From: a virus | Direction: 5' to 3' (one strand) | DNA length: 33,329 nucleotides | Virus record (IMG/VR): IMGVR_UViG_3300020213_000078 | Location: 1-33,329 of that record | Shown here: piece after piece, positions 1 to 33,329 of the stretch | Position numbering within the stretch: the first letter of the stretch is position 1 | How the letters are laid out: every line of letters starts with the position of its first letter | Notes under the pieces: generated by a model | Told to the model about the DNA's origin: nothing | The model's database searches: none | The model's input: only the letters and a program-made list of their open reading frames with translations | Program-made: the position numbers and the translations under genes

Positions 1-136
1 GAGCGCCAGAAGGTGTTACAAGAGCGCCCCCGGTTGTATCAGCAGCAATCGCATATTTAACTCCGGCCGTATCTTCTACGATAACAAAGTCTCCGTTATC
101 AGTAGCGGCCTTCGCTTCGAAAGTAAGTGTCTGCAC
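1..136. repeat. Left terminal redundancy (circular overlap)
   Basis: This segment recurs at the right end of the window. The two copies align without gaps and differ only at base 10 (A here, C at the matching right-end position). It lies inside one open reading frame that is continuous across the junction, so the simplest reading is an assembly overlap of a circular or circularly permuted genome. Confidence 0.9.
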
Positions 137-412
137 TTCGGCGACAGGCTTAGTCAATGCTACGGCATACGAAACACCGGAAGCAGCCGAAACGATAATA
201 AAATCTTGATGTGCAGTGTTTGCTTTTGTATCGAATGTCAGGGTTGATACTTCATATACCCCCGAGTCGAAAGTTTTGGCTGCCGGAGTGTTAACGTCCC
301 ACACCGCATGAACGGAATACGCTCCGTCCATAGCCGCTACATCAAAAGGCGCGCTCGTTTCCGTTGTTACTGCGTTTTCGTTCCTTAGTATTTCTGCCGA
401 TTGAACCTTCAT
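1..412 (-). CDS. Virion-associated repeat protein, N-terminal part (continues at right end)
   Basis: The gene starts at ATG 412 after a GAGG ribosome binding site eight bases upstream and runs off the left edge. Across the circle junction it continues to 32184, giving 473 residues. This part holds about 137 residues with two tandem copies of a roughly 38-residue unit of the type TLTF-x-x-KA...DF-x-IV...GV-x-YA-x-A. It lies 33 bases downstream of the tail fibre gene in the late operon, so a structural role (decoration or tail-associated) is inferred. I do not recognise a named family. Confidence 0.8.
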   Translation of the reverse strand, partial: MKVQSAEILRNENAVTTETSAPFDVAAMDGAYSVHAVWDVNTPAAKTFDSGVYEVSTLTFDTKANTAHQDFIIVSAASGVSYAVALTKPVAEVQTLTFEAKAATDNGDFVIVEDTAGVKYAIAADTTGGALVTPSGA

Positions 413-445
413 TTCTCGCTTCCTCGTATAGTTATTTTTATAAAA

Positions 446-2254
446 TTAACTTCCTGTGCCAACATAGTAGGTCATTGTTTGGCTACGATTCATACCTGCG
501 GCCGATCCGTTTGCGAATGTCGAGGTTCCTTCGGTTCCATCACGATAAATCGAAATGTCACCCGCTGTGCTAATTTGCGCCAGCCCCGCATCAGCAGTTC
601 TTGCGCCAGAATTGAGCATCTCGCCAAGCGTACATCCCTGAGTAACCGTCAGAGGACGAAAGCCGACTGGTATTTTTGTATTGTTTACTAAGGCAGCACT
701 ACTCACCGTTGGCGTTGCTGTGCAACTTGGGAGATATAGCGTAACCCAATCGCCGACTCTTTGAAGTCTCAAGGTCAGGGAGCCAGTTGTCCCCGCACCA
801 GTAAATGAGAATGTTGAGCTAAAACTTGTGGTAACGCCGTACGGCCAACATGGTTGTAGCTTTAGGCCCCCGGTCACTAAGGTGTGCGTTCCCGACTGCG
901 AGCCTGATGTCTCTACGTATGTACCAGCTATCGCATTCGCTAACGAGGTAGACGCGTTGAATGTATTGGTAGCAACATTCGCAGCGTAATATGTCGCGCT
1001 GGCACTGAGCCCCGTAGGTAAGGCCCCGGTGGTTGTTAGATAAAACTTGTCGCCGTTTGCCATTCCATGAGAATTCAGAGTGAATACACCCGGAGTCGCA
1101 ATTGTCACAGTAAAGGTGCCGGTAAAATAGTTTGCTTTAACGTCACCAAGCAAATTTGTAGCCGTAGCCGTTCTGGTATTAGAGCTATTTCCTATGTCGG
1201 TATTGAATGCGTTGAGTGTCGAGCTTGCCGCCGACGCCCAAGATGAAACAGTTCCATTAGTGCTAAGAAGCTTTCCGCTGTTTGCCGCCTGCGAAGGGAG
1301 CAGCGTATTAAGTAGCGCATCCGCTGTTGCCGCATTTACTCCTGTCCCGCCGTTAGCAAGAGGAAGCAGGCCCGTGATAGCAGTATCCGCTGGAATATTT
1401 GTAAGAGTATTAGATGATCCGCTAATTGTCTTATTCGTGAGTGTTACCGAAGCAGCATTTTTAGTTGCATCAGAGGTGTTATCTACATTCCCTAGCCCAA
1501 CTTGGGATGCAGTAACAGAGTGAGGATTCGATATGCTTGATGTGTGCGAAGTTAATGTGCTTGATGTAGCTCTTGTGTCAACGTCCGTTTGAAGTTCGTT
1601 TAAAGCACCTTGGACCGTAGTAGCCGCGAGGTTTCCACTTGGTGTATTCGTTAACGCAGTCCCAGCATGTGCGTCCGTTGTGTCGGCGATGTGGTCTGAT
1701 AGGGATGATGCGTTCGTATTAATCTGAGTTTGAATCGCCGAAGTCACACCGTCAAGATAGCCGTACTCAGCATTTGATACCGTACCAGTTCCGATATCAG
1801 CCGCATTGATTGCGCCAGGCGAAAGGATGTTCGCTAGGACTTTCCAGTCTGTTGTTGCTGCGTGGTATTGGATGATAACGCATTGGCTATTACGGTTTAA
1901 AACTAAAGTAGCCGCGCCCTTGATGGTTTGGGCACCGTTTGGAGTAATCGTGATGTTATTTGTCGCTGCGTCTGGCTTGCCATCGACAATTGCGAAGATT
2001 TGCCCATCTGACCCCGCTTGAAGGGATACAGCAGTAGCACCGGCAACAGTTAGATTTATAACAACCGCGAAATCAGTTGCGTTCGCCACAGTAACGGGAG
2101 TCGCAACAGCAACCCTTACCGCCTGCTTCATCTGCTTTGTAACTCCGGCCCGATCTCGCAAGGCTATGAGAAAGTTCGAGAGAGAAGGCCAGTTTACTTC
2201 GCCTGAAGTCGGGATTGAGTAGGTTGTTCCATCCCATGAGCCTGAGGAAGCCAT
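446..2254 (-). CDS. Tail fibre / receptor-binding protein candidate
   Basis: The product has 602 residues. It is rich in Ser, Thr, Ala, Gly and Asn, with fibre-like stretches such as a YGYLDGVTS-x-IQTQIN motif (around residue 165), which is common in phage fibres, and a PLANGGTG motif (around 300), which is found in many tail fibres. Residues of about 385-460 form a beta module (HGM-x-NGD...LPTGLS...TSLANAIAGT) that recurs in other virion proteins here. The C-terminal 130 residues are probably the receptor-binding head. The start ATG follows GAGGTT. It is the first gene after the coat protein and a likely terminator, which fits lower expression than coat. It would act at the virion tail to bind the host surface. 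Confidence 0.82.
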   Translation of the reverse strand: MASSGSWDGTTYSIPTSGEVNWPSLSNFLIALRDRAGVTKQMKQAVRVAVATPVTVANATDFAVVINLTVAGATAVSLQAGSDGQIFAIVDGKPDAATNNITITPNGAQTIKGAATLVLNRNSQCVIIQYHAATTDWKVLANILSPGAINAADIGTGTVSNAEYGYLDGVTSAIQTQINTNASSLSDHIADTTDAHAGTALTNTPSGNLAATTVQGALNELQTDVDTRATSSTLTSHTSSISNPHSVTASQVGLGNVDNTSDATKNAASVTLTNKTISGSSNTLTNIPADTAITGLLPLANGGTGVNAATADALLNTLLPSQAANSGKLLSTNGTVSSWASAASSTLNAFNTDIGNSSNTRTATATNLLGDVKANYFTGTFTVTIATPGVFTLNSHGMANGDKFYLTTTGALPTGLSASATYYAANVATNTFNASTSLANAIAGTYVETSGSQSGTHTLVTGGLKLQPCWPYGVTTSFSSTFSFTGAGTTGSLTLRLQRVGDWVTLYLPSCTATPTVSSAALVNNTKIPVGFRPLTVTQGCTLGEMLNSGARTADAGLAQISTAGDISIYRDGTEGTSTFANGSAAGMNRSQTMTYYVGTGS

Positions 2255-2265
2255 TTGATAACCTC

Positions 2266-2308
2266 AAAAAAAAGGGGGAGGGCCAAGGTTTCCCCTGACC
2301 GTTCCCCA
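2266..2308 (-). terminator. Candidate Rho-independent terminator after the coat gene
   Basis: On the minus strand a G/C-rich segment able to form a short stem (GGGG or AGGG pairing with CCCT or CCCC) is followed by a run of eight T (2273-2266). The T run abuts the tail fibre ribosome binding site, so it could attenuate transcription between a highly expressed coat gene and the fibre. The stem is short and interrupted, hence only moderate confidence. Confidence 0.5.
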
Positions 2309-2320
2309 AGTTTTACATTA

Positions 2321-3634
2321 CTAAGTAGCGGATTCGTCGTTGATGCCAGAGATATAAAGGTTTTGATTCGGTTCAGCAGTGAAGATGTATTCATCGCTGA
2401 ATGACTTGAACTGATAACCAGCTTGGTTAGTCAATTGCTCGATCAAATCTTGTCCCATTCCAGGAACTTTGAAACCGACTTGAGCTGATCCCGATCGATG
2501 CCAAACTTCTGGTTTCAGAACGAATGCATCGCCTTCTTTTACGTTGCGAGTCGCTTTGACGGTGATTTTTCCGGTCTGAGTGTAAAACTCAATGTCCATG
2601 AATCCGTTTGCAGCGTTATTTGGAGAGTAGGACTTGTCGTAAACACGAAGGCCAGCTTCGGTATTTGCGAGAGTTCCCCAAGTTCTAGGATTGACGTAAC
2701 AATTAACTGCGCCTTCAAGTCCGCCACAGTTAACAGCGTTAGCCATACCTTCTTGCAGCTTTGCAAGTGTAAGCTTCCCAGAGCAAGCGTACAGATTGCC
2801 GGCGAACAACTCATATTGCGAGTTGTTGATGCCGAATACAGTGCCCGTTGTTCCGAGGATGTACTTAACGCCGAACATTTCGCCCTGAGTTTCCCAGCCG
2901 TCGAAAACAAGCTTGTGAGAAGTTGCGGAAGAAGCTGCTACGGGAGTGAAATCAACTTCGATGTAGCCGAATTGCGCATAAGGACGAACCAATTTGCCAG
3001 AAGCCACTACTAAGCCCGAGCTAGTTGCAATTTGGTTGACTTTGATTCCCTTTTTGCCGACCCAGTGGCCAGCCGCGAAAGATCCGGGAGCCAAAAGAAT
3101 CATCTTACTTGCTGCGCTGATTCCGCCTGTAGCAAACACGATTCCGTTAAGAGTCGCCGCGCCCGCTGTGAAAGAAACACCGCGATAGGTCGCAGTTGCA
3201 TATGAAACATATCCCAAGCCTTCAGTCGCTTGGCCGTACCAGCGAGAAATTTCTTTCAAAGCGCTGTGCGACTTCAAATTGTTGCGAGTGATGAACTTTG
3301 TAGCTTCCATGAAAGCGACTTTGTCGCCCATTGATCGTGAGATAGTGGCGAAAGGGAGGATAGAAGGAAGAACCGAAACATAAGGCTCAACTTCTGTTTG
3401 TTTCACAGCGCCAGCGATTGCCGGGTTGATTGTGAAAGCGTTTTGAGCTGATCCGCCGAAAGTGATTCCGACTTCTGCGCCCAAAATTACGTCTTCCTTG
3501 AACTTGTCGCCGACTTTCCCCTTTTCTTCCCAAGGAATGTCTTTTTCTAACTGCTGATCGTTAGGAACCAAGTCATGGTCCTGGCCGTATGTCTCTTTGA
3601 ATAGATCAATTACTGTATTGTCTGATACCTGCAT
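2321..3634 (-). CDS. Major capsid protein
   Basis: The product has 437 residues and sits directly downstream of a scaffold-like gene and a small structural gene, which is the usual place for the coat protein. Its composition is that of a soluble beta-rich coat protein (many G, A, V, T and aromatic residues, no membrane segment), and its length fits HK97-fold podovirus coat proteins. The N-terminal part is charged (DLFKETYGQDHD) and is followed by a helix-rich segment around residues 105-135. The start follows an AAAGGGG ribosome binding site, one of the strongest in the window. The assignment is from position, length and composition, with no catalytic motif to confirm it. Confidence 0.75.
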   Translation of the reverse strand: MQVSDNTVIDLFKETYGQDHDLVPNDQQLEKDIPWEEKGKVGDKFKEDVILGAEVGITFGGSAQNAFTINPAIAGAVKQTEVEPYVSVLPSILPFATISRSMGDKVAFMEATKFITRNNLKSHSALKEISRWYGQATEGLGYVSYATATYRGVSFTAGAATLNGIVFATGGISAASKMILLAPGSFAAGHWVGKKGIKVNQIATSSGLVVASGKLVRPYAQFGYIEVDFTPVAASSATSHKLVFDGWETQGEMFGVKYILGTTGTVFGINNSQYELFAGNLYACSGKLTLAKLQEGMANAVNCGGLEGAVNCYVNPRTWGTLANTEAGLRVYDKSYSPNNAANGFMDIEFYTQTGKITVKATRNVKEGDAFVLKPEVWHRSGSAQVGFKVPGMGQDLIEQLTNQAGYQFKSFSDEYIFTAEPNQNLYISGINDESAT

Positions 3635-3662
3635 TGTATTTAACCCCTTTCGAGTGTTTTAG

Positions 3663-4151
3663 TTATTTAGGAAGCCAATCGATAAGAATTTCGATAGTTC
3701 CAGCAGCCAGAGTGTCCATGTCAGGACTGTTACCCCAGTCTACTTTCAATGCGATGTTACCATTAGCGCCTACTGCGATTTTTGTTTCCAAAGTTGAAGC
3801 AGTTAAACCGGTTGAAACTTGGTCTTGACGCTCAACCAAAGTGTTAGAAGCTGAGTAGCAGCGAGCTACCATGTTCAAAACGCTTCTAGCTTGGCCGCCC
3901 ATATTGACGATAACTGCCATCGCATCAGCGCCCATCGATGTAGCATCGAAAGCTGCAAGCAAGAACTCGTTAGTCGTTCCAAGGAAGCTATCAATAACCG
4001 CTTGCGAAGCAATAGCATCGAAAGCAACTAAGCTTGCGCTATGAGCTGGGATAGCAATTACAGTTTTTGCGGCCGTTAGTTTGTAAAGAAGCTTCAGCGT
4101 TTGAGGCTGAGTCCTATCCAATTGGTCATTGTATAATGCTAAATCTCGCAT
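3663..4151 (-). CDS. Virion structural protein candidate (162 aa)
   Basis: I chose the ATG at 4151 (MRDLALYNDQ) because AAAGGA precedes it at good spacing. A longer upstream reading would overlap the scaffold gene end. The product is Ala/Val rich with no membrane segment and lies between scaffold and coat, where head decoration or completion proteins are often encoded. Its C-terminal 30 residues (GNIALKVDWGNSPD...GTIEILIDWLPK) resemble the end of the 126-residue product at 5210-5590 (GKLAVKVTYGSTPT...ALEVHLFFYN), suggesting that the two are paralogues. Function is not otherwise recognised. Confidence 0.75.
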   Translation of the reverse strand: MRDLALYNDQLDRTQPQTLKLLYKLTAAKTVIAIPAHSASLVAFDAIASQAVIDSFLGTTNEFLLAAFDATSMGADAMAVIVNMGGQARSVLNMVARCYSASNTLVERQDQVSTGLTASTLETKIAVGANGNIALKVDWGNSPDMDTLAAGTIEILIDWLPK

Positions 4152-4164
4152 CGTCTTTTTTCCT

Positions 4165-5088
4165 TTATGCTTGTTTGATTCTTGAGTTGATCCACTCGTC
4201 AATTCCTAGCTTCTTCTTAGCCTGTGGAGCTTTCGCGTCCGAAGGTTTAGTACGAACTTTGGAACGATCAGAGAGGAGTTGATTTGCTTGGTACTCGGAG
4301 ATTCTTTTCACAATATCTAGTCCCAGAACTTGTACAAGCTCCGGGGTTTCGAGCTGTGGCAAAAACTCTTTGATATCTTCATGGATCGAGGAAACTGCTT
4401 TCTGAGAAGCTTTATCGGCTGGCAAAGATTCTTTCTTAGCATCCATCCTGGCCATCATCTCATCGATGATTCTGATGACTAGTCTCGGAGTGGGTTTTCT
4501 ACCCAAGGCTTTCAGAGCGTCCCCAACTTCCTTGTCGAGGTCTTCGTGGGCCTGCTTAAGAGTCGCTTCTTTTTCAACCTTAGCCCTCTTGTCGGCATCG
4601 TCCTTGTCTTTATCTTCTCGGTCTTTAAGCTTAGCCTCGAGTTCGCGTGCTCTAGCCTCGCCCGGATTTTGTCGCCTTAGTTCCTCTTCCTCAAGATCTC
4701 TGATCAAGAAATCTTCCATCAGCTCTTTGGCTTTCGCCTTGCCAAGCTTTTGGGTTAAGAAGGATAGATCACCAGCTTCCAAAGCCTGTTGAACTTGCTG
4801 AACGGATTTTTCTTTCTGAGAAGCTTCTTGGAAACGTCGGTCAGATGCTTGTCTGATCTGATAGTCCCGCACTAGCGTCTCGTAATCGATTTCTACGTCC
4901 TTGCCGTCAACCTTTACCTTGTGTTTAGTTCCCATAAACGGATTCGATGACTCGCCTTCTTTCGATGGTTGAGCTTTCGTTGGTGTCTGTACTTGCACTT
5001 TGGGAGTGGGTACATACTCGCGTTTTTGGTTGCCAGAAATAGCGCCAGGAGCACTAGCGCCCCCAGCAGCGTTCGCTGCATCAGACAT
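4165..5088 (-). CDS. Capsid scaffolding protein
   Basis: The product has 307 residues and is highly charged, with a long predicted coiled coil (about residues 90-190, dense in K, E, D, R and Q), an N-terminal low-complexity region (Ala/Gly/Pro), and a basic helical C-terminus. This is the classic profile of phage scaffolding proteins, which template procapsid assembly and bind the coat through a basic C-terminal helix. It sits between the terminase genes and the coat gene. The start ATG follows GAGGC. About 120 untranslated bases separate it from the upstream gene; I see no convincing promoter there, only a weak TTGTAG/TATAAG pair with a 15-base spacer. Confidence 0.8.
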   Translation of the reverse strand: MSDAANAAGGASAPGAISGNQKREYVPTPKVQVQTPTKAQPSKEGESSNPFMGTKHKVKVDGKDVEIDYETLVRDYQIRQASDRRFQEASQKEKSVQQVQQALEAGDLSFLTQKLGKAKAKELMEDFLIRDLEEEELRRQNPGEARARELEAKLKDREDKDKDDADKRAKVEKEATLKQAHEDLDKEVGDALKALGRKPTPRLVIRIIDEMMARMDAKKESLPADKASQKAVSSIHEDIKEFLPQLETPELVQVLGLDIVKRISEYQANQLLSDRSKVRTKPSDAKAPQAKKKLGIDEWINSRIKQA

Positions 5089-5209
5089 TAAGTGCCTCGC
5101 CGTTATTGAGGGTAGAGGTTATGAATTCATATGATTGGTATAAGGAGAACTTATAGTAACTTTAACACAACTACAAGGAACCGTGACACGAGAGGAAGAA
5201 TTTGCGCGC

Positions 5210-5590
5210 CTAGTTATAGAAAAACAGATGAACTTCCAGCGCCTCGGTTGGTGTCGGAGTCGATCCGTAAGTCACCTTAACGGCTAGCTTACCTTGGGAG
5301 TCGTACCACCAACCAAAACTTGTAGAAGTCTCGCCCTGTTTCACTATCCTCATGACCTGAGCCGCGGTCACATGCCCTGAAACTTGAATGATCTGCTCAG
5401 TGTCATGCTTAAGATTTACTATCTTGATTTCGCCTGCGAGGTTGTCGGCAAGAGTCACCCCATTCTTTAGCGTTCTGATCACTTCTTCTACGAACGTCCC
5501 CATATACTGAAAGAAGTCTGGGATCTTTTGCCCAACTTCAGTTGCTAGATATTTTGAGATTTCCAGAAGCCTTGAGATTGTAATTTTCAT
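5210..5590 (-). CDS. Structural protein candidate (126 aa)
   Basis: The product has 126 residues, starting at an ATG that overlaps the stop of the preceding 55-codon gene (ATGA). The N-terminal third is helical (SRLLEISKYLATEVGQKIP) and the C-terminal half is beta-like, ending ALEVHLFFYN. That half resembles the C-terminus of the 162-residue protein next to the coat gene. Its location between terminase and scaffold suggests a head-related role. No family recognised. Confidence 0.75.
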   Translation of the reverse strand: MKITISRLLEISKYLATEVGQKIPDFFQYMGTFVEEVIRTLKNGVTLADNLAGEIKIVNLKHDTEQIIQVSGHVTAAQVMRIVKQGETSTSFGWWYDSQGKLAVKVTYGSTPTPTEALEVHLFFYN

Positions 5591-5754
5591 TTAAGATGCG
5601 CCTCTGCCATGTGGATTAGGGCCTGGAAATTAAGACTAGGGCAACACTCTTCAAGATATTTTTTCGCAATCTCAAGCTTTCGCTCTAAGACTTTAAGTTT
5701 CTCTGAAAAGCACGAGCACGTTCCGTGAGCTTTACATTTTTCTTCTGGTTCCAT
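5587..5754 (-). CDS. Small Cys-containing helical protein (55 aa)
   Basis: The ATG at 5754 (MEPEEKCKAHGTCSCFSEK) is preceded by GAAAGG and lies inside the terminase 3' end in another frame, overlapping it by 23 bases. The stop overlaps the next start as ATGA. The peptide has a C-x6-C-x-C cluster, then an amphipathic or coiled-coil helix (KLKVLERKLEIAKKYLEE) and one further Cys-Cys pair. A metal-binding or disulfide role is possible. A longer upstream reading in this frame is an artefact of the terminase gene. Confidence 0.6.
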   Translation of the reverse strand: MEPEEKCKAHGTCSCFSEKLKVLERKLEIAKKYLEECCPSLNFQALIHMAEAHLK

Positions 5755-7141
5755 TTCCAAAAACCTTTCTTTCAACTTGAGTAAATCCCTGCTTTGGTAG
5801 AATCGGTGCCGTTTTGTTGATAGTAGGCGGAATCCATTGCGTCTGAGAAGGATAGTTCCCGGCCGTATATGGCGAGGATCTATCGATATGTCTCGTGCCA
5901 TACATAAAAGCTGCGAATGCGTCCATGTGGCCCAGCGTATTCGATCTGCTAAAGTCTGTTCGATTTTTATTGAAAGTACCAGATCGACAAGTTTGCACAA
6001 GTAGCTCACATCTGGGATGAATCAAAACTTTGTTAGTGGTGAAACGATTCGCGGCCACATTGATGTTAGCTTCCCAGTCCTCTTTCGTAGGAGTTCTGAT
6101 TTCGATCCCGTGTGTCTGAGAGATATCGACCTGAATCTGTCCAGAGGCGTCCACAACGATCGACTTCACATCGTACTGAGATAGCCATCGCTCCTTAAGA
6201 TCATCCGTTATCTTCTTGGTCGATGTGTTGTGTGGCCACCAAATCTCATCGATCCAAAGATCCTTCGCTTGTAGAAAGTCATGACCGACTAGATAAGCTG
6301 CCGTGAAGTCCCTCACTCCGCCCCAATCTGCATATACTTCGAGGTTTACCGGACTTGGGATCTCAAAATCTCTAACGTGCAGCAGTTGATCGAAGTCGGG
6401 AGCTAGGACGATAGATCTGTCCCTGATGACTTGGCATAGATACTCACGCTTCCAGTCATCCGTATGAACTCCGCCAGCCCTTCTTACGCAAGCCTCGAAC
6501 TGTGCCGGAGTTAGGGCCGTATTATCGTAGATGGTATAGATATAAAGGCATCCGCTAAGCTCAGCCTTGGCCATCGTCTCGGTGATAAATGGGTGGTCTG
6601 GAATCTTTGGCGGGGTAGTAAGAAAGATCATCTTTCCGGCGTCCGAGTGGGTTAGTGCCGGACCAAGATCTGAGCGCATCGACTCCATATAACTATCCGG
6701 CGAACTATCGACCACTTCCTCGATGTAGATATTTTGGAGTGTCTTGCCCCTTTGAGAAGATGAGTTAACATCGAAGCCCCCGATTATTAACTCTGAGTTT
6801 CCTATGTACCATCTCTTCTCGGATTTGAGCCTTCTGACCACACCAGGAGGAGCGTCCTTTATGATCCTCTCAAGCCTCGGTACAACGATATCCCGGCATT
6901 GCTCATAAGTAGGCCCAACTATCATTATGGATCGATCTGGGAAGCGTAGGCAGTCTTCCACAGCCATAGCTACGCCCATGAACGATTTTCCAAATTGTCT
7001 GCTGCAAAGTACGACTGGTTCATCGACTTCGGGAGGTAAGTCTCGTATGGCATGATAGATCGGTAGTTGTTGGTCCCAGAGCTTGTACGATAAGCAGCCT
7101 GCATTCCACATGGCGTGAGCTGCATCGGTATAGCTAATCAT
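5732..7141 (-). CDS. terL: Terminase large subunit (ATPase and nuclease)
   Basis: The product has 469 residues, as usual for TerL. It shows an atypical Walker A, CSRQFGKSF (residues 46-54), of the SRQ-x-GKS type common in terminases, a Walker B-like NIYIEE (137-142) and a coupling motif FLTTPP (173-178). The C-terminal RNase H-like nuclease has acidic residues D272 (YADWG), D331 (VVDASG) and D407 (GHMDAFAAF). It pumps DNA into the procapsid through the portal and cuts the concatemer. The start overlaps the stop of the TerS candidate (ATGA). Packaging type (headful or site-specific) cannot be read from this. Confidence 0.95.
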   Translation of the reverse strand: MISYTDAAHAMWNAGCLSYKLWDQQLPIYHAIRDLPPEVDEPVVLCSRQFGKSFMGVAMAVEDCLRFPDRSIMIVGPTYEQCRDIVVPRLERIIKDAPPGVVRRLKSEKRWYIGNSELIIGGFDVNSSSQRGKTLQNIYIEEVVDSSPDSYMESMRSDLGPALTHSDAGKMIFLTTPPKIPDHPFITETMAKAELSGCLYIYTIYDNTALTPAQFEACVRRAGGVHTDDWKREYLCQVIRDRSIVLAPDFDQLLHVRDFEIPSPVNLEVYADWGGVRDFTAAYLVGHDFLQAKDLWIDEIWWPHNTSTKKITDDLKERWLSQYDVKSIVVDASGQIQVDISQTHGIEIRTPTKEDWEANINVAANRFTTNKVLIHPRCELLVQTCRSGTFNKNRTDFSRSNTLGHMDAFAAFMYGTRHIDRSSPYTAGNYPSQTQWIPPTINKTAPILPKQGFTQVERKVFGNGTRRKM

Positions 7142-7449
7142 TCCTTATTAGTTCCAACCGCCTGTTGCCTAGCTATCTGCCAAAGCACCGCCATGTTGTC
7201 CGAAGTCACCTTGATAGGCTCTCCCGACTCACCCGTTACTTCAATAGCCTTAAGAGTCGGATAGCAGTAGCTCATGAGTTTTAGCCAAACATCGATTTTT
7301 TTGTCGGGTCCGACTAGTGGTAGGAGCTTCATAATTTCGTCAATCGGGGATAGTTTCTCTTCGAGAAGTTGATCGAGTACCTTGCAAGAAGCCTTGTTAG
7401 TAGCTCCTTTTTTCCTACCCCCCGTTTTTGCCATCCCCTTTTTAAACAT
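7138..7449 (-). CDS. terS: Terminase small subunit candidate
   Basis: The product has 103 residues, immediately upstream of and translationally coupled to TerL. The N-terminus (GGRKKGATNKAS) matches the basic GRxxGxxNK motif common to a large group of phage small terminase or DNA-binding proteins. A segment ending YCYPTLKAIEVTGESGEPIKV also fits that group (typical form YxYPxxKxxExxGExG). It would recognise phage DNA and present it to TerL. The ATG at 7449 has TAGGAG at good spacing; a second ATG five codons in is less well placed. Confidence 0.75.
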   Translation of the reverse strand: MFKKGMAKTGGRKKGATNKASCKVLDQLLEEKLSPIDEIMKLLPLVGPDKKIDVWLKLMSYCYPTLKAIEVTGESGEPIKVTSDNMAVLWQIARQQAVGTNKE

Positions 7450-7466
7450 ACTATAATTCTCCTACT

Positions 7467-7721
7467 TTAGAATTTCCGCATAACCGTTGCGGCTTGTGGA
7501 GCCATCATCTTCATTTCAAGCCCCGAAACCTTGTCGGTAAGAACTTTCAAATTATGAGTTGCCTGGTTATGCAGCTCAGATAAAGCCTCTTGAGCTTTCC
7601 TGATTCTCTCCTCAGCTTGGTACAAGGCTAGTCGGTCCTTCGCTCTTTGACGGAAGTCCATCGCGATAATCCCGCTTAGTATCCCGATAAATAGTCCGAT
7701 AATAGCGAGAGCAGCTTCCAT
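7467..7721 (-). CDS. Small membrane protein with coiled-coil tail (84 aa)
   Basis: The protein has an N-terminal transmembrane segment (residues about 2-21, AALAIIGLFIGILSGIIAM), then a basic stretch and a long coiled coil (about 28-72). It is the first gene of the late operon, with AAGGTG ahead of the ATG. The shape (one anchor plus coiled coil) is seen in inner-membrane spanins and in some pinholins, but the gene is far from the endolysin. A lysis or membrane-docking role is therefore only a possibility. Confidence 0.75.
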   Translation of the reverse strand: MEAALAIIGLFIGILSGIIAMDFRQRAKDRLALYQAEERIRKAQEALSELHNQATHNLKVLTDKVSGLEMKMMAPQAATVMRKF

Positions 7722-7787
7722 TTGTTCACCTTATGAGTTGCGGCATCAATCATTACCATAGCATTGATCTTTTTTAGATAACATTGG

Positions 7788-7815
7788 ACTATATGCTAAG
7801 AGCAAGTCACATCAA
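7788..7815 (-). promoter_or_regulatory. Candidate late promoter
   Basis: On the minus strand TTGATG (7815-7810) is followed after 16 bases by TATAGT (7793-7788), close to sigma-70 consensus boxes. It lies about 65-90 bases upstream of the first late gene and overlaps the 5' region of the oppositely directed lysine-rich peptide gene, so transcription of the two would interfere. Confidence 0.5.
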
Positions 7816-7842
7816 CACTTTGATATAGAAAGGAGTCAGAAC

Positions 7843-7914
7843 ATGGCTTCCAAGAAAACAGCTAAGAAATCTGGCAAAAAAGCGGCTAAAAAAGTTGCAA
7901 AGAAGGCCTGTTAA
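7843..7914 (+). CDS. Lysine-rich histone H1-like peptide (23 aa)
   Basis: The ATG follows AAAGGAG with a seven-base gap, an excellent ribosome binding site. The 23-residue product is built from Ala-Lys-Lys repeats (MASKKTAKKSGKKAAKK...) and ends in Cys. Ten residues are lysine and none are acidic. Such composition matches the tails of histone H1-like and AlgP-like proteins and suggests nucleic-acid or polyanion binding. It is the only plus-strand gene outside the 17.2-18.6 kb cluster and sits between the accessory and late operons. No family assignment is possible at this length. Confidence 0.6.
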   Translation: MASKKTAKKSGKKAAKKVAKKAC

Positions 7915-7932
7915 TTCAGACTTTCGCCAGTA

Positions 7933-7952
7933 AAGCAGCTAGGCATCTGCTT
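7933..7952. other. Perfect 6-bp hairpin in operon junction
   Basis: AAGCAG and CTGCTT flank an eight-base loop. It lies just after the lysine-rich peptide gene and downstream of the last gene of the leftward accessory operon. A T run occurs about 19 bases further along the plus strand, too far for a canonical terminator. It may be a weak bidirectional terminator or an RNA stabiliser. Confidence 0.35.
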
Positions 7953-7984
7953 GGTTAACTGCCTCACATCTTTTTTCAGAATGC

Positions 7985-8173
7985 TCACAGCCGTTTCCCA
8001 GCTCTAATCAACTTCATCCTCTCGGCTTTCTGATATGTCCCCGCCGTCAAACCCATCGCTTCAATTTCGGCGGATGAGAGCTTTCCGACATGCTCACGGC
8101 ATCGGACTATCTGAAGCTCCTCGCCTTCTTTTGCCTCGCCCCATCTTACGTTGCATACCGCGCAGATCTTCAT
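7985..8173 (-). CDS. Small Cys/His protein, Zn-binding candidate (62 aa)
   Basis: The N-terminal half has C-A-V-C at residues 4-7 and a C-x-x-H pair (RCREH, around 25-28), a possible single zinc site. The C-terminal half is helical and basic (SAEIEAMGLTAGTYQKAERMKLI). The start overlaps the upstream stop as ATGA. It is the last gene of the leftward accessory operon. No family recognised. Confidence 0.65.
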   Translation of the reverse strand: MKICAVCNVRWGEAKEGEELQIVRCREHVGKLSSAEIEAMGLTAGTYQKAERMKLIRAGKRL

Positions 8174-8373
8174 TTGGGTTTCTCCTCGCCGACCAGGCCG
8201 TTAACATCATTCGTTACCTTCGCCGCTATCACTCGCATCTCCTCGGGTTTGTTCATCTGCATGATCGAGTTCATCGCTTCCATCAACTTTGTTGTCGCTA
8301 GTGCTAGGACATCCGACCCCCTCCACGGTATCCCCTTGTGGCGGTCTATCAGTCTGAGAAGTTTTGGATTCAT
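8170..8373 (-). CDS. Small helical protein (67 aa), overlaps Zn-ribbon gene
   Basis: The ATG at 8373 (MNPKLLRLIDRHKG) is preceded by AAGGG. The product looks like a normal folded helical protein, and its stop overlaps the next start (ATGA). All but 37 bases of the gene lie within the 3' part of the Zn-ribbon gene in another frame (167-base overlap). No family recognised. Confidence 0.6.
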   Translation of the reverse strand: MNPKLLRLIDRHKGIPWRGSDVLALATTKLMEAMNSIMQMNKPEEMRVIAAKVTNDVNGLVGEEKPK

Positions 8374-8563
8374 CGCCAACCCTTTTTGCATGACAAGATT
8401 TGCACACATTCCCCGCATGAAGTTCCGGCATGAAATAGTGATTTTTACACTTCACACACAAAAATATTTTGGTCGCCGGATCAATCTTTCTCACGCTTCC
8501 ATTCGCATTGAACACGGATGACTTATCCATCGGCAATCGGTCTAGTATAGTTTTGTTTTTCAT
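8207..8563 (-). CDS. Zn-ribbon protein with acidic disordered tail (118 aa)
   Basis: The ATG at 8563 (MKNKTILDRLP) follows GAGGG; an upstream TTG reading is less likely. Residues of about 35-60 form a zinc ribbon with C-V-K-C and, 17 residues later, C-K-S-C-H. After it the frame encodes a disordered acidic tail (DGSDELDHADEQTRGD...), which is exactly the part that overlaps the 67-residue gene. The ribbon is convincing. The tail may be a by-product of the overlap or the result of lost termination. A nucleic-acid-binding role is inferred. Confidence 0.6.
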   Translation of the reverse strand: MKNKTILDRLPMDKSSVFNANGSVRKIDPATKIFLCVKCKNHYFMPELHAGNVCKSCHAKRVGDESKTSQTDRPPQGDTVEGVGCPSTSDNKVDGSDELDHADEQTRGDASDSGEGNE

Positions 8564-8587
8564 TGAGCCCTCACCCGGCAAACGCCA

Positions 8588-8773
8588 TTACCTCAAATTC
8601 AGTTTAGCAATCCCAGTATCAATGCCGAGTTGTTGCAAAATCCAGAGAATCAGAATCAAGCACAGAACCCCGATGATCACTTTTTGAAAGGGCTGTGGCA
8701 TTGGAATCTGAAGTACCAGCCAAGCTATGAAACCAAAGATTGCGATTGTGACAATTAGACCGATGATGCTCAT
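8588..8773 (-). CDS. Two-TM small membrane protein (Thivi_2564-like)
   Basis: The product has 61 residues with two hydrophobic helices (about 2-22 and 32-50) separated by a short loop containing PMPQPFQK. The start MSIIGLIVTI and the overall pattern resemble the small Thivi_2564-type membrane proteins found widely in bacteria and phages. It could act as a holin-like protein, but it is not near the endolysin. The start overlaps the stop of a 20-codon reading frame (ATGA). Confidence 0.75.
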   Translation of the reverse strand: MSIIGLIVTIAIFGFIAWLVLQIPMPQPFQKVIIGVLCLILILWILQQLGIDTGIAKLNLR

Positions 8774-8832
8774 GTTTGCTCCTCTAAATTTGATAATTCG
8801 CGTAGTCGTTCAAGTGTCGTAGTCTCGATCAT
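8770..8832 (-). CDS. 20-residue coupling peptide candidate
   Basis: This tiny frame (MIETTTLERLRELSNLEEQT) starts at an ATG overlapping the stop of the upstream gene and ends in a TGA overlapping the next ATG, so it exactly bridges a 55-base gap with ATGA overlaps at both ends. It carries GAGGAG near its end that serves the next gene. It could be a real microprotein (one amphipathic helix) or a translational relay that keeps ribosomes moving along the operon. Confidence 0.4.
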   Translation of the reverse strand: MIETTTLERLRELSNLEEQT

Positions 8833-9074
8833 TCCAAGTTCTCCCGAACGCGACAAATAAATTCACCTTCCACATTGTGTTTATCGGGCAGTGCTTGAAT
8901 AGTCCCATCTGGCATTTTGTAAAGCATGAAATCCCTTGGCTTAGGCTCAACTTCCCAATCAGCTAAAATCTCATCGTAACGGAAAAAATCAGTGTTTTTG
9001 GCCACGATCCAAGCATGACCCGATCCAATTACCCTATGCCTTTTCCCCGATTTCAAAGCTTCTATCAAAGTCAT
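8829..9074 (-). CDS. DUF2829/Tad2-like small protein (81 aa)
   Basis: The product has 81 residues. The N-terminus MTLIEALKSGKRHRV and the EILADWEVE motif (around residues 35-43) match the pattern of the DUF2829 family (xxxEALxxGKxxxR...DxLAxDWE). Thoeris anti-defence protein Tad2, which sequesters a cyclic-ADP-ribose isomer signal, belongs to that family. The match is by eye and partial: the protein is near family length but diverges in the C-terminal half. It is in the phage accessory operon with ATGA overlaps on both sides. An anti-defence role is a hypothesis. Confidence 0.5.
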   Translation of the reverse strand: MTLIEALKSGKRHRVIGSGHAWIVAKNTDFFRYDEILADWEVEPKPRDFMLYKMPDGTIQALPDKHNVEGEFICRVRENLE

Positions 9075-9292
9075 TTCTCACCCATCATTTTTTCAATTTT
9101 ACGTCGCTTTTTGCAGCCTGAGCACTCGCCCTCATCCTCTAAGCAAGAGCATGGGACTTCTTCAAGCAGGTAGCTAAGCGCAGTCGCATAGTTTTTAGAA
9201 ACCTTTTCAAGCTCCTCGTTCCGAGCACGAAGGAATTTAATTTCTCGCGCTTGCATCAAGATTATTTCTTCATTTAGTTCGCAATCGTTCAT
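9071..9292 (-). CDS. Coiled-coil protein with Cys cluster (73 aa), copy A
   Basis: Residues 5-45 form a charged coiled coil. The C-terminal part has a C-S-C-x6-C-x2-C cluster (PCSCLEDEGECSGCKKRR), probably a metal site. The first 33 residues are nearly identical to those of the 59-residue protein at 10733-10912, so it belongs to the duplicated block. Its start overlaps the stop of the Ala-repeat gene (ATGA). Confidence 0.7.
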   Translation of the reverse strand: MNDCELNEEIILMQAREIKFLRARNEELEKVSKNYATALSYLLEEVPCSCLEDEGECSGCKKRRKIEKMMGEK

Positions 9293-10071
9293 TCCGCATT
9301 CCTCAGAAGTTCCAAAAGTTTCTCGGATTGAGCGATGTAGGCGATTGTTTTAGCAGCAGAAGCATAAGCGGCAGCATAAGCGGCAGCATAAGCGGCAGCA
9401 GCAGCAGCATAAGCAGCATCATAAGCAGCATCATAAGCAGCAGCAGCATAAGCGGCAGCATAAGCGGCAGCAGCAGCAGCATCATAAGCAGCATCATAAG
9501 CAGCATCATAAGCAGCATCAGCAGCATAAGCGGCAGCATAAGCGGCAGCAGCAGCATCAGCAGAAGCAGAAGCAGAAGCAGCATAAGCAGCAGCAGCAGC
9601 AGAAGCAGAAGCAGAAGCAGAAGCAGAAGCTCGTATTTGCCTCCACGCTACAGCGCCACCGCTTAATTCAATTCTCAGCGCATCGGCTACAAGATCGCAG
9701 CTAGGATGTCTTGAGCCGCACTGGCCACTATCAGTCATAAGGAAAATGAAGAAATGGGACTTTACATCCGATAAATCCGCGCCAACCGGAATCGCCTCTA
9801 AAAAACGAGTGGGCCATGTCATCGCTAAATCGTTCGGTATATGTTCAAAAATTCTATCTTCTAAATGGGCAATGGCAACAGGTATCCCCAACTCAGTTTC
9901 ATAAGCCATGTGATCGTTGCTATGCACTGTGCATCCCACAGCACACCCTTTCCCTAACTCCCAGTACGTTCCCTTTACGATCTCGTCTAGCCGCATGTGC
10001 TCTGCGACTCTGGCTAAGTATTTTTCTTTCACCGCTGAATCGTTATGAAATGCTCGCATTGGTTCTCTCAT
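9289..10071 (-). CDS. Ala-repeat protein with conserved N-terminal domain, copy A
   Basis: The product has 260 residues. Residues 1-147 are a conserved globular domain (MRAFHND...WELGKGCAVGCTVHSNDH...ETELGIP...LEDRIFE...IPVGADLS) containing Cys and His residues that could bind metal or act as a catalytic site. Residues 148-240 are a low-complexity tract of Ala with Ser, Tyr and Asp (AAYD units), predicted helical. A short C-terminal helix follows (AQSEKLLELLRNAE). I recall similar domain-plus-Ala-repeat proteins in other phages and bacteria, annotated only as hypothetical. The start overlaps the RHH stop (ATGA). A paralogue lies at 10909-11616. Confidence 0.8.
   Translation of the reverse strand: MREPMRAFHNDSAVKEKYLARVAEHMRLDEIVKGTYWELGKGCAVGCTVHSNDHMAYETELGIPVAIAHLEDRIFEHIPNDLAMTWPTRFLEAIPVGADLSDVKSHFFIFLMTDSGQCGSRHPSCDLVADALRIELSGGAVAWRQIRASASASASASAAAAAYAASASASADAAAAAYAAAYAADAAYDAAYDAAYDAAAAAAYAAAYAAAAYDAAYDAAYAAAAAAYAAAYAAAYASAAKTIAYIAQSEKLLELLRNAE
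9352..9630. repeat. GCA/GCT trinucleotide-type tract, copy A
   Basis: This is a 279-base run composed almost only of GCA, GCG, TAA, TCA and GAA triplets on the plus strand (GCT/GCC, TAT, GAT and TCT sense codons on the minus strand), with longer units such as GCAGCATAAGCG. It encodes the Ala-rich tract. Such CAG/CTG-type DNA slips readily in replication. All unit lengths are multiples of three, so expansion or contraction stays in frame. Confidence 0.9.
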
Positions 10072-10247
10072 TTCCGCGCCTTCTTCTTCTTATCCATGTC
10101 CGCAATCAAAAGCCCCTGAATGTACCTTGAGTACAAAATCTTCGACTTGAGGTATTTAGCCAAGTTTGGCGGTAGTGCGATGCTGAATCGAATGCATCTT
10201 TCTTTGTCCGTTTTCGGCGGTCTACCTGATTTTTTTAACTCGATCAT
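10068..10247 (-). CDS. Ribbon-helix-helix-like protein (59 aa), copy A
   Basis: The sequence begins MIELKKSGRPPKTDKERCI and continues RFSIALPPNLAKYLKSKI. The pattern (basic SGRPPK start, beta strand RFSIALP, then two helices) fits the ribbon-helix-helix DNA-binding fold of Arc/MetJ/CopG-type regulators. Start and stop both overlap neighbouring genes by ATGA. It is about 85 percent identical by eye to the protein at 11616-11807 and is a good candidate to bind the duplicated promoter upstream of each operon. Confidence 0.75.
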   Translation of the reverse strand: MIELKKSGRPPKTDKERCIRFSIALPPNLAKYLKSKILYSRYIQGLLIADMDKKKKARK

Positions 10248-10447
10248 TTTGTGTCCCCTTCGTTGCCGAAGAGTACGCTCATTAAACTCGCGCCGACAAT
10301 TGCGTCAATGCCGTCAATGCCGTTAAAATCACCGACTTCAATTTCGTATGCCGCATTGCTCAAGTTGACATTAGACAAGCAAGCGATATCCATTTTGCGC
10401 GTTACTTCTGCGATTTGCGCCTTGTACTCAACAGTTATCTTAATCAT
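10244..10447 (-). CDS. First gene of accessory operon A (67 aa)
   Basis: The sequence starts MIKITVEYKAQIAEVTRKMD and ends VLFGNEGDTK. It is a small protein without a recognised family. It is the first gene after promoter A, its ATG lying about 40 bases from the -10 box, and its stop overlaps the RHH start. It has no counterpart in operon B beyond the first few residues (MKIT), so the duplication replaced or exchanged this position. Confidence 0.7.
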   Translation of the reverse strand: MIKITVEYKAQIAEVTRKMDIACLSNVNLSNAAYEIEVGDFNGIDGIDAIVGASLMSVLFGNEGDTK

Positions 10448-10538
10448 TTTGTATCCCTTAGTTTGTTTGTTTCCCTGGCTACAAACGGAATATAAGTAAT
10501 ACCATAATTAAAGTCAAGTATTAAAGTAACACTTAAAC
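10445..10538. repeat. 94-bp duplicated promoter segment, copy A
   Basis: This segment is near-identical (two mismatches by eye) to 12339-12432. It begins exactly at the start codon of the first gene and covers the leader, the promoter and the region upstream of it. Inside the leader GTTTGT and ACAAAC (10465-10470 and 10481-10486) form an inverted repeat with a ten-base loop, a possible operator or leader hairpin. Confidence 0.9.
10489..10517 (-). promoter_or_regulatory. Promoter of accessory operon A
   Basis: On the minus strand TTGACT (10517-10512), a 17-base spacer and TATATT (10494-10489) match a strong sigma-70 promoter with five of six bases in each box. Related AT-rich words (TACTTTAATAC, GACTTTAATTA, GTATTACTT) surround it and may be operator half-sites for the RHH proteins. 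It drives the genes from 10447 leftward. Confidence 0.8.
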
Positions 10539-10565
10539 AGCGCGGCCGTTCTTGCGCGTTGTCGG

Positions 10566-10736
10566 CTAGCCCCCTAGCCTAACCTCAATCGCCCTCGTAG
10601 TCATCGCGCTAAGCGCAACCAGTATACGTTTTAGTTCGTCCTTGAGTTGCTCGCATTCCGCCAAAAGCCTGCTCGATGTTTCTAGCTCCCGATGATACTG
10701 CTCGCTCAATTCTCCGCATCGTTCGCAATCGCTCAT
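10566..10736 (-). CDS. Coiled-coil protein (56 aa), last gene of operon B
   Basis: The product has 56 residues starting MSDCERCGELSEQYHRELE. It has a C-x2-C pair near the N-terminus followed by a coiled coil to about residue 40. The start overlaps the preceding stop (ATGA). The opening resembles that of its upstream neighbour (MNDCELNEE), suggesting an old tandem duplication. After its stop a GGCTAG/CTAGCC stem is present without a T run. Confidence 0.65.
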   Translation of the reverse strand: MSDCERCGELSEQYHRELETSSRLLAECEQLKDELKRILVALSAMTTRAIEVRLGG

Positions 10737-10912
10737 CTATCTAACTCCGCTAGTGCGGTCTGTAGATAAAGCATGTTTGATGTGGATGAAACAGTGAGAG
10801 CAATGCGGGACTCCTTCGCCACTTTTTCCAGCTTTTCGTTTCGAGCACGAAGGGTTTTAATTTCTCGCGCTTGCATTAAGATTATTTCTTCATTTAGTTC
10901 GCAATCGTTCAT
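10733..10912 (-). CDS. Coiled-coil protein (59 aa), copy B
   Basis: The product has 59 residues. Residues 1-33 (MNDCELNEEIILMQAREIK and onward) are nearly identical to the 73-residue protein at 9071-9292, but the C-terminal half differs and lacks the Cys cluster. The coding overlap with the Ala-repeat gene upstream (ATGA) is conserved between copies, which shows that the whole gene string was duplicated and then diverged at its 3' side. Confidence 0.7.
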   Translation of the reverse strand: MNDCELNEEIILMQAREIKTLRARNEKLEKVAKESRIALTVSSTSNMLYLQTALAELDR

Positions 10913-11616
10913 TCCGCATTCCTCAGAAGTTCCAAAAGTTTCTCGGATTGAGCGATGTGGGCGTTTGTTTTAGCAGCAGTAGCAGCAGCATAAGCAGCAG
11001 CATAAGCGGCAGCATAAGCGGCAGCAGCATAAGCAGCATCAGCAGCAGCAGCAGAAGCAGCAGCAGCATAAGCAGCATAAGCAGCAGCAGCAGCATCAGC
11101 AGAAGCAGAAGCATAAGCAGCATAAGCAGCATAAGCAGAAGCAGCAGAAGCAGAAGCAGAAGCGGAAGCAGAAGCTCGTATTTGTCTCCACGCTACAGCG
11201 CCACCGCTTAATTCAATTCTCAGCGCATCGGCGACAAGAGCACAACTAGGATGCCTTGAACCGCACTGGCTACTATCAGTCATAAGGAAAATGAAGAAAT
11301 GGGACTTTACATCCGATAAATCCGCGCCAACCGGAATCGCCTCTAAAAAACGAGTGGGCCATGTCATCGCCAATTCGTTTGGCAGGCCTTCAAAAATTCT
11401 ATCTTCTAAATGTGCAATGGCGGCGGGTATCCCCAACTCAGTTTCATAAGCAGAATGATCGTTGCTGTGTACTGTGCATCCCACCGCGCAACCTTTCCCT
11501 AACTCCCAATACTCACCCTTTATAATCTCATCTAGCCGCATGTGCTCTGCGACTCGACTAAGGTATTTTTCTTTAACTGCCGCATCATTATGAAATGCTC
11601 TCATCAAAGCCCCCAT
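10909..11616 (-). CDS. Ala-repeat protein with conserved N-terminal domain, copy B
   Basis: The product has 235 residues. The 147-residue N-terminal domain is about 90 percent identical by eye to copy A, keeping GKGCAVGCTVHSNDH, ETELGIP, LEDRIFE, IPVGADLSDVKSHFF and the Cys pair in QCGSRHPSC. The Ala/Ser/Tyr/Asp tract (148-215) is shorter and arranged differently, while the C-terminal helix is the same. Purifying selection on the ends combined with a fluid middle fits a structural or linker function for the tract. The start overlaps the RHH stop as TAATG. Confidence 0.8.
   Translation of the reverse strand: MGALMRAFHNDAAVKEKYLSRVAEHMRLDEIIKGEYWELGKGCAVGCTVHSNDHSAYETELGIPAAIAHLEDRIFEGLPNELAMTWPTRFLEAIPVGADLSDVKSHFFIFLMTDSSQCGSRHPSCALVADALRIELSGGAVAWRQIRASASASASASAASAYAAYAAYASASADAAAAAYAAYAAAASAAAADAAYAAAAYAAAYAAAYAAATAAKTNAHIAQSEKLLELLRNAE
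10972..11175. repeat. GCA/GCT trinucleotide-type tract, copy B
   Basis: This is a 204-base counterpart of the tract in copy A, with the same triplets but a different order and 75 bases less. The flanking coding sequence is nearly identical in both copies, so the length change is confined to the repeat. Confidence 0.9.
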
Positions 11617-11807
11617 TATTTCTGCCTAACCTTACTAACGCCCTTCTTCTTATCCATGTCCTCAGTCAAGAGCCCCTGAATGTACCTTGAGTACAGAAGC
11701 TTCGATTTCAGATATCTAGCTAGGTTTGGCGGTAGTGCGATGCTAAAGCGAATGCATCTTTCTTTGTGTGGCTTAGGCGGTCTACCTGATTTTTTTAACT
11801 CGATCAT
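11616..11807 (-). CDS. Ribbon-helix-helix-like protein (63 aa), copy B
   Basis: The sequence starts MIELKKSGRPPKPHKERCI, with the same strand-helix-helix pattern as copy A plus a basic C-terminal extension (DKKKGVSKVRQK). It overlaps the next start as TAATG. The start is supported by alignment with copy A. The frame stays open 24 codons further upstream, so a longer or frameshift-joined product is possible. Predicted DNA-binding regulator of the duplicated promoters. Confidence 0.75.
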   Translation of the reverse strand: MIELKKSGRPPKPHKERCIRFSIALPPNLARYLKSKLLYSRYIQGLLTEDMDKKKGVSKVRQK

Positions 11808-11848
11808 TTTGTGTTCCCCTTCAATGCTGATATTGCCGTTGATCTTGC

Positions 11849-11947
11849 CTACCGTAACCGTTTCGGGGTATTCACCTCTTTACCGCAATAAATACAGCGT
11901 CCTATTTTTCCCCCGACGCCCCTCCATGGGACACACGCACGTTTCAT
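11849..11947 (-). CDS. 32-residue C-x2-C peptide candidate
   Basis: The frame starts at an ATG overlapping the upstream stop (ATGA) and reads MKRACVPWRGVGGKIGRCIY followed by CGKEVNTPKRLR. The CIYCGKEV motif is a typical zinc-knuckle half, but only one C-x2-C pair plus a lone Cys is present. A minus-one shift at the ACCCCG stretch would read on without a stop into the RHH gene. It may be a short real gene or a truncated relic. Confidence 0.4.
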   Translation of the reverse strand: MKRACVPWRGVGGKIGRCIYCGKEVNTPKRLR

Positions 11948-12159
11948 CGTCGCACCTTTCCGGCAAGCTTCTTTTTGAAATATTCCCTAGCGATAGGCTC
12001 TGTAACATCCTCAATACAAAGACGCCATGTTGCCAAAATCCCACCTCTTACGTGACCAGCGTAGTTTCTAGCCAGGACATACACAGCAAACGTACCGTTA
12101 TCCCGCACGAGTCCGTAAGTTGTTCCAGCCTGATTTTGTTCTACATTTATCATTTTCAT
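11944..12159 (-). CDS. Small hypothetical protein (71 aa)
   Basis: The sequence reads MKMINVEQNQAGTTYGLVRD onward, with a beta-rich middle (FAVYVLARNYAGHVRGG) and a basic helical end (REYFKKKLAGKVRR). Overlaps on both sides are ATGA. It is present only in operon B. No family recognised. Confidence 0.7.
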   Translation of the reverse strand: MKMINVEQNQAGTTYGLVRDNGTFAVYVLARNYAGHVRGGILATWRLCIEDVTEPIAREYFKKKLAGKVRR

Positions 12160-12341
12160 TTCGTTTGTTGCGCCTGTAGGTACTTATTCGCCTCTTCAAT
12201 AACGTCGCCTTCACCTAAACCTAGGGCAAAATTGACCGCTTCGACTTCTGGTAAGGACTGGAAACAATGCCAAGCCGCTGTGTGCCAAAGTTCTGCATTA
12301 CTTTTTTTTACTTTTGCTACAAGGCTCTTGGTGATTTTCAT
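12156..12341 (-). CDS. First gene of accessory operon B (61 aa)
   Basis: The sequence starts MKITKSLVAKVKKSNAELWH and is helical, with Trp and His near the middle and an acidic stretch (GLGEGDVIEEANKYL). It begins at the exact edge of the 94-bp duplicated promoter segment, as does the first gene of operon A. No family recognised. Confidence 0.7.
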   Translation of the reverse strand: MKITKSLVAKVKKSNAELWHTAAWHCFQSLPEVEAVNFALGLGEGDVIEEANKYLQAQQTK

Positions 12342-12432
12342 TTTGTATCCCTCAGTTTGTTTGTTTCCCTGGCTACAAACGGAATATAAGTAATACCATA
12401 ATTAAAGTCAGGTATTAAAGTAACACTTAAAC
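12339..12432. repeat. 94-bp duplicated promoter segment, copy B
   Basis: This is the counterpart of 10445-10538 with the same leader inverted repeat. One of the two mismatches falls in the -35 box and should make this copy weaker. Confidence 0.9.
12383..12411 (-). promoter_or_regulatory. Promoter of accessory operon B
   Basis: CTGACT (12411-12406), a 17-base spacer and TATATT (12388-12383) lie on the minus strand. The first base of the -35 box departs from consensus relative to operon A. The surroundings are the same as in copy A, so both promoters probably respond to the same regulator. Confidence 0.75.
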
Positions 12433-12459
12433 GGCACGATTTTATCCGCGATTTCTGTT

Positions 12460-12597
12460 TCACTCATTTCTGCACTCCCAACAAACACTCAAAAGCCGGC
12501 CGCCTTTATTCACAACCCAGCCAGTATTCTTTCTGCACTTACGACGATGGATTAAGAGACGGATGAATCCTAGTATGCCTGGCCCGAAGGATTTCAT
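12460..12597 (-). CDS. Small basic Cys protein (45 aa)
   Basis: The ATG at 12597 (MKSFGPGILGFIRLLIHRRK) overlaps the stop of the 37-codon gene (ATGA). A longer reading from 12666 is an artefact of that gene. The C-terminal part holds K-C-R-K and C-W-E-C, a possible zinc site, with several Arg/Lys. No family recognised. Confidence 0.6.
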   Translation of the reverse strand: MKSFGPGILGFIRLLIHRRKCRKNTGWVVNKGGRLLSVCWECRNE

Positions 12598-12707
12598 GCG
12601 CCGTCTCCCGCCGCACCTTTCAGGCGAAAATGCCTGGTGTACTGCTTTCCAAACTTGTCTCGCCATTTGACGCGCCAGGTTTCTTCTGATGTTTTATGAA
12701 CACTCAT
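12594..12707 (-). CDS. Possible integrase arm-domain fragment (37 aa)
   Basis: The ATG at 12707 follows GGAG. The 37 residues include TWRVKWRDKFGKQYTRHFRL, which matches the three-stranded arm-type DNA-binding domain at the N-terminus of phage tyrosine integrases (pattern WRxRWRDxxGxxxxxxFxxK). The frame stops directly after this domain, and no catalytic domain is present downstream. It may be a decayed integrase or a stand-alone DNA-binding peptide. It follows an excisionase-like gene. Confidence 0.5.
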   Translation of the reverse strand: MSVHKTSEETWRVKWRDKFGKQYTRHFRLKGAAGDGA

Positions 12708-12719
12708 GATTTTCTCCGT

Positions 12720-12977
12720 TCAATGCCTTCTTCGCATTAAGCGGATCACATCCAAAGTTTTATAGCGGACGTTTTTCTCACCGACGTCATAAACTTCAAC
12801 GTTGGCCCTGTTGTCTCGGATGAGCTTCAGGAATGTCTCCATCGACAAATCCATCCGGCGACACAGCCTTGCGGCCTTCTCAAACGTCCACTCATCGACC
12901 CAATGGCTCTTGGGATCTTCTTCTATTCCGTTGTCAAAGAACGGGCGAACGTTATCAGCATTCTTCGGTGCGGTCAT
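12720..12977 (-). CDS. Excisionase-like HTH protein (85 aa)
   Basis: Residues of about 28-82 (WTFEKAARLCRRMDLSMETF to VRYKTLDVIRLM) follow the excisionase/MerR-type winged-helix pattern: a helix-turn-helix, a wing, and a KNVRYKTLDVIRL segment like the xRVRxxxxDL end of HTH_17 domains. The first 25 residues are an acidic linker. It could bind DNA as a recombination directionality factor or a regulator. It overlaps the upstream gene by 23 bases. Confidence 0.5.
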   Translation of the reverse strand: MTAPKNADNVRPFFDNGIEEDPKSHWVDEWTFEKAARLCRRMDLSMETFLKLIRDNRANVEVYDVGEKNVRYKTLDVIRLMRRRH

Positions 12978-13257
12978 ATTCGTAATCCTTATATTTAACG
13001 GCCTGTTCTCGCTCTTGAGCGTATAGGCGCATTCTCTTGTGCTTGAGATAAATCAGCGCCAAGTCGCTTTCGGAAAGTTCAAGCCAGTACGGTTTGGTCT
13101 TGCCGTCCAAGGCTTCTTTGCCGCTTAAAACGCGGTTTCTCATGCCTTCTTCGATGATTTTGAAAACCGCCTGTGGCTGTGTCGCTAGCTCTGAAACAAG
13201 ATCGACAATCGCCCGAACCTCATCGCATTCAATTTCGTCGTCCGATCTGCCAATCAT
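12955..13257 (-). CDS. Hypothetical helical protein (100 aa)
   Basis: The ATG at 13257 (MIGRSDDEIECDEV) overlaps the preceding stop (ATGA), so I prefer it to an upstream ATG twelve codons earlier. The protein is acidic at the N-terminus, helical throughout, and basic and charged at the end (KHKRMRLYAQEREQAVKYKD). Located just downstream of the helicase. No family recognised. Confidence 0.65.
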   Translation of the reverse strand: MIGRSDDEIECDEVRAIVDLVSELATQPQAVFKIIEEGMRNRVLSGKEALDGKTKPYWLELSESDLALIYLKHKRMRLYAQEREQAVKYKDYEYDRTEEC

Positions 13258-13388
13258 TGCTCGCCTCTCTTTCCAAAAATTTTGCATACCCATTCGCGGA
13301 ACCTTTCCCTTAAAGTTCTTCTTCGATTGAAAACCAGGTAGGTCATGTCGATAACCGGCTCGTTTCGTTGTTTCATGCGTAGTTTCAT
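13254..13388 (-). CDS. Small basic protein (44 aa)
   Basis: The ATG at 13388 (MKLRMKQRNEPVIDMTY) overlaps the stop of the helicase gene (ATGA). It contains eleven Arg/Lys in the last 24 residues (FNRRRTLRERFREWVCKIFG). A nucleic-acid or partner-binding peptide is possible. No family recognised. Confidence 0.6.
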   Translation of the reverse strand: MKLRMKQRNEPVIDMTYLVFNRRRTLRERFREWVCKIFGKRGEQ

Positions 13389-14719
13389 TTGTTGCTCTTG
13401 CTCGTAGTTATTAGTCCGATTCTCGCATCTACCCAAATCGGCAAAAGCTCCTCGCTGCCTCGCCTGTTTTTGTCAAGATTTATAGCGTCCTGCGATCGCG
13501 GATTCTTTACTGATGGCCGATGAATGAGAATCACCCCGTCCGCATCCTGCTCTAGTGAGCCACAATCTTTTAAATCGACTTTTCGAGGTATGCGTTCAAC
13601 GTCTTTATCAGCCCCTCGATTCAATTGAGCACATGCGACCACAACAATTTTATGCTCTAGGGCAAACTTTTTTAGTCTCCCCGATATGTCCGTAAGTTCG
13701 TGAACTCGATTCTGCCATCTGCCGGAAAGTTTGAGCTGCTGAATGTAATCAACAAAAATAATGTCAACGTCATGCGTAGCCATCGCGGCCATAACCGTTC
13801 TAAAGATCTTTTCGAGGTCCGGCATTGCAGAGTCGTTAATCTGCATTGGTAGGCTCCTCAGCTCTTCACACGCTTCGTAATAGCGTCCACTTTCATCGGC
13901 ATTCATCTGCTTCTTCAAAAGCACCTGACTATCAATAGCTGCCATCCTCGATATAAGCCTTTCCGTTAGCTCGTGAGCATCCATCTCCATTGAGAAATAA
14001 AGGACCCTTTTTCCAGCTTGTGCAGCTCGTAGCGCCATTTGCAGCGAAAGCATGGTTTTTCCTACCCCTGGCCTTGCACCTACGATATAAAGGGAGCCTC
14101 TTTTCCAGCCCATACCTAGCGCATCGTCAAGCCCACCCAAGCCAGTCGTTACGAAATCATCCTGCAAGCTGCCTAAATTTTGCTCAGCTTCCAATTGCCT
14201 GTTTAAAGCCTCTAATGCGAGTTCTGATGCGCCCATTGTCCTCCGCATAGTGAATGACCCACCGACCATCAAAGACGCTCCAAAGGCGCTATTAGCCTCT
14301 TCAGCGACCACCTCAGGACCGACGTTGCCTTTGCCTCTCAGATTCGAGCGAAGTTCCAAAGCTTTCAAATCGACCACGTCTTTTGCGACTTCGCCGAGAA
14401 AAGTTCTGAGCAGAAATTTGGGGCACTGGACGATTGGCGCGTTGATGCTGATTTCAGCGAGTGACGTTGCAAGCTGTCCGCCCCCCATTTCTTCGTTTGA
14501 AAAAAACATCGGGATATTTTCTAAGCAGGCCAAAAGCCCGCGCTCGTATGCTTCCTGCATCCCCTCCCAAATTTTCGGAAGACTTGGAGAACTAAACAGC
14601 CCGGAATAAACGCCGTGAGATATCGCGGTTTCGATAAGCGTCTGCTGTTCGGTTAAATCGCAAACATTCGCGATGTGTCCGAGAAACCAGCCCTCTGCTT
14701 TTTGCCTTGCGTTGTTCAT
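13385..14719 (-). CDS. dnaB-like: DnaB-type replicative helicase
   Basis: The product has 444 residues. The RecA-fold C-terminal domain shows Walker A GARPGVGKT (214-222), SMEM (243-246), Walker B IIFVDYIQQ (320-328), the AQLNRG segment (365-370), and DLKDCGSLEQDADGVILIHR (382-401), all characteristic of DnaB helicases. The N-terminal 150 residues are helical and diverged. It unwinds the phage fork as a hexameric ring on the lagging strand. The start overlaps the stop of the initiator gene (ATGA), mirroring O-P/helicase pairs in lambdoid phages. Confidence 0.95.
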   Translation of the reverse strand: MNNARQKAEGWFLGHIANVCDLTEQQTLIETAISHGVYSGLFSSPSLPKIWEGMQEAYERGLLACLENIPMFFSNEEMGGGQLATSLAEISINAPIVQCPKFLLRTFLGEVAKDVVDLKALELRSNLRGKGNVGPEVVAEEANSAFGASLMVGGSFTMRRTMGASELALEALNRQLEAEQNLGSLQDDFVTTGLGGLDDALGMGWKRGSLYIVGARPGVGKTMLSLQMALRAAQAGKRVLYFSMEMDAHELTERLISRMAAIDSQVLLKKQMNADESGRYYEACEELRSLPMQINDSAMPDLEKIFRTVMAAMATHDVDIIFVDYIQQLKLSGRWQNRVHELTDISGRLKKFALEHKIVVVACAQLNRGADKDVERIPRKVDLKDCGSLEQDADGVILIHRPSVKNPRSQDAINLDKNRRGSEELLPIWVDARIGLITTSKSNK

Positions 14720-15555
14720 TGTTGTTTTTCCTGGTCTTGGTTTTCTGTTTCGTCATCAGGCCAATTCGAAACATTGAAGCCCTGAGCCGCATACTCTGCT
14801 TTTTGTTCTTCGTAAGTTTTTGGTTTTGTAGAAGCGGACAAAGCCCTAAATTTTAGCAGATAGGATTCACAGCCTTTGAGACAAAAGCCAAGAGGATGGC
14901 AATTTTCTTTAAGCCAAGCGTCATCAAGCCCAACAAAAAACTTTACCAAGTTAACTGCGTCCTCAGCTCCGACCCTCGCTACGAGTTGTTTTGCTTGCCC
15001 AAGTACCACCGCATTGCAAGGCGGACCTGAGCCGTAACGCAAGCTGATCGATTCCTCGTAAGCTTTCCAAACTTTGGCCGTTGCCGTTGGCTCTTTCGGA
15101 GCCTTGATTTTGACGACTGTTTTTTTCTTCGGTAAGTGCGAGGGATTAGGAGCGACTGCGACCCCCTCGCTGTAGGGGGTTGTATCGTCTCGTACCGTTC
15201 CGTACCGTCCCGTCTCGTTCCGTACCGTACCGTTACGTAGGAGCACTTTTTCGTTAGGCAGTCGGATGCTGTAAGTAATCATTTCAAGGGCTTGCAGCAA
15301 TTCTAGTGAGGCAGTGATGACGCAATGCTTGGTCTGTGCCTCAGCAGTGATAGACTTCATCGTGACCACTGCCTTACCACTGCCCTTGCAGCCCCTGGCC
15401 AGTAGTGCGAACCATGTGCGGAACTGCCCGTGATCTAGTCGAGCAATGCTTGAGCCATGCATGAGATCTGCCTCAACACGAAACCACGAAACGGCCCTCC
15501 CAATATCCTTCGGATTGTACTTTTTCCAGTTCAAAATCTCGTACTCTATGACCAT
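14716..15555 (-). CDS. Replication initiator (lambda O-like role)
   Basis: The product has 279 residues from ATG 15555 (MVIEYEILNWKKYNPKDIG), preceded by GGTGAAAG. An upstream extension in the same frame would overlap the Bet gene. The N-terminus is winged-helix-like as in phage replication proteins. The middle (around residues 105-125) is a low-complexity stretch with five-residue periodicity (RNGTV, RNETG, RYGTV) encoded by a DNA pentamer array that is probably the origin. The C-terminal half has helices and an acidic tail (DDETENQDQE) that could contact the helicase. Its position beside the DnaB gene supports initiator function. Confidence 0.75.
   Translation of the reverse strand: MVIEYEILNWKKYNPKDIGRAVSWFRVEADLMHGSSIARLDHGQFRTWFALLARGCKGSGKAVVTMKSITAEAQTKHCVITASLELLQALEMITYSIRLPNEKVLLRNGTVRNETGRYGTVRDDTTPYSEGVAVAPNPSHLPKKKTVVKIKAPKEPTATAKVWKAYEESISLRYGSGPPCNAVVLGQAKQLVARVGAEDAVNLVKFFVGLDDAWLKENCHPLGFCLKGCESYLLKFRALSASTKPKTYEEQKAEYAAQGFNVSNWPDDETENQDQEKQQ
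15161..15180. other. GC-rich hairpin beside the pentamer array
   Basis: ACCCCCT and AGGGGGT pair perfectly around a six-base loop (cgctgt). It lies five bases from the pentamer array within the initiator gene and may be part of the replication origin. Confidence 0.6.
15186..15240. repeat. Tandem pentamer array, probable replication origin
   Basis: There are eleven consecutive five-base units of the form CGTNN (CGTAC four times, plus CGTTC, CGTCT, CGTCC, CGTTA and CGTAG variants). Because five is not a multiple of three, the encoded protein repeats every five residues. In lambdoid phages the origin iterons lie inside the O gene, which argues for the same arrangement here. The initiator would bind the array. 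Confidence 0.65.
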
Positions 15556-15592
15556 ATCTTTCACCACAAACACCCCCCAAAAAATGACCAAA

Positions 15593-16525
15593 TTAAAACG
15601 GAATATCCTCAGGATTTGGCGCGTCATTCATATAGCTAGGAACCCCACTTTTGGGAGCCTCAGAACTAGATAAATACTCGCCCGCTTTTTCGAGGTAGAG
15701 CTTTAAACCGCCCTTCGTTTCTTTGCCTTGCCAATATTTTAAACACTCTGAAAGGTCTATTTTTGAAGTGTCCCCGAGCTTTTGGCCCTTTTTTATTTTC
15801 CCTAAATTTGATGATGCCTCGAAGTCTCCCAAAGAACCGACATCGTGACTTTGCGTAAGTGCCTTTGGAGCTTCCTGAATGGGATCTGGACTAGTGACAT
15901 GAGCGTTTTCGTGTATTGGCCTATCTTGCTGAACTTGTTCGGCTTTTCGAACTTCTTGCCCCATCTCCGAATCGGCTTGCATCATCTCCTCGGTCGAATG
16001 AAGCCCTGACATTTCTTGTGGGAATGCTTTGCGAAGTGCCAAAGATTCAGCGCACTTTGCCAGCATAACCTCTCCAAACTGCGCCCAAAATTTATTGAGC
16101 GAACCGTCTTTTGTAGTCTGTTTATAGCTATCAAAACGCGCGACTGCCCACAGTGGCTCCTTGAATTCTTTGTGCCATACGCCGACTTTAGCGGCAGAAG
16201 GAGATTTAGAATTAAGCCACACATCGACCCACTGCCCATCGTCACCGCACCAAAACGGCCCAAGCTGTCCGCTATATTTTCCGGTCCTTTGTGCAATCAA
16301 CCGAAACCCATCGATCGAAGTTTGAATAGACATCATTTCGCGGCCCTGCGATTTATCCCACCTTTTCACCGCATAAATTTGCTTTGTGAGTGGATCAAGC
16401 CCAGCGCGTTCGCACTGATATAAAAATAAACGCAACTCGTCATCAGTAGCGCCTCTCGCCACAGTCCTTTTTATCAAATCGACTTGATCGCGTGACATTG
16501 GTGCTAGTTGTACTGGAAGATTCAT
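15593..16525 (-). CDS. bet: Bet-type single-strand annealing protein
   Basis: The product has 310 residues. The N-terminal 180 residues match the phage recombination protein Bet/RecT group: [48 protein letters not shown] and the [20 protein letters not shown] segment near residues 155-175. The C-terminal 130 residues are diverged and linker-like. It anneals complementary single strands during recombination-dependent replication. The start lies two bases from the preceding stop. No partner exonuclease gene was found. Confidence 0.92.
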
Positions 16526-17077
16526 TTAGCGGCCTTTCTTTATATCGAATTTTAGTTTTCTGGTTTTAACAATTTCTGTGTTGCTGAGAGGATAATTCCC
16601 GCTTGCTAGTGCCTTCTTGATTTCCGCTTTGTTCCATTCGTACTTGATGGTTTGTCGCACGAAATCAGGCATATTCTTGTGGTCATCCTCGGTTGGCGCG
16701 TTACCGTTTACTACGAGGCTTCCAGGAGGGTTGGATAAGCTGATTTGAAACTCTTGACCTGGAAGCTTTTCGAACTGGCCAGCAGTCATCAAGAATTGGA
16801 CATACTCCTCGAATCGACTGAGCTTCTTTTTGAGTGATGCCGATTGATCTTTATGCATTGATGCAAAACGCTCGTGTCGCTCGATCTCCTTTTCAATCTG
16901 ACTATGAAACTCGACGCAACTATCAACTTTTCCGCGAATGAGGTTGCCAAGAATTTGATGTCCCTCGGTTGAGAGCTCCAATCTCCCGTCGTCCGATGCG
17001 ACTAGAACATCGATCATTTCGGATAGAGGCATGTCCTGTCTGATTTCTGGGACGTTGGGAATTTGTTCGGAGTCCAT
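16526..17077 (-). CDS. Siphovirus Gp157 family protein
   Basis: The product has 183 residues from ATG 17077 (MDSEQIPNVPE), preceded by GAAGG. It shows the Gp157 family layout: an acidic N-terminus, a helical coiled-coil stretch (residues about 60-110), then FEKLPGQEFQISLSNPP and the PDFVRQTIKYEWNKAEIKKAL end. Gp157 proteins usually sit next to Bet/RecT and SSB genes and are thought to take part in DNA metabolism, but their exact activity is not established. First gene of the leftward replication operon. Confidence 0.85.
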   Translation of the reverse strand: MDSEQIPNVPEIRQDMPLSEMIDVLVASDDGRLELSTEGHQILGNLIRGKVDSCVEFHSQIEKEIERHERFASMHKDQSASLKKKLSRFEEYVQFLMTAGQFEKLPGQEFQISLSNPPGSLVVNGNAPTEDDHKNMPDFVRQTIKYEWNKAEIKKALASGNYPLSNTEIVKTRKLKFDIKKGR

Positions 17078-17229
17078 CTTCAAACCTTCAATTGTAGGGT
17101 TATTACGTATTCTGACCATGCACTACACTGTTAAGCCGTAATTGATACATCCTTAAATACATCAAATCTATATGTGTTGCGTATTTATAGTACGTTCTAT
17201 AATAGACGATACCCGCCCACAATACAGGA
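17078..17229. promoter_or_regulatory. Divergent early control region
   Basis: This 152-base intergenic stretch separates the leftward replication operon from the rightward regulator. It contains a direct repeat on the minus strand (GATGTAT, 12-base period, 17145-17164), inverted words around TCTATAATAGA (17197-17207), and TATAAT at 17199-17204 for the rightward gene. For the leftward operon TATAAA (17190-17185 minus) is the best -10, but no good -35 was found. These repeats are operator candidates for the XRE proteins. Confidence 0.6.
17182..17204 (+). promoter_or_regulatory. Candidate promoter of the XRE regulator
   Basis: TATAAT at 17199-17204 is a perfect -10 box about 26 bases before the start codon. 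A -35 at consensus spacing is poor (TGTTGC or TTGCGT just upstream), as expected for a regulated promoter. The leader would be short, and the site overlaps the inverted words above. Confidence 0.45.
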
Positions 17230-17523
17230 ATGAGTAAATTGCGCGTGCTACTGAGAAACAACCTAAGAAAGTACCGAACCGAGCGCGGCCTAACGCAAGG
17301 CCATCTGGCTGAACTTGCGGACATTTCGCTGAATAGCGTGAACTCAATCGAAGCAATGCGCCAATGGCCAAGTGACACCGTAATTGCAAAGCTTTGCAAA
17401 GTTCTCGAAATCGAAGACGAAGCTCTATTTTATACTCCCCGCCAGATTTCATCAGAAACAATCCTTCTGGCCCTTGCTGAGCAAATGGGCTTCGACGTTT
17501 ATGTGAAGCGGAAAGCGACATAA
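17230..17523 (+). CDS. HTH (XRE) transcriptional regulator 1, repressor-like
   Basis: The product has 97 residues. Residues of about 8-62 form a Cro/C1-type helix-turn-helix (LRKYRTERGLTQGHLAELADISLNSVNSIE). A short C-terminal helix (ETILLALAEQMGFDVYVKRK) follows, resembling the end of the second regulator. No peptidase domain is present, so it is a small Cro- or ImmR-type protein rather than a full lambda CI. The leader is short and AGGA lies close to the ATG. It faces the replication operon across the control region and probably represses it. Confidence 0.85.
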   Translation: MSKLRVLLRNNLRKYRTERGLTQGHLAELADISLNSVNSIEAMRQWPSDTVIAKLCKVLEIEDEALFYTPRQISSETILLALAEQMGFDVYVKRKAT

Positions 17524-17673
17524 AAAAGGAGCGGCAGCACCCCACGCACCACCGCCCCCACCCACAGACTAAAATATTCAGTGATTCTGATTTGCTGCGA
17601 ACGTCTCTCGCCAAAGACACCGTTCGTTAGCCATGCCATTCACACGTCAATGTGTAATTAAATTATTAGTAAT

Positions 17674-17691
17674 CTTCAATATAATATGAAG
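17674..17691 (+). promoter_or_regulatory. Palindrome overlapping the -10 of regulator 2
   Basis: CTTCA and TGAAG (17674-17678 and 17687-17691) flank TATAAT (17680-17685) in an AT-rich stretch. A repressor bound here would block promoter access. No good -35 is seen, which leaves the promoter itself tentative. Confidence 0.45.
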
Positions 17692-17741
17692 AATAATAAT
17701 ACTATTAGGTGCTTACAATATTCTTTAAAGGAAATATATTC

Positions 17742-18080
17742 GTGGAGACTGTGACAATTGAGGTTTTTGACCTGGAAACATTTAACAGGATTTTCTCGAA
17801 GAACTTCACCGCCCTACTCGCTAGGAGTGGCGTAAAAGGCTTTGAGCTAGCCAAAGAAATTGGGGTAAGTCAAAGCAGCGTCTCCAAATGGCTCAACGGG
17901 GTTGCATTCCCGGATGGTAAATCTATCGATAAAATGCGGAAGCGATACGGTTGGACAACAGACGACATGTTGAGCGAGCGCACTAATAACACCGATACGA
18001 TTGAAAAAGAGACCCTGATAATAAGCATCGCGGATCACCTCGGATTCGAGCGGCCCAAGCTAAAAAAGAAGCCAAAGTGA
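17742..18080 (+). CDS. HTH (XRE) transcriptional regulator 2
   Basis: The product has 112 residues from GTG 17742, preceded by AAAGGA at nine-base spacing; a GTG at 17709 in the same frame lacks a site. Residues of about 20-70 are an XRE helix-turn-helix (GFELAKEIGVSQSSVSKWLNGV). The C-terminal helix (ETLIISIADHLGFERPKLKKK) resembles regulator 1. It may be the Cro-like partner of regulator 1. No DNA-binding specificity can be derived. Confidence 0.8.
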   Translation: METVTIEVFDLETFNRIFSKNFTALLARSGVKGFELAKEIGVSQSSVSKWLNGVAFPDGKSIDKMRKRYGWTTDDMLSERTNNTDTIEKETLIISIADHLGFERPKLKKKPK

Positions 18081-18103
18081 TTGTATCAAGCCCTCTAAAA
18101 TAC

Positions 18104-18136
18104 GAAAGCCCCGAGAGCTAACCCCCCAAGGCTTTC
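18104..18136. other. Hairpin downstream of regulator 2
   Basis: GAAAGCC and GGCTTTC (18104-18110 and 18130-18136) pair perfectly around a 19-base loop containing a C run. There is no T run directly behind it on the plus strand; on the minus strand GTATTTTAG follows. It may act as a weak bidirectional terminator between regulator 2 and RusA. Confidence 0.4.
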
Positions 18137-18247
18137 AACACATACACAAAACAATAATCATCTGGTCAGGAACAACCGGAACCTAAACGCTTGAACCATA
18201 GGCTACAAGCGGTTTCCAGAAGATTTACCATAATGTAATGTTCTGGG

Positions 18248-18625
18248 ATGCCTGATAGCCACGAATTTACATTCGCAGTTGAACCCGTCGCCTGGTCGCG
18301 TCCAAGAGTCGCAAGATCGGGCCACATGTTTAACGCTCCGAAGATGCGGCTTGCACAGCAAGATCTTAAGTGGTTGATGAAATCTCAGTTCAAACGGTTT
18401 CCACTCGCGGGGCCTTTAAGAGTGGGAATCGTGTTTTCGATTACAAAACCAAAATCCGTTAAACGCGATATTCCCGCCGTTAAACCCGACATTGATAACC
18501 TGATCAAACTTGTTATCGATGCCGGTAACAAAATTATCTGGGAAGATGACAACCTGATCATTGAGATAACGGCTAGGAAAGAATACGGAGAGCCTAGGAT
18601 AAGGCTAACTGTTTCCGAGCTGTGA
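18248..18625 (+). CDS. rusA: RusA-type Holliday junction resolvase
   Basis: The product has 125 residues, the family's usual length. It shows the RusA pattern: an N-terminal FTFAVEPVAWSRPRVA strand, and KPDIDNLIKLVIDAGNKIIWEDD (residues 79-101) with acidic residues D81, D83, K87 and D100/D101 corresponding to the known catalytic aspartates and lysine. As a dimer it cleaves Holliday junctions and branched phage DNA before packaging. The start ATG has no clear ribosome binding site. It is read toward the oppositely oriented endolysin. Confidence 0.9.
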   Translation: MPDSHEFTFAVEPVAWSRPRVARSGHMFNAPKMRLAQQDLKWLMKSQFKRFPLAGPLRVGIVFSITKPKSVKRDIPAVKPDIDNLIKLVIDAGNKIIWEDDNLIIEITARKEYGEPRIRLTVSEL

Positions 18626-18663
18626 AAAGCCCCCCGCCCACATAGAGCGAGGAACCAAGGAGG

Positions 18664-18694
18664 AACGGCAGCGTGCGTAATACCGCCGTTTTAT
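18664..18694 (+). terminator. Candidate terminator after rusA
   Basis: AACGGC (18664-18669) and GCCGTT (18685-18690) form a six-base stem with a 15-base loop. The T run starting in the stem (GTTTTATG) is short, so this is a weak candidate. It separates the rightward rusA gene from the convergent endolysin gene. Confidence 0.35.
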
Positions 18695-19203
18695 GACGCA
18701 AGGGAAATGATCTGTTTCGAAATTCCGCACCACTGAAAGTGCATGGCGTCCGCCCTCTTCCACTCGCCGCCCCAAATGAAACCATTATCGGTGAAGCATC
18801 TGATAAAAGCGTCGGACCAGTCGGACTTTCCGCCCATAGGGTTTAGCTTAGCATTGAAGTCTAAAGCCAGCGCGTAACTGTGCGTCGATAATTTGCCCAA
18901 TGATCCGCGCTCGTAACGGACGTTATAGCAGCCGTCGAAAGTCTTAAGCTCCGAGAATGTACCCGAGCAAAGTAGATCTTCCATCGCAGCGCCCAGCGGT
19001 TTTTCGAGGTCTTTATTAACGAAGATTCTTTCAACGGGCTTTCCGCTAACCGCGTTATTTAGAACTTCGACGATTTTTTTTGGTGGGTAGTACGCTACAA
19101 GCCAGCTACCGGACCCTGGCCAGTAGAGGCGATTATCAGGAGCCATCTGAATCTTTCCGTACCGTCCAGATGCCTCTTCCATATCTTTGGGTTTAAAGGA
19201 CAC
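18691..19203 (-). CDS. Endolysin, M15 peptidase type
   Basis: The product has 170 residues. I prefer the GTG start at 19203 (MSFKPKDMEEASG), which has GGAGG seven bases ahead; a TTG seven codons further upstream is less likely. The zinc peptidase motifs of the M15 (VanY/L-Ala-D-Glu peptidase) family are present: STHSYALALDF with H108 and D115, and DAMHFQW with H155. It cleaves peptidoglycan stem peptides at the end of infection. There is no signal peptide, so export needs a holin. It is the last gene of the late operon, with two small membrane proteins directly upstream. Confidence 0.85.
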   Translation of the reverse strand: MSFKPKDMEEASGRYGKIQMAPDNRLYWPGSGSWLVAYYPPKKIVEVLNNAVSGKPVERIFVNKDLEKPLGAAMEDLLCSGTFSELKTFDGCYNVRYERGSLGKLSTHSYALALDFNAKLNPMGGKSDWSDAFIRCFTDNGFIWGGEWKRADAMHFQWCGISKQIISLAS

Positions 19204-19283
19204 TTGGTTTCCTCCCAAAAACAAAAGCCAAGCTATAGCCAGCTCGGCTTAAAATCCCATTGCTCGTTTATAGACTAATTTTA

Positions 19284-19478
19284 TCACGCGGCGGGCTTAA
19301 CTAAAACTTCCAGATCTACATCCAATGCTTCTGCCATGGCCTTAACGACATGGTTATCCCACTGGTTTTCAGTTTGCTTGCTCCATGAGCCTAAAGAGCA
19401 AATAATGATCTTCGAAAAGAACTTCTCGCTAACGAGTCGAATCATCAAGCTGACAAGTACCTTAACAACTAGATCCAT
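19284..19478 (-). CDS. Small membrane-associated protein (64 aa), lysis candidate
   Basis: The ATG follows AAAAGGAG. Residues 2-17 and 21-32 are hydrophobic with interspersed Lys and Arg (VVKVLVSLMIRLVSEKFFSKI), giving an amphipathic anchor; the second half (NQWDNHVVKAMAEALDV) is soluble and helical. It overlaps the upstream gene by 17 bases and lies 80 bases before the endolysin. It could assist holin function, but no family is recognised. Confidence 0.6.
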   Translation of the reverse strand: MDLVVKVLVSLMIRLVSEKFFSKIIICSLGSWSKQTENQWDNHVVKAMAEALDVDLEVLVKPAA

Positions 19479-19635
19479 CGTCTAACTCCTTTTCTAGGTT
19501 TCTGATTTTCTGATGTGCTACATCGATATCACGAGACATTTGAAAAAGTTTTCTCACAACGGCATATGACCCGGTTCCAAGGCTTCCCACTAGCATCAGC
19601 AACACGCCCGTAAGAATTTGCTGGGGGTCTATCAT
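19462..19635 (-). CDS. One-TM protein with coiled-coil tail (57 aa), holin/spanin candidate
   Basis: The ATG at 19635 overlaps the stop of the largest ejection protein (ATGA). A short N-terminus leads into one membrane helix (residues about 7-27, ILTGVLLMLVGSLGTGSYAVV) followed by a charged coiled coil (RDIDVAHQKIRNLEKELDD). This resembles pinholins and i-spanins. Upstream of the endolysin it is the best holin candidate in the window. Confidence 0.65.
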   Translation of the reverse strand: MIDPQQILTGVLLMLVGSLGTGSYAVVRKLFQMSRDIDVAHQKIRNLEKELDDGSSC

Positions 19636-21803
19636 TGCGCCCCCTCCATCTGTGCCATGTATTGAACAAATGGAGCATACTCAGGATTTTTTCTGAGTAT
19701 CAAAGAAATTGTCAGCCCTAGTTTTTTTGGTCCCTGCTTTTGAGCCTCTTCCAGCGCCCCGCCATACTGGGCAGCGAATTTTTGCCCAAGCATGTGGCCA
19801 CTCATTGCAGATAGAAGCTCAGGATTTTTTTTCTGTTCCTCTTGAATCATCCTTGATGCTAACTGAGGAGTGCGCTCTAAAGCGTGTCGAATTGGAACCG
19901 CAATGCTCTTATAAATCTTAGTGTCGGAAGCATCCAAAGCCCATTTGTAAATCATCGGCCCCGACCGATCTATCACGGCCCCGCCAACAGCCCCGATAAA
20001 CGGTCCCACGACTGGAACCTCTGCCCCGGCCTTCACTAGAAAACTAGCCGCCGCTTGGCCAGTCATTGCCCCAAGGTTCACGTTCCTAGACCCGTGTTGA
20101 AAGCCCTTTCGAAACATCTCTTTCATTGCAAGATCATCGTTCATTTGAACAAAATTGATTCCCGACTCATTACTTAGCTCCTCAAGATCGCGTCTAAGCT
20201 TGATTGGATCTTGACCCGCTGATCTAAGCCTTTTTAGGCTGGCCTGAGCGTTATTTTCTTTGAATCTGGTACTAAATTTAGTCCGCTCTGCTAAAACATC
20301 CCGCTCTTGTCTGAGCCTTTGAGCACTAGCGTATTCCGGTAGCATCTCAGATTTTTGAGAGAATGACGGGCCGGACAAGGAGCGTTGCGATGACATATAT
20401 TCTTGCATCGGCCCAAGTAGATCGGAGTCGGTCCTTTTTTCAAGTTCCTGCAATACCTGTAAGTCTCTTTCTTCGAAAGGTTTCCCAACTCTTTGCAGAG
20501 CCTTGTCAGCCCTTCTTTCATCGTTAAACATCCTGCGAGCTACCGAAAGAACCTTCATATCATCAGCAACAGGTGCCATCGCCTCAGCGTAGCCCGGAAC
20601 ATCTTTTTTCATCGCAGCATCGATATATTGGCGAAACTCCAATAAATCCATCTCGGCCATCGTCCGTTCGCCGGGTATTTTCGCCCAAATTTGACGAGAT
20701 TGGTCATCTAAATATTGGACGATACGCTTCATCTCCTCTGGCCTAGCCGCTTTGTCTCCGATATCGTCGAACCAACTTCTCCACTGCTGAATAACGGCCA
20801 TGTCCTTCTCAGCGCCTGGAAAAGAAGTGTTATTAAATTTATAGCGGTTAAGCTTAACAGTTAGAAAAGCCTTGATTCTTGGGAGTGGTATTTCGACGTT
20901 GGACTTAGCTAAAACATCAAAAGCCTGTGATGACCCAGCCGATACGCGCTTGCCGAGTTTATCAACCGATTCCTTAACTCGACCGGCCAAAAATTCGGGC
21001 GGTCTAGTACCCTTTAATTCTGTTCTTAATGCTTCTTTCGCCCCTCGGTACTCTAAATCAGCTTCCCTTGCTGCATCGTCCGCTGTTTTGTTTGCGCGTC
21101 CTATTTCGTCCGATGCATCAACTACCTCATCGTATAAATTTTCTTCGCTTGCTGCGTTTATTTCAGATTTTCTAGCCCTGTACTTTAGAGCTGTGTTTTT
21201 TGGATCATTGATCCCAAGAACATACTTGGGCAAAGCCCCTGATAACCCTCTCGCGCCTAAGCCGACTCCGCCGGCAAGAGCGCCAGCCGTTAAAGTCGCA
21301 TCAACCGCGTTATTTCCTCTAAGTCCGGCGTCCGTTCCAGCGATAGCCGCCTCACGAGTAACGACCCCGCCCACCTCGGCTAGTCCCTTACCAAAAGCCC
21401 CCATTTTTGATGTTGGCTGACCCAAGGGGATGCCTGTTATTTTGATCGGATTGACCATCGACCCAGCTATAGCGCCCATAGTCGCGCTTCTCGGATTGCG
21501 AGCGTCCCACTCGCCTTCTCGCTGTTCCCTATCGGCCCTAACTGCGTCCAAGTCTCTTGTTGAATCAAGGCTATCCGCGACGTAATCAGCGCCCTTAGCA
21601 GCAAGCTCGCCGATGATAGGTACACTGCGAGCCGCTTTGTAAAAGGGATAGGAAAACCCTTCTGGCTCGTCCATCAATCCCGGAGTTCGTGCCTTCTCGA
21701 TTCCAGGATCTGCGCTTTGATACTTAGACCACGGGCCGGGAAGTCCGTTATCAAACGATTCCGGTTCAAAGTCATCTTCGATCTCAAAGTCATCTTCGCT
21801 CAC
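19632..21803 (-). CDS. Internal virion (DNA ejection) protein, 723 aa
   Basis: The largest of four ejection-type proteins, starting at GTG 21803, which overlaps the upstream stop (GTGA). It has long helical, charged stretches and two glycine/alanine-rich hydrophobic regions (about residues 150-195 and 580-610, AEVPVVGPFIGAVGGAVID) that could insert into membranes. No transglycosylase motif is seen. Position after the portal and before the lysis genes, and size, fit podovirus internal core or ejection proteins that form a conduit through the host envelope. Confidence 0.7.
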   Translation of the reverse strand: MSEDDFEIEDDFEPESFDNGLPGPWSKYQSADPGIEKARTPGLMDEPEGFSYPFYKAARSVPIIGELAAKGADYVADSLDSTRDLDAVRADREQREGEWDARNPRSATMGAIAGSMVNPIKITGIPLGQPTSKMGAFGKGLAEVGGVVTREAAIAGTDAGLRGNNAVDATLTAGALAGGVGLGARGLSGALPKYVLGINDPKNTALKYRARKSEINAASEENLYDEVVDASDEIGRANKTADDAAREADLEYRGAKEALRTELKGTRPPEFLAGRVKESVDKLGKRVSAGSSQAFDVLAKSNVEIPLPRIKAFLTVKLNRYKFNNTSFPGAEKDMAVIQQWRSWFDDIGDKAARPEEMKRIVQYLDDQSRQIWAKIPGERTMAEMDLLEFRQYIDAAMKKDVPGYAEAMAPVADDMKVLSVARRMFNDERRADKALQRVGKPFEERDLQVLQELEKRTDSDLLGPMQEYMSSQRSLSGPSFSQKSEMLPEYASAQRLRQERDVLAERTKFSTRFKENNAQASLKRLRSAGQDPIKLRRDLEELSNESGINFVQMNDDLAMKEMFRKGFQHGSRNVNLGAMTGQAAASFLVKAGAEVPVVGPFIGAVGGAVIDRSGPMIYKWALDASDTKIYKSIAVPIRHALERTPQLASRMIQEEQKKNPELLSAMSGHMLGQKFAAQYGGALEEAQKQGPKKLGLTISLILRKNPEYAPFVQYMAQMEGAQ

Positions 21804-23089
21804 GGCATGACCTCATATTTTGTAGGATCGATAAATTGAGGTGAAACGAATCCGATCTTTCCTGTTGTTATATTCTTAACGCGAACTTTTCCCGCCGGAG
21901 GAGCTTTTGGGCCAGCCGATTGGGCCGGTGGTGTATCATCAGGGATACTCGTATCACCAGAGCGAATTCTCTTGGCCCGTTCCATCGAACTCCTCGCCGC
22001 CGCCTTCATGGCATTCGATTTTTGCGCTACTTGTTCGTCGAACATATCGAAATCCCGCCCGATCATGCTTCCGGGTTGCCAGGGAGCCTTGAACATCTCA
22101 AGAGCGCCAGCCAGCCGCTTACTTTCCTCAACCCCTACGGCATCGGGACCAAATACCGAATTTAAGCCCTTCACCATATTTCGGCCTGTCATTTGAGCTT
22201 GGTCAAAATTTTTGGCATTTACTTGGTTGCGATAGACTTCTAGTTCTTTATCCAAATAACCTGCTATTTGAAGCTTCTTTTGAGCGTCGGTTTCATTAAG
22301 TTTAGCCATGTCTATGTTTGCTTTGTCATCGCCCTTGGTTTCCACTCCCATCTCATAACCAACCGGCAAGCTATCCGATTTAACTTCTCCGGTTTTATTG
22401 TTCCGCATAAGATAGGTTCCCTTTGGTCCCTTTGCGTCCTTCAAGATCTCCCAAGTTCCGGCCGATGCCGTTGGCGCTCGTTCCGGCCTAAACTTATAGC
22501 CATCAAGATTGGTCGGATTGCCTTCGTTATCCAAAAGCACTGGCTGGCCATTTGGACCCATAATGTCGTTATTTAAACTGCGCTTTTGAGCTGCTTTTTG
22601 CTCAAGCTGCTTTTGCAGAATCTTTCTTTTTAGCTCACGGTCTGGGATGCCATCTTTATATTGCTGTTCCCTAAAATCTCGGTCCCGCGAATTGATTTTA
22701 TTAGCATCTTGCCGTGACTCAATCCCAGTGATGTAGTCCGCGACTCGAAGGTCATTCATGTTCGATCGCTCTTCCATGCCCCGAAGCGTTCTGAAATTCT
22801 CGTAAGCGCCCTGAGTCGTTTTATAAAGCGCATCGTTCATTTTTGGGATGATATTTGACTGAGCTATTTTGCCGTTGAGACTACCCGCCATCGCAGCGCC
22901 TTCGGACATAGCGCCCAAAAACGAACCGACATCGTGTAGAGCCATCTGATCGACAAAAGCCTTCTCTCCGCCTTCGTAAGCGTTTTTAGAAGTTACATCA
23001 GCCCTTCTAGCTGCTTTGTCCTTCAAGTAAGAATAGAGCATACCTTTGAGGTTTTCTTGTTCTTCGTCTTTTAGATATCGATCCATCAT
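21800..23089 (-). CDS. Internal virion (ejection) protein, 429 aa
   Basis: A helical, Lys/Glu/Gln/Asn-rich protein starting MMDRYLKDEEQENLKG (two adjacent ATG codons). Residues of about 35-75 carry an Ala/Gly/Met-rich segment (GSFLGAMSEGAAMAGSL). The middle contains a small beta-like part (GPNGQPVLLDNEGNPTNLDGY), and the end is Pro-rich. It sits between two other ejection-type genes. No family recognised; role assigned by context. Confidence 0.65.
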   Translation of the reverse strand: MMDRYLKDEEQENLKGMLYSYLKDKAARRADVTSKNAYEGGEKAFVDQMALHDVGSFLGAMSEGAAMAGSLNGKIAQSNIIPKMNDALYKTTQGAYENFRTLRGMEERSNMNDLRVADYITGIESRQDANKINSRDRDFREQQYKDGIPDRELKRKILQKQLEQKAAQKRSLNNDIMGPNGQPVLLDNEGNPTNLDGYKFRPERAPTASAGTWEILKDAKGPKGTYLMRNNKTGEVKSDSLPVGYEMGVETKGDDKANIDMAKLNETDAQKKLQIAGYLDKELEVYRNQVNAKNFDQAQMTGRNMVKGLNSVFGPDAVGVEESKRLAGALEMFKAPWQPGSMIGRDFDMFDEQVAQKSNAMKAAARSSMERAKRIRSGDTSIPDDTPPAQSAGPKAPPAGKVRVKNITTGKIGFVSPQFIDPTKYEVMP

Positions 23090-23097
23090 CCGCCCTC

Positions 23098-24327
23098 TTA
23101 TTTAAAAACGCCCATGCGGTCATCTTCTCCGGGATACACTCTTCGACCTGAATAATCAGCCCCGCCGCCGTATCCGTAATATGGTTCTTGAGGAGGTATG
23201 CCATCCTCATCTTTGGCCGATTTATACTTCCCGTACATCATCGCGCCAGCAGTAGCCGAATCTGCTACGCCGCGAGTTGTGTTATTGGCATCCGTAGCTC
23301 TTGCGTCGATCCGATTGATCGCGACTTCACCAAGCCCAGCCTTGCCCCTAGTTTTTTGCACAAGGTTTTCATACATACGCTGTTTAAGATCGTTCTTTTG
23401 CCCTTCGATACCCAAAGCATTTTTTCGGTTATTCCACGCCGCATCATAGTTAGCCTCTTGGCCTCGGTTGTATCTTTCGACTTGGTCAATTCGTGCCTTG
23501 TTTTCAAGCCCAGTGTTTCCATCCGAAATGCGTTGAGCTTCTGACAAGTTTTTATCTCGCGCCGAATTGGTTACGTTTGTCCGGTTGTTTAAATAATCCT
23601 GATAACGCTTCGAAGTTCTCTGATTGAAGTCGTTTATAATCGATGCATTTTGAGCCTGTTCGCCCATCTCTGAATCTCTTACCCGCCCACCAAGAGCCGC
23701 CGATGAATCAAGTGCAGATAGCTGATTTCTGTATGACTCAGCCGCTGCCATCCTTGACTCAAGAGCTTGCCTTTGCATACCATCAGAAGTTCTATTCATC
23801 TGGGAAGCGAGCATAAGCCCCGAACCCATCTGACCTCGTGACTGCGCATCTTGAAGGATATTATCTTGGGCGGTTTGAGCATCCCGCCGCGAACGCATCG
23901 ATGATTCATCCATCTTCGCCGCAAAATCAGGATCGAACTCACCGGATGCAATCTTTCGATATCTGCCCAAAGCTTCCATCTGAGCCGCGCGTCCAACCTC
24001 AGCGTTTTGAGTCGCCTCAACTAGCTGAGGATTCGCCTCTTGTACGAATGCGGCCATCTCGGGAATGAACTGCCCGACTTGCTCGTACATTTTGGGAGTG
24101 ATTCGTTCCATATTCAAAGCAGGGCCAGGGATATTAGCCGCCAACTTTGGATCGTCCCAAATCTTTAGATCGAACTCAGGTGGGACAATGGCATTAAACA
24201 TTGCCTCAATTTCTTTAAGCTTTTTGTCCCCCGCCTTTCGCGCTTTTTCGGATTGATAGTGTTGCATCAAGCCTGATACGGCCTGAATTGCTGCGCCAGC
24301 TAATAGAGCTATTGTGACTGGATCCAT
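23098..24327 (-). CDS. Internal virion (ejection) protein, 409 aa
   Basis: The N-terminus MDPVTIALLAGAAIQAVSGL is a hydrophobic helix followed by a coil-forming basic stretch, a layout seen in podovirus ejection proteins. The middle third is rich in Gln, Asn, Arg and Asp and probably helical; the end is Gly/Tyr-rich (PYYGYGGGADYSGRR). It would be ejected with the genome. Role by context and composition. Confidence 0.65.
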   Translation of the reverse strand: MDPVTIALLAGAAIQAVSGLMQHYQSEKARKAGDKKLKEIEAMFNAIVPPEFDLKIWDDPKLAANIPGPALNMERITPKMYEQVGQFIPEMAAFVQEANPQLVEATQNAEVGRAAQMEALGRYRKIASGEFDPDFAAKMDESSMRSRRDAQTAQDNILQDAQSRGQMGSGLMLASQMNRTSDGMQRQALESRMAAAESYRNQLSALDSSAALGGRVRDSEMGEQAQNASIINDFNQRTSKRYQDYLNNRTNVTNSARDKNLSEAQRISDGNTGLENKARIDQVERYNRGQEANYDAAWNNRKNALGIEGQKNDLKQRMYENLVQKTRGKAGLGEVAINRIDARATDANNTTRGVADSATAGAMMYGKYKSAKDEDGIPPQEPYYGYGGGADYSGRRVYPGEDDRMGVFK

Positions 24328-24333
24328 TTTTAA

Positions 24334-25836
24334 CTATCTCCACTTAGTTTTGGAAGCTGCTTTTATCGACCCACCAAGAGCCTTCGCCCCTTTGGCGATT
24401 TTTCGACCACCGGCCTGTAGTTTGTCTCCCCGCTTTTCAAGAGCATCAGCCGGATTAACTGGCCCAACAATGTCCTCTGCCCACTTAGGCAAATTCTTGG
24501 CATCATTCATTGTCTCTTTCTTTTTTCTATCAATCTCTGCCTGGTTATTTTTCGCGGCATCTTTATCTTTAGACGATTGCTGTTGAGCTTCGAACCACTT
24601 CCTATAAACATCAGCCGATCTAACCTTTTCCGCTTCCTCGGCCGTATCGGCATCAATCGTTTGTTGGCGTTTCAATGATGCTGCATCACGAATCGAATTT
24701 TGGTAGTCATTGGCGTTGAAACCAGAGTTTAAAACAGAGTCAGCAGTTTTTCCGACACCCTGGCCACGAGTGAAACCAGTGTCTCCACCTTTACCCAAAA
24801 GCCCCATAATGTTGTTAAATTGAAGTGACTCATTGTCATCAACAAAATCTCGCCACTGCGTTGACGATCCATCGGTTGTATTGCCGTTATAGAATTTCAT
24901 GAAATCGCCAAGGTCCAAATACCCGGCAAGTTCAGGGTTGTTCTTCGCAATTTCTTCCATCGCAGCTTTGGCTTTTGCTTCCGTAGTACCGCGCCGAGAC
25001 AGTTCAGCCGCGGCGATTGAATCATCAAAAGCCCGCTCCTCGCCTTCGTTCACAGATTGCAAATTGTCAGCGTAGCCCTGAAGCGCCTCGCCGGTCCGTC
25101 CCCTCCAACTATCATACGCCCCGGTCTGGGCAGTCTGAGCCTCTTCCCTAAAGCTATCGCCCCCGATTCGGTTCTTCTCTTCAATCATCGCCTTGTATGA
25201 GTTCAAAACTCCATCGCGCTCAAGCTGAAAGCCCTGATCGCCCTTCAAAAGAGCGGAATCAAGCGCAGCCTCACCTTGGCTATACTCAGCGTCACCGCGC
25301 CGCCTAAAGAGTTCCTTGATGCCTGAATCATTTTTGAGAAGATCCACATCTCTCACATTTGTGTCTGTATTGAGCTTGATACCCTGCAAAGCTTGTGGCC
25401 GTTGAGAGTATGCGTTCATTAGGCCCTGGTCGCCTGTTTGGGCAAAATTTGCGACTGATGAATTTATCTCTTCGTTCGTTTTTTCGAATGGCTTAACCAC
25501 GCCGGACATATAAGCATTCGCTTCGCCTTGAAGCCCAGCCGATGCATCAGAAATTCTCGTAGTCATCGCCCCAAGATTAGTAGGAGCCTGAGCCTTACCC
25601 TGATTTTTCTGCATGATTTTGCCAGCAGAGCCTTTTTGTACAGGAGCCGCAACTTGGCCAGGAGGAACAGCAGAAGATCCGCCGCCGCCCGATAAATCGC
25701 CCTCCGATGAACTTTGAAGCCCCGCCGAAGGGCCTTGAGGTCCGCCGTTTCCAACTTCGTTACCCTCGCCATTAAAAATATCGTTGTTATCAGTAAGGCC
25801 CAAGGCCCCCATGATGTTATTGAAAGCGTAAGCCAT
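24334..25836 (-). CDS. Internal virion (ejection) protein, 500 aa
   Basis: The N-terminal 100 residues are low complexity (Gly, Ser, Pro, Gln), then helical and charged to the end, which is basic (KALGGSIKAASKTKWR). The peptide FNNIMG-x-LG occurs at the N-terminus (residues 5-13) and again as FNNIMGLLGKG near residue 335, an internal repeat. It starts four bases after the portal stop. Role assigned by position between portal and the other ejection proteins. Confidence 0.65.
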   Translation of the reverse strand: MAYAFNNIMGALGLTDNNDIFNGEGNEVGNGGPQGPSAGLQSSSEGDLSGGGGSSAVPPGQVAAPVQKGSAGKIMQKNQGKAQAPTNLGAMTTRISDASAGLQGEANAYMSGVVKPFEKTNEEINSSVANFAQTGDQGLMNAYSQRPQALQGIKLNTDTNVRDVDLLKNDSGIKELFRRRGDAEYSQGEAALDSALLKGDQGFQLERDGVLNSYKAMIEEKNRIGGDSFREEAQTAQTGAYDSWRGRTGEALQGYADNLQSVNEGEERAFDDSIAAAELSRRGTTEAKAKAAMEEIAKNNPELAGYLDLGDFMKFYNGNTTDGSSTQWRDFVDDNESLQFNNIMGLLGKGGDTGFTRGQGVGKTADSVLNSGFNANDYQNSIRDAASLKRQQTIDADTAEEAEKVRSADVYRKWFEAQQQSSKDKDAAKNNQAEIDRKKKETMNDAKNLPKWAEDIVGPVNPADALEKRGDKLQAGGRKIAKGAKALGGSIKAASKTKWR

Positions 25837-25839
25837 GGT

Positions 25840-27822
25840 TTAGTTCCTCCCCAGTAAATCGTCAGCAGGTTGAGCAGGTTCAGCCGCTTGCATTTCGAGT
25901 TCTGGCATCATAGGTTCAGATGATTCACCCTGAAACTCCTCAGGAGCTTGCTGTTGTTGCATAGGTTGCTGAGGCATCTCAGGGACTAGGCCGGTATTAG
26001 CCATCGCCATAAGCATAGGATCGGTTTCAGTTTGAAGCCTCAGATGCTCTAGGTTGTGGTTCATTATCTCCGTGACTCGTTGCCCGTTATTTCGGACATT
26101 CGGATCATTCAAGAGCGCGTTATGCTCGTAAATATGCTTGGCATGATTATCAGTCGAAAGCGTCAAAACAGGCGCGCCCTGAATCAGCCGCTCATTCTCT
26201 GACTGGATCAAATCATTCTGAGAAAGCTCAGTTCTGTAAAGTCTTTGTAATGGCTCACCCTCGAGGATCGAAACGTAAGCTTGTAAGTTCTTTACTAGCC
26301 CCTTCTCCAAAGCCTTCTCAGCGATATCAAGACGGCCAGCAGTCGATTGCATAAGCGGATTGATGGTTTGGATCTCAATCGACTCGATTGGAGAAAGATC
26401 ATCGGCTTTGAATGGCTTCATAAAAGATTGGAAGTTTTGGCCGGTCATTCTCACAAGGCGCTCCGTCTTTGCAAAACGCTGATAGTTTTTCACGGTCTGG
26501 AGCATGATCTTTTTTAGGATGACTTGGAGATTCTTGGAGTAGCTCGATAAAAACTCAAGTGCGTTCGTCGTTAGAGTCGCAATAGCTACGCCAGAAGTTG
26601 ACGCCGGAAGTTCTCCCCTCACAGCCGCATTCACAAAAGAAAGTTGCTGCATGTTTTGGAGCAAGATCTCTGGAAGCTTGAAAAGCTCAGGAGCCGATTG
26701 CAGTAAATCAAGCTTCGTAGGAAGCCCACCGCCCGGAATGTTTTGTGGATTGTATGATATGAAGTTCATGCCATAGAGTTGATTGACTTCGATATCTGAA
26801 TTCTTTGGAGTCGCGATATTGATCACGCCCAAAGCCGTAGAATTCGTAGCAAGAGCCGAATAACAAGCGTCCATCATCTCTTGGCTGGGCAGTAGGTTAC
26901 TGAACATGGGATAGCCGTAGCCGATGCCCTCGATAGGCTCAGCCTTGAGCTGTTGAATGTGGTCTAGTCCTTCGTATGGGTTTACATCGTCATAGATGAT
27001 GCATTGCTCGGATGCATAAACAAACATTCTGCCCTGAGGTAAAGCAGGAGAAGGTTTTACATAAAGCTCATAAACGTAAATCGTGTCCCTTGTGTCCCAT
27101 GAGAGGATCCCGCTACTTGTTAAGGAACCCTCATGAACACTCGGTATCTTCTTAAGTTCCTCGTCAAGCTCAGGATGCTGAGCTATCAGATTCCATCGGT
27201 TCCTCTTGACTCGTACCTGAATCCATTCCTGATCCTCCCAATCTTCAATTGAGTGGTCGAACATAACATCGAAAAAAGATGGTAGGCGGATCTCGTTATC
27301 GCCTTCGTAAATTACCGACTGCCCACCGTCCTCTAACTGTTGCACTGCCTTAGGCTTTCCAAGATCAGATCGCCAAGTCGTCATGATGTAGCTAGTGCCT
27401 TGAATTAGCCCACGCTCAACAAGCTTTTCTTGCTTAATATCTAGGGTAGATCTTTCAACAGTCTCAGCAGAAATAGCGTTCGCAATACGAACCGACTCCG
27501 TAACATCGGACTTTGAGACGCGCGCAACTGCATTGAATGCCAATTTTGACTTAGTAAGAAGCGTGACAAGCGAACGAATTTGACCCCGCGCTTGTGGTAC
27601 TGACATTTTTACCAACTCGCCTTTATCGCCAGCAAAGTTTAGGGAAGTCTCCCAGCTTTGAGCGTCAAGAACGGTCGAGTTGTAGGCATATGTATTTCTA
27701 GCAACTGCACTAGCCAAAGGATTCATATCGTATACGAACTTCGAATCGTTTCTCGCGATTAGTTCGCTTGCTAGGTCTTTACCTTCGAAGGAAAGCCAAT
27801 ACTCAAGCCGCTTGTTACTCAT
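25840..27822 (-). CDS. Portal protein
   Basis: The product has 660 residues. A portal-like core includes SVPQARGQIRSLVTLLTKSK (residues about 73-92), the WIQVRVKRNRW and FSNLLPSQEMMDACYSA segments, and a helical region around 405-460, followed by a Gln/Pro/Glu-rich disordered tail (residues about 600-655). Size and shape match podovirus portals. It forms the dodecameric ring through which DNA is packaged and ejected, and binds the adaptor and nozzle. Its stop lies four bases before the next start; its start overlaps the nozzle stop (ATGA). Confidence 0.85.
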   Translation of the reverse strand: MSNKRLEYWLSFEGKDLASELIARNDSKFVYDMNPLASAVARNTYAYNSTVLDAQSWETSLNFAGDKGELVKMSVPQARGQIRSLVTLLTKSKLAFNAVARVSKSDVTESVRIANAISAETVERSTLDIKQEKLVERGLIQGTSYIMTTWRSDLGKPKAVQQLEDGGQSVIYEGDNEIRLPSFFDVMFDHSIEDWEDQEWIQVRVKRNRWNLIAQHPELDEELKKIPSVHEGSLTSSGILSWDTRDTIYVYELYVKPSPALPQGRMFVYASEQCIIYDDVNPYEGLDHIQQLKAEPIEGIGYGYPMFSNLLPSQEMMDACYSALATNSTALGVINIATPKNSDIEVNQLYGMNFISYNPQNIPGGGLPTKLDLLQSAPELFKLPEILLQNMQQLSFVNAAVRGELPASTSGVAIATLTTNALEFLSSYSKNLQVILKKIMLQTVKNYQRFAKTERLVRMTGQNFQSFMKPFKADDLSPIESIEIQTINPLMQSTAGRLDIAEKALEKGLVKNLQAYVSILEGEPLQRLYRTELSQNDLIQSENERLIQGAPVLTLSTDNHAKHIYEHNALLNDPNVRNNGQRVTEIMNHNLEHLRLQTETDPMLMAMANTGLVPEMPQQPMQQQQAPEEFQGESSEPMMPELEMQAAEPAQPADDLLGRN

Positions 27823-30800
27823 TTGCTGACTCTTTCCCGATACGCTCGTACCGTATAACTTAAGGCCTGTATGTCCATCGGCTCGCCGCCTTCTCTGTGC
27901 GCGAGATAAGCTTGAATAAATGTATTTCGCTGCTGAACATGTGGAATATAAAGCCTGATCGGCGGACTTGGCTCAGTCGAATAAACTGAGAGAATGGTTT
28001 CTGATAGGCCCCAAGGAAAAAAGCCCCAAGGGAGATATCCCCACCCCTCGGCCCCTCTTACTGCGCTGTAAAGCCAGTCGGTTTCTTCTGATCCGCCCAC
28101 GAATTGGCCTAAGAATGTCAGAAATAGTCGGTTTATATTTGGTGTTCTAGTGTAAATCTGAATCTCAGAAAACTGCTTTCCGCGCCCAACAAGCCCAGCG
28201 TGAAAAGGAGCCATCTTGATTTCCGAAACGTGCCTCTCGTATAAAATACCGGCCGACAACGCGACCATGTTGGTCACTCGGTGAAATGTAACAGTGAAAT
28301 TACCAGCCGATACCTGATCCACACTCTTGAGCCTCGTTATCACATCCTCGAAAACGATGAAATCTCCCGCGAGTGGAGTTCTATCGGGAGAATTTAGGAC
28401 ACCAGAAAGTTGGTTCGCTACTACGGAAACCATCGACACAGCATAGTTTTGGTTGCTGTAATCAATCTTGGTGTTTTTCTTCCGCTCCTTCATGATTCTA
28501 TTGTCGGTAGAAATGAGGAAAAGTACGTTCTCAGGACCAACAGCCCCGCCAGAAAAAAGCATATCCGACTCTGTCCAAGTGTCGTTTATGACGTTGTAGA
28601 AGTAGCTACCAGTCTTTGTGGTTTCGTTCGGTAGCACAGTCGAAAGTCGGTACGTCCTATCAGTCTCGTAACCCACAGCCGCCGTTGCTGTATCTAAACC
28701 AACCACGCCAGCGATTGGCTCGAAGCGGTTTTCGATTCTGCGAGAAATGATATCCACTCCCGTGTCGGTAGCTGAGCAAACACCTTCGACCGCTTGAAAG
28801 TGAACCCGGTTATTAAGCACAGCCGCGCTATTAGCCGCCTCAGTCGATACGGTCGCATCAAGCGAAGTGGCTTCCATATTGTCTGGCCGGTTGCCTGTAA
28901 TCTTAAATACACCGTCCACTTTCAGCACGATAACTGAGTTCCTGAGGGGGAGGATTCGCTTGATTGGTTGGTTCTTACTGCCCACAAATATTTTGTTTAA
29001 AAGCGGCACAGCCTCGCCCTGGCCAATCTTTGAGATATAAACCGCCGATTGCTCGGAGTCGTTCGTTGAACTTACTTGTTCCCCGGTAGAAAACGATGCA
29101 GGTAGGACCGGAAAGAAAGCCCCGCCAGCGCCAGACGTGCTTGCCCGGAGTGAAATCGTTCCAGTAAAGCCTTTTGCTGATATGCGTGTTTGTCCGGGCG
29201 TGTCGGTGATTCCTGAAACGTAGTTGCCAAAGGCAATTGCCGAAGCGTCGCGGTTAATTGCCTTAACGATTCCTTGCGCCGTATTGCGAAGCTCAACCGC
29301 AGTTGTTCCGCTCTGGTCAAGATGAAATATTGAATAGGTTCCATTGCTATCGCCTTGGAAATAGAGATAAGAAACCGCGCTATGTGCAATAGACGCCCCG
29401 CCAGAGGTCAGAGATATTTCGAATGTGTCTGTAGTCTTTGACACAACAAAGTACGCGCCAGCAGCGAGAGAGCCGCCTGAAACGGTCGATACATAAATGC
29501 TATCCCCGTTTAAAAGCCCATGCCCCACATAATCAATCCGAAGATCACCAGCATCATTAGTAACTGAGTCGGATTTGGCGGTTCTATTCCCAATGCCCGT
29601 TCTTGCGACATATCTTCTTGTGGTACTGGAAAGTCCATCGGCAGATAAAACCTTTACCTCAATGAAGTCCCCGGTTGCCATCGCATCTACATCCGCTACA
29701 TCAAGATCGACATAGTGGCGAGATTGACATTTTGCGTATAGGACCATGTTATTAAAAAGGCAAATGTCCTCGGCTAACGGAGGTCTTGCGTTCGCTTGGC
29801 TTTCACCCTCCCTAGAATTTGGATTGGTATAAAGCTCAGGAGCAAATTCGACTAGCACATCGTCCACTGTGTCAACGTAGCTTACAAAACCATCCGCGAT
29901 CTCCGAGGATGAAAGTTTAACCTCGTCAATAAGCCGAAAGTCCGCGTCTGGCGATACTGTTGAGCCGGATGATTGTGTAGTCCGGTATACTTGATAAAAC
30001 CAATTTTGACTCGTCGCGGTGATATCTGTAGGAACCGAAAATTCATATAAACCAGCCCTTGTTGCTGTGTAGTCCAGAGTGTTACCCGATAAATCATCTG
30101 CCCCGGTACTTACAATCGTGAAAGCATTCGCACTCGTTACAGTAACCACGGAAGTTCCCGCCGTTACTTCAGGAACCCCACCGGCACTACCAGAAATTAC
30201 TATGCTCATTCCGCTTGTAAGGTTGTGGCCGGTAGATGCTACGGTTACGACGTTAGCTGTTCTAGTCCAAGCCACAGTCAAAACCTTTTGGTTGGTCAAA
30301 ACAACCATATCGGATGGGGAGCCTAGAACTGCGTTTTGATTCGCGTCCTTTCGTCCGAATACTACTCTGACTCCAAGTTGGCACTGTCCAGAGATAGGGC
30401 CATTTTGGGACAGGAAATTACCGCGTACATCAAGAGCACTAGGAGCGCCAGCCTTGATAATGGTGCCATTATACGCATCAATTTTGAGCGTACCATCGTC
30501 AGTTGTGAAATAAAGATTTCCGCCTTCTTCTACTCCCCTCGAAATTCTCCCACCGCTCACGGTAAACGATTGACCCGATAGAACCGTTTCGGTCCCAGTT
30601 TCGTTTGGAGCTGTGCCGGTATTCGATAGGTACGAAATTTTGTTCGCATATACAGCAAAGAGCCGACTAGAGAATTTAAAAATCTGGTTGAGCGTCCCAG
30701 TTACAGGAGCGAAATACTGATAAAAGCCCCTTGTCTTTGAAATCACATCGTCGTCATTGATGACTATATTCAAAGCTTTTTCCATCGCCCCATCAGGCAA

Positions 30801-30866
30801 AGAAAAACTATTAGCCTGATCGAACAAGCCTAGAAACTTTCTGATTTCAGCAGTTGAATATGGCAT
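27819..30866 (-). CDS. Tail nozzle / tubular protein B-like, 1015 aa
   Basis: The N-terminus (LGLFDQANSFSLPDGAMEKALNI, then INDDDVISKTRGF) matches the opening of podovirus nozzle (gp12-type) and related stabilisation proteins (pattern GxNxxxxxxxLPxGAxxxAxNxxxxxxGxxxxRxGF). It is beta-rich throughout. Two copies of a small beta module occur at about residues 190-270 and 425-500 (GHNLTSG and VGHGLLNGDSIYVS), related to the module in the fibre. It continues the tail tube below the adaptor. Start overlaps the adaptor stop (TAATG). Confidence 0.8.
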   Translation of the reverse strand: MPYSTAEIRKFLGLFDQANSFSLPDGAMEKALNIVINDDDVISKTRGFYQYFAPVTGTLNQIFKFSSRLFAVYANKISYLSNTGTAPNETGTETVLSGQSFTVSGGRISRGVEEGGNLYFTTDDGTLKIDAYNGTIIKAGAPSALDVRGNFLSQNGPISGQCQLGVRVVFGRKDANQNAVLGSPSDMVVLTNQKVLTVAWTRTANVVTVASTGHNLTSGMSIVISGSAGGVPEVTAGTSVVTVTSANAFTIVSTGADDLSGNTLDYTATRAGLYEFSVPTDITATSQNWFYQVYRTTQSSGSTVSPDADFRLIDEVKLSSSEIADGFVSYVDTVDDVLVEFAPELYTNPNSREGESQANARPPLAEDICLFNNMVLYAKCQSRHYVDLDVADVDAMATGDFIEVKVLSADGLSSTTRRYVARTGIGNRTAKSDSVTNDAGDLRIDYVGHGLLNGDSIYVSTVSGGSLAAGAYFVVSKTTDTFEISLTSGGASIAHSAVSYLYFQGDSNGTYSIFHLDQSGTTAVELRNTAQGIVKAINRDASAIAFGNYVSGITDTPGQTRISAKGFTGTISLRASTSGAGGAFFPVLPASFSTGEQVSSTNDSEQSAVYISKIGQGEAVPLLNKIFVGSKNQPIKRILPLRNSVIVLKVDGVFKITGNRPDNMEATSLDATVSTEAANSAAVLNNRVHFQAVEGVCSATDTGVDIISRRIENRFEPIAGVVGLDTATAAVGYETDRTYRLSTVLPNETTKTGSYFYNVINDTWTESDMLFSGGAVGPENVLFLISTDNRIMKERKKNTKIDYSNQNYAVSMVSVVANQLSGVLNSPDRTPLAGDFIVFEDVITRLKSVDQVSAGNFTVTFHRVTNMVALSAGILYERHVSEIKMAPFHAGLVGRGKQFSEIQIYTRTPNINRLFLTFLGQFVGGSEETDWLYSAVRGAEGWGYLPWGFFPWGLSETILSVYSTEPSPPIRLYIPHVQQRNTFIQAYLAHREGGEPMDIQALSYTVRAYRERVSK

Positions 30867-31804
30867 TACGGAGTAAATCCTTTAAATCTTCCGCCAACCG
30901 GCCTACCTCGCAGTAATCCATTTCGATTCATGATTTTAACTGGCTCTGATTTCATGCGAGGATTCAAAATATTAGTAAGGTCCGATAAAACCATATCAGC
31001 CTCGCCTTTTAGAGCCGCCATGCCCTCGAAGTCGGATATTGCCCCAAGTACCCGGTGACAAGTCCAAAGCTCAAGAAGTGGGATAGCCTCGTCTGGTAGT
31101 TGAATTACAGGAGAAGTCTGTTTAATGCTGATGTAGTCGCCAGCCACAAGATCGGTCGGAACCGCCCCCGTCGCAAAGACGATATCGAGTGTATTGATGC
31201 CGGTTATCGCAATGTCCATAGAAAGAATAGAGGAGCCAGACTTGGCCTGTACGAAATCAACTACCGCGCCCGCGATCATGGTTGCCGGTACGTTACTGCA
31301 TGTGACCGTAGAACCCGCAATAGACACAACAAGGGCCGCATCCTCCACTAAGCAATGCCTGGAGGGTTGCAGGGGATACCAGCCCAGCATTTGATAAGAG
31401 GCACTTACAGGAGCAGGTGATAATACGACTTTATCTCCTCTGAAATAAAAGCCTTCAGGTACGCCCGATGATGTGGAGTAATTGTGCAAATCGGAGATTT
31501 CAAGCTGGGCAAGATTCGATTGATTCGAAGTCAGAGCCGTTCCATGCCTTAGCTTAATTTCGTGAAGCGTCCGCCCAATCGACCTGTAAGGGATGCCGTA
31601 AGCGGCCTGATCTGCAACAAGCGTTTCGGTATAGTCTTTCAAAAAGAAGTTTTGGCGTACTTTCATCAAAGCAGGTACGACTTTTTCCCGCATCGCTTTA
31701 TCTGACATAACCAAAATATTTGCAGAAGATAATAGCGCCTGATTCGCAGGTACAGTTATCCTTCGCTTCACATCCTCAAGAAAACTATCGACCGTTGTAC
31801 TCAT
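30866..31804 (-). CDS. Head-tail adaptor (gp11-like)
   Basis: The product has 312 residues with helices at the N-terminus (SFLEDVKRRITVPAN and DKAMREKVVPALMKVRQNFF) and a C-terminal helix bundle (ELWTCHRVLGAISDFEGMAAL) framing a beta insert (residues about 150-225). This is the layout of podovirus adaptor or tail tubular A proteins. It connects the portal to the nozzle and is encoded directly before the nozzle gene. The beta insert is probably a later insertion. Confidence 0.75.
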   Translation of the reverse strand: MSTTVDSFLEDVKRRITVPANQALLSSANILVMSDKAMREKVVPALMKVRQNFFLKDYTETLVADQAAYGIPYRSIGRTLHEIKLRHGTALTSNQSNLAQLEISDLHNYSTSSGVPEGFYFRGDKVVLSPAPVSASYQMLGWYPLQPSRHCLVEDAALVVSIAGSTVTCSNVPATMIAGAVVDFVQAKSGSSILSMDIAITGINTLDIVFATGAVPTDLVAGDYISIKQTSPVIQLPDEAIPLLELWTCHRVLGAISDFEGMAALKGEADMVLSDLTNILNPRMKSEPVKIMNRNGLLRGRPVGGRFKGFTP

Positions 31805-31807
31805 CGA

Positions 31808-32170
31808 TTAAACCTTCATTCGCTTACCGGATTTAAAAGAAGGAATGGCTTTAGAAAGCCTAAGCTCCTCAGGTTCATTAGAAGCAAAGACTACTTTCGA
31901 AGGTCTTGATTCTTGTTCGCGAGATTTTGGTTGGAAGTAGGCCTTGCGCTTTTTTAAAAACTCTTCTTCCTCATCTTCCGAGCCATCTTCCATCGCAAGC
32001 TTATCGCTAGAAGATTCTTCCATGTTCTCTTCCGCAACTTCCGAAGCCTCTTCAAGCGTATCGTCAAGATCTTTCGAGGATAGTTCAGAATCCTCGCCAT
32101 CTTCGGACATAATTTCACGCATCAATCGCTTGATTTCTTGTAGCTTCTCTTTTCTCGCTTCATCGTACAT
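31808..32170 (-). CDS. Acidic low-complexity virion-region protein (120 aa)
   Basis: The start follows AAAGGGG. Residues of about 10-75 are strongly acidic (EDGEDSELSSKDLDDTLEEA and EDEEEEFLKK), then a basic tail (KSGKRMKV). Such polarity is common in small head or chaperone-like proteins, but I do not recognise the family. It lies between the repeat protein and the adaptor. Confidence 0.7.
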   Translation of the reverse strand: MYDEARKEKLQEIKRLMREIMSEDGEDSELSSKDLDDTLEEASEVAEENMEESSSDKLAMEDGSEDEEEEFLKKRKAYFQPKSREQESRPSKVVFASNEPEELRLSKAIPSFKSGKRMKV

Positions 32171-32183
32171 CGGATGCCCCTTT

Positions 32184-33329
32184 TTATGGTGTTACGCCTT
32201 GGATTCTAGCAATGATTGAAGTCCTACCAGCCGTAATCGTTACGTGCGCCCGGATGTAGCGATATCTTGCCGTGAGCTGAAAGAATGTTGAACTGTCCGC
32301 CGTTATATTTGCTGTCATCGAAGATATATCCAGCCAAGTAGCAGTAACCGCCGGATTCGGCGCGTCGTCGTTCGTTGATTGAAGCTTAACAACAGCCCCC
32401 GCTATTGATGTCGATGTGAAGGTATGGACACCAACCCCTTCGGCAGTGATATTTACAGCAGTCCCAACCAGTGCGTTCGCTAGACTTGTAGCCAGCTTAA
32501 TGCTGGCCGCATCTACTGAAATTACGAAATAATCAGTCGCAAGTGAGAGCCCAGTGGGTAGCGTAGTGGTAGTGGTTAGCTGGCCCTTTAAGCCAGTCGT
32601 GAGGCCGTGAGCAGGAATCGTAATAGCGTCAAGAACTAGATCAAGTTCCGTCCCTACTCCGGCAGTAGTTTCAGCGGTTGTAACCGTCCCGGCCGCCGAT
32701 TCAGCAGCATTTTTTGGAACCGGATTCGTTGTAACGCCATATGAAACCTGAGTCATGGTCATGGTGCCGTTAGCAGCCGCATCACTACTCGTAATAGCCG
32801 CTGTAAATCCCGTAAGATCATTAAAAGCAGTCTCGGCCCTAGCAGCTACATGCGCCGCTGTTGTGTCGCTTGATATATCGGCAAGGCCCTTATATGTCGC
32901 AGCAGTCCAAAGAACGCCCGAAGGGGCGACCGAAGCCACACCGCCAGTAGTTTGCACTCCCAAAATTCCGCCAGCAGTAGATTCATCGAAATTCTTAGGG
33001 ACAGGATTAACAGCAGGAGCTTTAAGAACCTGCGTCAAGGTCATGGTTCCATCAGCAGCAGTGTCGTTAGTAGTGATAGCCGTCGTGAAACCAGTAAGTG
33101 CGTTAAATGCGATTTCGAAAAGTGCTGCAACAGACGCGGCCGTGGTTGCCCCTGAAATATCGACCAGCGCCTTTCGGGTTGCGGCGGTCCAAAGAGCGCC
33201 AGCAGGTGTTACAAGAGCGCCCCCGGTTGTATCAGCAGCAATCGCATATTTAACTCCGGCCGTATCTTCTACGATAACAAAGTCTCCGTTATCAGTAGCG
33301 GCCTTCGCTTCGAAAGTAAGTGTCTGCAC
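32184..33329 (-). CDS. Virion-associated repeat protein, C-terminal part (continues at left end)
   Basis: The open frame enters at the right edge and is continuous with the gene starting at ATG 412 once the terminal repeat is collapsed, giving 473 residues. It holds two roughly 95-residue tandem repeats beginning P-x-G-x-LWTAAT (DIS..TTAA.VAA..E.AFN.LTGFT.AIT..D.AA.GTMT.TQV..). These are followed by the HGL...LPTGLS...TSLANALVGT beta module (residues about 322-402) and an Ig-like C-terminal segment. It lies in the late operon after the tail fibre. A tail or head decoration role is inferred. Confidence 0.8.
   Translation of the reverse strand: MQTLTFEAKAATDNGDFVIVEDTAGVKYAIAADTTGGALVTPAGALWTAATRKALVDISGATTAASVAALFEIAFNALTGFTTAITTNDTAADGTMTLTQVLKAPAVNPVPKNFDESTAGGILGVQTTGGVASVAPSGVLWTAATYKGLADISSDTTAAHVAARAETAFNDLTGFTAAITSSDAAANGTMTMTQVSYGVTTNPVPKNAAESAAGTVTTAETTAGVGTELDLVLDAITIPAHGLTTGLKGQLTTTTTLPTGLSLATDYFVISVDAASIKLATSLANALVGTAVNITAEGVGVHTFTSTSIAGAVVKLQSTNDDAPNPAVTATWLDISSMTANITADSSTFFQLTARYRYIRAHVTITAGRTSIIARIQGVTP
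33194..33329. repeat. Right terminal redundancy (circular overlap)
   Basis: This is the counterpart of the first 136 bases. Joining the ends here restores a 474-codon frame (473 residues plus stop). The single mismatch makes a Thr-Pro-Ala-Gly reading here and Thr-Pro-Ser-Gly at the left end. A true short direct terminal repeat cannot be excluded from sequence alone. Confidence 0.9.

Follow-up and report, generated by a model that had tools for sequence, protein, structure and literature searches.

A tandemly duplicated phage locus encoding a conserved head domain with an alanine-rich tail that turns over in frame

Background

The core protein of the phage locus described here resembles hypothetical proteins of the Xanthomonas phages phiXaf18, KPhi1 and XapPhi1-6, which share 28-31% identity with it over the head domain, retain a CxxxC motif and carry a tail of the Ser/Ala/Arg/Glu/Trp type. 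These proteins are distant and unannotated or annotated as hypothetical; the phiXaf18 homologue adjoins a VapE-type gene, and the homologous protein is not discussed in the paper on KPhi1 (PMC6123377). A hypothetical protein from Sphingomonas/Novosphingobium plasmids is 30-35% identical to the head over approximately 120 aa and retains H25, but lacks C43, C47 and H54 as well as the Ala repeat tail. Its gene adjoins trxA/trxB, TldD-like and M3 peptidase genes. Of 67 relatives of the core protein, 15 show weak similarity to the PHROGs family phrog_3416 (248 positions, function unknown; best E=4e-7), whereas in the DNA analysed here the heads gave no match to it and the tail of copy B alone did so, at E=0.22. 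By structure, the core protein matches the uncharacterised protein A0A6J5QCR4 of an uncultured Caudovirales phage in BFVD (Foldseek E=4.7e-9, 28% identity, TM about 0.6). Imm-5-like or "putative immunity protein" Ala-repeat proteins likewise combine a short helical domain with a following Ala-rich helical repeat, but no such Pfam match was obtained at E<=0.1 among 59 members of the family.

Results and discussion

Duplication of the locus

The window, to which all coordinates refer, is the whole 33,329-nt stretch analysed (IMGVR_UViG_3300020213_000078, positions 1 to 33,329). The locus, flanked by terminase-side genes on one side and a RecT/DnaB module on the other, has promoters of its own and comprises the following features:

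8829-9074, minus strand: distal gene of operon A, 81 aa
9071-9292, minus strand: coiled-coil-like gene A, 73 aa, initial 33 codons in common with B
9289-10071, minus strand: core protein copy A, 260 aa
9352-9630, minus strand: tail of copy A
9631-10071, minus strand: head domain of copy A
10068-10247, minus strand: RHH-like protein A, 59 aa, weak family support
10244-10447, minus strand: first gene of operon A, 67 aa, without counterpart in B
10444-10544, minus strand: promoter/leader of operon A (TTGACT-17-TATATT)
10566-10736, minus strand: distal gene of operon B, 56 aa
10733-10912, minus strand: coiled-coil-like gene B, 59 aa, C-terminus different from A
10909-11616, minus strand: core protein copy B, 235 aa, tail shorter than that of A
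10972-11175, minus strand: tail of copy B
11616-11807, minus strand: RHH-like protein B, 63 aa (phrog_4223, E=7.5e-4)
11944-12159, minus strand: second gene of operon B, 71 aa, without counterpart in A
12156-12341, minus strand: first gene of operon B, 61 aa, without counterpart in A
12338-12438, minus strand: promoter/leader of operon B (CTGACT-17-TATATT)

Core copy A consists of the head (residues 1-147), an Ala/Ser/Tyr/Asp tail and a C-terminal cap, SEKLLELLRNAE; judging from the MRAFHN of its relatives, the internal Met5 may be the true start.

Self-BLAST of the window confirmed that the unit is tandemly duplicated, as proposed in a preliminary description of two head-to-tail operons with shared genes. 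Positions 9201-10269 align with 10821-11830 at 82% identity over 1086 columns, and 10444-10544 recurs at 12338-12438 with 96% identity. The latter promoter/leader repeat, for which no equivalent arose in 100 shuffles, had been recognised as near-identical before, though it spans 101 bp and not 94. Both promoters are sigma-70-like, with TTGACT (A) or CTGACT (B) separated by a 17-nt spacer from TATATT, and both contain the direct repeats ATTAAAGT at 13-nt spacing. The genes surrounding the shared ones do differ, the first genes of A and B having no counterpart in each other, and the description of an accessory locus is likely to be correct. The stop/start overlaps, in contrast, are not the same throughout: the RHH/core junction is a 4-nt overlap in operon A and a 1-nt overlap (TAATG) in operon B, and the gene preceding the RHH-like gene overlaps it in A but ends 136 nt upstream of it in B.

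The core heads of the two copies are 90% identical, and homology between the coiled-coil genes is limited to the first ~33 codons. Between A and B, dN/dS was 0.13 in the head, 0.10 in the RHH-like gene and 0.09 in the shared part of the coiled-coil gene, which indicates that both copies are maintained and, at the level of codon substitutions, that the head is under purifying selection. The longest identical run between the two heads reaches 99 nt (permutation p about 1e-4), suggestive of gene conversion between the copies.

Gene neighbourhood and distribution

The small overlapping genes, the separate promoters and the RHH-like ORF directly before the core gene, together with variable flanking genes and the presence of two copies, would suit a selectable accessory or defence cassette that regulates itself and consists of RHH-like, core and coiled-coil genes; its cargo would be exchangeable, and it might be of a toxin-antitoxin or anti-phage kind. 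Comparison across phages makes such a cassette improbable. Across approximately 80 related loci, BLAST found no counterpart of the RHH-like or the coiled-coil gene beside the core gene; a search of IMG/VR returned a single weak match to the RHH-like gene, unlinked to the core, and none to the coiled-coil gene. RHH_1 genes occur in 2 of 50 records carrying the core, in neither case adjacent to it, and PADLOC models gave no match to 10 proteins of the locus. The conservation of both neighbours is thus confined to this phage, contrary to the notion of a fixed three-gene core with a variable rim, and the proposed defence role with its own autoregulation is not supported. Although an ORF does precede the core gene in both operons, its assignment as an RHH regulator was not borne out by Pfam, where neither protein matched a curated RHH family; the proteins matched weakly a NikR-type model (E=0.098) and phrog_4223, a family of unknown function. 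A co-occurrence scan with phrog_4223 showed no link to the core, but its control likewise gave no match.

In these sequence comparisons, the part conserved across phages is the core protein alone. No gene is a fixed neighbour of it across the ~80 loci, where neighbour clusters span at most 4 loci. Where neighbours could be identified in relatives, most are genes of DNA metabolism, and in several phages the core gene occupies an early-type position near recombination or replication genes. RecT, YqaJ or Sak4-type genes lie within ~7 kb of the core in some records, though not in most; a consistent recombination-gene neighbour was therefore rejected, and proximity to the recombination module is at most a tendency. 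Only 6 of the 50 records contained Phage_integrase, and a temperate lifestyle is thus not widely shared. The DNA-metabolism neighbours, the separate promoters and the position between the terminase-side genes and the RecT/DnaB module also speak against a virion or scaffold component in which the tail would serve as an Ala-rich helical spacer. The tail does match a tail-fibre PHROG weakly (E=0.004), but this low-complexity match is most likely compositional, and a structural role of this kind seems very improbable.

Members of the core family are encoded on at least 162 viral contigs and on one genome contig. Among 50,697 named phages, matches were found in 11 Xanthomonas phages, all distant, and 200 Chloroflexota genomes added 1 weak match; two core copies are present in 5 of 50 other records, so that duplication is recurrent. 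When the operon genes were scanned against Pfam, NCBIfam and PADLOC, the core obtained no usable match, and both these scans and those of family members returned low-complexity or chance matches alone. A sequence search against solved structures gave nothing meaningful, and Foldseek of the core model against the PDB found no fold match (best E=4.5, rejected). Judged by these searches, the family appears widespread in environmental phages yet uncharacterised.

Head domain

The conserved 147-residue Cys/His domain of unknown function noted in the preliminary description was recovered in an alignment of 67 relatives, in which H25, G42, C43, G46, C47 and E76 are invariant (67/67) and H54 is present in 65, the remaining 2 having H50 instead. 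The alignment thereby contains a conserved set of four candidate Cys/His ligands, H25/C43/C47/H54, which likely form a putative metal site, and we infer that the head holds a metal. Both window copies carry the residues by which the family can be recognised (H25, D29, GxGCAxGC and E76). The head fold was predicted by AlphaFold2 to be all-helical.

Composition and turnover of the tail

Treated earlier as a side detail, the tail is the remarkable feature of the core protein. In copy A, 84 of 91 tail codons are GCT, TCT, TAT or GAT, as are 62 of 66 in copy B; both window copies share the family pattern of a single-register GCN tail, here GCT with few GCC, followed by a KLLELL-like cap. Of 73 tails, 56 have the same third base in at least 90% of their Ala codons, while the other 17 are of mixed register. 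The median for this sharing was 1.0 in tails versus 0.44 in heads, and 66 of the 73 tails exceeded a null drawn from the codons of their own head (p<0.01). By their codon usage, most tails are locked to one register (GCT, GCC, GCG or GCA), independently of the codon bias of the gene. On the head tree, about 22 changes of register were counted, where the possible minimum is 3 and shuffling gave 29.2.

Tail length also varies among close relatives: at 95% head identity, lengths of 94 versus 42 and 99 versus 39 residues were observed, and in L086, which carries two copies, the heads (360/360 nt) and caps (60/60 nt) are identical while the tails differ by in-frame indels. Single-register codons and indel-rich turnover are the expected products of slippage, and could reflect an unconstrained microsatellite on a functional head, helical merely because Ala is. 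The residues in the tails make such neutrality distinctly improbable. From Ala GCN codons, Pro and Gly are one mutation away and Tyr and Trp two, yet Tyr or Trp recurs in 71 of 73 tails across different registers, Tyr being the commonest non-Ala residue of the T- and C-register tails, where it occurs in 29 of 35, and Trp occurring in 11 of 12 G-register tails. Pro (8) and Gly (19), on the other hand, are almost excluded from the 2645 register-matching codons of the T, C and G registers. Among the distances between marker residues, 53% are of 3 or 4 positions compared with 24% in shuffles, a helical periodicity that may partly be due to DNA repeat units of 9 and 12 nt, and the C-terminal cap beyond the tail is retained. 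Taken together, the register changes, in-frame indels, recurrent Tyr/Trp and scarcity of Pro and Gly indicate an in-frame turnover of the tails that outpaces change in the head, with selection favouring a decorated helix. Antifreeze-like or DNA-mimic Ala helices were considered but not favoured, as uniform acidity is lacking in the tails and no link to cold was apparent.

Predicted arm and possible role

AlphaFold2 modelled copy A with a pLDDT of 81.9 and a pTM of 0.72, placing the tail in an antiparallel helical hairpin (helices 143-198 and 204-257). The same architecture was predicted for a second tail type, the Trp/Ser/Glu/Arg tail of L045 (pLDDT 75.8; helices 143-210 and 217-287). AlphaFold tends to render any Ala-rich stretch helical, and confidence was low in the middle of the tails (pLDDT 45-70). 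The arm is accordingly described as a predicted out-and-back two-helix hairpin, whose C-terminal cap (pLDDT 94-97 in copy A) probably packs against the head.

We assign a probability of roughly 0.5 to the reading that the locus is a duplicated accessory unit encoding an adaptor with a conserved, putatively metal-binding head and a repeatedly rebuilt Ala hairpin arm. The core protein would be expressed from its own sigma-70-type promoter. One GCN triplet, expanding and contracting in frame, would repeatedly erase its arm and build it anew, after which selection would seed the helix face with Tyr or Trp and charged residues at a spacing of 3-4 residues. The favoured role is that of an early host-interaction adaptor, in which the head would perform the conserved task and the arm, its reach or surface being rapidly adjustable, would bind a partner from host or phage that itself evolves fast. 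A more specific form of this reading is an anti-host or counter-defence protein, such as an inhibitor or decoy, with an arm evolving to escape or match host proteins. The early-type position in several phages, the rapid tail turnover and the recurrent duplication with tail divergence agree with it; known inhibitors were matched neither by sequence nor by fold, and we consider it unlikely in this specific form.

A mode of diversification is put forward tentatively, at odds somewhat below even. Expansion of a single GCN triplet would re-create a helical hairpin arm on a metal-binding head, with the genetic code dictating the chemistry (Tyr/Asp for a third base T or C; Trp/Glu/Arg for G), and length and surface would change at a pace beyond the reach of point mutation, without loss of the frame. 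If true, this would be previously undescribed in phages, and no paper on such Ala-rich triplet-expanded tails was found in the literature. Triplet expansion would then provide a large environmental phage family with protein variation that preserves the reading frame. The effect would resemble that of diversity-generating retroelements or on/off contingency loci, though the mechanism differs, and the family's natural replicates, one head with many independent arms, would show what a new helical arm must contain. This would also explain why such genes are missed, as single-register tails resemble low-complexity noise and the ORF may run off the contig end, as the core ORF does in 21 of 82 cases.

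Duplicated operons around the core gene

Two operons, B and A, lie in succession on the minus strand of the window, each with a copy of the core gene, whose product comprises a Cys/His head (residues 1-147 in copy A), an Ala-rich tail or arm and a C-terminal cap.

Features of the two operons, in order of transcription
about 12438, minus strand, promoter of operon B
12156-12341, minus strand, first gene of operon B
11944-12159, minus strand, second gene of operon B
11616-11807, minus strand, RHH-like gene of operon B
10909-11616, minus strand, core B (235 aa)
10733-10912, minus strand, coil B
10566-10736, minus strand, last gene of operon B
about 10544, minus strand, promoter of operon A
10244-10447, minus strand, first gene of operon A
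10068-10247, minus strand, RHH-like gene of operon A
9289-10071, minus strand, core A (260 aa)
9071-9292, minus strand, coil A
8829-9074, minus strand, last gene of operon A

Self-alignment of the window gave two duplicated blocks, 9201-10269 / 10821-11830 and 10444-10544 / 12338-12438, the latter a 101-bp repeat (96% identity) containing a sigma-70-like hexamer pair with 17 nt spacing; these duplicated promoters would drive expression of the operons. The blocks and the shared genes bear out the preliminary description of a duplication in its essentials, though the stop/start junctions are less alike than it claimed and the RHH label of the small gene before the core is weakly supported. The duplication is not very recent, as dS between the copies is about 0.47-0.58, and purifying selection acts on all three genes common to both operons (dN/dS 0.09-0.13). 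A 99-nt identical run in the heads of core A and core B (permutation p about 1e-4) suggests gene conversion between the copies. The coil genes have the first 33 codons in common, after which they part abruptly, coil A ending in a Cys-rich stretch, CSCLEDEGECSGCKKRR.

A broad family with changing neighbours

The core protein belongs to a broad family. With its head as query, relatives were found in at least 162 viral contigs (80 kept for analysis), one genome contig, Xanthomonas phages (11 of 50,697 phage records) and, for the head, four alphaproteobacterial plasmids; viral and bacterial counts are comparable only indicatively, since the peptide patterns of the genome scan differed slightly from the viral ones. 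Pfam and NCBIfam hold no usable entry for the family, and its PHROG relative is weak and itself without function. Duplication of the core gene is recurrent, with two copies in 5 of 50 other records. One locus, L005, has two adjoining members (4016-4639 and 4992-5963) with well-diverged heads and different tail dialects, Tyr-Ala-Ser and Trp/Arg/Ser/Ala.

The remaining operon genes, which had been taken to form a fixed RHH/core/coiled-coil cassette, have no detected relatives in core-bearing loci. Direct scans of IMG/VR gave one weak match to the RHH-like protein, unlinked to a core, and none to the coil protein; RHH_1 genes turned up in 2 of 50 records, never adjacent to the core, and no neighbour family is common to more than four core loci. 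Conservation of the cassette is thus confined to the window phage, while the core is widespread. Recurring among the identified neighbours are ssDNA-annealing proteins, exonucleases, DnaB, DNA polymerase and ParB, and in the window phage, genes resembling those for DnaB, RecT, Gam and RusA lie at a distance of about 2-7 kb from its core genes.

A conserved Cys/His head

Across 67 relatives, H25, G42, C43, G46, C47 and E76 never vary; 66 retain D29, G34 and D72, and 65 retain H54, the remaining two having H50 instead. In the Sphingomonas-type relatives C43, C47 and H54 are missing together, as loss of a metal site predicts, and we infer that the head binds metal. AlphaFold2 predicts an all-helical head, with confidence falling in the CxxxC loop, for which a missing ligand could account. 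No solved fold matched the core model; one uncharacterised phage protein did.

The head-related protein of Sphingomonas and Novosphingobium plasmids (L008 4983-5867, L009 3831-4718) differs in having neither the Cys pair nor an Ala tail. It lies within a conserved gene row of two TldD-like peptidases, a thioredoxin, the head-related protein and an M3 peptidase, possibly a peptide-maturation cluster; L009 additionally has trxB, and L008 genes for a TonB receptor and an ABC transporter.

Register-locked tails

The tails are locked to one codon register, the shared third base. At least 90% of Ala codons have a single third base in 56 of 73 tails, and all do in 37; in the matching heads, by comparison, the most frequent Ala codon reaches a median of 44%. 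Against a null of 500 draws from the third bases of each gene's own head, 66 of the 73 were more uniform at p<0.01, and 1095 of 1438 non-Ala tail codons also carry the register's base. All four registers (T, C, G and A) are in use, scattered over the head tree: on a tree of few columns and many open forks, at least 22 register changes are needed (29 with shuffled labels, minimum 3), and the starred branches alone force 4 or 5 per common register. Locking together with this scatter indicates that the tails arose recently, by expansion of a single GCN triplet, and have been rebuilt many times. The tail at L091 3006-3818, made of Tyr-Ala and Ser-Ala dipeptides with GCA Ala codons, is probably an exception with a two-codon repeat unit, as the third base of GCA is impossible in a Tyr codon.

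Turnover is in frame and can outpace change in the head. The two copies in L086, separated by 1.8 kb, show no DNA difference in head or cap, but in-frame indels distinguish their tails, of 47 and 56 residues; one copy lies near the contig end, where an assembly effect is possible. Across loci, 95%-identical heads bear tails of unequal length (94 against 42 residues, and 99 against 39), a pattern that the window pair (95 and 70) fits.

Under slippage and drift alone, the tails should be dominated by residues that a single step separates from Ala (Asp or Glu, Ser, Thr, Val, Gly, Pro). Yet Tyr, two steps away (TAT/TAC), leads the non-Ala residues of the T and C registers, 11 of 12 G-register tails contain Trp (TGG, two steps), and Pro and Gly are rare, which points to selection on the arm. 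The genetic code explains these dialects: because TAG and TAA are stops, the G and A registers have no Tyr codon available and use Trp instead (Tyr vs Trp by register, Fisher p=1e-6). Long ORFs in other frames or strands over the tails (window 9303-9584, minus; 9328-9666, plus; equivalents in copy B), Leu/Met-rich and Ser/Arg-rich, are a by-product of the GCN repeat and unlikely to be genes.

Predicted arm and proposed role

AlphaFold2 models of a Tyr/Asp tail and a Trp/Ser/Glu/Arg tail both predict a helical hairpin, two long helices with a short turn between, followed by a cap with pLDDT 85-97. From these models and the conserved cap, the helices would run antiparallel and the cap would pack on the head. 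Steps of 3 or 4, about one helical turn, make up 53% of those between bulky or charged tail residues (24% in shuffles); this supports a helix without proving it, because 9- and 12-nt DNA repeat units would yield the same spacing. Complete members have tails of 25 to 154 residues. The Leu-rich arms of loci L042, L046 and L067, with a three-residue A[DY][LR] repeat (C register in the first two), are distinct and may fold otherwise.

We put the probability of this account of the family's anatomy and evolution at about 0.8. For the role of the core we favour an early adaptor for host or phage proteins, its arm setting reach and surface. Confidence in the exact role, such as anti-host or counter-defence action, is low, and defence as such, earlier proposed for the locus, found no support. 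Phage accessory proteins with a hypervariable repeat region are known in general. Searches of the open-access literature turned up no description of a Cys/His head bearing a helical arm that is register-locked and has been re-created repeatedly.

The window has a 136-bp direct terminal repeat (1-136 and 33194-33329, 99.3% identical), so the record may represent a whole genome or one assembled as a circle. Alternatively, the repeat may be a tandem one inside a single ORF at the ends; the same ORF holds an internal 180-bp repeat (32745-32924 / 33027-33206, 68%).
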